Positions 1 to 64,000 of a DNA stretch of 64,000 nt are shown here, piece by piece. The stretch covers positions 1 through 64,000 of the forward strand of contig NZ_JALHQD010000011.1 in assembly GCF_022842145.1 (NCBI RefSeq). Reading direction: 5' to 3'. Each line of letters starts with the position of its first letter. Positions within the stretch are counted from its first letter, which is position 1. Position numbers and translations under genes: made by a program. The notes beneath the pieces were generated by a model, which was not told the DNA's origin, did not search any database, and saw only the letters and a program-made list of their open reading frames with translations. The DNA is from Tabrizicola sp. (GTDB lineage: Bacteria > Pseudomonadota > Alphaproteobacteria > Rhodobacterales > Rhodobacteraceae).

Positions 1-704
1 GTGTGGAAAGTGCCTGTCCAGTCGGCCACCGTCACCCGGCGCAGGTCACGCGCGGCGGCGAACTCTGCGATCGAGGCAAGATTGGTCGAGATGTACCGCA
101 TCGATGCCTGGGAGGCGGTAAGCAGCTTCTGGCGCAGCTCGGGCACGATCTCGACGCCTGGGGCGTAGACCTTCACCAGGTGGCCCACGTCATCCAACGT
201 GGCGTCCTCGGCCTCGACCCAGGCCAACATGCGGCCGTGGACCCGTTCCCATGCTTGCAGGCGCTGCGGCAGAAGCTCCTCTCCCATCAAGATCACTGGA
301 GCGCCGGACTTGTCATGCAGATGCCGGACCGCCTCAATGGTCTTGGTCGACAGGATGTGGTCCGCCTCGTCGATGATCAGCGGCCGACCGGTGACAGCCA
401 ACTCCTGCGCGGCCTGATCGAACAGATCCGGTATCAGCCGCTTGGGCCGCAGTCCCAGTTCTGTCACGATCATCTCGAGAAGCTTCTTCAGCCCACCGAA
501 GGGCAGCGCCTCGACGTGGCAGGCGTTCATCGTGTTGGTGCAGTAGATCCCGGCGGTCGTCTTCCCGCGACCCGCCTTTCCGTAAAAGCAGCCCAGGCCG
601 GGGAGACCCGGACCCCGGTTCTGCGCACGGTCCACCAGCGCCACCAGACGCGTGACGTTCGCCAAAGGCGCGACCGTGTTGTAAAGTTCCCCTTTGTCTG
701 TCAT
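1..704 (-). CDS. Mu-like phage transposition protein B (AAA+ ATPase), 3' end outside window
   Basis: This reading frame runs off the window edge, so only the first 234 residues are visible. A Walker A motif (GKAGRGKTT, about residues 42-50) and a Walker B motif (PLIIDEAD, about 108-115) mark an AAA+ ATPase. In transposable phages the B protein binds DNA, captures target sites and stimulates the DDE transposase. The gene lies 57 bp downstream of the transposase on the same strand, the standard A-B order. The ATG at 704 is preceded by an AGAGGG ribosome-binding site. Family membership rests on the P-loop plus the neighbour; other phage ATPases of the TniB/MuB type would look the same. Confidence 0.85.
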   Translation of the reverse strand, partial: MTDKGELYNTVAPLANVTRLVALVDRAQNRGPGLPGLGCFYGKAGRGKTTAGIYCTNTMNACHVEALPFGGLKKLLEMIVTELGLRPKRLIPDLFDQAAQELAVTGRPLIIDEADHILSTKTIEAVRHLHDKSGAPVILMGEELLPQRLQAWERVHGRMLAWVEAEDATLDDVGHLVKVYAPGVEIVPELRQKLLTASQASMRYISTNLASIAEFAAARDLRRVTVADWTGTFH

Positions 705-761
705 TTTTTCCCTCTGCTCACTATCGCCGTCGGGGGTCTTGACCGCCCCCGGCGGCATCCC

Positions 762-2900
762 TCATCCGAAAATCGCGTCCCCGAAGTCGTCCCAGATCAG
801 GCGCTCTGACCGGTATTCCGAGGTGTTCTGGAAGACCGAGAGCCAGCGCTCCTGGTCCCGCGTGACGGGTTCCCCCGACTCCAGTTTCCGTTCGATGTCC
901 AAGGCCCGCTTAAAGCGGTCCCGTGCTGTCTCCTCGGCGGCGGGGGCAGGTTTGCCCGCTCGCGCGGCGTCAAGATTGGCGACCACGCCCGCCTGAATGC
1001 GCTCGAATGTGCCTTGGTCGATGGGCGGTGACCCGCTGGGCCGAGCAGGGGTCTCCGGTAACGGCTTGCCGAACTGGGCACGGACAACCTTGGCCTCGGG
1101 CTTTGGCGCGGGCGCGGTCGACATGGCGTCGATGGTCATCCCCAGCTGCATGGCGCTCAGGGTGCGATGTGCCTCGACTTCGGCCTTCTGCGCCTTTAGC
1201 CAGGCTCCGCGGGCACGGGCATGGATGCGCGCTTCGTCCATATCGAAGAAGCCGACCTTCAAGCGGCAGTCAGCATGACCGAGATAGGCCCCGTCCTGGG
1301 CGTAGATGTGGACACCGGACCAAAGGTCAGCCGGGTCGAAGCGGATCACCACGCGGTGCCCGGCAAACTCGGTCAGCCACGGCTCCCAGAACTCGTTGCC
1401 CTGGAACCGGACCATGCCGCTCTTGGCATCGGCCCGCAGACCCTCGGCCCCGAGAAGCCACAGACGGCGCTGCGCTTCGGTGGCCTTGCGGATCGGCGCA
1501 GTGGCGTAGCTTTCGTCGAAGACTGCATTGAAGGACCGCCCGAAGGCCACTTCCGACCGGCGGTTCTCGCGGGCGTTGTGCTCTTCGATTCCCTCGGACA
1601 CCACCTTCAGGAACTCTTCCAGATCGACCGCGCGCGACCCGTAATTCTCCGGCTTCGCCATGACAGTGTTGCCGGTGTAAGCGCCAGCCAGGCGCGGGTC
1701 CTTGGCGATCGACTGGCACATGTCGCGGAAGGCTCGTTCGATGGGCTTGGACTGGCCGCTATAGGGCGTGGCCCAGTGGATCGTGCAGCCAAGGGCCGTG
1801 AAGAGGCCCGGAATGTCGTCCTCCTTGACCTTGAAGCGGAACCGGGTCGCGGCACCGCCTGTGATGGCCTTGGCCGCGAACTCGCGCCCGTTGTCCAGCA
1901 GCACATGCTCAGGGATGCCCCAGGCCTCGATCATGTCGCCCGCGCAAAGCATGACGGCGGTCGAGTTCGGCGTCTGGTCGATGCGCCACGCAAGGATGCG
2001 GCCGGAATAGATGTCCTGGAAGGCTACCATCTGCGGGCGGGTCACCAGCCCCGGCTCTCCGCCGACCGAGGGCCAGCGGATGAAGACGTCGAACTTGTGG
2101 AAGTCGGCGTTCACCGCCTGCAGCGCATGAAGGCAGGTCTTGTCGCGCACTTGGCTCGGGAACAGACGCTTGACCGCATCGACACCCTGACGCGCGAGGA
2201 CCTGAGTGACCCGGCTCACCTGTGCGTCCAGGTGCCGCCGCATCGTCCGCTCGGGCAGGATGTCGAGGCCCTTCTCCTTGGCCAGCCGCGTGGCGCGGCG
2301 GTAGCAGTCGGTGAAGGGTGGCGCTTCCAGCCGCAGATAGTCGGACTTCAGGACCTCGAAGAACTCCGGGCTGCATTCCTTGGCCCGCGGGCGCTTTTCG
2401 GCGGCTCGGTTGCGCGGTGCCAGATAGGCCAGCCGGTCGTGGGCGGAGATGCCCTCGATCATCTGGAACCAGGACCAGATGGTCCGGGCCCCGTGGCCGT
2501 CCATTTGCGCGATCTGGGCAACGGCCAGGAAGCGTCCGATGGCAGGCTCCAGCGCCTCGACCTTCTGGATCACCAGAAGGCGCGCCTTGGCCTTCACCTT
2601 GACGGACTGCGGCAGGGCCTCGTACCAGGACCAGACCTCGTCTCGGGCCTTCGCTACGGCGACCTTGGGCGCAACAGCCTGCTTGATCAGCGCCTGCTGG
2701 GCCCGGTTCGGGAACAGCTTCCAACTGTATTCCCAGCCACCGCCCTTGCCGGACCGGCGGCGGGCAAACTTGGGCGCTCCGCGCCAGTTCAGGCGGTCGG
2801 CAAGGGCATCGACGCCCTGCCGGGTCTTGGGCAGATCGGGCAGACCACTGTCCGCAATCTGCGCAGGCGTCCACCATTCCTGGGAAGGGGTGAGGGTCAC
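762..2900 (-). CDS. Mu-like phage DDE transposase A
   Basis: The 712-residue product matches the usual size of Mu transposase A. The N-terminus (residues 5-65) looks like the Mu winged-helix end-binding domain. The integrase core shows the catalytic triad as D266 (in NADFHKFD), D336 (in LLDNGREF) and E388 (in SKPIERAF), in the order and near the positions known for MuA. The C-terminal tail is Ala/Pro/Lys-rich, as expected for the part that contacts protein B. It catalyses strand transfer during integration and replicative transposition. The start is a GTG that overlaps the stop of the ParB-like gene in a GTGA, so the two are translationally coupled. All three catalytic residues are present and no frameshift is seen. 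Confidence 0.95.
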   Translation of the reverse strand: MTLTPSQEWWTPAQIADSGLPDLPKTRQGVDALADRLNWRGAPKFARRRSGKGGGWEYSWKLFPNRAQQALIKQAVAPKVAVAKARDEVWSWYEALPQSVKVKAKARLLVIQKVEALEPAIGRFLAVAQIAQMDGHGARTIWSWFQMIEGISAHDRLAYLAPRNRAAEKRPRAKECSPEFFEVLKSDYLRLEAPPFTDCYRRATRLAKEKGLDILPERTMRRHLDAQVSRVTQVLARQGVDAVKRLFPSQVRDKTCLHALQAVNADFHKFDVFIRWPSVGGEPGLVTRPQMVAFQDIYSGRILAWRIDQTPNSTAVMLCAGDMIEAWGIPEHVLLDNGREFAAKAITGGAATRFRFKVKEDDIPGLFTALGCTIHWATPYSGQSKPIERAFRDMCQSIAKDPRLAGAYTGNTVMAKPENYGSRAVDLEEFLKVVSEGIEEHNARENRRSEVAFGRSFNAVFDESYATAPIRKATEAQRRLWLLGAEGLRADAKSGMVRFQGNEFWEPWLTEFAGHRVVIRFDPADLWSGVHIYAQDGAYLGHADCRLKVGFFDMDEARIHARARGAWLKAQKAEVEAHRTLSAMQLGMTIDAMSTAPAPKPEAKVVRAQFGKPLPETPARPSGSPPIDQGTFERIQAGVVANLDAARAGKPAPAAEETARDRFKRALDIERKLESGEPVTRDQERWLSVFQNTSEYRSERLIWDDFGDAIFG

Positions 2901-3781
2901 TTCCCGTCCCCTTCTTTATCGAGATACTTGATCAAGGAATCGCCCTTGTTCTCGGCCTCCCAGATTTCGTGCCTGTGGTTGATCAGGAACCGCTTCTTCG
3001 CTGCCACTGGCGCGCGAGCCCAGGCCTTTGAGAGCGCGACGTATGCCTCTTCAACGGGGTCTTTAACGGGGGGCGTTCCGTCCATCTCCAGCCGGTGCGA
3101 ACGCCAGGCATCGGCGGCTGACTTCGCGCCGTTCGACATACGAATGCAGACCTGCGACCGCTCACGCCCATCCCCAATCTTTGCCAGCGCCTGAAGGTCG
3201 GTCAGCCGGATCGGTGCCTTCGAGGCGCGAAGCCAGCGCAGTTCGTCCCGCGACAGTGCCGTGCCGATCTCGATCATCCGACGTACATGGCGGTCTGACA
3301 GTCCGAACTTTTCGGCAGTTGTGGCAGCGAAGGATCGAACGGACATTATGTCCGTTTGATTTTGGAACTCGACGCTCTTCCTGTCGCCGCCATGCTTGGC
3401 TTCCGGGTGCAGCCGCTCGTAGACGGCTTTTCGCTCGGCCAGGAAAACGGCGGTGTCCAGCGGGCCCATTTCGGCCCCGGCCAGGTTGTCGTCGATCTCC
3501 ATCAGACGCGACCAGTCGTCGGTCACGTCGGCCCAGACCTTCGCCTCGATCTCGGTCCAGCCCAGCCGGCGCGCGGCTTCCAGGCGGTGCGCGCCTGCGA
3601 TCAGGACCAGGATCCCCCCCTTCTTGCGGCGGACGTGGATAGCGTCCTTCATCACACCGGTCTCGGCGATCGATGCCTTTAGTGCCTCGACACCGGCTTC
3701 GCTCACCGGGCGCAAGCGATTGCGGTCTTCGATCTCTGCAACCGGCACAAGGCCGGTCATCTGCAATGTCGGGGACTTCAT
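2897..3781 (-). CDS. ParB/RepB-like nuclease-domain protein of the phage early operon
   Basis: The 294-residue protein has an N-terminal ParB/Sulfiredoxin-type domain (about residues 10-100) with the signature LIAGAHRLEAARRLGW. A helix-turn-helix segment follows around residues 140-190 (AEKFGLSDRHVRRMIEIG). Related genes sit just upstream of the transposase in Mu-like phages of alphaproteobacteria such as RcapMu; their precise job is not established, though DNA binding or partition-like roles are assumed. It overlaps the preceding gene in an ATGA and the transposase in a GTGA, which supports one polycistronic early transcript. A true chromosomal ParB is unlikely here because no parA is adjacent. 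Confidence 0.85.
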   Translation of the reverse strand: MKSPTLQMTGLVPVAEIEDRNRLRPVSEAGVEALKASIAETGVMKDAIHVRRKKGGILVLIAGAHRLEAARRLGWTEIEAKVWADVTDDWSRLMEIDDNLAGAEMGPLDTAVFLAERKAVYERLHPEAKHGGDRKSVEFQNQTDIMSVRSFAATTAEKFGLSDRHVRRMIEIGTALSRDELRWLRASKAPIRLTDLQALAKIGDGRERSQVCIRMSNGAKSAADAWRSHRLEMDGTPPVKDPVEEAYVALSKAWARAPVAAKKRFLINHRHEIWEAENKGDSLIKYLDKEGDGK

Positions 3782-4035
3782 GTCAGGTCAGGTGCCTTCG
3801 TCATGGTGTAGTAGAAGCGCCAGCCCTCGCCGTTCGGGGCTGCGCGCCGCTCGCAGGTGATCTCGGCGCCGTGGGTCCGCAGTTCGGCCACGCAGGCGTT
3901 GACTGCCATCACCCGGGCCTTCCGCACGATGTCGCGCGTGGTTCTGGGCCTTCCGTCCTCCAGCAGCTGCAGCACTCTACGAAGCCGAGGGCTGGTCAGT
4001 GGCGCCGCATGAATGCTGCCGGTGGCGCGGCTCAT
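3778..4035 (-). CDS. small winged-helix-like phage early protein
   Basis: This 85-residue product starts at the ATG at 4035, which overlaps the upstream stop in an ATGA; longer in-frame extensions would run over a real gene and are rejected. The sequence TSPRLRRVLQLLEDG followed by VNACVAELRTHGAEI and a terminal GWRFYYTMT strand reads like a helix-turn-helix with a beta wing. A DNA-binding or regulatory role is inferred only from that pattern. It ends in another ATGA overlap with the ParB-like gene. Confidence 0.6.
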   Translation of the reverse strand: MSRATGSIHAAPLTSPRLRRVLQLLEDGRPRTTRDIVRKARVMAVNACVAELRTHGAEITCERRAAPNGEGWRFYYTMTKAPDLT

Positions 4036-4355
4036 CTCGGCCGTCCATTCCGCGGGGCAACCGCATGAGGATTGTATTCTCCGCCGCCCCTGCGGCAGGT
4101 GTCGCAAAGACGGTTGTGGATGCCCTCGCTCTGGAACTGACGCTGACAGCAAAGGCAGGAACGAACCGTCTTGCGAGCGCGCTCGTCGTCTTCCTTCTGG
4201 CGCCGGCCCACGGTCGATGCGGCCTCGCAAAGCGTGGTGTACTGGCCGTAGATCGAACCGTCCGGGCGCAGGACAAGAAAGCAGTCTTCACTCCGCCGGT
4301 AGTGCCTCCACTTGGCCAGACCGGGCTTCGAGAACTTGATGTTGTCGATGCCCAT
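4032..4355 (-). CDS. phage early protein with C-terminal zinc ribbon
   Basis: The 107-residue product starts at ATG 4355, sharing bases with the upstream stop (TGATG). Its C-terminal third contains the paired CxxC motifs CLCC and CDTC, spaced by a stretch with SEGIHNRLC, a typical four-cysteine zinc-binding ribbon. The N-terminal part (FLVLRPDGSIYGQYTTLCEA) resembles a small sensor or scaffold-like beta region but is not recognised. Position within the overlapping gene chain makes it part of the phage early operon. A transcription-related role is possible because zinc ribbons of this type often bind nucleic acid or polymerase, but this is inference. Confidence 0.65.
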   Translation of the reverse strand: MGIDNIKFSKPGLAKWRHYRRSEDCFLVLRPDGSIYGQYTTLCEAASTVGRRQKEDDERARKTVRSCLCCQRQFQSEGIHNRLCDTCRRGGGEYNPHAVAPRNGRPR

Positions 4356-4585
4356 CACTTCCGCTCCCGCTTCGACAGCAGCAGCGTGATCCGGCCCAGC
4401 TCCTGGCTTTCGCGCAGGCGAGACAGGCAGGCGAAGATGGCGTCGACCGACCGGGAGTAGCGGACGGTGGCGTCGTCCCGGTTTGCTTGTCCGGCAAAGG
4501 GGCTCTTCATGGCTGCCTCGGCAACCTGGGCCTCGTTCAGATGACCGATCATCTCGGTCCAGTCCTGGGGAACAGGGCTGCTCAT
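4355..4585 (-). CDS. hypothetical small phage early protein
   Basis: A 76-residue helical protein of unknown function. The ATG at 4585 overlaps the stop of the upstream gene in an ATGA; this fits the pattern of every neighbour and is preferred over an upstream in-frame methionine. No domain is recognised. It is likely translated as part of the coupled early operon. Confidence 0.6.
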   Translation of the reverse strand: MSSPVPQDWTEMIGHLNEAQVAEAAMKSPFAGQANRDDATVRYSRSVDAIFACLSRLRESQELGRITLLLSKRERK

Positions 4586-4866
4586 GCCGCGCCCTCCACG
4601 AACCCGGCAAGGCACTTCTGCAGCTCGCGCTGGTACCGGGCAAACCCTGGGTCGAGGATCAGCCCCAGAAGCTTCTCTTCCGCTTCAGTCAGCCGCTTCA
4701 CTGCGAGGTATTCTCCGGCCTCGGACAGGGTCTCGTCCTGGACGGCGATGCCCGCCTCATGGCGCTCGTCGATGGCAGCAAGCATCGCGATGATCCGGTC
4801 GCGCTCGACCGCGGCCTGCTTCTTGATGGCTGCGCTCAAATCGAAGGTCACAAGATCGCCCGGCAT
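4582..4866 (-). CDS. hypothetical small phage early protein, helical
   Basis: A 94-residue acidic, mostly helical protein (AAIKKQAAVERDRIIAMLAA, then an Ala/Glu-rich second half). The start at ATG 4866 shares a base with the stop of the upstream gene (TGATG). The frame stays open upstream to 5166, but that extension overlaps two better-supported genes. No family is recognised. A structural or coiled-coil role is possible. Confidence 0.6.
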   Translation of the reverse strand: MPGDLVTFDLSAAIKKQAAVERDRIIAMLAAIDERHEAGIAVQDETLSEAGEYLAVKRLTEAEEKLLGLILDPGFARYQRELQKCLAGFVEGAA

Positions 4867-5042
4867 CAGCGCCCCCCACCGAAGAAGGTGCCAAGGAAGA
4901 AGACGAGCGGGATCAGGCTGAAGAGGAAGACGACGCCAATGACGTCGCCCGCCCAATGGTCGTCCAGCCGCCGACAGGCGGTCAGTAGCTTGCGCATGGG
5001 GGTGCTCCAGGTTGGGGGACGGGTAGGAGATGGGCCAGCCAT
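4866..5042 (-). CDS. small phage early protein with one membrane segment
   Basis: With the ATG at 5042 (TGATG overlap with the upstream stop, AGAGGG upstream) the product is 58 residues. An alternative ATG at 4997, also with a GGAG site, would give 43 residues. Either way the C-terminal half is one hydrophobic span, from VIGVVFLFS through the Leu/Phe-rich stretch to GTFFGGG, preceded by a basic region. That is a single-pass inner-membrane topology. Single-pass peptides encoded early in phage operons can act in host takeover or superinfection exclusion, but nothing here proves it. Confidence 0.55.
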   Translation of the reverse strand: MAGPSPTRPPTWSTPMRKLLTACRRLDDHWAGDVIGVVFLFSLIPLVFFLGTFFGGGR

Positions 5043-5287
5043 CAAGCGGCCCTCTTGGACTTGGCTGGACGCGAGATGTCCTTCGGCCAGGCAAGGTCGT
5101 CGGGCCAGTTGTCTGCGAACCACTGCATCGCTCTATCGGCAGTGCTCGTCCGGCAATCCGCGCCATTCAGGAGCCTTCTGAAAAAGTCGCCCTTTCCGAA
5201 GATGCGAACCGAGATCGCCCAATGGCTGCGCCCGATGTGCTCGCAGAGCTGGCTTTGCAAAGTGAGAATTTTGACGCGCTGATCCAT
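5042..5287 (-). CDS. first gene of the phage early operon, small DNA-binding-like protein
   Basis: The 81-residue protein is the promoter-proximal gene, a position held by the Ner/Cro-like regulator in Mu-type phages. The segment QLCEHIGRSHWAISVRIFGK followed by FFRRLLNGADCRTSTADRAM has the look of a compact helix-turn-helix protein, and a WFADNWP motif follows. A Ner-like role turning down the early or repressor promoter is inferred from position. The ATG lies directly downstream of the operator region at 5298-5365. Confidence 0.6.
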   Translation of the reverse strand: MDQRVKILTLQSQLCEHIGRSHWAISVRIFGKGDFFRRLLNGADCRTSTADRAMQWFADNWPDDLAWPKDISRPAKSKRAA

Positions 5288-5375
5288 ACGCGCGATTTAG
5301 CCACTACAGGCCATACCTGTCAAGCCACTACTGGCCATACTTTTAACTTTAGCCATTACAGGCTAGATTCCCGCG
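5288..5375. promoter_or_regulatory. phage early control region: divergent promoter with three repressor operators
   Basis: Three copies of an inverted repeat TAGCC-N6-GGCTA are seen: 5298-5313 (TAGCC..GGCCA), 5322-5337 (AAGCC..GGCCA) and 5350-5365 (perfect TAGCC..GGCTA). On the minus strand a TTGACA (5318-5323) stands exactly 17 bp from CTAAAT (5295-5300), a good sigma70-like promoter for the early operon. Operator 1 overlaps the -10 and operator 2 the -35 end, so bound repressor would shut the promoter. Operator 3 lies 10 bp before the repressor start and would allow autoregulation. Confidence 0.75.
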
Positions 5376-6035
5376 ATGGACGCGATTCTGGACGTCATAG
5401 ATGCGGCTCTGAAGCGGAAGGGCCTGACCGACGCGGCAGCTTCAAAGCTGGCTGTCGGACACCCTTCACTGCTGAAGAACCTACGTATGCCGCGCGAGGG
5501 CGAGAAGCGGTACAACCTGCCGTCCCTGATGCGACTGGCTGAGGTACTTGATCTCGAGTTCTACTTTGGCCCCAAGAGGCCCACCGAGGTTACACCGGGA
5601 ATAGTGACCAACCACGGGCCCGATGATGACGCCCCTTCAGGCTTTCTCACGATCCCTTGGGCGGAAATCAGGCCTGGCAGCGCCCCTGTGGCCTTCGCTA
5701 GAGCTTGGCTTGACAGTCACGACCTTGTTCCTGACCACCTCCTCGCTGCACTGCCCGATGTCGTTGAACTGGAGGGCCCGACGGTCCAGGACACGCTCGC
5801 GCTACTGGATACCAGGCACGCGCTCCGGAAGGGCCACGGGATCTGGTGTCTTCGGTCAAGCGGCAAGATCAAGGTCGCAAATGTCACCTTTGCCGGCAGC
5901 GTCACCGTGGTGCACACAGCACATTCCGGCGACGAGCCGCAGGTGATCGACGGGCCACCCGGCGGCTCCCTGAGCATCCTCGGCAAGGTCGTCTGGCTCG
6001 GTCAAAGCATTCCATTCAAAGGTAATGTTCGGTGA
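5376..6035 (+). CDS. phage repressor (HTH plus degenerate S24-like domain)
   Basis: The 219-residue protein begins with a helix-turn-helix (LTDAAASKLAVGHPSLLKNL, about residues 17-36) and continues into a C-terminal half with the layout of LexA/S24 repressor domains (VVELEG... then GIWCLRSSGKIKVANV and a terminal LGKVVWLGQ). It is transcribed away from the early operon, the normal place for the Mu-like c repressor. The residues equivalent to the GDSM nucleophile and catalytic lysine read GPTV and VAN, so self-cleavage looks impaired. It most likely binds the three operators just upstream. Confidence 0.85.
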   Translation: MDAILDVIDAALKRKGLTDAAASKLAVGHPSLLKNLRMPREGEKRYNLPSLMRLAEVLDLEFYFGPKRPTEVTPGIVTNHGPDDDAPSGFLTIPWAEIRPGSAPVAFARAWLDSHDLVPDHLLAALPDVVELEGPTVQDTLALLDTRHALRKGHGIWCLRSSGKIKVANVTFAGSVTVVHTAHSGDEPQVIDGPPGGSLSILGKVVWLGQSIPFKGNVR

Positions 6036-6042
6036 GGGATTG

Positions 6043-6516
6043 ATGGCTGTTTGCAATGTCTGCGGCTCGACGGTGCCGTTTTACAACGTGGTGGGTGGTG
6101 TCTGTTCAGATTGCGTGCACAAGCGCGAGCGCGCCACAGCCGAAGCTGTCCGCGAAACGGAAATCAGCGAGGACGATCTCGGTCAGATCCTACTCTCGAC
6201 CGAGGCGTCGCCAGACCTCCAGGTAGCTGAGCGCATCGACATCATCAGCGCTGAGTTCGCAGTGGGCATGGGCCTGCTGACCGATATCTTTAATGCTTGG
6301 CGCGATGTCTTCGGTGGCCGTTCCAAGTCTTACCAGAACGCCCTGAAGGACGCCCGAAGGGCCGTTTTGCGCGAGCTGCGCCGCGAGGCTTATGCCGTCG
6401 GAGCCAACGCCGTTCTAGGCGTCAGCCTCGACTACAGCGAGATCTCTGGCGGCGGGAAGTCGATGCTGTTCCTGGTCGCCACAGGCACTGCCGTTCGACT
6501 GGCCCCCGGCCGTTAG
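6043..6516 (+). CDS. YbjQ-like (UPF0145) protein with N-terminal zinc ribbon
   Basis: The start at ATG 6043 follows a GAGGGA site 8 bp after the repressor stop. The 157-residue product opens with a CxxC..CxxC pair (CNVCG...CSDC, residues 4-24). The C-terminal half (LKDARRAVLRELRREAYAVGANAVLGVSLDYSEI) is the conserved core of the YbjQ/UPF0145 pentamer-forming family, whose biochemical role is unresolved. Its position behind the repressor, inside the presumed phage end, suggests phage cargo rather than a host gene. Its stop overlaps the stop of the convergent small membrane gene. Confidence 0.75.
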   Translation: MAVCNVCGSTVPFYNVVGGVCSDCVHKRERATAEAVRETEISEDDLGQILLSTEASPDLQVAERIDIISAEFAVGMGLLTDIFNAWRDVFGGRSKSYQNALKDARRAVLRELRREAYAVGANAVLGVSLDYSEISGGGKSMLFLVATGTAVRLAPGR

Positions 6517-6812
6517 GTGCGCTTCGCGGCGAGCTTTCTTTCCAGTGCTTTAAGGTCGGCACCGGTCGGCTCCTGCAGCTGAGGAACCACTGCTTCCAAC
6601 ACTGGAGCAGTCGAAACGTCCGCCTGTCCAGCGTGCGATGGAGACGGTCCGAGCTTCTCACCGATCTCCGCAAGGCTCCAGAACAGCGCTGCCACGAAGA
6701 GGCATGGCACTGCTGAAGACGCGAGGATAAAGTCGCCATTTCCCATTCCAACCAGTGCGCCCAGGACTGCAAGACCCACTGCCGCCGTAGCCGCCAGCTT
6801 CGCTACCTTCAT
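6513..6812 (-). CDS. small membrane protein, presumed prophage cargo
   Basis: The 99-residue product starts at ATG 6812 with a strong GGGAGG site. Residues 4-25 and 28-50 form two hydrophobic spans (LAATAAVGLAVLGALVGMG, then FILASSAVPCLFVAALFWS). The C-terminal half is polar and predicted cytoplasmic. No family is recognised. It converges on the YbjQ-like gene with overlapping stop codons (TTAG at 6513-6516). Confidence 0.6.
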   Translation of the reverse strand: MKVAKLAATAAVGLAVLGALVGMGNGDFILASSAVPCLFVAALFWSLAEIGEKLGPSPSHAGQADVSTAPVLEAVVPQLQEPTGADLKALERKLAAKRT

Positions 6813-7254
6813 TCTAACCTCCCAAAAACCAGTTGCATGTTCGCTGCCGTCACAAGAGCAGCCATTATTCCGCGTTTCGCCCATTTATCAGTATGTTACC
6901 TGCAACATGCAACTAGCATCGGTAACTCGCACTTCGATTTGCATGTTCCGACCGCCTCGGTCTCGGGCTTCTGGCCTGCAATCGGCACAGCAATTGCACT
7001 CCAACCCTTGTTTTACAGTGGTTTAAACAACTGCCTTGGGCACTCCGCTTACTAGCGGTAGACAGCGCAAAGAGGGCGTCCCGAAGCCCATAACGGCAAT
7101 TTGTGCTGACAATGGCATCGCCACCCGGCATCGCCGTCACTACGCGTTAACGCCCTGTTCTTCCGGCGCTTTCTCGGCTGTTCCCACTTGTTACCACCTC
7201 CTCCCGCTTCTTGCAGGATCAAGTGTCAACGCTCATTCGGTTTGGCGACCGCGC
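6813..7254. other. AT-richer non-coding segment, probable terminal region of the Mu-like prophage
   Basis: No credible gene lies here. The segment is visibly less GC-rich than its surroundings and separates phage genes from host genes. TGTT-starting repeats are seen at 7156 (TGTTCTTCC), 7179 (TGTTCCCAC) and 7189 (TGTTACCAC), as might be expected of transposase-binding sites near a phage end. The exact terminus and the 5-bp target duplication cannot be fixed, because the other end lies outside the window. Confidence 0.4.
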
Positions 7255-7965
7255 TTATGCCGGGTGGTCGGGCGGTGGCGGCAAGGCCTGGGCGAAGGCG
7301 CGGATCTCTTGCAGAACATGATCCGGACTGTGGCGCGTGAACGTCTTGAAGATCGTTTCGACCTTTATCCCCGGCAGCTCGATCTTGCGCAGAAAGCCAT
7401 CCGGACGCTGGATTGCCCAGGATTGCAGGCCCCGGCCATGCAGCCAGCGCGCGTATCGCACATCAACGAACTTCTGACTGCCCGCCATGAAATCGGACGG
7501 GGCCACATTCCGGCCGAGCGCGAGGACGGTTCCGGTCCCCAGCTGATGCACCCGCGTCGAGGTGGCAAGCGGCTCATCGCATTGATAGGTGGTCCTGCCG
7601 CGGATCAGCGGGCCCTGGTCGGGGTGGTAGATCGTGCCGTGCAGGCCGACCACCACCCGGTCCAGGTCCAAACCGTCGCCGATGTGTCTAAGCGTGGTCA
7701 CATGCATCGGGTGGTACAGCAGGTCGTCATCCGCCATGACAACCAGATCGTCCGAAGCAACCTTTAAGGCAAACTTGCCCACATCCTTCAGGTCCTCTGA
7801 CGGAATCCACGGGGTGACGTTCCGGAAGGCCGTCAGGAAAGCAGGAACTTCGGTGAATTCGTTGAGGCAAAGGAATACCTGATCGACCTGCGGTGCGATG
7901 GTCGCAAGGGCTTGCTCCAGCATCTGCAGCCGGGGCGGATAGGTGGCGATATGAGCGCGGATCAT
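7255..7965 (-). CDS. glycosyltransferase (family 2-like)
   Basis: From ATG 7965 the product is 236 residues and starts MIRAHIATYPPRLQMLEQAL, typical of small GT-A glycosyltransferases. A VVMADDDLLY segment supplies the acidic DxD-type metal and nucleotide-sugar site. The frame stays open to a TTG at 8151, but the extension is Arg-rich and unlike the family, so the shorter start is chosen with moderate certainty. The sugar and acceptor are unknown. It is the first host gene beside the prophage; its 3' end appears intact. Confidence 0.7.
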   Translation of the reverse strand: MIRAHIATYPPRLQMLEQALATIAPQVDQVFLCLNEFTEVPAFLTAFRNVTPWIPSEDLKDVGKFALKVASDDLVVMADDDLLYHPMHVTTLRHIGDGLDLDRVVVGLHGTIYHPDQGPLIRGRTTYQCDEPLATSTRVHQLGTGTVLALGRNVAPSDFMAGSQKFVDVRYARWLHGRGLQSWAIQRPDGFLRKIELPGIKVETIFKTFTRHSPDHVLQEIRAFAQALPPPPDHPA

Positions 7966-8149
7966 GGAGCGTTGGAAAGCATGACGGGCACAAGCCAAAG
8001 CCCCCGCGCGTCGCGGTCGGAGGCGTGGATCGGGAAAGACCTTTGCCCGGTGCGCTATAGATCTGCTCTGGTCAACAGGAAACCCCTTCTTTGCCACCAG
8101 ATGGTCGGTGCATAGCCGGGCATTCGTCAAGCTACGCGACATCGAAGGC

Positions 8150-8180
8150 AAAAAAGCCCCTGTGCGGGGGGCACAGGGGC
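8150..8180 (-). terminator. rho-independent terminator downstream of trpS
   Basis: A perfect 10-bp stem GCCCCTGTGC / GCACAGGGGC (8156-8165 with 8171-8180) and a 5-nt loop is followed on the minus strand by a run of T. It lies about 145 bp after the trpS stop and reads leftwards. It also falls at the extreme 5' side of the glycosyltransferase frame, which supports the shorter glycosyltransferase start. Confidence 0.85.
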
Positions 8181-8324
8181 ATGTCGGGAACGGTCCTGAC
8201 CCTCAGGGGACAGCTGGCCGGACCGGGCGATGGGGACAGATCGCATCTCCGAACACCCTCACCCTAGGCAACCGATGAATCCGCAATGTGACAGGCACTG
8301 TCAGAGACTGCGGAAACCTGTGGA

Positions 8325-9377
8325 TCATTTCCGCCGCGAACGGATCATGCCGGTGATGTCGTAGACCTGCTCCAGGATCGGCCTTGCAAGGGCGTCGGCG
8401 CGGTCAGCCCCGTCGGCCAGGATGCGGTCGATCTCGGCCGGGTCAGCCATCAGGCGGTTCATCTCGGCGGTGATGGGCGAAAGCTTGGCCACCGCAAGAT
8501 CGGCCAGCGCGGGCTTGAAGATGCCGAACTGGGCGCCCGCGAAATCCTGGACGACCTGGTCGACGGAATGGCCGGACAGGGCGGCGTAGATGTTGACCAG
8601 GTTCCGCGCCTCCGGTCGGTCCTTCAGGCCCTCGACGCTGTCCGGCAGTGGTTCGGGGTCGGTCTTGGCCTTGCGGATCTTGGCGGCGATGGCGTCGGCG
8701 TCGTCCGTGAGGTTGATGCGCGACTGATCGGACGGATCGGACTTCGACATCTTCTTGGTACCGTCGCGCAGCGACATGACGCGGGTGGCCGCACCTTCGA
8801 TCAGCGGATCGACCACCGGGAAGAAGTCCACCCCGTAGTCGTTGTTGAACTTGATCGCGATGTCGCGGGTCAGCTCCAGGTGCTGCTTCTGGTCTTCGCC
8901 CACCGGGACCATCGTGGCGTGGTACGCAAGGATGTCGGCGGCCATCAGCGCAGGGTAGGCATATAGCCCCAGCGAGACGTTCTCGGAGTTCTTGCCCGCC
9001 TTGTCCTTGAACTGGGTCATGCGGCTCATCCAGCCCATGCGCGCGACGCAGTTGAAGATCCAGCCCAGTTCCGCATGGGCGCTGACCTGGGACTGGTTGA
9101 ACAGGATGGACCGCTGCGGGTCGATGCCCGCCGCGATGAAGGCGGCTGCCCCCTCGCGCGTGGCGTGGCGCAGCTTGGCGGGGTCCTGCCACGTGGTGAT
9201 CGCATGCATGTCGACCAGGCAGTAGATCGTCTCGATCCCCTCGTCCTGCTTTTCGACGAAGCGTTTCAGCGCGCCAAGGTAGTTGCCCAGCGTGATCCCG
9301 CCCGAGGGCTGGATGCCCGAAAAGATGCGGGGTTTGAAGGATGTCGGCGTTTGGACCGCCGAAGCCGGGGAGGACAT
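8325..9377 (-). CDS. trpS: tryptophan--tRNA ligase
   Basis: The 350-residue protein is a class I aminoacyl-tRNA synthetase that charges tRNA-Trp in the cytoplasm. The ATP-site signature [17 protein letters not shown] (residues 21-37) stands in for the HIGH motif, and KMSKS is at residues 209-213. [16 protein letters not shown] (159-174) is the conserved tryptophan-pocket and dimer region. Length is normal for bacterial TrpS. The gene diverges from the rhomboid-like gene and ends before a clear terminator. Confidence 0.97.
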
Positions 9378-9473
9378 GGTTTGGCTCCGTCTGGATTAAG
9401 CTTGCGAACCCGCGTAATCCAAGGGGCAACAGGCGTCAATCAGGGCGCGTTGCAGGATACAGGCAGGACAGGC

Positions 9474-10160
9474 ATGGATCAGGACCCGAACGCACCCCCC
9501 TTGAACCCGCTGCCGCCGGTCGTCTGGATCCTGGCCCTGCCCTTGATCGCGATGGAGCTGGTGCTGACCCTGGCCGAACGCGGTCTGGTCGGTGGCGCGC
9601 AAGGAATCAGCTGGCGGCTGCAGGCGGTTGAACGCTTTGGGCTGTTTCCCGAGCTTCTCAAGTATCAAGCGGCGAACGGCGGCCAGCCGCTGGACGAACT
9701 GCATCGGCTGGTCAGCTACGTTCTGGTGCACGGCAGCTTCACCCATGCGCTGTTTGCCGTGGTGATGTTGCTGGCGCTTGGCAAGATGGTCGCCGAGGTC
9801 TTCCGCTGGTGGGGCGTCGTGGTGGTGTTCCTTGGATCGGCGGCAGTGGCGGCCGCGGCCTATGGGTTGCTGGTCCCCGACCGGGTGCAGCTGATCGGCA
9901 GCTTTCCGGCAGTCTACGGGCTGATCGGGGCGTTCACCTTCTTGATCTGGACCAATCTTGCCCGCGTCGGTGCGAACAAGTTCCGTGCTTTCAGCCTGAT
10001 CGGGGCGCTGCTGTTTGTGCAGCTGGTGTTCGGGCTCTTGTTCGGGGCCGGCTGGGACTGGGTCGCCGACATCGCGGGCTTTGCGGCCGGGTTCCTGCTG
10101 TCCTTCGTCGTCGCACCCGGCGGGTTCCGGCGGGTGCTGGACCAGATGCGTCAGCGCTGA
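9474..10160 (+). CDS. rhomboid-family membrane protein lacking catalytic residues
   Basis: The 228-residue protein has about six hydrophobic spans and the rhomboid layout, including VSYVLVHGSFTHALF (residues 80-94) before the core. Where active rhomboids carry GASG(A)xxG it reads GSFPAVYG (142-149), with Phe144 at the serine position. The catalytic-histidine region reads ADIAGF, with Asp199 in place of His. So it should be a pseudoprotease, perhaps binding membrane clients without cutting them. The 3' end overlaps that of murJ by 10 bp. The frame is open further upstream over trpS, but ATG 9474 is the first plausible start. Confidence 0.8.
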   Translation: MDQDPNAPPLNPLPPVVWILALPLIAMELVLTLAERGLVGGAQGISWRLQAVERFGLFPELLKYQAANGGQPLDELHRLVSYVLVHGSFTHALFAVVMLLALGKMVAEVFRWWGVVVVFLGSAAVAAAAYGLLVPDRVQLIGSFPAVYGLIGAFTFLIWTNLARVGANKFRAFSLIGALLFVQLVFGLLFGAGWDWVADIAGFAAGFLLSFVVAPGGFRRVLDQMRQR

Positions 10161-11692
10161 CGGCGAAGCGCCTTCAGATCGGAGAGGCGTACCGCCTTCA
10201 ATCCGAAGGCGGCGATGGCGTAAGTCACCATGCCAAGCGCGATCAGCAGGACCAGGGCCAGCACGCGGTAGGCCCGCGCCTCCAGCATCGGTTGCAGCAG
10301 GCTCCAACCGCCCCAAAGTGCCGCTCCCATCAGGGCAGAGGCCAGGGCGATCCGCCAGAAGCGCGACAGGAACCGGGCGTCGAAGCGGGTTTCCTCACCC
10401 AGCCGCCGCGCGCCCCACCAGAGTTGTGCGACCATGACCCAGGCGGACAGCGTGGTGGCCCAGGCGGCGGCAGAGAAGCCGATCCAGGGCATCAGGCCGA
10501 AGGCGAGGGCCGCGTTCAGAACCATCGATGCGACGGCATACTGGAACGGCCGTTTCGTATCCTCGCGGGCATAGAACAGGGGTTGCAGGGCCTTCTGCAG
10601 GACAAAGGCCGGCAGGCCGAGGCCATAGATCGCCAGCGCAAGCGCTGTGGCGGCGGTGTCTTCCGGTCCGAAGGCGCCGCGCTGGTACAGGACCTCGGTG
10701 ATCGGCAGCGCGATGACTACCAGCGCTACGGCGGCGGGGAGGGTCAGGAGCAGCGCGAATTCGGTGCCACGGTTGAACGCCTCACGCCCGCCCGCGCTGT
10801 CACCGGCCTGCAGGCGGCGGGAAAGCTCGGGGAGAAGGACGGTGCCGACGGCGATGGCGACGACCCCAAGGGGCAGCTGGTACAGGCGGTCGGCATAGAC
10901 GAGCCACGAGATGGCACCCTCGGTCCCTGACGCGACCTGCCGCGAGACGAGAAGGTTGATCTGCACGACCCCGCCGACCAGCAGCGCGGGACCCATCGTG
11001 ACCATCAGGCGACGGAAGTCCGGCGTCAGGCGCGGCAGTCGCAGGCGGGGGATGAACCCGATCCGGCGGGCGGCGTAAAGCGTCCAGCCCAGTTGCGCGA
11101 TGCCGGTGATGGGCGTCGTCCAAGCCAGCGTTTTCCCCATGTCCCAGCCGTAATAGTGGGCCAGCATCATCGCGACGATGAAGACCACGTTCATCAGGAC
11201 CGGGACGGCCCCGGCCTCGGCAAAGTGGCCGTGGGCGTTCAGGATGCCGGAGAGAAGCGCAAAGAGCGAGATGAAGCCGATGTAGACAAAGGTGATCCGG
11301 CCGAAATCGACGGCCATGTCGAAGCGTCCGTCCCCGACGAAGCCCGAAGCCATCGCCCAGACGAGAAGCGGCATGGCAAGCGTGCCAAGCAGCGTGAAGA
11401 TCAGCAGGAACGCAGTCAGCCCGGAGAAGGCGTTCTGCGCGAAGTCCTCGGCATCTTCTCCGGCTTCCAGTTTCTTGGAATAGAGCGGCACGAAGGCCTG
11501 GTTGAACGCGCCTTCTGCAAAGAAGCGGCGAAACATGTTGGGCAGCGAAAAGGCCACGTTGAAGGCGTCCGCCACCGGCCCCGCGCCCAGGTAGGCGGCC
11601 ATCATCAACTCGCGCACCAGACCCGCGCCGCGCGACACGAGTGTCCAGCCGCCCAGCGTCACGATGTTGCGGATCATGCCGCGAGAGCTCAT
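10151..11692 (-). CDS. murJ: lipid II flippase MurJ
   Basis: The 513-residue protein has about 14 hydrophobic spans and the family opening GGWTLVSRGAGLVRELMMAA, followed by DAFNVAFSLPNMFRRFFAEGAF. MurJ moves lipid-linked peptidoglycan precursor across the inner membrane and is essential in most Gram-negative bacteria. The start overlaps the stop of glnD in an ATGA. The pairing glnD-murJ is common in alphaproteobacteria. An alternative start 5 codons in (MIRNIV) is possible. Confidence 0.97.
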   Translation of the reverse strand: MSSRGMIRNIVTLGGWTLVSRGAGLVRELMMAAYLGAGPVADAFNVAFSLPNMFRRFFAEGAFNQAFVPLYSKKLEAGEDAEDFAQNAFSGLTAFLLIFTLLGTLAMPLLVWAMASGFVGDGRFDMAVDFGRITFVYIGFISLFALLSGILNAHGHFAEAGAVPVLMNVVFIVAMMLAHYYGWDMGKTLAWTTPITGIAQLGWTLYAARRIGFIPRLRLPRLTPDFRRLMVTMGPALLVGGVVQINLLVSRQVASGTEGAISWLVYADRLYQLPLGVVAIAVGTVLLPELSRRLQAGDSAGGREAFNRGTEFALLLTLPAAVALVVIALPITEVLYQRGAFGPEDTAATALALAIYGLGLPAFVLQKALQPLFYAREDTKRPFQYAVASMVLNAALAFGLMPWIGFSAAAWATTLSAWVMVAQLWWGARRLGEETRFDARFLSRFWRIALASALMGAALWGGWSLLQPMLEARAYRVLALVLLIALGMVTYAIAAFGLKAVRLSDLKALRRQR

Positions 11693-14457
11693 GCGATGGC
11701 CCTTTCGGCCCCTTCGACGATGGCTTGGCGCAGCTTCTTCTCCAGTGCTTCCTGGCGGTGCTTCTGGTGCAGCTTCAGGCCGAACATGTCCTTGACGTAG
11801 AAGGTGTCGACCACCTGCGCGCCATAGGTCGCGATCACGGCGCTGGCGATGTAGATGTTGTTCGTGGCCAGCGTGCGGGTGAGGTCATAAAGCAAGCCGG
11901 GCCGGTCGCGCGTGTCCACCTCGATGATGGTGTAGATGTCCGACCCTTCGTTGTCGAACATGATGTGGGTCGGGAAGCGGAACTCACGTTCACGCTTCTT
12001 GATCTTGTCGCGGTCCTTCAGCGCCTCGCGGGCAAGGACCTCGCCCTTCAGGGTCTTGTCGATCATCCCCCGCAGGCGCGGCAGGCGCGAAACTTCGTAA
12101 GGGTGGCCCTCGATGTCCTGGACCCAGAAGACGGCGGTCGCGTAGCCGTCCTTCGAGGTATAGGTCCGCGCGTCCACGACGTTCGCGCCGACCAGTGCCA
12201 GGGCCCCCGCAAGACGGCTGAAGATGCCGGGGTGGTCGGCCAGGGCAAAGCAGGCGCGGGTCGCGTCGCGGTCGGGATCGGGGTGCAGGTCGATGCGGAT
12301 TTCGTCATCGCCAAGGCCTTGGAGAAGCCGGGCAAAGACCTCGTGGGTGTCGGTGGACAGGCCTTGCCAGTAGGGCGCGTAGTGGCGCGTCGTCTCATGC
12401 TCCAGCGCGGCGGCGTCCCAGCCGGACAGGCGCTCGCGCAGGGCAAGCGTGGCGTCGGCCTGCCGGTTCTCGCGGTTCAGGGTTTCAAGCCCGCCTTCCA
12501 GTGCGTCGGCGGTCTGCTTGTAAAGCTGCCGCAGCAGCATGGCCTTCCAGTTGTTCCAGGTGCCCGGCCCCACGCCGCGGATGTCGCAGACGGTCAGCAC
12601 GGTCAGCAGGTCAAGCCGCTTGCGGGTGCGGACCGCCTTGGCAAAGTCGCGTACCGTCCTGGGGTCGCCGATGTCGCGCTTCTGCGCCATGTCGGACATC
12701 AGAAGGTGATAGCGCACCAGCCATTCGACCGTCTCGCATTCCTCGGCATCCAGACCCAGCCGCGGGGCCACCCGGCGGGATATCTGTGCGCCGAGGATGG
12801 AGTGATCCTCGGGCCTACCTTTGCCGATGTCATGCAGAAGCAGCGCCACGTACAGCACCCGCCGGTTCACGCCATCCTTCAGGATCGAGGAAGACAAAGG
12901 CAAATCCTCGACCAGTTCGCCGCGTTCGATCTGGGCCAGGCAACTGATGGTCTGGATGATGTGCTCGTCGACCGTGTAGTGGTGGTAGACGTTGAACTGC
13001 ATCATCGCGACGATGGCTTCAAATTCGGGAATGAAGGCCGACAGCACGCCCAGCTCGTTCATCCGGCGGAGCGAACGTTCGGGGTTTCCGTGCTTCAGCA
13101 GCAGGTCCAGGAAGATGCGCTGCGCCTCGGGGTCCTCGCGCATTTCGTCGTCGATGAGGTCGAGGTTCGAGGTCACGATCCGCATGACGTTGGGGTGCAG
13201 CAGATATTTGGTCCGCAGGCCTTCCTCGAAAACGCGAAGGAGGTTCAGCTTGTCCGCCAGAAACGCCTTCGGATCGACGACATCGATGCGCCCCTGCACC
13301 AGCTTGTAACCGGCCTTCACCCGCTTGGTCAGCTTGAAGATGCCGAACAGGCTGGCTTCCCGCTTGGCGTGGCGGGCTTCCAGCTCGGTCAGGAAGATGC
13401 GGGTAAGTTCGCCGACGCGGGTGGCAAGGCGGAAGTAGTCCTGCATGAAATGCTCGACCGCGCGCCGTCCCGCCGTGTCGCGGTACCCCATCCGGGCGGC
13501 GACCTCGACCTGCTGGTCGAAGGTCAGCGTGTCCGTCGGTCTGCCGGTGATGTAATGGAGGTGACAGCGCACGGCCCAGAGAAAATCCTCGGCGCGGGCG
13601 AAACTGTCGAATTCCTCGCGCGACAGGAGGCCCGCCCCGACCAGCCCCTCGGCAGACGGCACGCGGTGCAGATACTTGCCGATCCAGTACAGCGTCTGCA
13701 GATCGCGCAGCCCGCCTTTCCCCTCTTTGACGTTCGGTTCCAGCACGTAGCGCTGGCCACCCTGGCGCTTGTGGCGTTCCGCCCGCTCGGCCAGTTTCGC
13801 CTCGATGAATTCCGGGCCGGAGTTCCGGAAGAGTTCGCCCCAGAGCCGGGCCTCGAGCTCTTCGGCCAGCGGGCGGTGGCCGCAGATGAACCGGTGCTCC
13901 AGAAGGGCGGTGCGGATGGTGATGTCGTCACGTCCAAGCCGCAGGCAGTCCTTCACTGTCCGACTGGAATGGCCGACCTTCAGCTTCAGGTCCCACAGCA
14001 TGTAAAGCATCGTCTCGATGACGCTTTCAGCCCAGGGCGTGATCTTCCAGGGCGTCAGGAACAGAAGGTCGACGTCGGACTGCGGAGCCATCTCGGCGCG
14101 CCCGTATCCGCCGACGCCAAGGACGGCAATGCGCTCGGATTCGGTCGGGTTGGCCAGTGGGTGAAGCCGCATTGCCGCGGCCAGAGTGACCTGCACCAGG
14201 ACATCGGTCAGTGCCGCCTGGGCATAGATCAGCGCCCTGGCCTCGCCCGGAGCGGCGCGGAAGGCGGCCTCGAACTTGGCCGCAGCCTCCGCTTTTGCAG
14301 CCTGCAAATGGCCGACCACCACGGCGCGCGCCGATTTGTGATCGGCGGCCCCCCTCAAGGCGTTCAGCACCAAGGCGGTCAGCCGGTCGACATCCGGCAC
14401 AGGATAAGAGGTCCCGACCGCCAGCGGCGCAACCGGGACCTCGGTAGCAGTGTCCAC
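11689..14457 (-). CDS. glnD: [protein-PII] uridylyltransferase/uridylyl-removing enzyme
   Basis: The 922-residue protein matches GlnD length and order: a nucleotidyltransferase core with GVGGYGRAEMAPQSDVDLLF (residues 114-133), a PII-uridylyltransferase linker, an HD domain (LLHDIGKG), and two C-terminal ACT domains that sense glutamine. It adds UMP to PII when nitrogen is scarce and removes it when glutamine is high. All core motifs are intact. It is coupled to murJ by an ATGA overlap and lies 5 bp after the LpoA-like gene. Confidence 0.97.
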   Translation of the reverse strand: MDTATEVPVAPLAVGTSYPVPDVDRLTALVLNALRGAADHKSARAVVVGHLQAAKAEAAAKFEAAFRAAPGEARALIYAQAALTDVLVQVTLAAAMRLHPLANPTESERIAVLGVGGYGRAEMAPQSDVDLLFLTPWKITPWAESVIETMLYMLWDLKLKVGHSSRTVKDCLRLGRDDITIRTALLEHRFICGHRPLAEELEARLWGELFRNSGPEFIEAKLAERAERHKRQGGQRYVLEPNVKEGKGGLRDLQTLYWIGKYLHRVPSAEGLVGAGLLSREEFDSFARAEDFLWAVRCHLHYITGRPTDTLTFDQQVEVAARMGYRDTAGRRAVEHFMQDYFRLATRVGELTRIFLTELEARHAKREASLFGIFKLTKRVKAGYKLVQGRIDVVDPKAFLADKLNLLRVFEEGLRTKYLLHPNVMRIVTSNLDLIDDEMREDPEAQRIFLDLLLKHGNPERSLRRMNELGVLSAFIPEFEAIVAMMQFNVYHHYTVDEHIIQTISCLAQIERGELVEDLPLSSSILKDGVNRRVLYVALLLHDIGKGRPEDHSILGAQISRRVAPRLGLDAEECETVEWLVRYHLLMSDMAQKRDIGDPRTVRDFAKAVRTRKRLDLLTVLTVCDIRGVGPGTWNNWKAMLLRQLYKQTADALEGGLETLNRENRQADATLALRERLSGWDAAALEHETTRHYAPYWQGLSTDTHEVFARLLQGLGDDEIRIDLHPDPDRDATRACFALADHPGIFSRLAGALALVGANVVDARTYTSKDGYATAVFWVQDIEGHPYEVSRLPRLRGMIDKTLKGEVLAREALKDRDKIKKREREFRFPTHIMFDNEGSDIYTIIEVDTRDRPGLLYDLTRTLATNNIYIASAVIATYGAQVVDTFYVKDMFGLKLHQKHRQEALEKKLRQAIVEGAERAIA

Positions 14458-14462
14458 GATCC

Positions 14463-15635
14463 TCAGAACCCGGCGCCGCCGAAGCTGCGCGGCGCAGCAT
14501 CGATCACCACGACCTGGTTCGTGCGGATCGTCGCAACGGCGAGACCGCGCTCGTTCGTGCCGTTTGGCAGCAGGCGGAAGATGCCGGAGACACCGGCAAA
14601 GCCCGCCGACTGGGTCAGGTCGCCCTTCGCCAGCGGGGCCCCATCCTTGGCCCGGCCCGCCAAGGCGCCGATGGCCGCGATCCCGTCATAGGCCAGGGCC
14701 GCCACCGGAACCGGCTGGCTGCCATAGGCACCCTCGTAGCGCGAGCGGAACTGGGCGCTCAGGCCGGGGTCCGGCATGGCGAACCAGCCGCCCTGCACGC
14801 CCGGCAGCGAGAGTGTGGCCGGCGGAATATCCCAGCGGGTCAGCCCGATGAACTGCGTGGAGTTCTTGTCGATTCCGTTGTCGACCAGAAGCTGGCTCAG
14901 CAGCGGCAGCGCCCCCGCGGTATCCGCCGTCAGGAACAGCGCAGTCGCGCCCGAAGATTTCGCGGTGCCCACGATCCCCGTCGCAGCCTGGACTATGCCG
15001 TTCTGCGAGAACTCGTACGAAGTGACCCCGACGACCGAGCCGCCGGCTGCCGATACGCCACGTTCGATCGCGGCCTTGCCCACCTCGCCCGCGACGTTGC
15101 GGTCATGCACGATCAGCACCTTGGACTTTCCGTTCTGCACGGCATAACGGGCCAGTCGGCGCGCCGTGTTGTCGAAGGTCTGGCCCAGGACGAAGACGTT
15201 GCCGCCCGCAATGGCCGCGTTGTTCGAGAAGGCCAGCACGCTCACACCGGAATTCGCCACGGCAACACCCGCCGCGTTCGCCTCTTCCGAATAGAACGGC
15301 CCCAGGATCACCTGTGCACCTTCATCCACCGCCTGCCTGGCCAGCGCCGAGGCCTGCGCCGGGCTGCCGCCGGTCTTGTAGACGCGCAGGTCGATGTTCA
15401 CGCCCGACAGGTCCGCCATCGCCAGCCGCGCGGCGTTTTCCAGGTTCTGGCCGAAGAGCTCGTCCTGCGACTGGCCCGAGCCCGAGGGGACCAGAAGCGC
15501 GACCTGCACCGAACCGCCCCTGGACGCTGGTGTCGTGGCGGGACCGGAAGCCACGCAGCCCGAAAGGACCACGGCACCCAGCACAAACAGCATGTGAGCC
15601 AGCGACTTGCGGGCCCGGCGAATTACGGACAACAT
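14463..15635 (-). CDS. LpoA/LppC-like periplasmic-binding-fold lipoprotein (penicillin-binding protein activator)
   Basis: The 390-residue protein has a lipoprotein signal with the lipobox VLSGC (Cys27) and then a type I periplasmic-binding fold like that of LivK/LpoA (VQVALLVPSGSGQS...GQNLENAARLA). In gammaproteobacteria LpoA activates penicillin-binding protein 1A from the outer membrane; the alphaproteobacterial homologues are shorter and usually annotated as PBP activators or ABC substrate-binding proteins. The gene diverges from rsmI, the same arrangement seen in many proteobacteria (rsmI next to lpoA/yraN), which strengthens the call. Confidence 0.85.
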   Translation of the reverse strand: MLSVIRRARKSLAHMLFVLGAVVLSGCVASGPATTPASRGGSVQVALLVPSGSGQSQDELFGQNLENAARLAMADLSGVNIDLRVYKTGGSPAQASALARQAVDEGAQVILGPFYSEEANAAGVAVANSGVSVLAFSNNAAIAGGNVFVLGQTFDNTARRLARYAVQNGKSKVLIVHDRNVAGEVGKAAIERGVSAAGGSVVGVTSYEFSQNGIVQAATGIVGTAKSSGATALFLTADTAGALPLLSQLLVDNGIDKNSTQFIGLTRWDIPPATLSLPGVQGGWFAMPDPGLSAQFRSRYEGAYGSQPVPVAALAYDGIAAIGALAGRAKDGAPLAKGDLTQSAGFAGVSGIFRLLPNGTNERGLAVATIRTNQVVVIDAAPRSFGGAGF

Positions 15636-15707
15636 GGTGTTTCCTCACTGTTGCAGCGCGCTGCGTTTGCCGGTCAGGCTAATGGGTTCGATTAGGGAAG
15701 TAAACTT

Positions 15708-16595
15708 GTGAGGCAAGGCTCGGACCCGGCTGAAAGCCCGCATAAACCCGCCCTGCGCGCCATTCCGCCGGGGCTGCACCTGATCTCTACGCCCATCGGC
15801 GCGGCGCGCGACATCACGCTTCGGGCGCTGGATGTGCTGGCCGGAGCGGATGTGCTGGTGGCCGAGGACACGCGGACCCTGCGGCACCTGATGGAGATCC
15901 ACGGCGTTCCGCTGGGGACCCGCCAGGTCATCGCCTACCACGACCATTCGGGCGAAGGGCAGTTGCAGCGGCTGCTGGGCCTCATGGCCGAGGGCAAGAG
16001 CCTGGCTTATGCGTCCGAAGCGGGAACTCCGCTCATCTCGGACCCCGGTTTCGAGCTGGTGCGGGCGGTTGCCGCGGCGGGCCTCCCGATGAGCGCGGCG
16101 CCGGGGCCCTGTGCGGCGATCTGCGCGCTGACGCTGTCGGGACTGCCTTCGGACCGTTTCTTCTTTGCCGGCTTCCCGCCCTCGGCGCAGGGTGCCCGGC
16201 GCACATTCCTGGCGGATCTGGCGGCGGTGCAGGCCACGCTGATCCTGTATGAAAGCCCCAAACGTCTGGCAGCCCTCCTGTCGGAGATGGTGACCGTGCT
16301 TGGGCCGGCCCGTCAGGTCGTGGTGTGCCGCGAGCTGACCAAGCGCTTCGAAGAAGTGCTGCGTGGCGGTGCGGCCGACCTGGCGGAACAGGTTGCCCAG
16401 CGCGATATCAAGGGCGAAATCGTGGTGCTGGTCGACCGCGCCCCGCCCTCCGAGGTGACCGAGGAAAGCATCGCCGAAGCCTTGGACCAGGCCTTGAAGA
16501 CGATGTCCGTTAAGGATGCGGCAACTTTTGTGTCGCAAACTCTGGGTGTGCCGCGCAAGATCGCCTACAAGATCGCCCTCGACCGCCAAGGATAG
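15708..16595 (+). CDS. rsmI: 16S rRNA (cytidine(1402)-2'-O)-methyltransferase
   Basis: The 295-residue protein is a tetrapyrrole-methylase-fold SAM enzyme that 2'-O-methylates C1402 in the decoding centre of 16S rRNA. The family opening LHLISTPIGAARDITLRAL, the AEDTRTLRHLM stretch and ASEAGTPLISDPGFELVR are all present. The start is a GTG at 15708 after AGGGAAG. It is followed 3 bp later by yraN, the usual pair. Confidence 0.96.
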   Translation: MRQGSDPAESPHKPALRAIPPGLHLISTPIGAARDITLRALDVLAGADVLVAEDTRTLRHLMEIHGVPLGTRQVIAYHDHSGEGQLQRLLGLMAEGKSLAYASEAGTPLISDPGFELVRAVAAAGLPMSAAPGPCAAICALTLSGLPSDRFFFAGFPPSAQGARRTFLADLAAVQATLILYESPKRLAALLSEMVTVLGPARQVVVCRELTKRFEEVLRGGAADLAEQVAQRDIKGEIVVLVDRAPPSEVTEESIAEALDQALKTMSVKDAATFVSQTLGVPRKIAYKIALDRQG

Positions 16596-16598
16596 CCC

Positions 16599-16994
16599 AT
16601 GCCCTTCGACGTCGCTTCACCGGCACGGCAGTCCCGCCAGACGCGGGGGCTGACGAACTACCTTGCCGGCCACGCGGCCGAGGCATCGGTCGCGCGCCAC
16701 TACGAAGACCGGGGGATCCCGATCTGCGACCGGAACTGGCGCGGGATCACCGGCGAGATCGACCTGATCGGTCGGGATGGTGACGTGGTCGTCTTCATCG
16801 AGGTCAAGCAAAGCCGGACCCATGACCTGGCCGCCTCGCATATCTCCGACGCTCAGATCCGGCGCATCTTTGCCACCGTGGACGAATTCGTCGCCCATGA
16901 ACCCAAGGGTCTCCTGACCGACGTGCGCGTCGACCTGGCGCTGGTCGACGGCATGGGTCGCATCGAAGTTGTCGAAAACGCCTTCGCGGGTTGA
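16599..16994 (+). CDS. YraN family (UPF0102) endonuclease-fold protein
   Basis: The 131-residue protein carries the Holliday-junction-resolvase-like core GEIDLIGRDGDVVVFIEVKQ (around residues 51-70), with the E/D...EVK residues of the PD-(D/E)xK fold. Cellular substrate is not established for the family. It sits between rsmI and gshB and is probably cotranscribed with rsmI. Confidence 0.93.
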   Translation: MPFDVASPARQSRQTRGLTNYLAGHAAEASVARHYEDRGIPICDRNWRGITGEIDLIGRDGDVVVFIEVKQSRTHDLAASHISDAQIRRIFATVDEFVAHEPKGLLTDVRVDLALVDGMGRIEVVENAFAG

Positions 16995-17047
16995 ATTGCA
17001 TCTTCCGGCAGCTTCGGCCATCACTTCCCTGAATGATGGAGTGAGCC

Positions 17048-17989
17048 ATGCCGCTGAAGGTAGCCCTGCAGATGGACCCGATCGGGTCGGTCAACATCAA
17101 CGCGGATTCGACCTTCCGCATCGCGCTTGAGGCGCAGGCGCGGGGGCATCACCTTTTCTTTTATACGCCGGACCGGCTGGCCTTCGTCGAAGGTCGCGTC
17201 ATGGCCCGTGGCTGGCCGATCGAAGTCCGGCGGGAAGTCGGGAACCATGTGACCTATGGCGAGGAGACCGAAGTCGATCTGGGCAGCTATGACGTGGTCT
17301 GGCTACGCCAGGACCCGCCCTTCGACATGGGCTACATCACCACGACGCATTTGCTGGAGATGATCCACCCCAAGACATTGGTGGTGAACGACCCGTTCTG
17401 GGTCCGCAACAGCCCTGAAAAGCTGCTTGTCCTGCGCTTCCCCAGCCTGACGCCCCCCACCGCCGTCGCCCGCGACTTGGCCACCATCCGCGCCTTCAAG
17501 GCGCGGCACGGCGACATCATCCTCAAGCCGCTTTACGGCAACGGTGGCGCCGGGGTCTTCCGGCTGGACCCCAACGACCGGAACCTGTCGTCCCTGCACG
17601 AGCTTTTCATGGGCATCAACCGCGAACCTCTGATCGTGCAGAAGTTCCTGCCCGCCGTTGCCCAGGGCGACAAGCGGGTGATCCTTGTGGACGGCGAGCC
17701 AGTGGGCGCGATCAACCGCGTTCCCCAGGCTGGGGAAACGCGTTCGAACATGCATGTCGGCGGTCGCCCCGAAAAGATTGGCCTGACCGAGCGTGACTTG
17801 GAAATCTGCCGGACCATCGGCCCCGTTCTGCGCGAGAAAGGCCAGGTCTTCGTCGGGATCGACGTCATCGGCGACTGGCTGACCGAGATCAACGTCACCT
17901 CGCCCACCGGTCTGCAGGAACTCGAGCGGTTCGACGGCACCAATGCCGCCGCCCGGATCTGGGAAGTGATCGAGGCGAAGCGGGCCTAA
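17048..17989 (+). CDS. gshB: glutathione synthase
   Basis: The 313-residue ATP-grasp enzyme joins gamma-glutamylcysteine and glycine to make glutathione. The opening [20 protein letters not shown] and the nucleotide-binding segment [18 protein letters not shown] are characteristic, and the C-terminus has [21 protein letters not shown]. Length is normal. The stop codon overlaps that of the convergent SGNH-hydrolase gene. Confidence 0.97.
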
Positions 17990-18876
17990 GCCAGCCCGCT
18001 GCCGGGATAGGCGCGCACCACGTCCCACACGAGCGCCTTCATCCAGTCAGCCTGTTCGGCCGTCGGCCATCCCGGTGCGCCCCGCAGGTTCGGGATGTCC
18101 CGTGGGTCGCGTCCGTAGATCACCGCGTAATGCGCCAGCGAGATCAGGTAGGCACCCTTGGCGTTCACATGGATGTCGTCCTCGAAGAGATCCTGCATGT
18201 TCGTCAGGCCCGGTGCAGTCCCTGCCGCGATGGCATCCCAGACCGCGGCCATGATCAACGGTCCCGGTATCATTCGCATCGCCGGGCTGCCGGCGGGCCG
18301 ATTGGTGTTTACATGGTCCGCGATGATCTGCCAGGCAGACATCTCGACATCCAGCCGCTCCCGGAACGGGATCATCTGGTCTTCGGATGTGTCCCATTTG
18401 GAGGGCTTCCCGCTGTCCAGGCCGATCCAGCTGGCATAAAGGATCATCTCGGCACCCTTGCCGCCACGGCCGTTCTTCAAGGCGTGCTCGTACCAGGTGA
18501 GACAGATCTTGTCAGAGCCGTGCCACTGAAGCGTGGCCCGCACTGCGACGCGTTCGGTGAGGACCAGAACGTCGTACTTAGCGATATCACGTCGGGCATC
18601 GACGGGCTCGATCGGGTCCGTCTCCCAGCGCATCTCGGCCGGGCTGCCGGGAATGGTGGACTTGTCGATCAGCATTCCCCGCGTCTCCGAGCCTCCCGCA
18701 GCTTTCACCAGCGCCTCCAGCGGGGCCGGAATCGCATCCGTCAGGCTATGACCGGACATCACGATCTTCAGGTTGAACGGGCGCTGAACCGGTTCGGCCA
18801 TGAGGGGAACTGCGGCAAGGACAGGAAGGGCGGCCAGTCCCGCAAGAACAGAGCGGCGGCTTGGGGAATGCGACAT
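17986..18876 (-). CDS. exported SGNH-hydrolase-like protein (Tat signal)
   Basis: The 296-residue protein begins with a Tat-type signal ([20 protein letters not shown], residues 6-25). The mature part starts with SGHSLTDA, where Ser44 fits the nucleophile of block [20 protein letters not shown] near the C-terminus supplies the Asp233/His236 of the DxxH block V. That pattern fits a periplasmic esterase or acetylhydrolase of the SGNH superfamily. The substrate is unknown. It overlaps gshB convergently by stop codons only. Confidence 0.75.
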
Positions 18877-19053
18877 GCAAATGACCTTTCACTTTATCGG
18901 GCTGAGATTACACATCGCAGATGGGTGTGACCAGTCGCCGCTGCAAGCCGGGGGAACGGGCGATTTTGCGGCGGCCCGGTTTTGCATGACCACGCTGGGC
19001 GCGAAATATCTGACAACGATTGCAAGGGCTTGTCCGCGGGCATTTACGGCCCG

Positions 19054-19854
19054 TTAGGCATCCTTGGTCAGCACTTCCCGCACCGTCGCCGGATCGTGGC
19101 GCAGCTTTCGCAGCAGGATCAAGCCGAAAAGGAAGTTCGGCAGCACGACAAGGATCGGCACCAGATAGGCCGAAAGCGGCAGGGGTCCCTCGGGAAGAGG
19201 GTTCCCTGCGGTCTCATAGACCACCAGGAGGATGCCAAAGTTCCAGACCATGTGATAGACGACCGCCGTCCAGATCGACCCTGTCCGCAGCATGAGAGCG
19301 ATCAGCAGGAACCCGGTCATTGTCGCGGCCACCGCCTGCGCCGCCGCGATGCGGAGATCGCCCAGCGCGAAGGCGTTCAGCACGTGGATCGACCCGAACA
19401 GCACCGAGGTCAACGCCACCGCAGGCCAGATGCGGAGCCTGGATTGCAGGGCCTGAAACAGGACACCGCGGAACATCCACTCTTCCGAAAGGGCGACCAG
19501 CGCCGTGTTCACCGCCAGAAACAGCATCACCCGCGGGGGTGGCAGTCCGATGGCCAGCGCGATGGCATAGAAGGGCACCAGCGTGAGGATCGGAAACCAG
19601 ACCAGCTTTGCCATTGCCCAGCCGTCCGGGGGACCGAAGCCCAGCCCGCGAAAACCGAAGGCTCGGGTGGCAAACGCCAGGACCGAGAGCCCCGCGAGAA
19701 CGTTCCAGGCCGGGTTCGAACCCAGAAAGCCTACAAGTTCGACGATGGAGCCGGATCCGTCCTGCCGCAAAAGAGCCCCCACCAGGCTTGTCGCGACAAG
19801 CCAGGCCAAAAGCGTGAAAAGTGCGCGGAACAAGTGGTTCGGGGTCTTTGGCAT
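19054..19854 (-). CDS. CPBP family intramembrane glutamic-type protease
   Basis: Starting at ATG 19854 the product is 266 residues with about eight hydrophobic spans. It shows the ABI/CPBP signature SEEWMFRG (Glu124, Glu125, Arg129) and a second motif with GSIHVLNA (His157). A third conserved His lies in VVYHMVWN. The family includes CAAX prenyl proteases and bacteriocin-related membrane proteases; the target here is unknown. The frame is open upstream to 20391 but that part is antisense to the response regulator and is rejected. Confidence 0.88.
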   Translation of the reverse strand: MPKTPNHLFRALFTLLAWLVATSLVGALLRQDGSGSIVELVGFLGSNPAWNVLAGLSVLAFATRAFGFRGLGFGPPDGWAMAKLVWFPILTLVPFYAIALAIGLPPPRVMLFLAVNTALVALSEEWMFRGVLFQALQSRLRIWPAVALTSVLFGSIHVLNAFALGDLRIAAAQAVAATMTGFLLIALMLRTGSIWTAVVYHMVWNFGILLVVYETAGNPLPEGPLPLSAYLVPILVVLPNFLFGLILLRKLRHDPATVREVLTKDA

Positions 19855-20095
19855 CGCGGTCCTGTGCAGTCGGGCGGAATTCGCCCTTTGCAGACGCTTC
19901 GGAGCGTGAAGCGTTCCATTATCGCGGGCCTGTGCTGCAGGACTAAGCGCCTGACCGTCTTCCGACAAGGGTACAACATCCCAAGGTAAAGCTGCCCCCA
20001 CGGCAGTCAGGCCGCAAATAGGACTATTGGCCTGTATCCCCGGCCGGGCCCGCAAGATAGAGTTGCAGGGAACCTGGCACCCGAAGGCGGTCAAG

Positions 20096-20791
20096 ATGAC
20101 GATGGTTCCCACAGGCGAGGCCCGGCCGATGCATTCGGCGCTGATCGTCGACGACCATCCCTTGTTCTGCGATGCCCTGTCGATGACGCTGAAATCCGTC
20201 GCCGGGATCGAAGAGATCGAGACGGCCGATCGGCTGGAGACGGCGATCCATCGCATCGACCTGACCCCTGCGCCGGATGCCATCGTGCTGGACCTGAACC
20301 TGCCGGACGTGAACGGGATCGACGGGCTGATCCGGTTGCGGCAGGCGGCGGCGGGCGTGCCGGTGCTGGTGGTGTCATCCCTTGCCGACAACCGGGTGAT
20401 CGGGGCTTGTCTGGCGGCCGGCGCGGCTGGCTTCGTGCCGAAGCATTCCCGGCGCGAGGTGTTTCGCGCGGCCTTCGACGCGCTGCGCGAGGGGCGGCGG
20501 TTCCTGCCCGAAGGCTACGAGCCGGTCCCGGAGGGGAAATCGAAGGCCACGGCGAAGGAAGAGGTCATCGGGCGGCTCGCGCTGCTGACCCGGCAGCAGG
20601 CGAAGATCCTGCAACTGATCTGCGAGGGGCTTTTGAACAAGCAGATCGCCTATGAGCTGTCCATCGCCGAGACGACCGTGAAAGCTCATGTCACCGCGAT
20701 CATGCGCAAGCTGGGGGTGCAAAGCCGGACGCAGGCGGTGCTGATCGCGCGGGAGACGAACTTCTCCAGCCTCATGCCCGAGGATGGATGA
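20096..20791 (+). CDS. LuxR/NarL-type response regulator (FIST/kinase-linked)
   Basis: The 231-residue protein has an N-terminal receiver (ALIVDDHPLF; phospho-acceptor Asp66 in VLDLNLPD) and a C-terminal LuxR helix-turn-helix (LTRQQAKILQLICEGLLNKQ to LGVQSRTQAVLIA). It lies directly upstream of the FIST protein and the hybrid kinase, so it is their likely output partner, as with the LuxR-type regulators found beside NosP/NahK pairs in Pseudomonas. ATG 20096 follows an AAGGCGG site; ATG 20102 and a later Met are alternatives. Confidence 0.9.
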   Translation: MTMVPTGEARPMHSALIVDDHPLFCDALSMTLKSVAGIEEIETADRLETAIHRIDLTPAPDAIVLDLNLPDVNGIDGLIRLRQAAAGVPVLVVSSLADNRVIGACLAAGAAGFVPKHSRREVFRAAFDALREGRRFLPEGYEPVPEGKSKATAKEEVIGRLALLTRQQAKILQLICEGLLNKQIAYELSIAETTVKAHVTAIMRKLGVQSRTQAVLIARETNFSSLMPEDG

Positions 20792-20864
20792 GATGAGGAC
20801 GGCGGGGGCCTTGCCCCGGTCAGGCGGCGCGCCGTAGCATCGGCCCTTGGAGGGGAGAAGCCGG

Positions 20865-22013
20865 ATGTCTGCGCCCTTGGCCCTTGCTGCTGCGGTGATG
20901 CCGCGCGCCCATGTCGGTGCGCGCGACCCTGACGCCTTGGCGCAGTTGGCGCGGGGCTTGGGACCGGGGCCGTTCGCGGCGGTCATCCTGTTCGTCTCGC
21001 CCGAGGCAGACCGCGCCATGGTGGCAAGCGGGCTGGAGACGGCTTTTCCCGGCGTCACGGTGATCGGCTGCACCACGGCTGGGGAAATCTCGCCCGAGGG
21101 CTATGCGGAAGGCGAGATCGTCGCCGTGGCCTTGCCCGCAGCGGTCTTTGCGGTGGAATGCCTGGGGATCGACCTTGCCGCGCTGGACGGGCAGGAGCTG
21201 ATCGGACGCCTGATCCGGGCGCGGGCGGGGCTGGCGCGCAAGCATGGCGGGTGGGAGGACGAGTTCGCCTTCCTGATGGTCGACGGCATGTCGATCCGCG
21301 AGGACGAACTGACTGCAGCCTTGGGTCCCGGGTTGGGCCCGGTCCCGCTCTTCGGGGGGTCGGCGGGGGACGGAACCCGGTTCGGCGCGACCTTCGTGTT
21401 GCAGGATGGGCTTTTCCGGGAGGGGTGGGCGGTCCTGATGATGGTCAGGACGGCCTGCAAGGTGCGCGTGTTCAGCCTGAACCACCTGACCCCCACCAAT
21501 CGCCGGATGGTCGTCACCGGGGCAGACCCCGCGCGGCGCGTGGTCCACCAGATCAACGCGGAACCGGCGGCGCAGGAATATGCGCGACTGCTGGGCAAGG
21601 ACCCGGGGCAGCTGACGACCTTCACCTTTGCAGCCCACCCCGTGGTCGTGCGGATCGGTGGCAGTCACCATGTCCGCGCGATCCAGCGAATGGCGCCCAA
21701 TGGGGACCTCGTGTTCTTTTCCGCCATCGACGAGGGGCTGGTGCTGACCCTGGCCGAGCCCTTGGACATGGCCGCGCATCTGGACGAGGCTCTGCGCGGG
21801 TTGTCGGACGGGGTGCGGCCAGCGATCCTGGCCTGCGACTGCATCCTGCGACGGATCGCGGCAGAGGAGAACCAGCGGTTTGGCGCGGTTTCCGCCTTGC
21901 TGAAGGCGCATGGGGTGGTGGGGTTTTCCACCTATGGCGAGCAGCTCAATTCCATGCACGTGAACCAGACGATGACCGGGGTGGCGATCTATCCGCCGAA
22001 GGTCGGTTCATGA
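20865..22013 (+). CDS. FIST domain sensor protein (NosP-like candidate)
   Basis: The 382-residue protein has a FIST_N domain (opening after residue 10, GCTTAGEISPEGY around 66-78, GGSAGDGTRF near 160) and a FIST_C domain ending GFSTYGEQLNS. FIST proteins are cytoplasmic sensors; one branch (NosP) binds heme and nitric oxide and regulates an adjacent NahK-type kinase. The ATG at 20865 has an AGGGGAGA site. The stop overlaps the kinase start in an ATGA, so the pair is translationally coupled, which fits a sensor-kinase complex. Heme binding cannot be proved from sequence alone. Confidence 0.88.
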   Translation: MSAPLALAAAVMPRAHVGARDPDALAQLARGLGPGPFAAVILFVSPEADRAMVASGLETAFPGVTVIGCTTAGEISPEGYAEGEIVAVALPAAVFAVECLGIDLAALDGQELIGRLIRARAGLARKHGGWEDEFAFLMVDGMSIREDELTAALGPGLGPVPLFGGSAGDGTRFGATFVLQDGLFREGWAVLMMVRTACKVRVFSLNHLTPTNRRMVVTGADPARRVVHQINAEPAAQEYARLLGKDPGQLTTFTFAAHPVVVRIGGSHHVRAIQRMAPNGDLVFFSAIDEGLVLTLAEPLDMAAHLDEALRGLSDGVRPAILACDCILRRIAAEENQRFGAVSALLKAHGVVGFSTYGEQLNSMHVNQTMTGVAIYPPKVGS

Positions 22014-24190
22014 TCGAAACCCTGATCAACCCGGCTGACAGCGCCGAACGGCGGGCCGAGAAGCTGCTGACCATCGCCGAGGCGCTGATGCGGCGGGTGG
22101 AGCAGGCGACCGACGACAGTGGCGCGGCCTATGCCCAGTTCCAGCGGGCGGCGCTGCTGGAGGACCAGGTGCGCGAGCGGACGCAGGACCTGGGCCGGGC
22201 GCTGGACCTTCTGAACGACTCCAATGCGCGGCTGGCCGAGGCGACGCGAGAGGCCGAGACGGCGCGGCAGAACCTGTCCAACGCGATCGAGACGGTGCAG
22301 GAGGGGTTCGCGCTGTTCGACCGCGAGGACCGGCTGGTCATGTGCAACAGCCGCTTTGCGATGCACATGCCGGATGTGCACGCCGAGTTGCAGCCGGGGC
22401 TGGGGTTCGCGGGTTATGTGGCGATGGTCAGCCGGTCTCCGTTTCTGGCGCTGGAGGGGGAAAGCCCGAACGGTTGGGCGGAAGCGCGGATGCGGCGGCA
22501 CAAGGACCGGCATGTCATCTTCAACGTGCGGCTGGGCGGTGACCACTGGGTGCAGGTCAGCGAACACCGGACGGCCGACGGGGGCACGGTGATCCTGCAG
22601 ACCGATGTGACGGACATCATTCTGGCGGAACGGCACGAGCGCGGGAAGCTTCTGGACGACCAGGCCCGGGTGATCCGCGCCACGCTGGACCACATCAACC
22701 AGGGTGTCGGCATCTTCGACGCCGAGGCGCGGCTGGTGGGGTGGAATGGGCGGCTGGGATCGCTCCTGTCGCTGCCGATGGGGCGGCTGCGGATCGGTGC
22801 CTCGTTCGAAGCGGTGTTCGGGCGGCTGCCGGTACAGTTCGAGGGGATGACTCCGGGCGCGCTTATGGCGTGGGTGGCTGGGGCGGCGCGGGCCCCGCTG
22901 GAGTTCGCGGTCAGGCGGGGGGAGGAGCTGATCCTGGACGTCTTTGCCCAAGGGATGCCGGACGGTGGGTTCGTCCTCAGCTTCACCGATGTCACGGCGG
23001 AACGGGCGGCGCTGGTGGCGCTGAGCCGGGCGAACGAGACGCTGGAAGCCCGCGTGATGGAGCGGACGCTGGAGCTGGAGGATGCGCTGGCCCATGCCGA
23101 ACGCGCGAATGCCAGCCGGTCCCGGTTCGTTGCAGCGGCTTCGCACGATCTGTTGCAGCCGCTGTCGGCGGCGAAGCTGTTCATCAGCTCGATTGCCGGC
23201 GAGGGGCTGGACCGGGGGGCGCAGGTTGCGCTTGAGAAGGCGCAGAACGCGCTGATGTCGGTCGAGGGGCTGCTGGACGCTTTGCTGGACATCTCGAAGC
23301 TGGAATCGGGGAAGGCGGCGGTCAGCGTGGGGGCGGTAAGCCTGGACCGGCTCTTGCGCACGATGGCCGAGGAATTCGCACCGATGGCGGCGGCGAAGGG
23401 CCTGCGGCTGACCGTGGTGCCTTGCAGCGCCACGGTGGAAAGCGATCCGGCCTATCTGCGGCGCATCCTGCAGAACCTGATCGGCAACGCGATCCGTTAC
23501 ACGACCAGGGGCCGGGTGCTGGTCGGTGTGCGCAGGCGGGGCGGCGTGGTGCGGCTGGAGGTTTGGGACACCGGGCCCGGCATCCCGGAGGACGCGCAGA
23601 ACGACATCTTCAAGGAGTTCCACCGCCTGAACGCCCGCGCCTCGGCCAGCGAGGGGATGGGGTTGGGCCTCGCCATCGTGGAACGCGCCTGCGCACTTCT
23701 GGGCCATCCCTTGGGGCTGAACTCCGAGGTCGGGCGCGGGACCTGCTTCATGGTGCAGGTGCCCTTGTCCGAAGGGCCGGACCTGCCGGTGCAGGTGGAG
23801 GTGCCGGAACGGCGGCGGGGGCCGGTGGCGGCGGACAAGATCGCCTTTCTGGTGGAGAACGACGCCGAACTGCGTCGCGCGCTGGGGCTTTTGCTGGAAA
23901 AGTGGGGGATGACGGTGCTGGAAGCGGCCTCGGGCGAGGAGGCCGTGGCGCTGATTGAGGAGATCGGAATTCTGCCCGACATCTTCATCGTCGATCACCA
24001 GCTGGGCGAAGGCATGACCGGGATCGAGGCTTTGCTTACGCTGCGGGTGGAACATGGGCCGGTGCCGTCCCGCCTTATCACGGCGGATCGCGGGGCCGCT
24101 TTGCAGGACCTGGCGGCGAAGGCAGGCATCGAAATCCTGTACAAGCCCATCGACCCCCGGGCGCTGGAAGCGGTGGTCGCCCATCTGTGA
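22010..24190 (+). CDS. hybrid histidine kinase, PAS-PAS-HisKA-HATPase-REC (NahK-like)
   Basis: The 726-residue cytoplasmic protein has an N-terminal coiled coil (about residues 40-90), two PAS-like regions (about 90-210 and 225-340), a second coiled coil, the H-box AASHDLLQPLSAAKLF (His379), an ATPase domain (NLIGNAIRYTT, VWDTGPGIPED, GMGLGLAI) and a C-terminal receiver with Asp662. The HDLLQPL H-box and this domain order are those of NahK-type kinases that pair with FIST/NosP sensors. It has no membrane segment, consistent with sensing through the coupled FIST protein. Confidence 0.92.
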   Translation: MIETLINPADSAERRAEKLLTIAEALMRRVEQATDDSGAAYAQFQRAALLEDQVRERTQDLGRALDLLNDSNARLAEATREAETARQNLSNAIETVQEGFALFDREDRLVMCNSRFAMHMPDVHAELQPGLGFAGYVAMVSRSPFLALEGESPNGWAEARMRRHKDRHVIFNVRLGGDHWVQVSEHRTADGGTVILQTDVTDIILAERHERGKLLDDQARVIRATLDHINQGVGIFDAEARLVGWNGRLGSLLSLPMGRLRIGASFEAVFGRLPVQFEGMTPGALMAWVAGAARAPLEFAVRRGEELILDVFAQGMPDGGFVLSFTDVTAERAALVALSRANETLEARVMERTLELEDALAHAERANASRSRFVAAASHDLLQPLSAAKLFISSIAGEGLDRGAQVALEKAQNALMSVEGLLDALLDISKLESGKAAVSVGAVSLDRLLRTMAEEFAPMAAAKGLRLTVVPCSATVESDPAYLRRILQNLIGNAIRYTTRGRVLVGVRRRGGVVRLEVWDTGPGIPEDAQNDIFKEFHRLNARASASEGMGLGLAIVERACALLGHPLGLNSEVGRGTCFMVQVPLSEGPDLPVQVEVPERRRGPVAADKIAFLVENDAELRRALGLLLEKWGMTVLEAASGEEAVALIEEIGILPDIFIVDHQLGEGMTGIEALLTLRVEHGPVPSRLITADRGAALQDLAAKAGIEILYKPIDPRALEAVVAHL

Positions 24191-24265
24191 CCAGCCTACG
24201 ACTTAGGCAGCATAGCCGGAGGCCCCCTTGCGCCCTAGTCTGCGGCCCAAGAGGGGGAGTTTTCC

Positions 24266-24793
24266 ATGCTGTTGAGTGATACCCGCGAAATCAAGGCCGA
24301 CGCGAAAACGGTCTGGGATGCCATCCTGAACCCCGAAGTTCTGAAGGAATGCATTCCCGGCTGCCAAAGCCTGACCGGATCGGTGGCCGAGGGCTATGAG
24401 GCCGTCGTGAAGCAGAAGGTCGGCCCGGTCAGCGCCACCTTCACCGGGCTGGTGCAGCTGTCGGACATCATCGAGGGCAAGTCCCTGAAGATCAGCGGCG
24501 AGGGCAAGGGCGGCGTGGCGGGCTTTGCCAAGGGCGGGGCCAACGTCAGCTTCGAGCCGATCGATGGCGGCACCCGCCTGACCTACGAGGCCGAGGCCAA
24601 TGTCGGCGGCAAGATCGCCCAGCTGGGCAGCCGGATCATCGACAGCTTCGCCAAGAAGCTGGCCGACGAGTTCTTCACCCGCTTCCAGGCGGCCGTGGAA
24701 GAGCCCGAGGAAGAGCCGGAAAATGTGACCGAAGAAGCTGTTGCCGATTCGGGGGAAAAGAAGAAGGGTTGGTTCAAACGCCTGATCGGCTGA
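24266..24793 (+). CDS. coxG: CoxG family SRPBCC protein
   Basis: The 175-residue protein has the SRPBCC fold signature of Cox[21 protein letters not shown] at the start and [10 protein letters not shown], then a [20 protein letters not shown] segment. CoxG helps anchor or mature aerobic CO dehydrogenase in Oligotropha; here it precedes the three enzyme subunits in one operon. The C-terminus is a charged tail ([10 protein letters not shown]...[11 protein letters not shown]) that could touch the membrane. Confidence 0.9.
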
Positions 24794-24852
24794 ACCGACG
24801 GCACGCGACCAACAAGACGCGAATACCTAGGACGACCCAGGGAGGAATACGA

Positions 24853-25338
<486 letters not shown>

Positions 25339-25348
25339 GGGGGATCGG

Positions 25349-27727
25349 ATGCCGAAGGATCATGGAATTGGCGCGTCGTCGAAGCGCCGCGAGGATATCC
25401 GCTTTCTGACCGGTCGCGGGGTTTATACCGACGACATGGCGTTGCATGCGCAGGCCGCGGCGGTGTTCGTGCGGTCGAACGTGGCGCATGGGCGGATCGG
25501 GAAGATCGATACCACCAAGGCGTCGGCGATGCCGGGCGTGCTGGCGATCTTCACCGGAGAGGATTTCAAGGATGTTGGCGGCAACCCGGCGGGCTGGCTG
25601 ATCAACAGCCGCGATGGCACCCCGATGCGGGAACCCAAGCGCCCGGTGCTGGCCCACGGCAAGGTGCGCCATGTGGGCGACGCCTACGCGGCCGTGATTG
25701 CCGAGACTGTCGCGCAGGCAAAGGATGCAGCGGAGCAGCTGGCCGAGGATTCGGTGATCGAGGAGCTGCCTGCCATCGTCGACATGAAGGCGGCGGTGGC
25801 CGATGCCTCGAACCGCGTCCATGACGAGATCCCGGACAACGTCTGCTTCGACTGGGGCTGGATCGAAGATAACCGCGCGGCGGTCGATGCGGCGATGAAG
25901 GCGGCACCGCATGTCGTGACGCTGAACCTGGTGAACAACCGGCTGATCCCGAATGCGATGGAGCCCAGGGCCTCCATCGGCGAGTACAACCCGGGGACGG
26001 GGGACTACAAACTGACGACGACCAGCCAGAACCCGCACCTGACGCGGCTTCTGGTAGCGGCCTTCGTGCTGGGCATTCCGGAGAACAAGCTGACCGTGGT
26101 GGCCCCCGACGTGGGCGGCGGCTTCGGCTCGAAGATCTATCACTACGGCGAAGAGGCGCTGGTTCTGGCTGCGGCCAAGAAGCTGGGCCGCCCGGTGCGC
26201 TGGACAGCGGAGCGGTCCGAAAGCTTCCTGACCGACGCGCATGGCCGCGACCATGTGACCAAGATCGAGCTTGGCTGCACCAAGGACGGCGAGATCCTGG
26301 CGATCCGGACCGAGACGCTGGCGAACGTGGGCGCGTACTTGTCGAACTTCTCGACCGCCACGCCCACCTTCCTGCATGGCACGCTGATGTCGGGGCCCTA
26401 CAAGGTGCCGCATGTCTATGTGAACGTGAAAACCGTTTTCACCAACACGGCCCCGGTGGATGCCTACCGTGGCGCGGGCCGCCCCGAGGCGACCTATTCG
26501 CTGGAACGGGTCATCGACCAGATGTGCCGCGAGCTGGGGCTTGACCCGTTCGAGGTTCGGCGGAAGAACCTGCTGACGCCAGATCAGTTCCCCTATCAGT
26601 CGCCCGTGGGGCTGCTCTACGACACCGGCAACTACCAGGCGACACTGGACAAGGCTGTCCAGATGGCCGACGTGGCTGGCTTCGAAAAGCGCGCGGCAGA
26701 GTCGAAGGCGCGCGGCAAGCTGCGCGGCATGGGGCTGTCGACCTGGATCGAGGCTTGCGGCATCGCGCCGTCCAATCTTGTGGGCATCCTTGGCTCTCGC
26801 GTCGGGCTTTTTGACGCGGCGACGGTGCGGGTGAACGCCACCGGGAATATCTCGGTCATGGTCGGGGCGCACAGCCACGGGCAGGGTCACGAGACGGTCT
26901 TTGCGCAGATCGTGGCGGAGAAGCTGGGGATCCCGGAGTCTTCGGTCGACATCGTGCATGGCGACACCTCGAAGATCCCGTTCGGGATGGGGTCCTATGG
27001 CTCGCGGTCGCTGGCGGTCTGCGGCACGGCGATGACCAAGGCGGTGGACAAGATCATCGCCAAGGGCAAGAAGATCGCGGCCCACATGCTGGAGGCGGCG
27101 GAGGGCGACATCACCTTCGAGGATGGCAAGTTCAGCGTTTCGGGGACCGACAAGGCCAAGACCTTCGGCGAGATCGCGTTCTCTGCTTACGTGCCCCACA
27201 ACTACCCGCTGGAGACGCTGGAACCGGGGCTGGAGGAGACGGCCTTCTACGACCCGGCCAACTTCACCTACCCCGCCGGCGCCTATATCTGCGAGGTCGA
27301 GGTGGACGAGGGGACCGGCAAGGTCGAGGTGGTCGCCTTCCACTGCGCCGACGACTTCGGCAACGTGATGAACCCGATGATCGTCGAGGGTCAGGTGCAT
27401 GGCGGCGTGGGTCAGGGGATCGGCCAGGCTTTGCTGGAGTTCACCACCTATGACGAAAACGGCCAGCTTCTGACGGGGTCCTACATGGACTACCCGATGC
27501 CGCGGGCCGAGGATGTGCCGTTCTACAACGTGGACTACAGCTGCCAGACGCCTTGCACCCACAACCCATTGGGCGTGAAGGGCTGCGGCGAGGCGGGGGC
27601 CATCGGCTCACCGCCGGCTGTGGTCAACGCAGTGATCGACGCCTTGCATCGCGGGGGGCACACTCACGTGAAGCACATCGACATGCCAGTCTCGCCGTCG
27701 CGGGTCTGGTCGGCGATCAACGGTTAA
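25349..27727 (+). CDS. coxL: molybdenum hydroxylase large subunit, form II CoxL-like
   Basis: The 792-residue protein is the molybdopterin-binding catalytic subunit. The active-site loop reads AYRGAGR (about residues 372-378), the form II signature, rather than AYxCSFR of genuine form I CO dehydrogenase, so it lacks the Cys that bridges copper. The catalytic Glu is at about 748 (GCGEAGAIGSPP). Form II enzymes are widespread in Rhodobacterales and their physiological substrate is disputed; an aldehyde or N-heterocycle is as likely as CO. The order G-S-L-M is compact and cotranscribed. Confidence 0.93.
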   Translation: MPKDHGIGASSKRREDIRFLTGRGVYTDDMALHAQAAAVFVRSNVAHGRIGKIDTTKASAMPGVLAIFTGEDFKDVGGNPAGWLINSRDGTPMREPKRPVLAHGKVRHVGDAYAAVIAETVAQAKDAAEQLAEDSVIEELPAIVDMKAAVADASNRVHDEIPDNVCFDWGWIEDNRAAVDAAMKAAPHVVTLNLVNNRLIPNAMEPRASIGEYNPGTGDYKLTTTSQNPHLTRLLVAAFVLGIPENKLTVVAPDVGGGFGSKIYHYGEEALVLAAAKKLGRPVRWTAERSESFLTDAHGRDHVTKIELGCTKDGEILAIRTETLANVGAYLSNFSTATPTFLHGTLMSGPYKVPHVYVNVKTVFTNTAPVDAYRGAGRPEATYSLERVIDQMCRELGLDPFEVRRKNLLTPDQFPYQSPVGLLYDTGNYQATLDKAVQMADVAGFEKRAAESKARGKLRGMGLSTWIEACGIAPSNLVGILGSRVGLFDAATVRVNATGNISVMVGAHSHGQGHETVFAQIVAEKLGIPESSVDIVHGDTSKIPFGMGSYGSRSLAVCGTAMTKAVDKIIAKGKKIAAHMLEAAEGDITFEDGKFSVSGTDKAKTFGEIAFSAYVPHNYPLETLEPGLEETAFYDPANFTYPAGAYICEVEVDEGTGKVEVVAFHCADDFGNVMNPMIVEGQVHGGVGQGIGQALLEFTTYDENGQLLTGSYMDYPMPRAEDVPFYNVDYSCQTPCTHNPLGVKGCGEAGAIGSPPAVVNAVIDALHRGGHTHVKHIDMPVSPSRVWSAING

Positions 27728-27737
27728 GGGGGACACC

Positions 27738-28526
27738 ATGCACAACTTCGACTTCGCAAAACCCTCGACCATCGCGGACGCGGCAAATGCTTTGGCCGGT
27801 GAGGGGGCGCAGGCCCTGTCGGGCGGGCAGACGCTGATCCCGACGATGAAGCAGCGGCTTGCCGCGCCCGGCGTGCTGGTCAGCCTGACCGGCATTGCCG
27901 AGATGCAGGGCGTCTGCACCGGCGACGGTGGGCTGCACATCGGGGCGGCGACGTCTCATGCCGTTGTCGCCAAGGACGCCCATCCGCATTACCGGGCGCT
28001 GGCCGAGCTTGCCGGTGGCATCGGCGACCCGGCAGTGCGGTCACGCGGCACGATTGGTGGGTCGATCGCCAACAACGACCCGGCGGCCTGCTATCCCTCT
28101 GCCGTGCTGGCTTCCGGCGCGACTGTGGTGACCAACAAGCGCAGGATCGGGTCGGATGACTACTTCCAGGGCCTGTTCACCACGGCGCTGGAGGAGGGGG
28201 AGTTCATCACGTCAGTGGTTTTCCCGATTCCGCAGAAGGCGGCCTATGTGAAGTTCAACCAGCCCGCCAGCCGCTTTGCCCTGACCGGGGTCTTCGTCGC
28301 GAAGTTCGCGAACGGGGTCCGCGTTGCGGTGACCGGCGCAGGCAACGACGGCGTCTTCCGCTGGAAAGAGGCGGAGGCCGCGCTGTCAGCCAACTTCTCG
28401 GCCTCGGCCATTTCCGGGCTGACGGTCGATCCGGCGGGGATGAACACTGACCTCCACGGCTCGGCTGCCTACCGCGCGAACCTGGTCAAGGTCCTGACCG
28501 GCCGTGCGGTGACCGCTGCGGGCTGA
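27738..28526 (+). CDS. coxM: molybdenum hydroxylase FAD-binding medium subunit (CoxM-like)
   Basis: The 262-residue protein has the FAD-site motifs GGQTLIPTMKQR near residues 34-45 and GGIGDPAVRSRGTIGGSIAN around 94-113. It takes electrons from the iron-sulfur subunit and passes them to the respiratory chain. It is the last gene of the operon and is followed by a strong terminator hairpin. Confidence 0.94.
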   Translation: MHNFDFAKPSTIADAANALAGEGAQALSGGQTLIPTMKQRLAAPGVLVSLTGIAEMQGVCTGDGGLHIGAATSHAVVAKDAHPHYRALAELAGGIGDPAVRSRGTIGGSIANNDPAACYPSAVLASGATVVTNKRRIGSDDYFQGLFTTALEEGEFITSVVFPIPQKAAYVKFNQPASRFALTGVFVAKFANGVRVAVTGAGNDGVFRWKEAEAALSANFSASAISGLTVDPAGMNTDLHGSAAYRANLVKVLTGRAVTAAG

Positions 28527-28542
28527 CCCTTCGCCAAGACGC

Positions 28543-28578
28543 AAAGGCCCGGTGGAGCGATCCGCCGGGCCTTTTGCA
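28543..28578. terminator. bidirectional terminator hairpin between coxM and carbonic anhydrase
   Basis: A 14-bp stem (28543-28556 with 28561-28574), GC-rich in the middle with AAA/TTT flanks and a GCGA loop, is followed by T residues on the plus strand and by T from the stem base on the minus strand. It sits between two convergent genes and can end transcription from both sides. Confidence 0.85.
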
Positions 28579-28594
28579 TTTCTGACTTGAAAGG

Positions 28595-29245
28595 TCACAC
28601 CGGGAAGAAACCGCCCCGCGTTGGGTCGTAGCTTTCCAGCCCGCCCTCGCCCGTGTCGGTCCACAGGCCGTGCAGGGTCAGCCGGTCATCCTCGACCGCA
28701 GTCTTCACGAAGGGGAAGGTCAGCAGGTTCTCCAGACTGGTCAGCACCGCCTGCTTTTCCAGTGCGGGCAGGATCTGGTCGTCAGGCAGGTTCGACACCT
28801 TCTGAAAACCGGGACGCAGGATGTCCATCCAGCGACCGACGAAACTGGTCTTCTCCTCCAGGTGCGGCGCATGGCCCCGGCACATGTCATGGCAGCCCTT
28901 CACGCCGCCGCAGTTCGAATGGCCGAGCACGACGATATGCGCGACGCCAAGGCCCGTGACCGCATATTCCACCGCCGCCGAGGTGCCGTGATATTCGCCG
29001 TCCGGGTTGTAGGGCGGCACCAGATTGGCGACGTTGCGGTGGATGAAGAACTCGCCCTCGTCCGCACCGAAGATCGAGGTGACATGCACCCGGCTGTCGC
29101 AGCAGGAAATCACCATCGCCCGTGGATGCTGGCCGCTTTCTGCAAGCCGGCGATACCAGGCGCGGTTGTCCTGGTAGGTCGTGGCACGCCAGCCGTGAAA
29201 GCGCTGGACCAGATAGGTTGGAAGCGGCCGGATATGGGTGGTCAT
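28595..29245 (-). CDS. beta-carbonic anhydrase
   Basis: The 216-residue enzyme interconverts CO2 and bicarbonate. Zinc ligands are Cys48 (CCDSR, with the Asp50-Arg52 dyad), His109 and Cys112 (GHSNCGGVKG). Length is normal for cytoplasmic beta-class enzymes. It faces the cox operon across a shared terminator, so a functional link to CO2 from that enzyme is not shown. Confidence 0.96.
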   Translation of the reverse strand: MTTHIRPLPTYLVQRFHGWRATTYQDNRAWYRRLAESGQHPRAMVISCCDSRVHVTSIFGADEGEFFIHRNVANLVPPYNPDGEYHGTSAAVEYAVTGLGVAHIVVLGHSNCGGVKGCHDMCRGHAPHLEEKTSFVGRWMDILRPGFQKVSNLPDDQILPALEKQAVLTSLENLLTFPFVKTAVEDDRLTLHGLWTDTGEGGLESYDPTRGGFFPV

Positions 29246-29396
29246 TGTGGGTGAGTCCTTCGTAACCCCCCTTGCCTATGCCGCATTTGCAGAAAATTCG
29301 AGGGGCAAATTCCCCGGTGGCTTGGGCTGGGGCAACCAATTGTTCAGCAAGACAGGCCAATCTGCGCCTGGGTGTGAATGAAATTGGGTGTTCGTG

Positions 29397-29777
29397 ATGG
29401 GCGAGATAGCCGCTCTCAGGCCACGAGAGGTCGTGCGTCAGGATGTCGAGGCAATCGCGGTGATCTACCGCAATCTGGGGGCGCCGGTGGCCGAGCAGAT
29501 GGTGACGCGGGCCTTGGGGGAATTGGCGCTGACGATGGCGGGCATTGCGGAAAAGGTCCGTGGTCAGGATCTGAAGGACCTGTCGCGGCAGTTGTCGCGT
29601 CTGGGGCGCATGGCGGCGGACCTGGGTTTGCTCAGCCTGGCCACTGTGGCAGGCGACGCGAAGATCTGCCTGGAACGTGCGGACGGAACCGCGTTCTCGG
29701 CGGTCTGGGCGCGGCTGATGCGGGTCGCCGAACGTTCGCTGACGACCGAAGTCGGGGTGGCCGACCAGACCTTCTAG
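29397..29777 (+). CDS. conserved helical hypothetical protein
   Basis: The 126-residue product from ATG 29397 is almost entirely helical. The stretch DLKDLSRQLSRLGRMAADLGLLSLATVAGDAKICLE is spaced like an Hpt four-helix domain but has no histidine at the expected site. An upstream GTG at 29388 is an alternative start. No function is assigned. Confidence 0.55.
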   Translation: MGEIAALRPREVVRQDVEAIAVIYRNLGAPVAEQMVTRALGELALTMAGIAEKVRGQDLKDLSRQLSRLGRMAADLGLLSLATVAGDAKICLERADGTAFSAVWARLMRVAERSLTTEVGVADQTF

Positions 29778-29956
29778 GGCGACGCCCGCGCACTTCGCAG
29801 TTGCAGGGACGTGGACTGGTGCAATCCCTGCGCTTCATCCTGCCGGCCGGGTGGAAGGGGGAATTTTCGCACAAGCTCGTCAGATCTCTGGAAAGGCTTG
29901 ATCTTGCGCGGAATACTCCGGCAACTGATGCGACCTTACCCCAGACGTGAACCCCG

Positions 29957-31351
29957 ATGACCAGCACTTTCGCCTTCGCCGACCCCTCAGCCGCCGCAAG
30001 GCCGTTCCATGTCCTTCGGCCCGAGGAGGTGGAAGCATATCTGGCGGGCCCCGGCCAGGCCTGGGCGGCCTGGTTGACCGCGACCGGTTTCGAGGCCGGA
30101 TTGGGTGAGGTGCGGCTCTTGCCGGGACCGGACGGCAGCGTGGCGGGCGCGGTGGCAGGCTATGGCACCGCTCAGGCGCGGCGGCGGTTGCGCTTCGGGC
30201 TGGCGAAAGCGATTGCAGGCCTGCCGCAGGGCGACTGGCGGCTGGAGGGACAGCTTGACCCGGCAGAACGGGTCGAGGCCGCGCTGGCCTGGCTTCTGTC
30301 TGGCTACCGTTTCGACCGCTACCGTCCGAAGAAGAAGTCCCCCACCCTGCCCCGTCTGGTCTGCCCCGAAGGGCTGGACGCCGCCCGCCTTGTCGCGATG
30401 GCTGCGGGTGAGGCGCTGACCCGCGACCTGATCAACACCCCGGCCGAGGATATGGGTCCAGCGGAGCTGGAGGCGGCCTTCCTGGCGCTGGCGGCGGAAT
30501 TCGGCGCGGAAACTGACGTGATCCGGGGCGAGGAGTTGCTGACGCAGAACTTTCCGATGATCCATGCCGTCGGCCGCGCCAGCCCGCGCGCGCCCCGCCT
30601 GCTGGACCTGCGCTGGGGGACCACGGGGCCAAAGCTGACGCTGGTCGGCAAGGGGGTCTGCTTCGACACGGGCGGGCTGAACCTGAAGCCGTCGAACGGC
30701 ATGAACCTGATGAAGAAGGACATGGGCGGGGCGGCCACGGTGATGGGCCTCGCGCGGATGATCATGGCGCTGGGGCTGCCGGTGCAACTGCGCGTTCTGG
30801 TGCCCGCCGTGGAAAACCTGGTTTCGGGCAACGCCCTGAAGCCCAAGGACATCCTGACCAGCCGCAAGGGCCTGACGGTCGAGGTCAACGACACCGATGC
30901 CGAAGGGCGGCTGGTCCTGGCCGATGCCCTGGCCTATGCCTGCGAAGGTGCTCCCGATGTGCTGGTCAGCATGGCAACGCTGACCGGCGCGGCGCGGGTG
31001 GCGGTGGGGCCGGACCTCGCGCCGTATTACACCGATGACGAGGGGTTGGCGCAGGCGCTGGAGGCGGGCTCGAAGGCCGGGTTCGATCCGGTCTGGCGGC
31101 TGCCGCTCCATGACGCCTATGAAAGCGTGATCGAGCCGGGGATCGCGGACCTGGACAACGCTCCGGGTTTCGGCTTTGCGGGGTCGATCACGGCGGCGCT
31201 GTTCTTGCGGCGCTTTGTGGAAGGTCCGCGCTATATGCATTTCGACATCTACGGCCACACGCCCAGCGACCAGCCGGCGCGGCCGAAGGGTGGGGCCGGA
31301 CAGGGCGCGCGGGCCCTGCTGGAGGGGCTGGACGCCATGTTGGCGCGTTAG
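29957..31351 (+). CDS. M17 leucyl aminopeptidase family protein
   Basis: The 464-residue protein has the catalytic M17 domain in its C-terminal two-thirds: GKGVCFDTGGLNLKP (Lys232, Asp237), MKKDMGGAATV (Asp255) and NDTDAEGRLVLADAL, supplying the two-metal ligands and catalytic residues. The N-terminal domain is shorter than in classical PepA. It removes N-terminal residues from cytoplasmic peptides. It is followed 48 bp later by an NlpC/P60 gene on the same strand, a pairing that suggests peptide recycling. Confidence 0.93.
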   Translation: MTSTFAFADPSAAARPFHVLRPEEVEAYLAGPGQAWAAWLTATGFEAGLGEVRLLPGPDGSVAGAVAGYGTAQARRRLRFGLAKAIAGLPQGDWRLEGQLDPAERVEAALAWLLSGYRFDRYRPKKKSPTLPRLVCPEGLDAARLVAMAAGEALTRDLINTPAEDMGPAELEAAFLALAAEFGAETDVIRGEELLTQNFPMIHAVGRASPRAPRLLDLRWGTTGPKLTLVGKGVCFDTGGLNLKPSNGMNLMKKDMGGAATVMGLARMIMALGLPVQLRVLVPAVENLVSGNALKPKDILTSRKGLTVEVNDTDAEGRLVLADALAYACEGAPDVLVSMATLTGAARVAVGPDLAPYYTDDEGLAQALEAGSKAGFDPVWRLPLHDAYESVIEPGIADLDNAPGFGFAGSITAALFLRRFVEGPRYMHFDIYGHTPSDQPARPKGGAGQGARALLEGLDAMLAR

Positions 31352-31399
31352 CAGCGACGGTCGGCGCAGGGAGTGGGTGAACGAGTGGAGGAGCACAGG

Positions 31400-32215
31400 A
31401 TGGACAGACGGCTGACCCCCTATTCGGGACGTGTGGCGCATGTCTCCCTGTCGGGAGTCGTGGACGCTCCGCTGACCGAGGGGCTGCAGGCTCAGGTCAC
31501 TGTGCCGGTGGCCAATCTTCGCGCCACTCCCGGCGGTGCAAGGGATCGCCAGCTGCTTCTGGGCGAGACGGTCACGGTGATCGACCGCGACAAGGGGCAT
31601 GTGTTCGTGATGTGCACCAAGGACGGCTACTGCGGCTGGATGGCCGAGGGCGATCTTGGCCAGGGTCCCGCCCCGACTCACTGGGTCGCGGCCCCGGGAA
31701 CGCATCTTTATTCGGAGCCGCAAGTGCAGGCGCCCGAGAAGGCCGCACTGAGCCTCGGCTCGCGTCTGGCGGTGATCGGGTCCTGGGGGGCCTGGGTGAA
31801 CACGCCGCATGGCTATGTCCCGATGCGCCACCTGCGCGCGCTTGGGGACTGGGCCGATGATCTGGTGGCAGTGGCGGAAAGCCTGATCGGGACACCCTAT
31901 CTCTGGGGCGGGAATTCGCGGTTCGGGCTGGACTGTTCCGGCCTGGTGCAGCTGTCGCTGCACGCCTGCGGCAAGCCTTGTCCGGGCGACAGCGACATGC
32001 AGATGGCGCTTGGCCGCAATCTTGCCGCCAACGAGACGATGAAGCGGGGCGATCTGATCTTCTGGAAAGGCCATGTCGCCCTTGTGGTGGACAAGGACCG
32101 GCTGATCCACGCGAACGGACATACGATGTCGGTAGCCTATGAGGGGATCCGGGACAGTGTCGGGCGCATCTCGGCTGGGGGTGGCGGCCTTGTGCTGGCG
32201 CGGCAGCGGCTCTGA
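31400..32215 (+). CDS. NlpC/P60 cell-wall peptidase with SH3-like domains
   Basis: The 271-residue protein has two SH3-like segments (about residues 35-85 and 95-145) and a C-terminal NlpC/P60 domain with Cys179 (FGLDCSGLV), His225 (KGHVALVV) and a third polar site at His237. Enzymes of this layout (YkfC/SpoIID-like gamma-D-glutamyl endopeptidases) cut murein-derived peptides. There is no signal peptide, so it probably works on recycled peptides in the cytoplasm, matching its aminopeptidase neighbour. ATG 31400 has GGAGGAG upstream. Confidence 0.9.
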   Translation: MDRRLTPYSGRVAHVSLSGVVDAPLTEGLQAQVTVPVANLRATPGGARDRQLLLGETVTVIDRDKGHVFVMCTKDGYCGWMAEGDLGQGPAPTHWVAAPGTHLYSEPQVQAPEKAALSLGSRLAVIGSWGAWVNTPHGYVPMRHLRALGDWADDLVAVAESLIGTPYLWGGNSRFGLDCSGLVQLSLHACGKPCPGDSDMQMALGRNLAANETMKRGDLIFWKGHVALVVDKDRLIHANGHTMSVAYEGIRDSVGRISAGGGGLVLARQRL

Positions 32216-32297
32216 CGCGACGCTAAGATGAGTGTTTGGGCTCAGGGGGTTGGGCCGTAGCGACGAGAAGACGAAGTCGAACGAGGAGTGTTCCGTC

Positions 32298-32646
32298 AGA
32301 CCGGGCCGATCAGCCGCTTTTCCAGCACCTTCAGGACCTGGTCCAGATCATGCCCGCGACGCAACACGTGGCCGTCGATGCCGACCACGGCGTAAAGCCC
32401 CTGCCGCGCCCGCAGCTTGGGGCGTTTCTCGATCCGGTAAAGCGGCGTCTCGGCGGTGCGGCGGAAGATCGCGAAGACCGCAAGGTCGCGCATCGCGGCA
32501 ATGGCATAGTCGCGCCATTCCCCGGCGGCGACCATCCGGCCATAAACCCGCAGGATCTGGCCCAGCTCCTTACGGTCAAAACTGACCACGTCCGAGATTG
32601 GGCCGGGCTGCGGAAACGGGATCGGCGCTTCAGCGTTCATCGCCAA
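32298..32646 (-). CDS. DUF2794 family protein
   Basis: The protein of about 116 residues has the DUF2794 core FDRKELGQILRVYGRMVAAG, then LAVFAIFRRTAETPLYRIEK. The family is restricted to alphaproteobacteria and has no known role. It may start two codons later (MNAEAP). Confidence 0.85.
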
Positions 32647-32670
32647 AGCTTACCTGCTTCGCCTCTCAAA

Positions 32671-33696
32671 TCAACCGGGAAAGCCCGAGGCCAGCCGGTA
32701 GAAGCCCGTCTCCAGCCCACGCCAGTTGCGCTGCACGCCGGCCATGCGCTTCACCGCGGCTGGATGCGCCGGATCAAGAACACCGATTTTCGCCAGCAAA
32801 GCGGCCACCGCCGCCTCGGACGCGCGATAGCCGCCGTCGAGGACTTTCAGCGCGATGCCAAGGCCCTTTTCCGGCACGATGGCGATATAGACCGCCTCGG
32901 CACCGCCCTTGATCGCCACACGGCCGTCCATCGCCCGCATCAGTTCGGTGCAGGCCTGCCCCTCGCCCGAGACCAGGTGCGGATGCGCCGCCATCGCCCG
33001 GCTGAGGCGGTACATGGCATCCTCGCGCGCGCCGTGACCTTCCCGAGCGGTCGCGAATTTCGCCATGCCGCGAGCCAGTGCGCCCACCGACATCGCGAAG
33101 TTCGGCGCCGAGCAGCCATCGACGCCCCAGCCCGCCGACGTCTCCTCGGTGACCTCTTCGGTTGCGGCGCGGATGGCCTTTTGCAGGGGATGGTCGATCT
33201 CGATGTATTCCGGTCCGGCCGTGAGGTGCTGGGTCACGGTCAGAAAGCCCGAATGCTTGCCCGAGCAGTTGTTGTGCAATTGGCAGGGCTTCTCGGCAGC
33301 GCGGATCAGCCGGTCACGCTCGGTCAGGTCGCCGGGTTCATGCGCGCCGCAGCGGAGGTCGGATTCGGACAGGCCCAGGTCGGTGATCCAGCGCCCGGCG
33401 AGGTCAACGTGGACCTGCGCGCCCCGGTGGCTGGCGCAGGACAGCGCCAGATGCGCCTGGGAAAGGCCGCGCGCGTCGGCCGCGCCGGTTTCGATCAGCG
33501 GCAGCGCCTGCAGCATCTTGGCCGAGGAGCGCGGGAAGATCACCGCCTCCGGGTTGCCCCAGGCGGCGACGATACCCTTGGCGTCGCAGATAACTGCGTG
33601 GCCAAGATGGGTGCTTTCCAAAAGGCCACCGCGCCAGACTTCCAGCACGGGAACCGCGCCCTCATTCACTTTCACCATTCGCTGGGTCTCCGTCAC
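32671..33696 (-). CDS. asparaginase (asparaginase II family, PF06089 type)
   Basis: The 341-residue protein matches the thermolabile L-asparaginase II family, with VWRGGLLESTHLGHAVICDA near the start, then FPRSSAKMLQALPL, a CASHRGAQVHVDLAG segment and NNCSGKHSGFL. It is predicted to hydrolyse L-asparagine to aspartate and ammonia in the cytoplasm. It lies 24 bp downstream-to-upstream of the DUF2794 gene on the same strand and may share its transcript. Confidence 0.9.
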   Translation of the reverse strand: MTETQRMVKVNEGAVPVLEVWRGGLLESTHLGHAVICDAKGIVAAWGNPEAVIFPRSSAKMLQALPLIETGAADARGLSQAHLALSCASHRGAQVHVDLAGRWITDLGLSESDLRCGAHEPGDLTERDRLIRAAEKPCQLHNNCSGKHSGFLTVTQHLTAGPEYIEIDHPLQKAIRAATEEVTEETSAGWGVDGCSAPNFAMSVGALARGMAKFATAREGHGAREDAMYRLSRAMAAHPHLVSGEGQACTELMRAMDGRVAIKGGAEAVYIAIVPEKGLGIALKVLDGGYRASEAAVAALLAKIGVLDPAHPAAVKRMAGVQRNWRGLETGFYRLASGFPG

Positions 33697-33849
33697 ATGT
33701 GCGCGAATTGTCGCCCACGGGGCTTTCGCGGGTAAGGGCTTTTGATTATGGCTGGAATATCGGGTAGAACGGCGCCGCGCCAGCCAAAAGGGTCCAGCCG
33801 GACCGGGCGCGTGGCGAGGAACGAAGACAGCTTGGAGGCTGCGTCAGAC

Positions 33850-34380
33850 ATGACTTCCCTTTTCGGTCGCACGCTTGCGGTTGCCGCTATCACTTTCGCC
33901 GTTGCTGTGGCTCAGGCCCCGGTGATGGCACAGGAATCCACCAATCGCGTCGCCACCATGACGGACTGGAACGTCTTCACCGAGGAAAGCCCCAAGGAAT
34001 GCTGGGGTGTCTCGAAGCCGAAGGAGACGGTGAACACCCGCGATGGCCAGCCGGTCAGCGTGCGTCGTGGCGACATTCTCTTGTTCGTCACCTTCCGTCC
34101 CGGCAAACCCGGCGAGATCAGCTTTACTGGCGGCTACCCCTTCGCGGGCGGCTCGACGGTGGACGTTGTCGTCGATGGCAACACCTATCAGCTGTTCACC
34201 GACGGCGAATGGGCCTGGCCAGGCAGCGCCGAGGATGACGCAAAGCTTCTGGCTGCGCTGAAGGCCGGGACGACTGCCACCCTGACTGCACGGTCGGGCA
34301 AAGGCACGCAGACGGCGGACACCTTCTCGCTTCGCGGTTTCACCGCCGCGATGGAAGACGCCGGGAAACGCTGCTCGTAA
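33850..34380 (+). CDS. IalB-like invasion-associated locus B family exported protein
   Basis: From ATG 33850 (GGAGG ten bases before) the product is 176 residues with a Sec signal (residues 1-27). The mature beta-rich domain has WNVFTEESPKECWGVSKP and ends KRCS; the two cysteines likely pair. IalB proteins are periplasmic or surface proteins named from Bartonella; in free-living Rhodobacterales their role is unknown. A clear terminator follows. Confidence 0.8.
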   Translation: MTSLFGRTLAVAAITFAVAVAQAPVMAQESTNRVATMTDWNVFTEESPKECWGVSKPKETVNTRDGQPVSVRRGDILLFVTFRPGKPGEISFTGGYPFAGGSTVDVVVDGNTYQLFTDGEWAWPGSAEDDAKLLAALKAGTTATLTARSGKGTQTADTFSLRGFTAAMEDAGKRCS

Positions 34381-34399
34381 TCTTCGGCGACATCACGGT

Positions 34400-34430
34400 A
34401 AGCGCCCCCGTCGCGGGGCGCTTTTCTTTT
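34400..34430 (+). terminator. rho-independent terminator after ialB-like gene
   Basis: The stem AAGCGCCCC / GGGGCGCTT (34400-34408 with 34414-34422) and its short loop are followed by TTTTCTTTT. It lies 20 bp after the IalB stop and insulates the downstream rlmN gene. Confidence 0.9.
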
Positions 34431-34502
34431 GGCAGCACCTCGCCTATATCCCGCCCATATCCAGATCGCCTGTGACAAGGCCCCGTGAAAGGATCTGCCA
34501 CG

Positions 34503-35678
34503 ATGACCGCCCCGATCACTCAGGACGTGATGACCCTGCCGCGCAAGCTGCCGGTGTCGGACAAGACCAATATCGTCGGCCTGACCCGCGCCGCCCTGCG
34601 CGACGCGCTGATCGCTGCGGGCACGCCGGAAAAGCAGGCCAAGATGCGCGTGGGCCAGGTCTGGCAGTGGGTCTACCACTGGGGCGTCCGCGATTTCGCG
34701 CTGATGACCAACCTTGCCAAGGACTACCGCGCGCTCTTGGCCGACAACTTCACCATCGAGATCCCCGAGGTGGTGACGCGCCAGATCAGCGAAGACGGGA
34801 CGCGCAAGTACCTGGTCCGCATCGCCGGCGGGCATGAGGTCGAGGTGGTCTACATCCCCGAAACCGACCGGGGCACCCTGTGCATCTCGTCCCAGGTCGG
34901 TTGCACGCTGACCTGTTCCTTCTGCCACACCGGCACGCAGAAGCTGGTCCGCAACCTGACCGCGGCCGAGATCGTCGGTCAGGTGATGCTGGCCCGCGAC
35001 GATCTGGACGAATGGCCCGTCCCCGGCGCGCCGAAGGAAGAAGTGCGGCTTGTCTCGAACATCGTCCTGATGGGCATGGGCGAGCCCCTGTACAACTTCG
35101 AGAACGTCCGCGACGCGATGAACATCGTCATGGATGGCGAAGGGATCGCGCTTGGCCGCCGCCGGATCACCCTGTCCACCAGTGGGGTCGTTCCCGAAAT
35201 CGCCCGCACGGCGACGGAAATCGGCTGCCTCCTGGCCGTCAGCTTCCACGCCACCACGGATGAGGTGCGCGACCAGCTGGTCCCGATCAACAAGCGTTGG
35301 AATATCGCCACGCTGCTGGAGGCGCTGAAAGCCTATCCGGGCCTGTCGAACTCCGAACGGATCACGTTCGAGTACGTGATGCTGGAAGGTGTGAACGACA
35401 CCAAGGAAGACGCCTACCGGCTGGTGAAACTGCTGGAAGGCATCCCGGCCAAGGTCAACCTGATCCCGTTCAACGAATGGCCCGGCGCGCCGTACAAGCG
35501 GTCTTCCGGGAACCGGATCCATGCCTTCGCCGATATCATCTACAAGGCCGGCTACGCCTCACCCATTCGCACGCCGCGGGGCGAGGATATCATGGCCGCC
35601 TGCGGGCAGTTGAAATCCGCCACCGAACGGGCGCGGAAGTCGAAGGCCCAGATCGAAGCCGAAGCCGGGCTGGCCTGA
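34503..35678 (+). CDS. rlmN: dual-specificity 23S rRNA/tRNA adenine-C2 methyltransferase RlmN
   Basis: The 391-residue radical-SAM enzyme methylates A2503 of 23S rRNA and A37 of some tRNAs. The [4Fe-4S] motif is CTLTCSFC (Cys134, Cys138, Cys141) and the substrate-linking Cys is at 367 (MAACGQL). [14 protein letters not shown] and STSGVVPEI are conserved core motifs. ATG 34503 has AAAGGA upstream; a GTG at 34485 is the other option. Confidence 0.97.
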
Positions 35679-35702
35679 GCGCCGCACAGAAGGAAGACCG
35701 CG

Positions 35703-36128
35703 ATGGCGAAGGCTGCCGAGAAGATTCCTGCCGCAAAGAAGCCTGCGGCCAAGAAGGCCGTCGCGAAAAAGCCCGCCGTCACGCAGCCGAAAAGTGCTGC
35801 GGAATGGGCGCATGACCGGCTGGTGATGTATATCCGGAACTTCGAAAGCCAGCTCGACGCCGAACAGGAAATCGCGATGGGCTTTGCCTCGGACGAGACC
35901 GGGGTCCTGCGGATCGAGGGGCTGGGGTTCTTCGAACCGGACATCATCACCTTCTACGGCCGCGACGACTTTGGCGGGAAGACCCAACTGATCCAGCATG
36001 TCAGCCAGCTTTCCGTGACCCTGCGCGCCGTACCGAAACAGGAGGACGCGGAACCGCCGCGCCGGATCGGCTTTCACCTCACGCCCGGCTGGATCGGTGG
36101 CGATTCCGGCGACGGCTCGGCGGGCTGA
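35703..36128 (+). CDS. conserved hypothetical protein with Lys/Ala-rich N-terminus (DUF6173-like)
   Basis: The 141-residue protein has a histone H1-like Lys/Ala/Pro tail (residues 1-30) joined to a compact domain (EWAHDRLVMYIRNFESQLDA, then LRIEGLGFFEPDIITFYGRD). I associate it with the DUF6173 family found in Rhodobacterales, but from memory only. The basic tail suggests nucleic-acid contact. It lies 24 bp after rlmN and is probably cotranscribed. Confidence 0.7.
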   Translation: MAKAAEKIPAAKKPAAKKAVAKKPAVTQPKSAAEWAHDRLVMYIRNFESQLDAEQEIAMGFASDETGVLRIEGLGFFEPDIITFYGRDDFGGKTQLIQHVSQLSVTLRAVPKQEDAEPPRRIGFHLTPGWIGGDSGDGSAG

Positions 36129-36203
36129 GCACCGCGACCCCGTGACAGCCCCGGGTGAATCGGCTATGGGCTTTTTCCAAAGATCCAAATTCGGGGAACC
36201 AAG

Positions 36204-36353
36204 ATGGCCGACCACAACCAATCCGAGCACGCCCACGGCTCGATGAACATCCGCGCGCAGGAAAAGACTTTCGCGGGCTTCGTCCGGATGACCGTCTGGG
36301 CCACCGTGGCCATCATTGCGGTCCTGATCTTCATGGGCCTGGTCAACGCCTGA
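36204..36353 (+). CDS. aa3-type cytochrome c oxidase subunit IV
   Basis: A 49-residue protein: a short His-rich cytoplasmic N-terminus with HGSMNIRAQEKTFAGFVR, then one membrane span (VWATVAIIAVLIFMGLV). This matches the tiny fourth subunit first seen in the Paracoccus and Rhodobacter aa3 oxidase structures. Its function is not essential in Paracoccus. The gene is isolated from the other oxidase subunit genes, as is usual. GGGGAACC precedes ATG 36204. Confidence 0.9.
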   Translation: MADHNQSEHAHGSMNIRAQEKTFAGFVRMTVWATVAIIAVLIFMGLVNA

Positions 36354-36370
36354 TCCCGGGGTCCGGCGGG

Positions 36371-36979
36371 ATGCGCCTTCTCCTTTGCCTGGTTGCCCTT
36401 CTGGGCCTGGTCGCCTGTGGAGCCCAACCGAAATGGGCCCCGCAGGAACAGGTGGAGGCCGTCCGCTTTGTCGAAGGCCCGCCCAACTACATCACGCTTT
36501 ACACCGTGGTGAACAAGCGCACCGGATCGGGCGCGCATTCGGCGATCCTGGTGAACGGGTCGGAACGGCTGATCTTTGACCCGGCCGGTACCTGGTATCA
36601 CCCAAGACTGCCGGAGCGGAACGACGTCCATTTCGGCATGAACGACAAGGCGATGGCCTTCTACATCGACTACCACACCCGCATCACCTACGACACGATC
36701 GAGCAGAAGATCTATGTCTCGCCCGAGGTGGCCGAACTGGTGCTGGCGCGGGTCAAGGCCTATGGCGCCGTTCCGAAGGCCATGTGCACCCAGGCCACCT
36801 CGTCGATCCTGCGCGGCGTGCCGGGGTTTGAAAGCCTGCCGCAGACCTTCTACCCCAAGAAGCTGTCTGCCGCTTTCGGCAAGCTGCCGGGCGTGACAAC
36901 GCGCGTCATCACCGACAATGACGACGACAACAACCACGGCGTTCTTCTGGTCCAGCACGACGGCACTCCGCTGCCGTGA
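36371..36979 (+). CDS. lipoprotein with possible permuted papain-like fold
   Basis: The 202-residue protein has a lipoprotein signal with lipobox LVAC (Cys16). The mature region contains GAHSAILV (His56), then WYHPRLPERNDVHFGM, and later KAMCTQATSSIL (Cys139). A His-first, Cys-later order is that of circularly permuted NlpC/P60 (YiiX/LRAT-like) enzymes, so it could be a periplasmic amidase or peptidase. This is pattern inference; no named family was firmly recognised. Confidence 0.65.
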   Translation: MRLLLCLVALLGLVACGAQPKWAPQEQVEAVRFVEGPPNYITLYTVVNKRTGSGAHSAILVNGSERLIFDPAGTWYHPRLPERNDVHFGMNDKAMAFYIDYHTRITYDTIEQKIYVSPEVAELVLARVKAYGAVPKAMCTQATSSILRGVPGFESLPQTFYPKKLSAAFGKLPGVTTRVITDNDDDNNHGVLLVQHDGTPLP

Positions 36980-37041
36980 GCTTGCCTTGAACCGGGCGCG
37001 TGATCCGTTAGGCTTGGCCCTGAACGGGAAAGGCATCTGAT

Positions 37042-37629
37042 TTGCGCATCTTCGGGGTGATCCTGGCTGGCGGCGAAGGCCGGCGAATGGGCGCGGACAA
37101 GGCCTTTGTCCAGCTGGCCGGTCGCCCGCTGATTGCCCATGTCCTTGACCGGCTGGAGCCGCAGGTGGAATCCGTGCTGATCTCGGCCAATGGGGATGCC
37201 TCCCGTTTCGCCGCTTTGGGGTGCCGGGTGGTCGCGGACGCCGCTCGGCAGGGGCCGCTCTCCGGTGTTCTTTCTGCTTTGCAGGCTGCTGCCAGCATGG
37301 GCGCGACCCATCTGGTCTCTACCCCCGTGGACACGCCCTTTCTGCCTGGGGATTTGGTGCCGCAGCTTCTGCTCGCTGCCGAAAACTCACCCGAAGGGCT
37401 GGCGCTGGCATCTGACGCCACCGGCGACCACCCGGCCACCGCGATCTGGCCCGTGGGGCTGGCCCCTGCCCTCGCGGACTTTCTGGCCGAGGGTCAGGCC
37501 AAGGTCACCCGCTTCACCGAAGCCCACCACGCGGCCCGCGCCAACTTCCCCGACGCCCGCGCCTTCCTGAACCTGAACACGCCGGAGGACCTTGCCGCCG
37601 CCGAAGCGCTGCTGAAGGGGGCCGCATGA
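37042..37629 (+). CDS. mobA: molybdenum cofactor guanylyltransferase
   Basis: The 195-residue protein has the nucleotidyltransferase opening GVILAGGEGRRMGADKAFVQL and the STPVDTPFLPGDLV segment that binds GTP and magnesium. It adds GMP to molybdopterin to form the MGD cofactor. The start is a TTG at 37042 with AAAGG upstream. It overlaps mobB in an ATGA. Confidence 0.95.
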   Translation: MRIFGVILAGGEGRRMGADKAFVQLAGRPLIAHVLDRLEPQVESVLISANGDASRFAALGCRVVADAARQGPLSGVLSALQAAASMGATHLVSTPVDTPFLPGDLVPQLLLAAENSPEGLALASDATGDHPATAIWPVGLAPALADFLAEGQAKVTRFTEAHHAARANFPDARAFLNLNTPEDLAAAEALLKGAA

Positions 37630-38117
37630 GGGTGTACGGCGTGATCGGCTGGAAGAACTCCGGCAAGACCAGCCTGATGGAGCGGCTGGTGGCCGAGATC
37701 ACTGGGCGGGGCCTCTCCGTCTCGACCGTCAAGCACGTGCACCACACGGTGGACCTCGACCAGCCGGGCAAGGACACCTTCCGTCACCGTCAGGCGGGGG
37801 CGCGTGAGGTCGTGCTGGCCTCGGCCGACCGGCTGGCGATCCTGGTAGAACACCGGGGACCGGAACCCGAACTGCCTGCGGTCCTCGCGCGCATGGCCCC
37901 CGTCGACCTGATCCTGGTCGAGGGGTACAAGCGCGACGCCCATCCCAAGGTCGAGGTCTGGCGCGCCGAGACCGGCCATCCCCTGATCCAGCCCGGCGAT
38001 TCCCTGGTGCGGGCCGTGGCGACCGATGCGGCCCTGACCCTGCCGGTTCCGGTCCTGGACCTGAACGACACGGCGGCGGTCGCCGATTTCATCCTGCGAG
38101 AGGTCGGCCTTGTTTGA
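37626..38117 (+). CDS. mobB: molybdopterin-guanine dinucleotide biosynthesis adaptor protein B
   Basis: The 163-residue P-loop protein has GWKNSGKTSLMERLV (about residues 6-20) and VDLILVEGYKRDAHPKVEV, the Walker regions of MobB, a GTP-binding partner of MobA. It is coupled to mobA upstream and overlaps the next gene by 8 bp. Confidence 0.95.
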   Translation: MRVYGVIGWKNSGKTSLMERLVAEITGRGLSVSTVKHVHHTVDLDQPGKDTFRHRQAGAREVVLASADRLAILVEHRGPEPELPAVLARMAPVDLILVEGYKRDAHPKVEVWRAETGHPLIQPGDSLVRAVATDAALTLPVPVLDLNDTAAVADFILREVGLV

Positions 38118-38976
38118 CCGGGTGATCGTGGTCGACTGGTCGGCGGCCAACCTGCCCACCAGCCTGACCAACCGGGCCAATGCCGTCTGGATCGGCTGCC
38201 ACGATGCCGAGGGCGGGGCCGAGTGGCACCACCGCACCCGTGCCGGGGCCGAAGCCCAGCTGCTGACCCTGATCGACACCTCGCAGTCCGAGGGGCTGCG
38301 ACTGCTGATCGGCTTCGATTTCGCGATGGGCTACCCGGCGGGTTTTGCCCTGCGCCTGACCGGAGAGGCCCGCGCTCAGGCGGTCTGGAACTGGCTGGCG
38401 GGCGCCATCACCGACATCGACAACCGCAACAACCGGTTCGAGGTGGCGACCCGGATCAACGCGCTGTTCCCCGAGGGACCCGGTCCGTTCTGGAGCCACC
38501 CTTCCGGACAGACTTGGCCCGGTCTGCCCTTCCGCCGCGCCGGGATCGACTATGAGGCGTTGGGTCTGTCGGAAACCCGCGCCGCCGAGGCCGCCGTCCC
38601 GCGTGCGAAAAGCCCCTGGATGCTGTTCAATCCGGGGTCCGTCGGCTCGCAAAGCCTGCTTGGCCTGCCGATGATCCACCGGCTGTCGCAGCGTCCCGGA
38701 ATTGCCGTCTGGCCATTCGCCGCCCCCGACGCGCCGGTGGTGCTGGCCGAGGTCTACCCCTCGCTTTTGGCCGGGCCGGTCGCGATCCTTGCGAACGGCG
38801 AGGGGCTGACCGCCGACCAGGCGCAGGTTCGGCTTCTGTCGCGGGCCTTCTACCGGCTGGCGCGGGCCGACCGGCTGGAACCGCTGTTCGACGCGCCCCC
38901 CGAGGCGGCCGAGGAAGGCTGGATCCTGGGCGCCCATCACGCCCCGCTCTTGGCCGAGGCGCTGACATGGGCGTGA
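38110..38976 (+). CDS. conserved protein of the mob operon, RNase H-fold-like
   Basis: The 288-residue protein starts at a TTG inside the end of mobB. The opening FDRVIVVDWSAAN and the later LLIGFDFAMGYPAG place two Asp residues like those of DUF429/RNase H-fold proteins. Conserved homologues next to mobAB in Rhodobacterales are often labelled molybdopterin-guanine dinucleotide synthesis proteins, but only from context. The enzymatic role is unknown. Confidence 0.65.
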   Translation: MFDRVIVVDWSAANLPTSLTNRANAVWIGCHDAEGGAEWHHRTRAGAEAQLLTLIDTSQSEGLRLLIGFDFAMGYPAGFALRLTGEARAQAVWNWLAGAITDIDNRNNRFEVATRINALFPEGPGPFWSHPSGQTWPGLPFRRAGIDYEALGLSETRAAEAAVPRAKSPWMLFNPGSVGSQSLLGLPMIHRLSQRPGIAVWPFAAPDAPVVLAEVYPSLLAGPVAILANGEGLTADQAQVRLLSRAFYRLARADRLEPLFDAPPEAAEEGWILGAHHAPLLAEALTWA

Positions 38977-39554
38977 CCATCTTCCGTGGTCTCCACCCGC
39001 AGCTGCGTCCGCAGGCGGCACGGCTCTATTGGGAGGCGTTCGGAGGCAAGCTTGGCCGCGTGCTGGGGCCGGACGACCGGGCCTTGCAGTTCTTCCAGCG
39101 GGTGATCCGGGGCGACCTTTGCTTTTCGGCCGTGGGCGACGGCGGGGAGCTGATCGGGCTGGCCGGCTACAAGACCCCGGCGGGCAGCTTTGCGGGCGGG
39201 ACGTGGGGCGATCTGACCGACGTCTATGGACGGCTCGGCGGACGGTGGCGCGGCGGCATCCTCTGGGCCTTGGGGCACGAGGTCGACAACGACCGTTTCC
39301 TGATCGACGGGATCTGCGTCGGGAAGGCGCACCGCGGCAAGGGGATCGGGTCGACGCTGCTGGCGGCCCTGTATCAAGAAGCGGCAGAGCTGGGGTATGG
39401 GGCGGTGCGGCTGGATGTGGTCCAGGACAACTGGCGGGCCCGGGCGCTTTACGAGCGGCAGGGGTTCCAGCCGGTCCGGACCGTCGAGCTGGGCGCCCTG
39501 AGGTTCCTGTTCGGATTCGCCGCCTCTACCACGATGGTGCGACCGCTCAAGTGA
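38967..39554 (+). CDS. GNAT family N-acetyltransferase
   Basis: The 195-residue protein has the acetyl-CoA site FLIDGICVGKAHRGKGIGSTL (V/I then RGKGIG) around residues 111-131, and LDVVQDNWRARALYERQGF as motif B. Its acceptor substrate is unknown. ATG 38967 lies within the end of the previous gene, which points to one operon with mobAB. Confidence 0.88.
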   Translation: MGVTIFRGLHPQLRPQAARLYWEAFGGKLGRVLGPDDRALQFFQRVIRGDLCFSAVGDGGELIGLAGYKTPAGSFAGGTWGDLTDVYGRLGGRWRGGILWALGHEVDNDRFLIDGICVGKAHRGKGIGSTLLAALYQEAAELGYGAVRLDVVQDNWRARALYERQGFQPVRTVELGALRFLFGFAASTTMVRPLK

Positions 39555-39704
39555 TGTTTCCACCGTGGACTGGTGCCGGGCCTCATGCAAGATCAACGCC
39601 TTGGCAGCAGACCTCAGGGATTTGGCAAGGTCTGCCACCCGCCCTTGTCGTCCGGTGCGGCACCTGTCAGGATATGATCAAATTTCCTTTCTCGGAGGCC
39701 GACC

Positions 39705-41150
39705 ATGATCACCAAGCGTGAATTCTACATCGACGGAAGATGGGTTGCTCCGCTGGAAGCGCGGGACTGCCCGGTCATCGATCCCTCGACGGAGGACGCC
39801 TGCGCGGTGATCTCGCTCGGGTCCGAGGCCGACACCGACCGTGCCGTCGCGGCGGCGAAGGCCGCCTTCCCCGCCTGGGCGGCGACGCCTCCGGCCGAAC
39901 GGCGGCGCCTGGTCGAGGGTATCCTGGAGCAATACACCCTGCGCAAGGAAGAGATGGCCCAAGCCATCAGCAGCGAGATGGGGGCGCCAATCGACATGGC
40001 GCGGGATGATCAGGCCGAGTGCTTGCCCTGGCACCTGAAGAACTTCCTGAAGGCCTTCGACCACATGGAGTGGATCAAGCCGCTTGGCGCCCATGCTCCC
40101 GGGACGATGATCGCGCTGGAGCCCATCGGCGTTGTCGGCCTGATCACCCCGTGGAACTGGCCGATGAACCAAGTGACGCTGAAGGTGATCCCGGCGCTGC
40201 TGGCAGGTTGCACCTGCGTGCTGAAACCGTCCGAGGAATCGCCCCTGTCGTCGATGCTGTTCGCCGAGTTCTGCCATGACGCAGGCATCCCGGCGGGGGT
40301 GTTCAACCTGGTGAACGGCGATGGGGCCGGGGTCGGATCGCGACTGTCCAGCCATCCCGATGTCGAGATGATCAGCTTTACCGGCAGCACCCGGGCCGGA
40401 CGCGCGATCACCCAGGCGGCGGCGGAAACGCTGAAGCGCGTCACGCTGGAACTGGGCGGCAAGGGCGCAAACCTGGTCTTCGCCGATGCCGATGCCCGCG
40501 CGGTGGAACGTGGCGTACGGCACATGATGAACAACTCGGGCCAGTCCTGCAACGCACCCAGCCGGATGCTGGTGGAGCGTGGCTTCTACGACCGGGCGGT
40601 GGAGATCGCGGCCGAAGTGGCGCACGGCATCAAGGTCGGGCCGGCCAGCGAGCCGGGCAAGCATATCGGGCCGGTGGTGAACAAGCGCCAGTGGGAACAG
40701 ATCCAGGGCTATATCCAGAAGGGCATCGACGAGGGTGCGCGGCTGGTGGCCGGGGGCTTGGGCCTGCCGGAGGGGATGAACAAGGGCTACTACGTGCGGC
40801 CAACCGTGTTCGCGGATGTGAAGCCGGGGATGACCATCGAAAAGGAAGAGATCTTCGGGCCGGTCCTCTGCATGATTCCATTCGACAGCGAAGAGGAGGC
40901 GGTGAAGATCGCCAACGACACGCCCTACGGGCTGACCAACTACGTCCAGTCGCAGGACGGCGCCAGGCGGAACCGGCTGGCGCGGCAGTTGCGGGCCGGA
41001 ATGGTGGAGATGAACGGGAAGTCTCGTGGCGCGGGCGCGCCTTTTGGCGGGGTAAAGGCCTCTGGCCGGGCGCGCGAGGGTGGCGTCTGGGGGATCGAGG
41101 AGTTCCTGGAGGTCAAGGCCATCTCGGGCTGGGACGTGGCGGCGGAGTAG
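39705..41150 (+). CDS. aldehyde dehydrogenase (NAD(P)-dependent)
   Basis: The 481-residue protein has all the main family motifs: ITPWNWPMNQVTLKVIPAL for the cofactor pocket, FTGSTRAGRAI, LELGGKGANLVF with the general-base Glu, catalytic Cys282 (NSGQSCNAPS) and EEIFGPVL. It oxidises an aldehyde to the acid in the cytoplasm. The substrate is not known; a flavoenzyme able to release formaldehyde or another aldehyde follows. A triple palindrome comes directly after its stop. Confidence 0.94.
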   Translation: MITKREFYIDGRWVAPLEARDCPVIDPSTEDACAVISLGSEADTDRAVAAAKAAFPAWAATPPAERRRLVEGILEQYTLRKEEMAQAISSEMGAPIDMARDDQAECLPWHLKNFLKAFDHMEWIKPLGAHAPGTMIALEPIGVVGLITPWNWPMNQVTLKVIPALLAGCTCVLKPSEESPLSSMLFAEFCHDAGIPAGVFNLVNGDGAGVGSRLSSHPDVEMISFTGSTRAGRAITQAAAETLKRVTLELGGKGANLVFADADARAVERGVRHMMNNSGQSCNAPSRMLVERGFYDRAVEIAAEVAHGIKVGPASEPGKHIGPVVNKRQWEQIQGYIQKGIDEGARLVAGGLGLPEGMNKGYYVRPTVFADVKPGMTIEKEEIFGPVLCMIPFDSEEEAVKIANDTPYGLTNYVQSQDGARRNRLARQLRAGMVEMNGKSRGAGAPFGGVKASGRAREGGVWGIEEFLEVKAISGWDVAAE

Positions 41151-41218
41151 GCGATTTCTTCGAAGAAATCGCATCGGAGCCTTTGAAGGCTCCGGTCCGG
41201 AGTTTTCGAAAACTCCGG
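41151..41218. repeat. three consecutive perfect palindromes
   Basis: Three perfect inverted repeats follow one another: 22 bp at 41151-41172 (arms GCGATTTCTTC), 18 bp at 41176-41193 (arms GGAGCCTTT) and 22 bp at 41197-41218 (arms CCGGAGTTTTC). All three centre on TTCGAA or TTTGAAGG-like cores. They could end transcription of the aldehyde dehydrogenase gene, or be a dispersed palindromic repeat unit. Confidence 0.85.
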
Positions 41219-41230
41219 CGCGCGCAAAAC

Positions 41231-41264
41231 TTGACACATGTGTCGAGAATTGTTGACATGCGGG
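41231..41264 (+). promoter_or_regulatory. candidate operator/promoter before the TMADH-like gene
   Basis: A perfect 12-bp palindrome GACACATGTGTC (41233-41244) overlaps a TTGACA hexamer at 41231, and a second TTGACA lies at 41253. It is 16-47 bp ahead of the gene start. A palindromic site here fits a GntR- or TetR-like regulator; no -10 can be named with certainty. Confidence 0.5.
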
Positions 41265-41279
41265 TCTATGGAGGCCCGA

Positions 41280-43256
41280 ATGACCCAGCATCCCCGCCTG
41301 ATGTCCCCTTTGAAACTGCGCGACCACACCCTGCGCAACCGGATCGTGTTCGGGGCGCACACCGCCAACATGTCGGACCAGGGGATGCCGGGGCCACGCT
41401 TCGGGAAGTACCTGCTGGAGCGGGCGCTCGGTGGTGCGGCGATGGTGGTGGCGGAACCCGTGCCGGTGCACCGGACCGGGGTCCTGACCCGGGGCAACTT
41501 CCTGCATTCGGATGATCGGGTGATCCCGGCCTTCCGCACCATCACCGACGAGGTGAAGGACGCGGGCGCGGTCATCATCCAGCAGCTGTACCACGTGGGG
41601 GCGCATGGCGATTCCGACCTGAGCTTCGCGCCGCATTGGTCGCCCTCGGGTGGACCGTCCTACCACGACTCGGACGGGTCCCACGCCATGACGGGGGCGG
41701 AGGTGGAGGAGCTGCTCGAAGCCCATGTCGCGGCGGCAGTTCGGGCCAAGGCGGCAGGGTTCCAGGGGGTGGAGGTCTGGGCGGCCTATCACTCGCTTCT
41801 GGACCAGTTCTGGACGCCCTGGTCGAACCAGCGGACGGACCAATGGGGCGGCGCGCTGGAGGGCCGCACGCGGTTCTCGCGCGAGTTGATCGAGCGGGTG
41901 CGGCGGGCTTGCGGCGAGGAGTTCATCGTCGGGTTGGCGGTCAGCTATTCCGAGGCCTACGAGGTGACGCTGGGGGCCGAGGCGTTGTGCGAAATCCTGG
42001 ATCTGCACGACCGGACCGGCCACGTGGATTACGTGACCGTGGGGGCCGGGTCATACCTCGAGTTCGAGTCGATCATCCCGGCCTTCACGCATGGCGAGAA
42101 GCTGACGACGCCTTTGACCGCCCAGTTGAAGGGGGCGCTGAGGCATGCCGTGGTGACCTCCGAGGCCGGTGTCAGGACGCCGGAGAATGGCGAGGCGATC
42201 ATCGCCTCGGGTCTGGCCGATCTTGTATCGATCGTGCGCGGCCAGATCGCCGACCCGCATCTGGCGCGGAAGGTGGCAGAGGGGCGTTCTTCCGACATTC
42301 GCGGGTGCATTTCCTGCAACCAGATGTGCTGGGGGCGGCGGTCGCGGGATTACTGGATTTCCTGCCTGATCAATCCTTCCGCAGGGAGGGAGTTCGAGTG
42401 GGGTGGGGATCGGTTTTCGCCTGCGGCTGCGCCGAAGGATGTGCTCGTTATCGGTGCTGGGCCTGCAGGCCTGGAGGCGGCACGGGTTGCGGCAGAGCGG
42501 GGGCACCGGGTGGAGATCGTCGAGGCCTCGGGCGTCGTCGGCGGGCAGCTCCGGCTGGCGGGGATGCAGCCGCGGCGCGGGCAGATTCTGGAGTTGATGG
42601 ACTGGTACGAGCGGCAGCTTGACCAGTTGGGGGTGACGCTGCGGCTGAACACGTTCCTGGAGGCGGAGGAGGTAGCGGGGCATCCGGCGGAGGTGGTCTT
42701 GGTGGCGACGGGGTCCCTGCCGGACGAGACCGGGTTCCAGCGCTGGGTGCCAGCGGAGGCATCCCTGCCGGGGATCGAGGCGGGGGGCGTCTGGTCGCCC
42801 GAAGCTGTGCTGCGCCGCGAGGCTCGGCTGGGCGACGCGGTGGTGGTCTACGACGAGGGCGGCAATTGGCGCGGGGTCGGGACGGCCTGGGCGCTGGCGG
42901 AGCAGGGGAAGAAGGTGACCATCGTCACGCCGGAGCCGTTCGTGGGTAAGGAGATCGCGCGGACCTCGGCGGACGGGTCGGTGCGGCGGCGGCTGGGGGC
43001 GCTGGGGGTGCGGATGCTGGCGGAGCATCAGTTGGTGAGGTGGCACGGGAACGGGGTGACCGTGCGGTCCTTCCTGACCGGGGAGGAGGAGGTGATCCCG
43101 GCGTCGGCCCTGGTGATGGCGACGACGAACCGGGCGTTTGATCCGCTCCCGGAGGTGATCCCGGGGAAGGTGATGCACCGGGTGGGGGACTGCGCGGCCC
43201 CCCGGCTGGCAGCCTATGCGTTCCATGAGGGGCGGAAGGTGGCGCTGGGGATCTGA
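41280..43256 (+). CDS. old-yellow-enzyme/TMADH-like iron-sulfur flavoprotein oxidoreductase
   Basis: The 658-residue protein has an FMN-binding TIM barrel (about 1-335), a [4Fe-4S] motif C343-x2-C346-x3-C350-x11-C362, and a C-terminal FAD/NAD-binding module (DVLVIGAGPAGLEAARVAAE and a second dinucleotide site). That is the layout of trimethylamine dehydrogenase, 2,4-dienoyl-CoA reductase and N-methylproline or dimethylglycine demethylases. The barrel reads HSLLDQFWTPWSNQRTDQWGG, closer to amine demethylases than to enoate reductases. Oxidative N-demethylation is inferred. ATG 41280 has GGAGG upstream. Confidence 0.85.
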   Translation: MTQHPRLMSPLKLRDHTLRNRIVFGAHTANMSDQGMPGPRFGKYLLERALGGAAMVVAEPVPVHRTGVLTRGNFLHSDDRVIPAFRTITDEVKDAGAVIIQQLYHVGAHGDSDLSFAPHWSPSGGPSYHDSDGSHAMTGAEVEELLEAHVAAAVRAKAAGFQGVEVWAAYHSLLDQFWTPWSNQRTDQWGGALEGRTRFSRELIERVRRACGEEFIVGLAVSYSEAYEVTLGAEALCEILDLHDRTGHVDYVTVGAGSYLEFESIIPAFTHGEKLTTPLTAQLKGALRHAVVTSEAGVRTPENGEAIIASGLADLVSIVRGQIADPHLARKVAEGRSSDIRGCISCNQMCWGRRSRDYWISCLINPSAGREFEWGGDRFSPAAAPKDVLVIGAGPAGLEAARVAAERGHRVEIVEASGVVGGQLRLAGMQPRRGQILELMDWYERQLDQLGVTLRLNTFLEAEEVAGHPAEVVLVATGSLPDETGFQRWVPAEASLPGIEAGGVWSPEAVLRREARLGDAVVVYDEGGNWRGVGTAWALAEQGKKVTIVTPEPFVGKEIARTSADGSVRRRLGALGVRMLAEHQLVRWHGNGVTVRSFLTGEEEVIPASALVMATTNRAFDPLPEVIPGKVMHRVGDCAAPRLAAYAFHEGRKVALGI

Positions 43257-43461
43257 GAGGTGCCCACGCGCGGGCAGGGGGGGGCCGCAAGGAAATCAAG
43301 GAGTTGGGTGTGGGCGTTAGGGTTGTGTTAGGGATGGGGGGCGGGGTGTAGGCGGACCTTGCATCTATTCGGTCTCAGTGGTGGTGCGTGAAATTCCGCA
43401 GCCTAGGGCAAGTTTCAATCTTTGACTAACGTAGATGCCGCTCCAGTCGATTTCTGCGGAT
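43257..43461. other. non-coding gap, G-rich then AT-richer
   Basis: No gene is seen. The first 100 bp are unusually G-rich on the plus strand (several runs of six to eight G); the remainder drops in GC towards the atypical gene that follows. A composition break falls near 43350. Confidence 0.5.
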
Positions 43462-44094
43462 TCAAGTGTTCTTGGCGAGCGATACGCTCACGCACAAACT
43501 CCAGCGACGCGGATCAGGACAGATGTCTGGCAGGTTGTAGAGCGCTGCATTCTCGAAAAGCAGGTAGGCAGCTGCGTCGTAGGCGAGAGCCGCGAGTCGT
43601 TCAGTATGATGGTAACCAAGGTTGTAGCGAATTTCCTGGGTCGCGATGCTCGCCGCCCAGCGAACCGCACCAGAGGTCGACGTGCGCTTGATTACGCCCT
43701 TGAAGATCGAGCTTGTACCCGCCTTGGATCGCCGATTTCGCATCACTGCAGTCCGACCGATGTGGCCCGATATGTTTTCCAGTCTGCAGTCAAATGGCAG
43801 TTTATTGGCGAAGGATACCTGCTTCACCTCGTCGAGGGTCATTGTCGGATGCGCGAGAGTGAGCACGAACCTCTGCAGGGAGATTCGTCGTCCTCCAACA
43901 TCTGCAGCCGCCGCCAAGTAGTTCCCTCGAGAAAGTATCGCATACCATCGATAGCTCTTCACCTGGGTTTCAAAGCGCCTGTCGATGACTGCGTCAAGCC
44001 CGCGGCTTGTCGGGATCATGGCGTAGGTATCGGGTTGAAGGGACTCGGCCAACAACGCAATCGAAACGCGCATAAGTTCAACGGGACTTTCCAT
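43462..44094 (-). CDS. AP2-domain protein with degenerate HNH endonuclease domain
   Basis: The 210-residue protein carries a C-terminal AP2/ERF-type DNA-binding domain (about residues 129-189: SSIFKGVIKR, RWAASI, LGYHHTERLAALAYDAAAY, ALYNLP). Ahead of it, RRISLQRFVL and FDCRLENISGHIGRTAVMRN correspond to the HNH_3 fold that normally reads LHR...VDHINGD...NRRENL. The metal-binding and catalytic His positions are Gln and absent here, so nuclease activity looks lost. Base composition is clearly lower in GC than all neighbours, indicating transfer from a mobile source such as a phage homing endonuclease. Confidence 0.7.
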   Translation of the reverse strand: MESPVELMRVSIALLAESLQPDTYAMIPTSRGLDAVIDRRFETQVKSYRWYAILSRGNYLAAAADVGGRRISLQRFVLTLAHPTMTLDEVKQVSFANKLPFDCRLENISGHIGRTAVMRNRRSKAGTSSIFKGVIKRTSTSGAVRWAASIATQEIRYNLGYHHTERLAALAYDAAAYLLFENAALYNLPDICPDPRRWSLCVSVSLAKNT

Positions 44095-44155
44095 GGTGCT
44101 GCACCTTATGGGCGACTTCTCTTCTTTAACGCAGAGCGTTTAGACTTCACCGCTT

Positions 44156-45199
44156 TTACGGGTTCGCCTCGATGGTTTCGTTCAACCACGGCACGAACTT
44201 CGAGATATTGGTGTAGGCCGAGAAAAGCGCCGTTTCCTCGCAGCCTTGGCCGGAGGTCGCGGACAGTCCCCAGCTGACGATGCCGGCCTGGATGTAGCCG
44301 CCGCCGTCGACCGGGACGACCAAGGGGCCGCCGGAATCGCCGTTGCACGAGGTCTTGCCACCCTCGAAGGTGCCGGAGCAGATCATGTTCTCGGACACGG
44401 CGTCGGGGGCCTTGGCCATCAGTTGGTCCCAGATGGCGAAGGCGTCTGCGTCGGGGACGCCGAGGGTCTGGACGGCGTAGCCGAAGCCGCCCGCCGCGTC
44501 CTCGGCGCGTGCTTCCAGCATGGACTGGTTGCAGAGCGCGCGGTCGAGGACCTGGATCTGGGCCTGGCGCAGTTCGGGCGAAGGTTGCGCGCCTTCCTGC
44601 AGGCCCCAGCCGGTGACGATGGTGGTCACCCCCTGCTGGTTGAGGATGTCGCCGTATTCGGCGTCGGGGACCTCCACCGTCTGGTAGGGCACCTGCGGCG
44701 CGCGGGAGAGCTTGATGAGGGCGATGTCGAAGTCGAACTCGGTGCCGATGTAGGACGGGTGGCGGAAGACGGCTTCGACCGGGATCAGGTCGCCCGCGCC
44801 GGGGCTGAGGGTGTTGGTGCCGACGAGGATCGATACGTCCTGCGGGGCGAGGTCGGCGAAGCTGCCGTCGTCCTGTTCCATGTGAATGCAGTGGGCGGCG
44901 GTGAGGACCCAGCGGTCCATCACCATCGAGCCGCCGCAGAACTGGGCGTCGGTGGAGACGGGCGCGCCGCCGATCAGGAGGGCCACCTGCCAGGGCCAGG
45001 CGCCGTCGGGGGCCACCTCGCCGCCGATGACTTTCGCCCCGGACTGTTCTGCCGTCTTGCCGCGTTCAGCCTTGGCGCCGGATTTTGCGAAGGCGAAGGG
45101 CGAGGCCACCGCCGGGTCGGGGGCGGCGAGTTGCGGGGCCTCGGCCATCAGGGGCGTGGCGAGGAGCGTGGCGATCAGGGCGGGTAGGAGCCGGGGCAT
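44156..45199 (-). CDS. exported S1 (trypsin-fold) serine protease with pro-region
   Basis: The 347-residue protein has a signal peptide (residues 1-19) and a pro-region to Lys56. The mature domain then opens with VIGGE and W-P-W-Q. The triad is His103 (LTAAHC), Asp158 (DFDIAL) and Ser289 (CNGDSGGP). The position equivalent to trypsin Asp189 is Thr283, so primary specificity is probably not for Lys/Arg, and it may be unable to process its own K|VIGG activation site. It ends the leftward gene set, 0 bp from the caspase gene upstream. It is predicted to be periplasmic or secreted. Confidence 0.92.
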   Translation of the reverse strand: MPRLLPALIATLLATPLMAEAPQLAAPDPAVASPFAFAKSGAKAERGKTAEQSGAKVIGGEVAPDGAWPWQVALLIGGAPVSTDAQFCGGSMVMDRWVLTAAHCIHMEQDDGSFADLAPQDVSILVGTNTLSPGAGDLIPVEAVFRHPSYIGTEFDFDIALIKLSRAPQVPYQTVEVPDAEYGDILNQQGVTTIVTGWGLQEGAQPSPELRQAQIQVLDRALCNQSMLEARAEDAAGGFGYAVQTLGVPDADAFAIWDQLMAKAPDAVSENMICSGTFEGGKTSCNGDSGGPLVVPVDGGGYIQAGIVSWGLSATSGQGCEETALFSAYTNISKFVPWLNETIEANP

Positions 45200-47152
45200 T
45201 CAGTTCTCCATCGGTGTGGGGGCGGTGTCCCCGGGGGTCAGGCGGATGATCTGGCGCAGCAGTGTCAGCGGCGCGGGTTTCAGGCTGAAGCCGCGGCTTT
45301 GCGTGTCGGGGTCGAGGCGCGGTTCCAGCCAGGCGGTCATCGGGTCTGGGGGCGTGGCGCGGGTGGTGTCGGTCGAGGCGAGGCGGGTCAGGTCGACACG
45401 GGGCGCGTCGGGGCTGGCGGGGACGGCGAGGGTCCAGATTTCCTCCAGTCCCGCCGTGCTGTCGGGTTCGATCATCAGGCCGATGCGGGTGGAGTCTCCG
45501 GGGGCGAGGCGGTTCGACAGGTTCTGCGGCGGGTAGATCGGCTGCACCTGGAAAGCGGCGGTGAAGTAGAGGACCGAGACGTCCTGCGCGGTGCCGGAGG
45601 TGTTGATGACGGTCAGCCAGAGCTGGTCGCAGGGGGCGACGCCTTGGGTCGGGTCAAAGGGTTCCGGGTCCGCCGCCTGGCCGCAGGTGCCCGTTGCGGC
45701 GCGGCGTTCGGTGGTGACGGTGAGGGGCGCCTTGCCGGTCAGGCTGCGCCCGGTGGCGCCGGCAAGCACCTTGCGGAGGGCGAGGCCGTGGGCGGCCTGG
45801 GCGAGGGTGCGGTCCAGCGCCTGCGCCTTGGTCTCACCCGGTTCGGGGCGGATGCGGGGGGTGGAGCCGGGGCCTTGCGGGTCCAGCGTGCCATCCGCAT
45901 TGGCAAGCGCGACAGTGCCCTCGGTCAGGATCGGGACAAGGTCGGGATTGGCGCCGGGGGGCGGGAGGGCGGCGGTCCAGGCGGTGTAATCCTGCCCGTC
46001 GTCGGGTTGGGCGCGGACCGGGGCGGCAAGGGTCAATGGCGCAGGGGGTGGAATGGAGAGAAGCTCGGCCCATAGTGCGGTTGCGGGCGGCGGGGCGGAA
46101 AGCACGGCCTCGCGGGCGGAGACCTTGGTGAGGGTAGCGGTGGCGAGGGGAGTGCCGCCGCTGGGGTCGGCGTAAAGCGCCAGTTCGGTGCCTTCGGCGA
46201 GACCATCGAGAAGGCCGGCGGCAAGCTTGCCGTTGGCGACGGGGAAACGCTGGGTTGCGCTGCCCTGGCCGAAGACCGGGGCGTCGAGGAGCGGGCCTTC
46301 GCCATCGGGCATCTGCCGGGCAGGCCCCTGGGCCATCGCCTCGGTGGTGGCGGTGAGGACCTGCTGCCAGGACGCATCCGGGGCGGTGCGCAGGGTTTGA
46401 GCGAGCCGCAGGGTGAACTCGCCGTGCCAGGTGCCATCCGCCATCGGATATTCGAAGGACCGCTGGTCGGACTGCGAGGAGTAGAGGAAGACGAAGTCTC
46501 CGCTGAGGGGCGGGGCGGGGGTGCCGGCGACGGGGGTGACGTCGTCGGGGATGCCGAGTTGGGCCTCGTCCAGGACCTTGGCGACCCCCTGCCCGCCCAC
46601 GGCACGAAAGCCGGTGGCGGAGTGGCAGGCGTCGATCAGGGCGACGACCTTGATGCCCTTCGAGAGGGTGGATTGTGCCCAGGCCTGCAGGTCGTCGTCT
46701 ACCAGCGCGTTTTCCACCGCGCCGATGCTGCCCTTCCAGCCAGCGGCGTCGGCGGGGAGGAGCAGCTCGTCATAGCCGCCGCCCTCGTCCCCCGAAAGGT
46801 CGGGCGCCTGGGCGCCGTGGCCGGAAAAGGTGAAGACGATGGTATCGCCCTTGGTCGAGGCGGCAGTGGCGGCGTCGAGGGCGTGGAGGATCTCGGCGCG
46901 GGTGGGTGGACCGGTGGTGGTGCCGGCGGGAAGGCCCGCGGGGTCGGAGGTGAGGACGGTGAGGTGACCCGGGTCCAAGCCGCGGAAGAGGAGCGTTTCG
47001 GCCATCAGCCGGGCATCGTTCGCGGGGCCTTTCAGGTCGGCGTCAAGAGTGAGGTAGTCGGAGACTCCGACGATCACCGCCCGGATTTCGGCATGGGTGG
47101 GCGGGGCCAGGAGGACCAGGGTCAGGGCAAAGGGGGCAAGCCAGGCGCGCAT
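45200..47152 (-). CDS. exported caspase-like (C14) protease A
   Basis: From ATG 47152 the product is 650 residues with a signal peptide (MRAWLAPFALTLVLLAPPTH). The C14 domain follows at once: VIVGVSDYL, KGPANDARLMAETL, catalytic His112 (FSGHG) and Cys176 (IDACHSATG). Its far C-terminus (CDQLWLTVINTSGTAQDVSV, FQVQPIYP) looks like a DUF4384-type beta domain. Bacterial orthocaspases usually cut after Arg or Lys. It is a paralogue of the caspase gene at 53276. The 88-codon upstream extension of the frame is low-complexity and lacks a start site. Confidence 0.9.
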   Translation of the reverse strand: MRAWLAPFALTLVLLAPPTHAEIRAVIVGVSDYLTLDADLKGPANDARLMAETLLFRGLDPGHLTVLTSDPAGLPAGTTTGPPTRAEILHALDAATAASTKGDTIVFTFSGHGAQAPDLSGDEGGGYDELLLPADAAGWKGSIGAVENALVDDDLQAWAQSTLSKGIKVVALIDACHSATGFRAVGGQGVAKVLDEAQLGIPDDVTPVAGTPAPPLSGDFVFLYSSQSDQRSFEYPMADGTWHGEFTLRLAQTLRTAPDASWQQVLTATTEAMAQGPARQMPDGEGPLLDAPVFGQGSATQRFPVANGKLAAGLLDGLAEGTELALYADPSGGTPLATATLTKVSAREAVLSAPPPATALWAELLSIPPPAPLTLAAPVRAQPDDGQDYTAWTAALPPPGANPDLVPILTEGTVALANADGTLDPQGPGSTPRIRPEPGETKAQALDRTLAQAAHGLALRKVLAGATGRSLTGKAPLTVTTERRAATGTCGQAADPEPFDPTQGVAPCDQLWLTVINTSGTAQDVSVLYFTAAFQVQPIYPPQNLSNRLAPGDSTRIGLMIEPDSTAGLEEIWTLAVPASPDAPRVDLTRLASTDTTRATPPDPMTAWLEPRLDPDTQSRGFSLKPAPLTLLRQIIRLTPGDTAPTPMEN

Positions 47153-47355
47153 GATCGGGGCAGGATATCCGTGGCGGGGCGTGGGGCAAGTGGGCCTGGG
47201 GGCGTGACGGGATTTGTCATGCGCGGTGGTGCTTTGGGGCCGGACCGGGGCCGATCCGTTGGGGTGCCTGTGCTGCCGGGGCTGGGTGCTCCTTCCCTCA
47301 CGTCGGGTTGGGACGGGTTTTGTATTGAGCGCTGACGCGCAAGTCTTTGGTCTCG

Positions 47356-47382
47356 CCGCTTTGCGTGAAGAACGCAAAGCGG
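47356..47382. repeat. intergenic hairpin
   Basis: A perfect 10-bp inverted repeat with a 7-nt loop lies 204 bp upstream of caspase A, on the patatin side. Without a T-run it is a weak terminator candidate; it could equally be part of a palindromic repeat unit. Confidence 0.6.
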
Positions 47383-47499
47383 CTCGGGTGTGCCTCCGGC
47401 GGGGATATTTGGGCAAATGTGAAAGGCGGGCGGAGTCCGCGAAGGGCGTCTGTCGCGTCTGAAGGGACGACGCCGGGTCGCGTCAAGTGAGTTCAGCGG

Positions 47500-47577
47500 C
47501 GTGCCGCGATGCCGATCTGGATGCAGGTGTGGATGTCTCTGCCGGTTAGGAAAGCGCGGGTGGCGGGAATTGTCATC
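47500..47577 (-). pseudogene. remnant of a patatin-like gene 3' end
   Basis: On the minus strand a 26-codon stretch reads FLTGRDIHTCIQIGIAARR then stop. The intact neighbour ends LAGNDVDTRIQTGIAAGGRR plus six residues. The plus strand shows the same GTTCAGCGGCGT...GATGCCG(A/G)TCTGGATGC pattern at both places. I read this as the decayed tail of a former tandem copy or a local duplication. Confidence 0.5.
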
Positions 47578-47666
47578 GGGGCAGTCGGTCGGACTCCACA
47601 TCGCCTCAGGACGGGAGGAGTGGAGGCGCCTGGGACTGGCGTGGGTCTGGAAGGGCCTTGAGTTGA

Positions 47667-49091
47667 TCAGTTCAGCGGCGTCACGCGGCGGCCGCCGGCG
47701 GCGATGCCGGTCTGGATGCGGGTGTCGACGTCGTTGCCCGCGAGCGAGGCGAGAAAACCGTTGAACTCGGGCGTCGCGCGGGTGGCTTGGCGGCCGGCTT
47801 CGATGACCATGTCGACCTGGTCGGTCGGCAGGTTCAGGCGGGTCGGGACGGCGTCGAGTCGGTCGCGCAGGGCGGTGGGGAGGGAGGCGAAGCTGGCTTC
47901 GCCGACGAAAAGCTTGACGTCCTTGCAGTCCCAGCCCTGGATCGTGCCACGCAGTTTTCGGACCTCGGGCAAAGGCAGGGCGCAGCGCCATTCGATCAGC
48001 TCGGCTTCCCACAGGCGCAATTCGCCACGCATGGAATCGTAGCCGGAGCGGGAAGCGGCGGACATGGCGGAGGTGGCGATGGACATCGCAAGGTTGACGC
48101 CACCCGGTCCGGCGACCTTCTGGGTCCAGTCGTAGTCCTTGTCGACGCCCGCATTGGCGACGAGGAACAGCATCCGCTTCAGCTTGACGGCTTCCTCGGC
48201 GGTCAGGGGGGCGTAGGGGACCTGGGCGCGGGCGCGTTCGACCGCCAGACCCGTCGTGCCAAAGTTGTCGGTGATGCCGCCATCGAGGAGTTTTACGAAC
48301 TTCACCTCGTCCGGGTTGGTGTAGCTTTCCAGCGCCCGGGCATGGGCGCGCATGGCGGCGGTGGCTTCGGGGTTGTAGCGGGCGGCGGTCAGCCAGTCGG
48401 GTTCCCGGTAGGTGCATTTGCCCTGATGGGCTTCGAGGACGATGGGCGTGAAGACCAGGGGATAGGCGGCGGAGGCGGCGACGGCTTCGGACAGCTTGAC
48501 CTTCGAGAGGTCGGAGCAGAGGGCGTCGAATGTCTCCGGGCTGAAGAGGAAGGGCGTGTTGTTCGCCATGTCGGTGGCGTTGATCCAGGTCTTGATCCGG
48601 GACCGGCGGAGGTCGGCGAAGGTGGCGCCGTGGAACAGGGTCTCGTCCAGCGTGCGGCCAAAGGTGTCGCGGCCGTTGACGCCCCCGGCGATGCCCTTGG
48701 CGATGGTCAGGGGATTCAGGCCCGAGGTGGTCATGTAGGCTTCGGCATTGGTGGTCAGGAACGCGTCACGGAAGCCGGTCATGCCTTGCGGACCGTTGAG
48801 GCCAATCTGGGCGGCCATGACGGAGCCACCCGAGACGCCGGAGACGAGGCGGACGTTATCCAGAAGGCCGTGCGGGGTCCCGGTTTCCGCGGCCCGCAGT
48901 TCTTGCAGCATCCCGTAGGCGAAAGCCGTGGCACGCATCCCGCCACCCGAGAAGGCGAGGCCGATGTAGAGGTCGTCGGCGGCTGCGCTGTCGGTGAGGG
49001 GGGCGTTCTCGCCTTGCAGGGGTTGGTTCTGCGGCGGATTCCACGGAGCGCAGCCGAAGAGGATGAGGAGAGGGAGGAGGGCGCGGCGCAT
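47667..49091 (-). CDS. patatin-like phospholipase lipoprotein
   Basis: From ATG 49091 (GGGAG upstream) the product is 474 residues with a lipoprotein signal and lipobox LFGC (Cys14). The patatin core has the oxyanion loop SGGGMRA (48-54), nucleophile Ser87 in GVSGGS and the Asp of LLDGGITDN. Patatins are acyl hydrolases acting on phospholipids; as a lipoprotein it would face the periplasm at a membrane. It lies 17 bp after the histidine kinase gene on the same strand, so it is likely in that transcript. Confidence 0.9.
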   Translation of the reverse strand: MRRALLPLLILFGCAPWNPPQNQPLQGENAPLTDSAAADDLYIGLAFSGGGMRATAFAYGMLQELRAAETGTPHGLLDNVRLVSGVSGGSVMAAQIGLNGPQGMTGFRDAFLTTNAEAYMTTSGLNPLTIAKGIAGGVNGRDTFGRTLDETLFHGATFADLRRSRIKTWINATDMANNTPFLFSPETFDALCSDLSKVKLSEAVAASAAYPLVFTPIVLEAHQGKCTYREPDWLTAARYNPEATAAMRAHARALESYTNPDEVKFVKLLDGGITDNFGTTGLAVERARAQVPYAPLTAEEAVKLKRMLFLVANAGVDKDYDWTQKVAGPGGVNLAMSIATSAMSAASRSGYDSMRGELRLWEAELIEWRCALPLPEVRKLRGTIQGWDCKDVKLFVGEASFASLPTALRDRLDAVPTRLNLPTDQVDMVIEAGRQATRATPEFNGFLASLAGNDVDTRIQTGIAAGGRRVTPLN

Positions 49092-49107
49092 CGAAGCTCC
49101 CGGAGGT

Positions 49108-50469
49108 TCAGTCCGATTGCTGCAGCCTTGGCCAGCGGATTTCAAGCGCGAAACCCTTTTCGCAGGGCGGAACGGTCAGCCTTGCGCCGTGGCGGGCGGC
49201 GATGGCGCGGACAAAGGCGAGGCCAAGGCCGTGGCCGGGGGTGGCGCGGTCACGCTCGGCACGGGTGAAGCGGTCGAAGGCCTCGGGCTTCAGGTCATCG
49301 GGCAGGCCGGGACCGGTGTCGGCGACGCGCATCAGGATGCGGTCGGTGTCAGGGGAAAGCGTCAGGGTCAGGTGGTCGCCGGGGGAGCAGTACTTGATGG
49401 CGTTGTCGAGAAGGTTCGACAGGACCTGCGCGATCAGGTTTCGGTCGCCGAGAATGTGGAGGCCGGGGGTGATGCGGGCTTCGGTCACGAGGCCCTTGTC
49501 CTCGGCCAATGCGTCGTAAAGGTCCCACACCTCGGCGGCGGTGGCGGAGAGGTCGACGGGGACAAGGCCGCCGCCGGTGCCTTGATCAGCCTCGGCCCGG
49601 CTGATGTCGAGCAGGCTGTCGAACATGCGGATCGCCTGGCGCATCTCGGCCTTGAGGTCGGCGGTGAGGTCGTCCTGGCCTTCTATGCGGGACAGCTTCT
49701 GGAGCATCCGGTTGAGCGGGGTGCGCAGCTCGTGGGCGATGGTGTCCGAAAGGCGGTGCGTGGCGCGGTTCAGGTTTTCGATGCGGTCCAGCATCGCGTG
49801 GACATGGGTTTCGAGGAGGCCGAACTCGTCGTCGGAGCGGGGGCCGGGGAGGCGGGCATCGAGTTGGCCCTCGGCAACGCGGTCGGCGAGGGTGTTGATG
49901 CGGTTGATCCGTTGCATGACGCTGCGGGCGGCGAGCCAGCCGACGAGGCTGCCCGCGAGCAGGAGGGCGCCGAGGAGGGCGAAGATGCCGCGTCTGAGGG
50001 CGGAAAGGGTGTCATCGACAGGCTGCAGGCTGCGGGCGACGAGAAGGGGGAAGCCACCCGGAAGCTCGCGCGCGACGGCGAGCCAGCGGGTTCGGTCTTC
50101 GGTGAATTCCACTACGCCCTGGCTGGTGAAGGTATCTCCGGCGGGGGCAAGCGGGGCGGGCCAATCCTTGCGGGTTCCGGCGAGGGCTGCGCCGTTGCGG
50201 TCCATCAGGAGGAGCATTTCGCCCTCCGTGGCGGCTGTGGCGCGGGTGTCGATGGCCTGGCGCAGCGCGATGATGCGGCGTTGGTCGTAAAGGGCGGCGA
50301 GGCCGTTCAGGTCGGCGGTCAGCAAGCTTTGCTGGGCGGCCATCAGGCGGGCTTCGACCAGCCGGTACTGGAGAACCATCGCACCGAGGGAAAGGAGCGT
50401 CACGGCCAACGCCATCAGGGCGGCAAGGCGCAGGGTGGCCCTTGCGGCGATTGGTCGGGTTGGCGTCAC
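49108..50469 (-). CDS. sensor histidine kinase (HAMP-HisKA-HATPase)
   Basis: The 453-residue membrane kinase has one span near residues 12-35, a periplasmic sensor region, a second span near 175-195, a HAMP domain, the H-box AHELRTPLNRML, an N-box NLLDNAIKY and DTGPGLPD. It should phosphorylate the response regulator encoded just upstream, whose stop overlaps the GTG start of this gene in a GTGA. It is embedded among exported proteases, so the signal may be envelope or proteolytic stress. Confidence 0.93.
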   Translation of the reverse strand: MTPTRPIAARATLRLAALMALAVTLLSLGAMVLQYRLVEARLMAAQQSLLTADLNGLAALYDQRRIIALRQAIDTRATAATEGEMLLLMDRNGAALAGTRKDWPAPLAPAGDTFTSQGVVEFTEDRTRWLAVARELPGGFPLLVARSLQPVDDTLSALRRGIFALLGALLLAGSLVGWLAARSVMQRINRINTLADRVAEGQLDARLPGPRSDDEFGLLETHVHAMLDRIENLNRATHRLSDTIAHELRTPLNRMLQKLSRIEGQDDLTADLKAEMRQAIRMFDSLLDISRAEADQGTGGGLVPVDLSATAAEVWDLYDALAEDKGLVTEARITPGLHILGDRNLIAQVLSNLLDNAIKYCSPGDHLTLTLSPDTDRILMRVADTGPGLPDDLKPEAFDRFTRAERDRATPGHGLGLAFVRAIAARHGARLTVPPCEKGFALEIRWPRLQQSD

Positions 50470-51170
50470 ACCGTGGTTCCGATGGGGGGTGCCGGGACGG
50501 GGGCGAAGATGTAGCCCTCGCCTCTTGCGGTCTGGATCGCGGTGGTTCCGGCTTCCTCCAGCTTGCGGCGCAGGCGACCGACGTGGACATCGACGACGTT
50601 GGTGCCGGGGTCGAAGTGCAGGTTCCAGACGTTCTCCAGAAGCTGCATCCGGGTGACGACCTGGCCTGCGTTGCGGGCGAAGTAGGTGAGGAGGTCGAAT
50701 TCCTTGGGGCTGGTCGGGACGTGGTTCCGCTTCACATGGACCGTCCGGGCCTTGAGGCGGATTTCAAGGTCGCCGAAGGCGAGGAGATCGTTGTCCAGGA
50801 CCTGGATCGTGCCCCGGCGCAGCAGGGCACGGAGGCGGGCGCGAAGCTCTTCGGGCTCGAAGGGTTTGGGGAGGTAGTCGTCGGCGCCCTTTTCCAGCCC
50901 TTCGACGCGGTTGGCGGCGCGGCCGAGGGCGGAGAGGATCAGGATCATCGCGGTCGAGCCACCGGCGCGGATGCGGGCCATCGCGTCCACCCCGTCGCCG
51001 CCGGGGAGCATGCGGTCAAGGACGATGACCTTGTAGGGCTGGGTGGTGGCGGCCTCGATCCCGCTGGCCAGCGTGTCGCGGTGGTCGGTGGCACAGCCAA
51101 GCGCCTCGGCCTCATGCCGGACGGCGGCGGCGGTCTCGGGGTCGTCTTCGATGATCAGGATGCGGTCCAT
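50466..51170 (-). CDS. OmpR/PhoB-type response regulator
   Basis: The product from ATG 51170 is 234 residues: receiver with ILIIEDDPE and VIVLDRMLPGGDG (phospho-acceptor Asp), conserved Lys in YLPKPFEPEE, and a C-terminal winged helix (TSPKEFDLLTYFARNAGQVV to VDVHVGRLRRKL). It pairs with the downstream kinase. A TTG at 51185 would overlap the DegP-like stop in a TTGA and is a possible alternative start. Likely targets are the flanking protease genes, including the divergent pair to the right. Confidence 0.93.
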   Translation of the reverse strand: MDRILIIEDDPETAAAVRHEAEALGCATDHRDTLASGIEAATTQPYKVIVLDRMLPGGDGVDAMARIRAGGSTAMILILSALGRAANRVEGLEKGADDYLPKPFEPEELRARLRALLRRGTIQVLDNDLLAFGDLEIRLKARTVHVKRNHVPTSPKEFDLLTYFARNAGQVVTRMQLLENVWNLHFDPGTNVVDVHVGRLRRKLEEAGTTAIQTARGEGYIFAPVPAPPIGTTV

Positions 51171-51181
51171 CTGGCGTCCAT

Positions 51182-52495
51182 TCAAAACACGACCACGTCG
51201 GGGTCAAGAACATTCGCCCCGCCCACCGGCCGCACGCCTTCGGGGGCGTGCCAGGGGTCAAGGCGGATGTGGCGGGTCTGCCCGCCGGGGGCTTGCAGGA
51301 GGAGAAGCGCGGGGGCGGCGAGGATGAAGATGGCCAGGTCCTGCGGGGTGCCGTTGACGGCAAGGATGCGGTCGCCTTTCGCCAGCCCGGCAAGAAGCGC
51401 GGGGGAGTTGTCGGTGAGTTTGGTGACGGTGCCTTGCGGGTCCAGCGTTACTCCGAGAGCGGCGAAGGTGTAGGCGGTGACGGTGGCCGGGGCGCGGGCG
51501 ATGTCGCGGGTGCGGAGCCCGCCGGGAACATCGGCGGTGAGGACGAGGGTGAGGGTTTGCGGCTGCCCGGCGCGGTGGATGGTGAGGTCCGCACGGCCCT
51601 TGGCGCTGGCGCGTTCGATGGCGAAGGCGAAGTCTCCGGGCTGGCGGAGGGGATTGCCTGCGGTGGCGGTGATGATGTCGCCGGGTTGCAGGCCTGCGGT
51701 TTCGGCAAGGCTGCCGGGGGCGACGGAGTCGATCAGCAGGCCCTGGGCTTTGGCGCCAAGCGTCTCGGCGATCTGGCGGTCGACGGGGCGGACGGTCAGG
51801 CCAAGCGTCGGGAAGGGTGGCAAGGTCTCATCGATGAGGCCCTGGACGATGCGCTGCAGCTCGGCGGTGGGGATGGCGTAGGCGATGCCGACGAACATGC
51901 GGCTGCCGTCGGCGATCCGGGAGTTCATGCCCAGAAGGCGGCCTTGGGCATCGACCAGCGGGCCGCCGGAGGAGCCGGGGTTCACGGCGGCATCATGTTG
52001 CAGCATGAGGATCGGGACGGCGATGTCGGTCTGCCGCGCTAGGGTGGAGATGCGCCCCTCGGTCAGGGTGAACTCCATGCCGAGGGGTGCGCCGAGGGCG
52101 AAGACTTCGTCGCCGAGTTCGGGGGCGATGGAGGCGAGTTGGAGGCCTTGGGCGGGGGTCGGCAGCGAGATCACGGCCACATCGCGGATCGGGTCGCGGG
52201 CTATGACGAGGGCGGTAAGGTCAAGACCGTGGCGGTCGATCAGTCGGATTTCCTCGGCGGTGCCGACCACGTGGGCGTTGGTGACGGCGACGGTCCCGTC
52301 GTGCCAGAGGAAGGCGGAGCCGAGGAACCTGTCTTCCGGATCGGCGGAGCGCACGGTGAAGACCTTGTCCATCGCGGCGTCGAGGGGCGAGGCGCTGGCC
52401 GGGCTGACCACCGCGACCAGCGCGAGCACCAGAAGCGCCGCCAATGCCTCGATGAACCTGAGCGGTCTTTGCCGCTTTTCCGACTGTGCCTGCAT
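51182..52495 (-). CDS. DegP/HtrA-like periplasmic serine protease with two PDZ-like domains
   Basis: The 437-residue protein from ATG 52495 has a signal anchor (residues 15-36), an S1C protease domain with His75 (TNAHVVG), Asp105 (RDVAVISL) and Ser176 (NPGSSGGPL), then PDZ domains around 230-320 (GLLIDSVAPGSLAETAGLQP) and 345-420 (VTKLTDNSPALLAGL). HtrA proteases degrade or signal on misfolded envelope proteins. It is the first gene of the leftward operon. An upstream in-frame Met at 52588 lies in the divergent promoter region and is rejected. Confidence 0.9.
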   Translation of the reverse strand: MQAQSEKRQRPLRFIEALAALLVLALVAVVSPASASPLDAAMDKVFTVRSADPEDRFLGSAFLWHDGTVAVTNAHVVGTAEEIRLIDRHGLDLTALVIARDPIRDVAVISLPTPAQGLQLASIAPELGDEVFALGAPLGMEFTLTEGRISTLARQTDIAVPILMLQHDAAVNPGSSGGPLVDAQGRLLGMNSRIADGSRMFVGIAYAIPTAELQRIVQGLIDETLPPFPTLGLTVRPVDRQIAETLGAKAQGLLIDSVAPGSLAETAGLQPGDIITATAGNPLRQPGDFAFAIERASAKGRADLTIHRAGQPQTLTLVLTADVPGGLRTRDIARAPATVTAYTFAALGVTLDPQGTVTKLTDNSPALLAGLAKGDRILAVNGTPQDLAIFILAAPALLLLQAPGGQTRHIRLDPWHAPEGVRPVGGANVLDPDVVVF

Positions 52496-52646
52496 GGAGA
52501 AAACCCTTGTTCTGCCTTGATGCGGTCTTGCTAGCGGGGCGGGCGCTGTGCGGCACGTGACAAAGGCTGTCATCTGGAATTCCTGCATTTACAGGGCCGA
52601 AGCGGGGCCGCATGTTCGGTGCAACAAAAGCCCGACGAGTATTCCC
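52496..52646. promoter_or_regulatory. divergent control region of the protease locus
   Basis: The 151-bp gap separates the leftward DegP-TCS-patatin genes from the rightward secreted-protein/caspase pair. An inverted repeat TGACA-N5-TGTCA is at 52558-52572 near its middle. It could bind the local response regulator or another dimeric regulator; core promoter boxes are not obvious. Confidence 0.45.
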
Positions 52647-53276
52647 ATGCGCCATTTCCTTGCCGTCTGCCTGATCGGCCTTGCCCTTCCCGCCTCGGCC
52701 CCCGCACTGGCCGATGTGCCGTCACCCGTGAAGGTGGCCGAGCTTTCCGCCCGGCTTTATGCAGCGGGGATGCAGGCGGGCGATCCGCTGCTGGTGCTGG
52801 CGGCGGCGAAGCTGCGCAAGGGGCTGGCCCCGGTCGCGGGGGATCGGGAGGCGGTGGGGGGCACAGCCGGTCAGGGGGCCCCGCTGTCGTGGGAGGAGAT
52901 GCTCGCCTCGGCAGCTGCGCTGGCGGGGGACGATCAGGTGGTGCTGGGGTTGATCGAGGACGCGCGGGTCGAGACGACAAAGGGCGTTGCCGCGGGGCCG
53001 GTCTACAACATCGGCAGTCTGGGCAACGGCAAGGGCGACACCTATCCGCCGATCGAGTTCCGGGGTGGGGAATATGCCGAGGTCTATGTTGAGGCGAAGG
53101 CGGCCACCAACCTGAACCTCGGCGTCTATGACGACCAAGGGCGGCTGGTCTGTTCGGACACGGACATCAGCCACATCGCCTATTGTGGCTGGACCCCGGC
53201 CAACGCGGGGAGTTTCACGCTGAAGGTGGACAACAAGGGCCCGGTGGGGGCCGAGTACGCCTTGATGACAAACTGA
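52647..53276 (+). CDS. exported protein with C-terminal PPC-like beta domain
   Basis: The 209-residue protein has a signal peptide (MRHFLAVCLIGLALPASAPA), a helical middle part (residues 25-105) and a C-terminal segment (FRGGEYAEVYVEAKAATNLN to YALMTN) resembling bacterial pre-peptidase C-terminal domains. Its stop overlaps the start of caspase B in a TGATG, so both are coupled. Such beta domains often serve as adhesion or chaperone parts of secreted proteases; here it is encoded as a separate protein, possibly a cofactor or inhibitor of the caspase. That is inference. Confidence 0.75.
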   Translation: MRHFLAVCLIGLALPASAPALADVPSPVKVAELSARLYAAGMQAGDPLLVLAAAKLRKGLAPVAGDREAVGGTAGQGAPLSWEEMLASAAALAGDDQVVLGLIEDARVETTKGVAAGPVYNIGSLGNGKGDTYPPIEFRGGEYAEVYVEAKAATNLNLGVYDDQGRLVCSDTDISHIAYCGWTPANAGSFTLKVDNKGPVGAEYALMTN

Positions 53277-55327
53277 TGAAAGCTTTTTTCACATCGGCCC
53301 TGCTTTTGACCGCCCTTCCCGCCGTGGCGCGCGAGAACTATGCGCTGCTGATCGGCGCCAACCAGTATCCGAACCTGGAGGAGCGGTGGTGGCTGAAGGG
53401 CCCGGCCAATGATGTGCAACTGGTGGCGCAGTATCTGACCACCGAGGCCCCGGTCCCCTTTGCATCCGAGAACGTGACGGTGCTGTCGGATGGAGTGGCC
53501 GGCTCGACGCCACCGACGCTGGGGGCGATCCGAGGGGCCTTTGCCGACCTGACGGCGGAGGTGCAGCCGGGGGACTTCGTCTACCTGCATTTCTCGGGGC
53601 ACGGGACGCAGGCACCGGCGCTGGACCCCGCAACGGAACTGGACGGACTGGACGAGTTGTTCCTGCCGGTGGACATCGGGCCGTGGTCGGACCAGGTGGG
53701 CGCGGTGGAAAACGCGCTGGTCGACGACGAGATCGGCGCGCTGATCGACGGGCTGCGCGCCAAGGGTGCGAATGTCTGGGCGGTGTTCGACAGCTGCCAT
53801 TCGGGGACAGCGACCCGGGCCGTGACAAGTGCCGAGGACGATGTCCGGGTTCGGCAACTGCCGCCCGAGGCGCTGGGAATCGATGTGGATGCGGTAGAGG
53901 TCAGCCGGTCGGTGGACCCCAGGGCCACCGAGGCCCCGTTCGATGGCGGCGCGGGCGAAGGGTCCTTCGTCGCCTTCTTCGCAGCCCAGACCAACGAGGT
54001 GACGCCGGAGAAGAACCTGCCCAGGGGCAAGCCGGGGCGGAAGCCGCAAGGCGTGTTCACCTGGACGCTGATGGAGACGCTGGCAGAGTACCCGAACGCG
54101 ACGTACGGGCAGTTGGGACAGGAGGTGCTGCGGCGCTATGCGGTGAAGAACCTCGCGAAATCGACACCCCTGTTCGAAGGCGATCTGGATCAGGTGGTCT
54201 TTGGTGGCGAGGGCGGTGCGCGGGTGTCGCAGTGGCAGGCCGAGGTGACGGACGCCGGTTTCACGATCCCGGCGGGGACGCTGCACGGACTGTCGGAAGG
54301 TGCGGTGCTGGCGGTGATGGGGTCGGCAGCCGCATCGGATGCCGAGGCGCTGGGGTTCGTCGAACTGACGTCGGTGGAGACCTTTTCCTCGACGGCACGG
54401 GGGGTCGAGAAGGACGGGAAGGTCCTGCCCGCCGAACTGCCGAAGGGCATCACGCTGCGCAAGCTGGACGCGGCGCTGGACTTCACGCTGACGGTGGCGC
54501 TGCCCAGGGCGGGAAGCGGGCCGGCGGATGCCTTGCTGTCGGTTCTGGCAGAGTTGCAGGCGGCGGCGGGCGCCCGGCTAAGCTTCGTCGCGCCGGACAA
54601 GGAGGCGGACCTGCGGCTGGCAGTGCTGCCGGACAGTCCGCGACCGGATGCGATCTGGGTGCTGCCCGCGACCGGATTGGCGGAGGACTTGGGGACCACG
54701 CCTTCGGTTTCCACGGGCGACAAGGACGGGGCGGACCTGGCGGCGGTGCTGGCCGATACGCTGGTGACGATGGCGCGGGCGCAGAACCTGCTGAAGCTGG
54801 CGGGCGCGGTGGGCGCGTCAAACCCGGACGTCGCCGTGGAACTTCTGACCCGCACGCCGGAAGACCGGACGCTTCGCCCCCTGCCCTTCGCCCCGGTACC
54901 GACCCTGGTGCCGGAGGACGAGGTGCATGTGCTGGCGAAGAACAACGGCGACGGGCCGGTCGATGTGAACGTGCTTTATATCGGGGCGGACTGGTCGGTC
55001 AGCCATTGGTTCTCGGGCCGCTTGCAGCCGGGGGACGAGTTGCGGAAGGGCCTGTTCAAGATCAGTGCCGATGTGCTGGGACACGAGCGGATGCTGGTCG
55101 TCGTGACACCCGCCAAGCCGCAAAGCCCGGTCGAGGATCTGAGCTACCTAGCGCAGGACGCGCTGGAGACGACGCGGGCGGTGGGCGGGACGGCTTTCGG
55201 TGCGGCACTGGCTGAGGCGGGGTTCGGGCAGACGACGCGGGGAGCGATAGCCCTGACGGATGATTCCGGTGGGGGGGCGGGGGCCGCGATCCTGACGCTG
55301 GAGCTGCGGACGGTGGCGGCGGAGTGA
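53276..55327 (+). CDS. exported caspase-like (C14) protease B
   Basis: The 683-residue protein has a signal peptide (residues 1-19) and a C14 domain with LLIGANQYPNL, KGPANDVQLVAQYL, His109 (FSGHG) and Cys174 (FDSCHSGTA). It shares KGPAND and GAVENALVDD blocks with caspase A. The middle part is of unknown fold and the C-terminus (VHVLAKNNGDGPVDVNVLYI) again looks like DUF4384. It is translationally coupled to the upstream exported protein. It should act outside the cytoplasm, unlike most defence-related caspases. Confidence 0.9.
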   Translation: MKAFFTSALLLTALPAVARENYALLIGANQYPNLEERWWLKGPANDVQLVAQYLTTEAPVPFASENVTVLSDGVAGSTPPTLGAIRGAFADLTAEVQPGDFVYLHFSGHGTQAPALDPATELDGLDELFLPVDIGPWSDQVGAVENALVDDEIGALIDGLRAKGANVWAVFDSCHSGTATRAVTSAEDDVRVRQLPPEALGIDVDAVEVSRSVDPRATEAPFDGGAGEGSFVAFFAAQTNEVTPEKNLPRGKPGRKPQGVFTWTLMETLAEYPNATYGQLGQEVLRRYAVKNLAKSTPLFEGDLDQVVFGGEGGARVSQWQAEVTDAGFTIPAGTLHGLSEGAVLAVMGSAAASDAEALGFVELTSVETFSSTARGVEKDGKVLPAELPKGITLRKLDAALDFTLTVALPRAGSGPADALLSVLAELQAAAGARLSFVAPDKEADLRLAVLPDSPRPDAIWVLPATGLAEDLGTTPSVSTGDKDGADLAAVLADTLVTMARAQNLLKLAGAVGASNPDVAVELLTRTPEDRTLRPLPFAPVPTLVPEDEVHVLAKNNGDGPVDVNVLYIGADWSVSHWFSGRLQPGDELRKGLFKISADVLGHERMLVVVTPAKPQSPVEDLSYLAQDALETTRAVGGTAFGAALAEAGFGQTTRGAIALTDDSGGGAGAAILTLELRTVAAE

Positions 55328-55406
55328 GGCTGTCAAGCCGCTGATTTCACGGCATTGCTGCGCAGCATTCCTTGCAGCATTGCCGCGCCTTTCTGCGCAG
55401 AAAACG

Positions 55407-56597
55407 TCAGCGACGGTCAGCGGCCCAAAGCGCGGCGGCTCCGACCAGCGAGACCGCGACCCCCAGCACCGCAACGGTGCCGTAGCCCGCAAAGGTGGTT
55501 CCAAGCACAAAGCAGATGGCGGCGATCACATCCCCCGCAAGGCGCTGCACGGCCATGAGCGAGGCCCCTGCCCCGGGACGGTCGGCCAGAAGGTCCTGCA
55601 GGTAGGCGATGGGAACGGTCAGGGTCACGGCCCCCCCGATAGCGGCGGGTATGACCAGAAGCCAGACCAGGGGTGAGCCCGCCAGCACTGGCAGCAGGGC
55701 GACGTGGATACCGTAAAGCGCCGCCCCGATGAAGATCAGGGGCGTGCGGGGGACCCCACGGGTGAGGTTGGGAAGGAGCAGCATGAACGGCACCTCCAGC
55801 CCCGCGACAAGGCCGACGTAAAGCGCCACATCCGCCGTGCCCCGCCCGACGTCTGCGATCATGACCAGCGACACGATTGCCATGTAGACGGTCGAGGCCC
55901 CGGTCACCGCACCCAAAGCGACGACGCGGGCGGCGATCGGCAGGCGGCCCATTTCGGCGAGGGCGGCGCGGAAGCTAAGGCCGCTGGGACGGTCGACCCA
56001 GAGGGTGCTGCCATCGGCAGGCCAGAGCCGCAGGACGGCGACAAGCATCCCCGCTGCCAGGATGAGTGCGACCGGGAAGATCAGCGTGACCTCGCCTCCG
56101 GCTGCGAAGACCAGTGACCAGAGCGGCAGGACGATGACGAAGGGCGCGGCAAACAGCGCGCGGATCACCGCCATGATCCCATCGCGCTGGTCCGGCGGGT
56201 AGCGCGTCGCGGCAAGCCGCGCCAGGGCGAAGACCTGGCCGAAGGTGATGCTGCTGATCGGGATCAACAGGGCTGCCGCAAGGGCGAAGATCCAGCGGCC
56301 CGGCGTGACCGCCATCAGAAGGGTGCCAAGAACCAGCGACAGCACGGCCATCAGCGTCACCTTCCGGCGGTTCGCGGTCTGGTCGGCGCGGATGCCCCCG
56401 ATCACCGAGGCCGCGACCGAGACCAGCGAGGACAGCGCAAGGAGGATGGCATACCCTTGGTCACCGAAGCCGAAGGTGTTAACCGCCAGGGTCGAGAAAT
56501 ATGGCCCGAACGAGCAGACGACCGCACCCTGCAGGGCGATGACCAGGCCCGCGGCGCGCAGGGCCGGGTCGGTGAGGCAGAGACGGATGGCGGACAT
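55407..56597 (-). CDS. MFS transporter (SetA-like sugar/drug efflux type)
   Basis: The 396-residue protein has twelve hydrophobic spans and the MFS loop GGIRADQTANRRKV between spans 2 and 3. General layout (FGPYFSTLAVNTFGFGDQGYA) resembles the sugar efflux transporter group. Substrate unknown. It follows the FAD-linked oxidase gene on the same strand by 37 bp and may share its transcript. Confidence 0.88.
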   Translation of the reverse strand: MSAIRLCLTDPALRAAGLVIALQGAVVCSFGPYFSTLAVNTFGFGDQGYAILLALSSLVSVAASVIGGIRADQTANRRKVTLMAVLSLVLGTLLMAVTPGRWIFALAAALLIPISSITFGQVFALARLAATRYPPDQRDGIMAVIRALFAAPFVIVLPLWSLVFAAGGEVTLIFPVALILAAGMLVAVLRLWPADGSTLWVDRPSGLSFRAALAEMGRLPIAARVVALGAVTGASTVYMAIVSLVMIADVGRGTADVALYVGLVAGLEVPFMLLLPNLTRGVPRTPLIFIGAALYGIHVALLPVLAGSPLVWLLVIPAAIGGAVTLTVPIAYLQDLLADRPGAGASLMAVQRLAGDVIAAICFVLGTTFAGYGTVAVLGVAVSLVGAAALWAADRR

Positions 56598-56634
56598 GGC
56601 GCATGGCTATCCCTTGGGGCCGGGGGCCGCAAGG

Positions 56635-58041
56635 TCAGCCTGGGATCACCTTGCCCGGGTTCATGAGGTTCTGCGGGTCCAGCGCCTGTTTGACCGCGCG
56701 CATCACGTCCAGCGCCACCGGGTCCTTGCGCCGGGACATCGACGGCAGCTTCGACAGCCCCACGCCATGTTCCGCCGAGAAGCTGCCACCAACGTCGGCG
56801 ACGACATCCTCGATCGCCTCCAGCACCTTGTCTTTCAGGCCTTTGTCGTCGCGCGTCGGGTAGGCCGTGAAGTGCAGGTTGCCGTCGCCAAGGTGGGCCA
56901 CGGTGATGGTGCGCGCCCCGGGATCAAGCGCCTCCAGCTGGTCGATGGCCCGCTTCAGGAAGGTCTCGACCTTGTCGAGCGGCAGGCAGACGTCGGTGTC
57001 GACCTCGGGGTGAAGCCCGACGCCGATCTCGGCCGCCGCCTCGCGCCGCGCCCACATCGCGCGGCGCTGCTGTTCGCTGCGTGCAAGGATCGCGTCGGTG
57101 ACAAGGCCCGTGTCCATCATCTCGGCCAGGATGGTTTCCAGGGTGGTGACAAGGGGAATGTCGCCGTTGGCGTCCGGGCTGGCCTCGGTCGGGACGGTCG
57201 TGGCGGCCTCGATCAGGATGGTGACGTCCGGGATGTGGTCGAAGGGCAGGCCAAGGTCGGGGCGGGCTTCCTTCAGGCGTTCGGAGTAGGTACGGGGCAT
57301 GAACTCGAAGGCTTCGACCCGGTTGCCGGTGGCCTCCTGCATGCGGTTGAGGAGCGTCAGCGCATCGGTCAGCGAACGGACGGCGACGGTGGCAGTGGCG
57401 TGGGCCTTGGGCGCCGGCACCAGTTTCATCACGGCGGCAGTGATGATGCCCAAGGTGCCCTCGGCACCTATGAAAAGATTTTTCAGGTCGTAGCCAGAGT
57501 TGTCCTTGTGAAGCTCGGACATCAGGTTCAGCACCCGCCCATCGGCCAGCACGACCTCCAGCCCCAGGCAAAGCCCGCGGGTCGAGCCATAGCGCAGGAC
57601 GTTGGACCCGCCCGCGTTGGTGGACAGGACCCCGCCCAGCATGGCGGAGCCACGGGCACCGAACCAGAGCGGGAAGTAAAGTCCATCCTTTTCAGCGGCT
57701 TCGTGCAGGCGGCTGAGGATGACGCCGGCCTCGGCGATGACCAGTTTTGCGTCGGGCTTGAGCTGACGGATGCGGCTCATCCGTTCCAGGGTCAGCAGCA
57801 GCCCGCCCCGTGTCATGGTGCCCCCGACCAGACCGGTATTGCCCGAGACCGGAACGACGGGCACGCCATGCTGCGCAGCAATTTTGGCGACAGCGGAGAC
57901 TTCTGCGGTCGAACCGGGCCGTACGACGGCGACTGGCTGGCCTTCATAACGGCCCATCCAGTCGCGCGCATAACGCGTCATGTCCGACCCGGTCAGGACA
58001 TGCGCGGTGCCGACGACAGCAGCAAGGTCATCGGTCAGCAT
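56635..58041 (-). CDS. FAD-linked oxidase (GlcD/D-2-hydroxyacid dehydrogenase type)
   Basis: The 468-residue protein has the vanillyl-alcohol-oxidase-type FAD domain (VVRPGSTAEVSAVAKIAAQH, PVSGNTGLVGG, TNAGGSNVLRYGSTRGL) and the C-terminal segment SFSAEHGVGLSKL...NLMNPGKVIPG typical of glycolate/D-lactate/D-2-hydroxyglutarate dehydrogenases. It oxidises a 2-hydroxy acid using FAD; the exact substrate is unknown. It lies 1 bp after the XRE-cupin regulator, which may control it. Confidence 0.92.
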   Translation of the reverse strand: MLTDDLAAVVGTAHVLTGSDMTRYARDWMGRYEGQPVAVVRPGSTAEVSAVAKIAAQHGVPVVPVSGNTGLVGGTMTRGGLLLTLERMSRIRQLKPDAKLVIAEAGVILSRLHEAAEKDGLYFPLWFGARGSAMLGGVLSTNAGGSNVLRYGSTRGLCLGLEVVLADGRVLNLMSELHKDNSGYDLKNLFIGAEGTLGIITAAVMKLVPAPKAHATATVAVRSLTDALTLLNRMQEATGNRVEAFEFMPRTYSERLKEARPDLGLPFDHIPDVTILIEAATTVPTEASPDANGDIPLVTTLETILAEMMDTGLVTDAILARSEQQRRAMWARREAAAEIGVGLHPEVDTDVCLPLDKVETFLKRAIDQLEALDPGARTITVAHLGDGNLHFTAYPTRDDKGLKDKVLEAIEDVVADVGGSFSAEHGVGLSKLPSMSRRKDPVALDVMRAVKQALDPQNLMNPGKVIPG

Positions 58042-58042
58042 T

Positions 58043-58702
58043 TCAGCCCTGCGGGTAGGCGATCACGGACAGGTAGCGGGCGGGCAGTTTGACCAGCGTC
58101 TCGGGACCATGCGGGGAGTCGGCGTCAAAGAACAGGCTGTCGCCGGGTTTCAGCGGATAGACCTGGTCTCCGTGGCGGTAGTCGACCTCGCCCTCCAGCA
58201 TGTAGAGAAGCTCCAGCCCTTCGTGCTGGAAGGCGGGGAAGGTGTCGCTCTCGGTCGTGAGGGTGATGATGTAGGGCTCGACCACCACGCCGGAATTGTT
58301 CGATCCGATATGGCCCAGCAGGTTGTACTGATGCCCGGCGCGGGTGCCGCGGCGCTCGATTTCGACGTGCTGGCCCGCCTTCACGTGCTGGGCTTCGCGG
58401 CGTTCCTCGTAGCTGCGGAAGAAGGCGGTGACCGGGACAGAGAAGGCGTGGCTCAGGACCTGAAGCGTGGTCAGCGAAGGCGAGGTGTTGCCGTTCTCGA
58501 TTTTCGACAGCATCCCGATCGACAGGCCGGTGACGTTGGCCAGATCGGCAACGGTCATCCCCTGCTGACGACGAAAGTTCCGCACCTCGCGCCCGATGGC
58601 GGCTTCAAGGTTGCGCTCGGTGATTTCGCGCAGGCGGTGCGGATCCTGATCGAAGGCAGGTTTGCCGCGCGGAAGAACAGAATTGGCTGAGCCATCGGAC
58701 AT
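58043..58702 (-). CDS. XRE-family transcriptional regulator with cupin sensor domain
   Basis: The 219-residue protein has an N-terminal helix-turn-helix (VRNFRRQQGMTVADLANVTG then GMLSKIENGNTSPSLTTL) and a C-terminal cupin (FQHEGLELLYMLEGEVDYRH and YPLKPGDSLFFDADSPHGPE). Such regulators sense small amines or organic acids. It sits between the sox genes and the FAD-linked oxidase on the same strand and is the likely regulator of both. Confidence 0.92.
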   Translation of the reverse strand: MSDGSANSVLPRGKPAFDQDPHRLREITERNLEAAIGREVRNFRRQQGMTVADLANVTGLSIGMLSKIENGNTSPSLTTLQVLSHAFSVPVTAFFRSYEERREAQHVKAGQHVEIERRGTRAGHQYNLLGHIGSNNSGVVVEPYIITLTTESDTFPAFQHEGLELLYMLEGEVDYRHGDQVYPLKPGDSLFFDADSPHGPETLVKLPARYLSVIAYPQG

Positions 58703-58775
58703 GCACAACTATCCCGGGGTGAACCACTATCAGTGATTTCACTACCGGGAAACACGCTGTCAGGCAAGCCTGACG

Positions 58776-59336
58776 CTATAAGGCCGAGTGGGCCGCCGTC
58801 TCCAGCGCGTGAAGCAGGCTTTCGGCGCTGGAGCGCGGGCCGTAAAGGCGCGCCTCTTTGGGACCATGTTTGATGAGGTAGACACCAAGGTGTTCCATCA
58901 TCGTGCGGGTGGCATGGCCGTCCGGGACATGACGGAAATCGACGTTGCAGAGCCGTTCCAGGACCGGAGACAGATCGGGCGCGGCAAGGTCGAAGGCGAC
59001 CCAGGCGTCGGTCTGTTCGGTGATGCTGGCCGCGTCGCCGAGCGCGGCTTTCAGCATCTCGGCGATCAGTTCGTGCGTGGCGAAGGGCGCCTCGACGAAC
59101 CACATCTCGGGCGCGGTCCAGAAGGCGCTGTAGGGCGTGCCGCGCTGATGCGTCGCGGGGCCGGGCAGCGGGGTGCCCGCTGCCTGTGCGGCTTGCGCCA
59201 GGTCTGCCATCCGGCCCTTGCGGGCGGCGACCGACGCGAGGGCGACGTCGGTGCGTTCGGTAATCGTCAGCGGGCCGTGGGTGACGGTCGTCGGTTCCCG
59301 CCGTCCAAGCGCAGTCATTGCCATGAGACTAGCCAC
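58776..59336 (-). CDS. soxG: sarcosine oxidase subunit gamma
   Basis: The 186-residue protein resembles SoxG, with the FRHVPDGHATRTMMEHLGVYLI segment near residues 132-153 and a GCV_T-like fold. It helps assemble the heterotetramer. The GTG at 59336 overlaps the soxA stop by 8 bp; an ATG at 59324 is the alternative start. Confidence 0.88.
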   Translation of the reverse strand: MASLMAMTALGRREPTTVTHGPLTITERTDVALASVAARKGRMADLAQAAQAAGTPLPGPATHQRGTPYSAFWTAPEMWFVEAPFATHELIAEMLKAALGDAASITEQTDAWVAFDLAAPDLSPVLERLCNVDFRHVPDGHATRTMMEHLGVYLIKHGPKEARLYGPRSSAESLLHALETAAHSAL

Positions 59337-62265
59337 GGAGACGCTCTCCTTCCGGGTCGAACATGTGGGGCGAGATGATCTCGACCTCGGTATCCAGGCC
59401 CGCGAGCAGGTTCACGATCCGCATCCGCTGGCCGATCTTGGTGTCGCCGGCTTTCAGGTAGCCAAGCGCGATGTCGCAGCCGAGGTGCGGCGAGTAGACC
59501 TTGGAGGTCAGCCAGCCGCCATCGTTCGCCGCGACCGCAGCAGCACCCTTTTCCAGGAAGTGGCTGCCCGCGGTGAGTTTGGCCTGCGGGTCGACGGGTT
59601 TCACGCCGACAAGGCGGTAGCCGTTTTCGGCGGTCATGCCTTCGCGCTGGCTGAGGACCATGCCGATGGAGTCCTTCTTCTTCGACACCATCTTGCCAAG
59701 GCCCATGTTCAGCGCGGTGGACTGGCCGTTGAGTTCACCCCCCGCAACGTGGCCCTTTTCGATCCGCATCACGCCCAGGGCTTCGGTGCCATAGACGATC
59801 GGATCGAACTCCGCCCCCTTGGCCAGCATCTCGCGCAGGAGGGCGTCGCCATAGCGGGTGGGGACGGCGATTTCATAGGCGAGTTCGCCGGAGAAGCTGA
59901 TCCGGAAGAGCCGCGCGCGAAGGCCGCCGACGGTGATGTTGCCCGCGCCCATGTAGGGGAAGGCGGCGTCGCTGATGTCCTGGTCGACGATTTTCGCCAG
60001 CAGGTTCCGCGCGTTGGGACCGGCGGCCGAGAACTGCGCCCAGGCTTCGGTGGTGGAGATAAGCTGGACGTCCATATCCGGCCAAAGGACCTGGCGGCAG
60101 TATTCGAGGTGCCGGAACACCGTCACGGCGTTGGCCGTGGTGGTGGTCATGACGTACTCGCTGGGACTCATGCGGGCGGTGGTGCCGTCGTCGAAGACGA
60201 TTCCGTCTTCACGCAGCATCAACCCGTAGCGGCACTTGCCGACGGCCAGGGTGGAGAAGGTGTTGGCGTAGACGCGGTCGAGGAAGGCGCCCGCGTCGGT
60301 GCCCTGGATGTCGATTTTGCCGAGGGTTGTCACGTCGCAGATGCCGACGGACTTGCGTGTCGCCAGAACCTCGCGGTCGACGGACTGGCGCCATTCGGTT
60401 TCGCCCGCCTTCGGGACCCACTGGGTGCGCAGCCAGTTGCCGACTTCGACAAAGATCGCGCCCTGTTCCTTGGCCCAATGGTGGCTGGGGGTGAGGCGGA
60501 AAGGTTTGAATTCGCGGCCACGCGACCGGCCCGCCAGCGTGCCCATCGCAACGGGAGTGTAAGGCGGGCGGTAGATCGTGGTGCCGGTTTCCGGGATCGA
60601 ACGGCCGGTGAGTTCGGCCATGACAGCAAGGCCGATGACGTTCGAGGTCTTGCCCTGATCGGTCGCCATGCCCAGCGTGGTGTAGCGCTTCAGATGCTCG
60701 ACGGAGGTGAAGTTCTCCTGCTTGGCGAGCTTGATGTCCTTGACGGTGACGTCGTTCTGCTGGTCGATCCAGGCGCGACCCTTGCCGTGGGCGACATGCC
60801 AGAGCGGAGTGATCCGGACCGGCGCATCCTCGGCTTGCGGCAGGTCCGGGCCGTTCGTCAGGTCACAGGCGGCAATCGCGGCGTCCCGGCCGGTCTTGAG
60901 GGCGGCGTGGGTGGACATCTGGCCTGCGGCGGCTCCGGCGACCAGAAGGCCGGGCGGGCCGTCCTTGCCGGGAATGAAGGCGGCAATGGCGGGATCGTAG
61001 ACCGGGCGCGAGCGGTGATGTGAGTGGATGTTCACATTCGGGTTCCAGCCGCCCGACACACCAAGTGCATCGACGGCGAAGGTTTCCGAACGGCCGTTCG
61101 CTTGGCGCACGGAAATGGACTTCAGGCCCAGGTTTCCGGCGGTGTCGATCACCTCGGCCCCTTGCAGGTGGCGGATGCCGGGAAGCAGATCGCCCCCCTC
61201 GCGGCTGTCGATCACTGCGACGACGTCGACGCCTATGGCCTGCAGATCCAGGGCGGTGCGCAAGCCGTCGTCATTGTTGGTGAAGACCGCGACACGCTCG
61301 CCCACCTTGACGCCCCAGCGGTTGGCATAGGCCCGCAGCGCCCCAGCCATCATGATGCCTGGGCGGTCGTTGTTTTCAAAGGCGACGGGTCGTTCGGTGG
61401 CGCCTCCTGCCAGGATCGCCTTTCCGCTGTAGATGCGCCAGAGGATCTGCCGGGGCTTGCCATCGGTAGGGGTGGCAAGGTGGTCGGAGACCCGTTCCAC
61501 CGCACTGTAGATGCCGTGATCGAAGGCGCCGACGACCGTGGTGCGGGTCATCAGGCGGAGGTTGGGCATGGAGGACAATTCGGCGACGACGCCCGCCGCC
61601 CAGTCCGCGCCCTGTAGGTCGCCGACCGCATAAGTCTCGGCATTGAGCCGCCCGCCCATGCGAAAATCCTCGTCGGCGAGGATCACCCGCTTGCCCGCCC
61701 GACCGGCGGTCAGGGCGGCCATCAGGCCGGTGGGACCGGCCCCGATGACGAGGAGGTCACAGTGCAGGAAGCCTTTGTCGTAGTTGTCGGGGTCCTCTTC
61801 GCGCGTGACCGAGCCAAGGCCCGCCGCACGACGGATGATCGGCTCATAAAGCTTTTCCCAGAAGGACTTGGGCCACATGAAGGTCTTGTAGTAGAACCCC
61901 GCCGCGAAGAAGGTGGAAAGCTTGTCGTTGATCCCCATCGCGTCGAAACGCAAGGAGGGCCAGCGGTTCTGGCTGTTCGCCGTCAGGCCATCGAACAGCT
62001 CGGCCACCGTGGCGCGGGTGTTGGGTTCCTGCCGCCCGCCGCTGCGCAGTTCGACCAGCGCGTTCGGCTCCTCGGACCCGGCAGAGATCGGCCCGCGGGG
62101 GCGGTGATACTTGAAGCTGCGGCCCATCAGCTTGACGCCGTTCGCCAGAAGCGCCGAGGCCAGCGTGTCGCCGGGATGGCCCTGGTACGGGATGCCGTCG
62201 AAGGTAAAGCGGAGCGTCTTGGTGCGGTCGATCTGGCCGCCGGTGATCCGATTTGATTGGGTCAT
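59329..62265 (-). CDS. soxA: sarcosine oxidase subunit alpha
   Basis: The 978-residue protein starts at ATG 62265, overlapping soxD in an ATGA. It has a 2Fe-2S-ferredoxin-like N-terminus (GHPGDTLASALLANGVKLMG), a dinucleotide-binding module (DLLVIGAGPTGLMAALTAGR), a second NAD-type region and a C-terminal GCV_T folate domain (SFSGELAYEIAVPTRYGDAL). It forms the large subunit that holds NAD and tetrahydrofolate and receives the methylene group released from sarcosine. Longer upstream starts overlap soxD and are rejected. Confidence 0.95.
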   Translation of the reverse strand: MTQSNRITGGQIDRTKTLRFTFDGIPYQGHPGDTLASALLANGVKLMGRSFKYHRPRGPISAGSEEPNALVELRSGGRQEPNTRATVAELFDGLTANSQNRWPSLRFDAMGINDKLSTFFAAGFYYKTFMWPKSFWEKLYEPIIRRAAGLGSVTREEDPDNYDKGFLHCDLLVIGAGPTGLMAALTAGRAGKRVILADEDFRMGGRLNAETYAVGDLQGADWAAGVVAELSSMPNLRLMTRTTVVGAFDHGIYSAVERVSDHLATPTDGKPRQILWRIYSGKAILAGGATERPVAFENNDRPGIMMAGALRAYANRWGVKVGERVAVFTNNDDGLRTALDLQAIGVDVVAVIDSREGGDLLPGIRHLQGAEVIDTAGNLGLKSISVRQANGRSETFAVDALGVSGGWNPNVNIHSHHRSRPVYDPAIAAFIPGKDGPPGLLVAGAAAGQMSTHAALKTGRDAAIAACDLTNGPDLPQAEDAPVRITPLWHVAHGKGRAWIDQQNDVTVKDIKLAKQENFTSVEHLKRYTTLGMATDQGKTSNVIGLAVMAELTGRSIPETGTTIYRPPYTPVAMGTLAGRSRGREFKPFRLTPSHHWAKEQGAIFVEVGNWLRTQWVPKAGETEWRQSVDREVLATRKSVGICDVTTLGKIDIQGTDAGAFLDRVYANTFSTLAVGKCRYGLMLREDGIVFDDGTTARMSPSEYVMTTTTANAVTVFRHLEYCRQVLWPDMDVQLISTTEAWAQFSAAGPNARNLLAKIVDQDISDAAFPYMGAGNITVGGLRARLFRISFSGELAYEIAVPTRYGDALLREMLAKGAEFDPIVYGTEALGVMRIEKGHVAGGELNGQSTALNMGLGKMVSKKKDSIGMVLSQREGMTAENGYRLVGVKPVDPQAKLTAGSHFLEKGAAAVAANDGGWLTSKVYSPHLGCDIALGYLKAGDTKIGQRMRIVNLLAGLDTEVEIISPHMFDPEGERLRG

Positions 62266-62546
62266 TTGCTGCGTCCCCGGCTGCGGGCCACATCGCGGGC
62301 GAGTTCGACCTTGGTGATCTCGTGCGTCACGGTATTGCGGGTGATCACCAGCCAGGAGCGGTCTCCCTGTTCGTGGTACCACAGCTCCTGGTGCTCACCC
62401 GCCGGGTTGGTCCGCTGATAAAGATATTCGTGGAAGACCTCGACCCCAGCGGTCATGCCGTCGGGGCGGTCGATCAGATTGGCATCGCCGAGATAGACGA
62501 ATTCCTGCGCGTCACGGGGGCCGAGGATCGGATGGTGAATGATCAT
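62262..62546 (-). CDS. soxD: sarcosine oxidase subunit delta, zinc-cysteine-less variant
   Basis: The 94-residue protein keeps the SoxD pattern (EFVYLGDANL, YLYQRTNPAGEHQELWYHEQG, ITRNTVTHEI). The usual N-terminal CPxCG is replaced by HHPILG and the later Cys by Asp or Ser, so it has no cysteine at all and should not bind the structural zinc of classic delta subunits. It lies between soxB and soxA, the standard order, so its identity is firm. Confidence 0.9.
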   Translation of the reverse strand: MIIHHPILGPRDAQEFVYLGDANLIDRPDGMTAGVEVFHEYLYQRTNPAGEHQELWYHEQGDRSWLVITRNTVTHEITKVELARDVARSRGRSK

Positions 62547-62559
62547 TCGCGAATTTCCG

Positions 62560-63810
62560 TCAATGCAGGTTCGGCTGGGCGCCCTGGCCCTTTTCGTCGA
62601 TCATCAGTCCCTTGTGGAACCGGTCGAAACGGTAGGCCGTGGCGGTCTTATGGGGTTCATCCTTGGCCAAGAGGTGCGCGAAGGCCCAGCCCGAGGCCGG
62701 GGTGGCCTTGAAGCCGCCGTAGCACCAGCCGCCGTTGAAATACAGGCCCTCGACATGGGTCTTGTCGATGATGGGCGAGCCGTCCATCGACATGTCCATG
62801 ATCCCGCCCCAGCTGCGCAGCAGGCGGACACGGCCGATGGCGGGCATCAGCGCCATACCGCCCTCGGCAACGTCCTCGATCACCGGCAGGTTGCCGCGTT
62901 GGGCGTAGGAGTTGTAGCCGTCGATGTCGCCGCCGAAGACTAGGCCGCCCTTGTCGGACTGGCTGACGTAGAAGTGGCCAGCGCCGAAGGTCATCACGCC
63001 GTCGATCAGGGGTTTCAGGCCCTCGGAGACGAAGGCTTGCAGCACGTGGGATTCAATGGGCAGGCGCATTCCGGCATGGGCCATGACCTTCGAGGACGAT
63101 CCCGCCACCGCCACGCCGACCTTCTTCGCGCCGATGAAGCCCCGCGTCGTTTCGACCCCCCGGATGCGGCCGTTCTCGATCCGCATGCCGGTGACTTCGC
63201 AGTTCTGGATCAGATCGACCCCGCGCCGGTCGGCGCCCCGCGCATAGCCCCAGGCCACCGCGTCATGCCGCACCGTGCCGCCGCGCGGCTGCATCAGGGC
63301 GCCCTTGATCGGGAAGCGGGCGTTGTCGAAGTTCAGCCAGGGGTACATCTGGCGGACGTCTTCACGCGACAAAAGCCGCGCATCCGCGCCGTGCATCATC
63401 ATCGCATTGCCGCGCCGGGTGGCCGCGTCGCGCTGCGCGTCGGTGTGGATCAGGTTGATGATCCCGCGCTGGCTTACCATGGCGTTGTAGTTGAAGTCCT
63501 GCTCCAGCCCCTCCCAGAGCTTCAGCGAGAATTCGTAGAACGGTTCGTTTCCGTCCAGAAGGTAGTTCGACCTGATGATCGTGGTGTTGCGGCCCACGTT
63601 ACCGCCGCCGAGGTAGCCTTTTTCCAGCACCGCGATGCGGGCCTGGCCGAATTCCTTGGCAAGGTAATAGGCCGTGGCAAGCCCGTGGCCGCCACCGCCG
63701 ATGATGATGTAGTCGTATTCGGCTTGGGGTGTGGGGTCGCGCCAGACGGGTTTCCAGCCTTTATGGCCGGTCAGTGCCTCGGCGATCACGCGAAATCCGG
63801 AATAGCGCAC
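62560..63810 (-). CDS. soxB: sarcosine oxidase subunit beta
   Basis: The 416-residue flavoprotein starts at GTG 63810 (AGGAGA seven bases before) and opens with RYSGFRVIAEALTGHKGW, the family start. It has the FAD site YIIIGGGGHGLATAYYL and the QPRGGTVRHDAVAWG segment whose His is the covalent FMN anchor in characterised enzymes. It oxidises the N-methyl amino acid. The order B-D-A-G is the classic sox order. A longer frame to 63831 is possible but lacks a site. Confidence 0.96.
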   Translation of the reverse strand: MRYSGFRVIAEALTGHKGWKPVWRDPTPQAEYDYIIIGGGGHGLATAYYLAKEFGQARIAVLEKGYLGGGNVGRNTTIIRSNYLLDGNEPFYEFSLKLWEGLEQDFNYNAMVSQRGIINLIHTDAQRDAATRRGNAMMMHGADARLLSREDVRQMYPWLNFDNARFPIKGALMQPRGGTVRHDAVAWGYARGADRRGVDLIQNCEVTGMRIENGRIRGVETTRGFIGAKKVGVAVAGSSSKVMAHAGMRLPIESHVLQAFVSEGLKPLIDGVMTFGAGHFYVSQSDKGGLVFGGDIDGYNSYAQRGNLPVIEDVAEGGMALMPAIGRVRLLRSWGGIMDMSMDGSPIIDKTHVEGLYFNGGWCYGGFKATPASGWAFAHLLAKDEPHKTATAYRFDRFHKGLMIDEKGQGAQPNLH

Positions 63811-63916
63811 GTCGGTTCTCCTGCTTCCCACGGTTCTAGGCCCGTCGGGTCACAGGAAGCCATCGCTTTTCGCCACCTCCACCGCCGTTTTCGCCACGGC
63901 GCGTGATCGTGAGGGG

Positions 63917-64000
63917 TCAGGGGGCGACGGCAGCCTCAACCGCGGCGAAGGGCGACCAGCCGACGGGGATAGCGGAGACTTGCTCCTGCGCCCAAGCAAA
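63917..64000 (-). CDS. C-terminal fragment of an unidentified gene
   Basis: The minus strand carries an open frame from the window edge to a TGA at 63917-63919, ending WAQEQVSAIPVGWSPFAAVE and seven more residues. It could be the 3' end of the gene upstream of soxB. Twenty-seven residues are too few to identify it. Confidence 0.3.
   Translation of the reverse strand, partial: FAWAQEQVSAIPVGWSPFAAVEAAVAP

Follow-up and report, generated by a model that had tools for sequence, protein, structure and literature searches.

Positions 44,156 to 55,327 of the window, the whole 64,000-nucleotide stretch that was analysed, carry genes for an S1 zymogen, two caspase-like proteases (CaspA and CaspB), a patatin lipoprotein, a histidine kinase (HK), an OmpR-type response regulator (RR), a two-PDZ HtrA, and a PPC-domain protein (Table 1). 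This eight-gene content is as given in the preliminary description, with all frames open and in the places assigned to them there; the starts of CaspA, patatin, regulator, HtrA, PPC, and CaspB listed here lie slightly off the earlier ones. Signal sequences were recognised on inspection of the cassette proteins, and a lipobox pattern is found in 44 of 46 patatin orthologues. The export proposed earlier for all six non-regulatory proteins is thus supported as a prediction from visual inspection and the lipobox pattern.

Table 1. Genes and operator-like sites of the cassette, with positions in the window.
Feature	Position	Strand	Basis
S1, exported trypsin-fold zymogen	44156..45199	-	Pfam Trypsin, E 7e-46; activation site K56/V57; residue 189 = Thr
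CaspA, exported caspase-like protease	45200..47152	-	Pfam Peptidase_C14; stop abuts S1 start
Putative operator, CaspA upstream	47204..47220	-	ATGACAAATCCCGTCAC; at least 12 bits in 44/54 loci (held-out test)
Pat, patatin-like lipoprotein	47667..49091	-	Pfam Patatin, E 5e-17
HK, sensor histidine kinase with periplasmic domain	49108..50469	-	Pfam HAMP/HisKA/HATPase_c
RR, OmpR-type response regulator	50466..51170 (alternative start 51185)	-	Pfam Response_reg and Trans_reg_C
HtrA, exported or anchored protease	51182..52495 (alternative start 52588)	-	Pfam Trypsin_2 and PDZ (two stretches)
Putative operator, HtrA/PPC divergent promoter	52557..52573	+	GTGACAAAGGCTGTCAT; box conserved across loci
PPC, exported protein	52647..53276	+	Helical N-terminal part and PPC-type jelly roll
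CaspB, exported caspase-like protease	53276..55327	+	Pfam Peptidase_C14; start overlaps PPC stop

The Peptidase_C14 matches of the two caspase-like proteins have E-values of 5e-24 and 2e-17. Residue tallies, which leave out proteins shorter than 85% of the length of the window protein, revealed the His-Cys dyad of the p20 domain in all CaspA (53/53) and CaspB (74/74) sequences, and a fold search with the predicted model of CaspB returned metacaspases. The pocket proposed for TbMCA2 consists of Asp95, Ser156, and Asp211 in the portion of the source available (PMC4357240). With the correspondence read from alignments to yeast and plant metacaspases, not to TbMCA2 itself, both Asp equivalents are present in 127 of 127 caspases, and the Ser equivalent in 53 of 53 CaspA and 71 of 74 CaspB sequences. 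CaspA and CaspB are predicted from these residues to cleave after Arg or Lys. The S1 catalytic triad is complete in all 51 sequences, the activation P1 residue being Lys in 33 and Arg in 18, and the pocket residue is never Asp189; in the S1 of locus L186, Gly follows P1. Taken together, the basic P1, the missing Asp189, and the metacaspase-like pocket of both caspases make a caspase-to-S1 zymogen cascade plausible, in keeping with the proteolytic cascade suggested earlier for this locus. Since S1 proteases usually have a basic residue at the activation site, this P1 speaks only weakly for activation by a caspase.

The His-Asp-Ser triad of HtrA is present in the window protein and retained in 64 of 67 sequences, with loss in three, and the protein scores 216.6 against the Do-family NCBIfam model, below the cut-off of 416.2. 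The PPC protein had no family match in Pfam, NCBIfam, or PADLOC; its predicted model (mean pLDDT 89.8) combines a helical N-terminal part with a C-terminal jelly roll assigned to the PPC type by Foldseek. For both RR and HK the best-scoring family is heavy-metal (CusRS/CzcRS), under the curated cut-offs in each case (162.7 versus 279.2 bits for RR and 178.6 versus 292.55 for HK). The RR Asp is kept in 70 of 70 sequences. Within HK sensor residues 30-185, no Cys or His is conserved above 40% among 65 sequences, and Met is partly conserved. With scores under the cut-offs and no conserved Cys or His in the sensor, a strict heavy-metal sensor was rejected.

Gene order was counted in 62 named loci, each with at least 9.3 kb upstream and kinase matches below 40% identity left out. 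The set of named loci was formed from the top 80 among 298 matched stretches and therefore contains too many close relatives; several named loci coincide with records of the other searched set of genomes. In these 62 loci from the best 80 of 298, HtrA, regulator, and kinase adjoin PPC-CaspB in 60, and CaspA, S1, and patatin lie nearby in 53, 52, and 44, respectively, patatin being absent near the cassette in 18 and CaspA in nine. The genome searches, in which at most seven candidates per genome were scored for CaspB, three with alignment, and 19 for RR, revealed S1 and patatin orthologues to be almost exclusive to genomes with the cassette. Independent occurrence with no conserved adjacency, named in the preliminary description as the pattern that would count against a unit, was looked for across genomes and is not what they display. 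Judged by its sequence, the cassette is a real unit conserved among Rhodobacter relatives and not a product of chance. In one genome (G121) the CaspA match has one in-frame stop, and in another (G161) the cassette is decayed, for part of which sequencing error may account.

An operator-like inverted repeat, ATGACAAA-N2-C-N-GTCAT, is located in the divergent HtrA/PPC promoter, 5′ of CaspA, and 5′ of extra PPC genes. A regular-expression search, which misses degenerate boxes (8/75) and reads both strands so that a perfect palindrome is scored twice, found it in 67 of 75 HtrA-PPC regions. The first box model was trained on sites picked by eye; a separate held-out test with a threshold of 12 bits gave matches at or above it in 50 of 57 HtrA-PPC regions and 44 of 54 CaspA upstream regions, as against 0/44 for Pat, 0/63 for HK, 1/70 for RR, 0/80 for CaspB, 1/33 for S1, 0/16 for MFS, and 1/25 for FAD. 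Column-permuted models, the control for this test, averaged 0 to 0.6 per group. Among random windows, 12 of 400 scored at least 14 because boxes had been left unmasked in them, and masked counts and permuted models were therefore used.

The box also tends to accompany the genes when they move, and sequence comparison shows box and regulator to be associated. It is retained by the relocated CaspA-S1 of two loci (L041 and L042) and precedes a lone RR-HK pair in another genome (G087, locus L216), and a multicopper oxidase inserted in six loci has a box on either side. In L153 and L190, which have no HtrA-RR-HK, the box is absent as well, in line with one regulon; a counter-example is CaspA-S1 in inverted orientation in L140 and L147, upstream of which no box was found. 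In L186 and L192 the box at first seemed absent, the PPC starts there having been misplaced. The common box and the conserved order support one two-component regulon of exported hydrolases, and co-regulation by the two-component system, as suggested earlier, is borne out to the extent that a common putative operator allows.

In the organism's own genome, the pattern with up to two mismatches occurs at 28 sites, against one for the backwards control. Eight of these have no more than one mismatch, comprising both locus operators, a site 5′ of a PPC paralogue (C11:75382), and five more. The five lie within a 1636-residue frame (C10:81288), on the start of a frame (C1:645709), and, with frames named by eye, within a patatin-like frame (C5:91591), within an apparent J-domain (C1:703575), and upstream of a LuxR-like frame (C8:150485). 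A two-mismatch site (C9:823) precedes a third caspase, and none of the listed sites is near the genome's multicopper oxidase (C1:374463). A wide regulon is not claimed for this genome.

The best explanation, to which we give somewhat better than even credence, is a dedicated two-component envelope-damage regulon, with proteolysis upon envelope damage as its most likely function. The kinase would sense a condition in the periplasm, the signal perhaps being oxidant, copper, or misfolded protein, and the regulator would bind TGACAAA-N2-C-N-GTCA and drive three operons, namely htrA-RR-HK-pat and PPC-caspB, divergent from a common operator, and caspA-S1 from its own. The products would work in the periplasm or outer membrane, where HtrA may hold or degrade damaged protein, the caspases, with their predicted Arg/Lys specificity, would convert pro-S1 to the active enzyme at its K/R site, and S1, with its non-basic pocket, would cleave more widely; the patatin lipoprotein may hydrolyse membrane lipid, and PPC proteins may be partners or tethers. 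Regulated death, predation response, and envelope remodelling had been offered in the preliminary description, and the evidence leans towards the last of these, or towards envelope stress.

The CssRS/CutRS-HtrA response of Streptomyces to secretion stress (PMC12802291, available portion) likewise places HtrA-family proteases for misfolded extracytoplasmic protein under two-component control, and a conserved box at the htrA promoter, the mark of such HtrA envelope-stress regulons, is apparent in the sequences here. In that portion, the core CutR targets are htrA3 and htrB, the box is TAWATAAA, and the sensor has two conserved cysteines (PMC12802291). The cassette differs in its box, in its putative targets (caspases, S1, patatin, and PPC), and in a sensor with no conserved Cys. 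The literature search, which covered few subscription papers, found no description of the cassette in the material available.

A possible but more tentative reading places the emphasis on an extracytoplasmic caspase cascade, in which the kinase leads to two exported orthocaspases that cut the co-operonic S1 after Lys/Arg, with HtrA and PPC as scaffold or targeting components and patatin as the membrane arm. Within this reading, HtrA would be a pseudoprotease by triad loss in some genomes. Alphaproteobacteria are rich in caspase homologues, whose operons vary and in some cases also encode proteolysis domains, and 20 operons have more than one (PMC3501461, PMC6426788); the available parts of these metacaspase/orthocaspase papers do not describe the cassette, its regulator, or its operator.

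Regulated self-destruction, in which a protease cascade and a lipase, set off by the kinase upon stress from phage, predators, or cell density, would break the cell open from its envelope, is unlikely. To our knowledge, a two-component system and HtrA, both part of this locus, are not usual in caspase/trypsin/patatin suicide modules. The enzyme superfamilies are those of anti-phage effector systems with caspase, trypsin-like, and patatin enzymes, all present in this one locus, whereas the cassette proteins appear by inspection to be exported. PADLOC matched the generic caspase model and phospholipase effector models, but its matches to the eight proteins were generic single-protein ones (caspase, phospholipase, protease) with no specific system. 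Among ten neighbouring frames, not all of them necessarily genes, it returned only HTH-regulator matches for one and one weak flavin-enzyme match. The comparison with defence islands proposed earlier thus revealed none in this small test of ten frames, and the defence-island reading was rejected.

Also rather unlikely is secreted digestion or attack, by which enzymes released from the cell, controlled by nutrients or contact, would break down prey, competitors, or polymers for nutrition. The signal sequences seen on inspection and the occurrence of PPC-type domains in secreted proteases, e.g., collagenases and Tk-SP, are consistent with it, but the patatin lipobox pattern, the PDZ-bearing HtrA, and the type of regulator suggest the periplasm.

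Improbable in turn is a narrow form of the envelope-damage regulon that responds mainly to copper, with the proteases clearing copper-damaged proteins. CusSR and HprSR with MsrPQ of E. coli offer the same regulator type and periplasmic protein care (PMC9302797, available portion). The half-sites of the two boxes are alike (CATTACAAAATTGTAATG of 18 bases in E. coli versus the CATGACAAAGGCCGTCATG-like cassette box of 19; PMC9302797), and this likeness of box and regulator to CusR/HprR also favours the broader envelope-damage regulon. MsrPQ repairs oxidised methionine (PMC9302797), whereas the putative cassette targets are hydrolases. The heavy-metal family fits RR and HK best, but under its cut-offs, unlike CusSR/HprSR; the sensor has no conserved metal-ligand pattern, and the oxidase that shares the boxes is at the cassette in six of 80 named loci (best 80 of 298) and not in the other 74. 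Coincidental grouping of unrelated exported enzymes, to which the missing or relocated patatin and CaspA-S1 of some genomes might point, is hardly credible and is contradicted by the conserved order, co-occurrence, and common box.

With an explicit putative operator, a candidate substrate bond at K56/V57 of S1, and many cultured hosts, among them Tabrizicola aquatica RCRI19 (L124) and Tabrizicola soli (L126), the signal, function, and cascade order are directly testable. The two caspase homologues are set within a regulated group of predicted exported enzymes, which bears on caspase roles beyond defence. If correct, the extracytoplasmic cascade would be a bacterial equivalent of zymogen cascades, working extracytoplasmically to clean up the envelope and not to kill the cell, and the envelope-damage regulon would add a protease-and-lipase type of envelope-stress regulon to a large aquatic bacterial family.

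The eight-gene set claimed in the preliminary description (proteases, a caspase-like pair, a patatin, a two-component pair, an HtrA and a beta-domain protein) is present in the window, which corresponds to C11:1-64000 of a 4.33 Mb, 18-contig genome whose nearest named relatives are Tabrizicola, the others being Rhodobacteraceae. The intergenic spacing suggests three predicted operons, namely HtrA-RR-HK-Pat (by coordinates, an 11 bp gap, then an overlap, then a 16 bp gap), CaspA-S1 (the CaspA stop abuts the S1 start) and PPC-CaspB (the PPC stop overlaps the CaspB start). The frame adjoining S1 resembles an HNH/AP2-type endonuclease by eye, has no Pfam match, and is matched only in L118 among 80 named loci.

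Cassette genes, operator boxes and neighbouring features (window coordinates unless a contig, C9 or C11, is named)
Feature	Position	Strand	Remark
S1	within 44156-55327	-	trypsin-fold protease zymogen
CaspA	within 44156-55327	-	caspase-like
Pat	within 44156-55327	-	patatin lipoprotein
HK	within 44156-55327	-	sensor histidine kinase
RR	within 44156-55327	-	OmpR-type response regulator
HtrA	within 44156-55327	-	two-PDZ protease
PPC	within 44156-55327	+	PPC-type jelly-roll protein
CaspB	within 44156-55327	+	caspase-like
Box, HtrA/PPC promoter	52557-52573	+	inverted repeat
Box, CaspA	47204-47220		second copy
Frame adjoining S1	43462-44094	-	210 residues
PPC paralogue with box	C11:75382-76307 (L110 11382-12307)		274 residues; ~20 kb right of CaspB; box 88 bp before gene at C11:75486
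Two-mismatch box	C9:823-839 (L001)		~50 bp before another caspase gene, ~1120 residues

Of the 149 family genomes searched, 12 have a CaspB match at E <= 1e-20, and CaspB is present in 26 of 32 genus genomes (own genome counted in both), in 27 of 390 genomes and 17 of 139 genera of the order (alignment search at 1e-100), and in 2 of 385 genomes of the class (1e-60). One of the latter, G890, lies outside the family; in the 19 kb examined it has no box, and its cassette-like genes are limited to one resembling CaspB (36%) and one resembling PPC (28%). G073, one of the 12 family genomes, has a 37% CaspB match, and the 20 kb examined there lack the remaining cassette genes. A named-genome search matched 298 stretches, and the best 80 of these 298, retained as loci, include Tabrizicola, Fuscovulum, Rhodobacter, Xinfangfangia, Cypionkella, Pseudorhodobacter, Szabonella, Pseudogemmobacter, Shimia, Sulfitobacter, Oceaniglobus, Thalassovita and Pseudooceanicola. 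The proposed compact locus holds up in the 62 loci where the sequence reaches at least 9.3 kb upstream of CaspB: CaspB is adjoined by PPC in all 62, HtrA, RR and HK stand beside this pair in 60, and CaspA, S1 and Pat occur in 53, 52 and 44, respectively, with the full gene order in 36 and the order minus Pat in 13 more. Only close relatives have the same left flank (FMN oxidase, ALDH); the right-hand FAD-oxidase gene also lies near CaspB in several other genera (e.g., L131, L133, L135, L148, L160), though in no Shimia, Oceaniglobus or Thalassovita locus. Clustering of 597 neighbouring frames yielded a single extra member whose position does not vary between genera, namely a gene for a multicopper oxidase within the HtrA/PPC divergent promoter of six loci (L137, L138, L139, L140, L147, L149; identity Pfam-confirmed on two of the six), flanked on each side by one box in all six.

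The expected co-occurrence was likewise borne out among the 149 family genomes, where CaspB accompanies S1 (E <= 1e-60) in 7/7 (Fisher p = 3e-9), Pat in 8/9 (p = 9e-10) and RR in 10/11. The exceptions are G085, whose Pat is 41% identical and has no other cassette gene in the 19 kb examined, and G087 for RR. Within the genus, Pat and S1 accompany CaspB in 25 and 23 of 26 genomes, and neither occurs in the six genomes without it. S1, CaspA, Pat and CaspB of G161 (L082) match as fragments and HK, RR and HtrA only partially, in contrast to full-length matches for the MFS and FAD genes on the flanks; the cassette genes may have decayed together, or the sequence may contain errors.

A CACATGACAAAGGCCGTCATG-like sequence is common to the HtrA/PPC intergenic regions, and a model built from these regions detected second copies upstream of CaspA. 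In the 80 loci, HtrA-PPC intergenic DNA (28,959 bp) contains 73 hits to the pattern TGA[CA]AA-N5-GT[CT]A, spread over 67 of 75 regions; the CaspA upstreams (16,200 bp) contain 44, in 43 of 54, and the remaining 1,434,543 bp contain 23. Seventeen of these 23 rows (16 places) lie at most 562 bp from an extra PPC-like gene; four fall in cassette genes, one 26 bp beyond CaspB, and the last precedes PPC in a locus truncated by a contig end. In a held-out test at a 12-bit threshold, a model trained on 18 close-relative sites recovered 50 of the 57 remaining HtrA-PPC regions and 44 of 54 CaspA upstreams, as against RR 1/70, S1 1/33, FAD 1/25, Pat 0/44, HK 0/63, CaspB 0/80 and MFS 0/16; column-permuted control models gave means of 0 to 0.6 per group (maximum 6 in one run). 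CaspA-S1 retains its box where it lies 1.6 Mb (G034) or 0.2 Mb (G121) from CaspB (L041, L042), and no box was found in L140 and L147, where CaspA-S1 is inverted. The frame directly before the C11:75382 operator also resembles a PPC end.

The box is also associated with the regulator. L153 (Fuscibacter oryzae) and L190 retain Pat-PPC-CaspB, lack HtrA-RR-HK and have no box at PPC; no RR match at 1e-60 was found among the 19 of 43 candidates scored in G020, the source of L190. Between Pat and PPC, L153 retains a short remnant of kinase-like sequence (9061-9174) that seems to mark the site where HtrA-RR-HK and the operator were lost together. G087 carries RR and HK orthologues (59 and 50%) with a box directly before RR (L216), and no other cassette gene was found in the 15 kb examined of its contig, where RR lies 255 bp from the start. 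We infer that RR binds the box and activates through it.

The top-scoring family models for RR and HK are heavy-metal ones, yet both proteins fall under those models' cut-offs. The E. coli CusR/HprR box is given as CATTACAAAATTGTAATG (PMC9302797); its half-sites resemble those of the CATGACAAAGGCCGTCATG-like cassette box, and the latter is one base longer. Because of the box and the multicopper oxidase, copper or an oxidant is our leading guess for the signal, with misfolded exported protein as the alternative; no conserved Cys or His was found in the HK sensor domain among 65 sequences.

Across the named loci and the window, key residues are present as follows: the S1 triad in 51/51, the CaspA and CaspB dyads in 53/53 and 74/74, Pat Ser and Asp in 47/47, RR Asp in 70/70, HK His in 65/65 and the HtrA triad in 64/67. 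L180, L181 (both Oceaniglobus) and L187 have lost the HtrA His, Asp and Ser yet retain the gene at its usual position, suggesting that HtrA has a PDZ-based, non-proteolytic role there. The PPC jelly roll matches Tk-SP (E 4.5e-6), collagenase collagen-binding/PPC domains and the periplasmic lysozyme inhibitor PliG (4.5e-4). A basic activation site is usual for S1-type zymogens, and the S1 activation residue is K in 33 and R in 18 of 51 sequences. S1's own pocket looks poorly suited to cleavage after K/R, residue 189 being Thr in 46, Gly in 2 and Val, Leu and Ser in one each, and residue 226 Ser in 51/51 (chymotrypsin numbering). CaspA and CaspB resemble metacaspases in sequence (best E 4e-15 and 1e-12), CaspB also in fold, and the two aspartates that align to the pocket of metacaspases are kept in all 127 sequences; in TbMCA2 this pocket is proposed to include Cys92, Asp95, Ser156 and Asp211, and metacaspases cleave after Arg/Lys (both from PMC4357240). 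On these grounds, CaspA or CaspB is predicted to be able to activate S1.

A literature search, thin on subscription papers, found no description of the cassette. In kind it resembles CssRS/CutRS-HtrA (PMC12802291) and CusSR/HprSR-MsrPQ (PMC9302797), with an enzyme set that differs from both. A death or predation response is a possible function; the best-supported reading is that envelope proteases and a lipase here form a two-component regulon.
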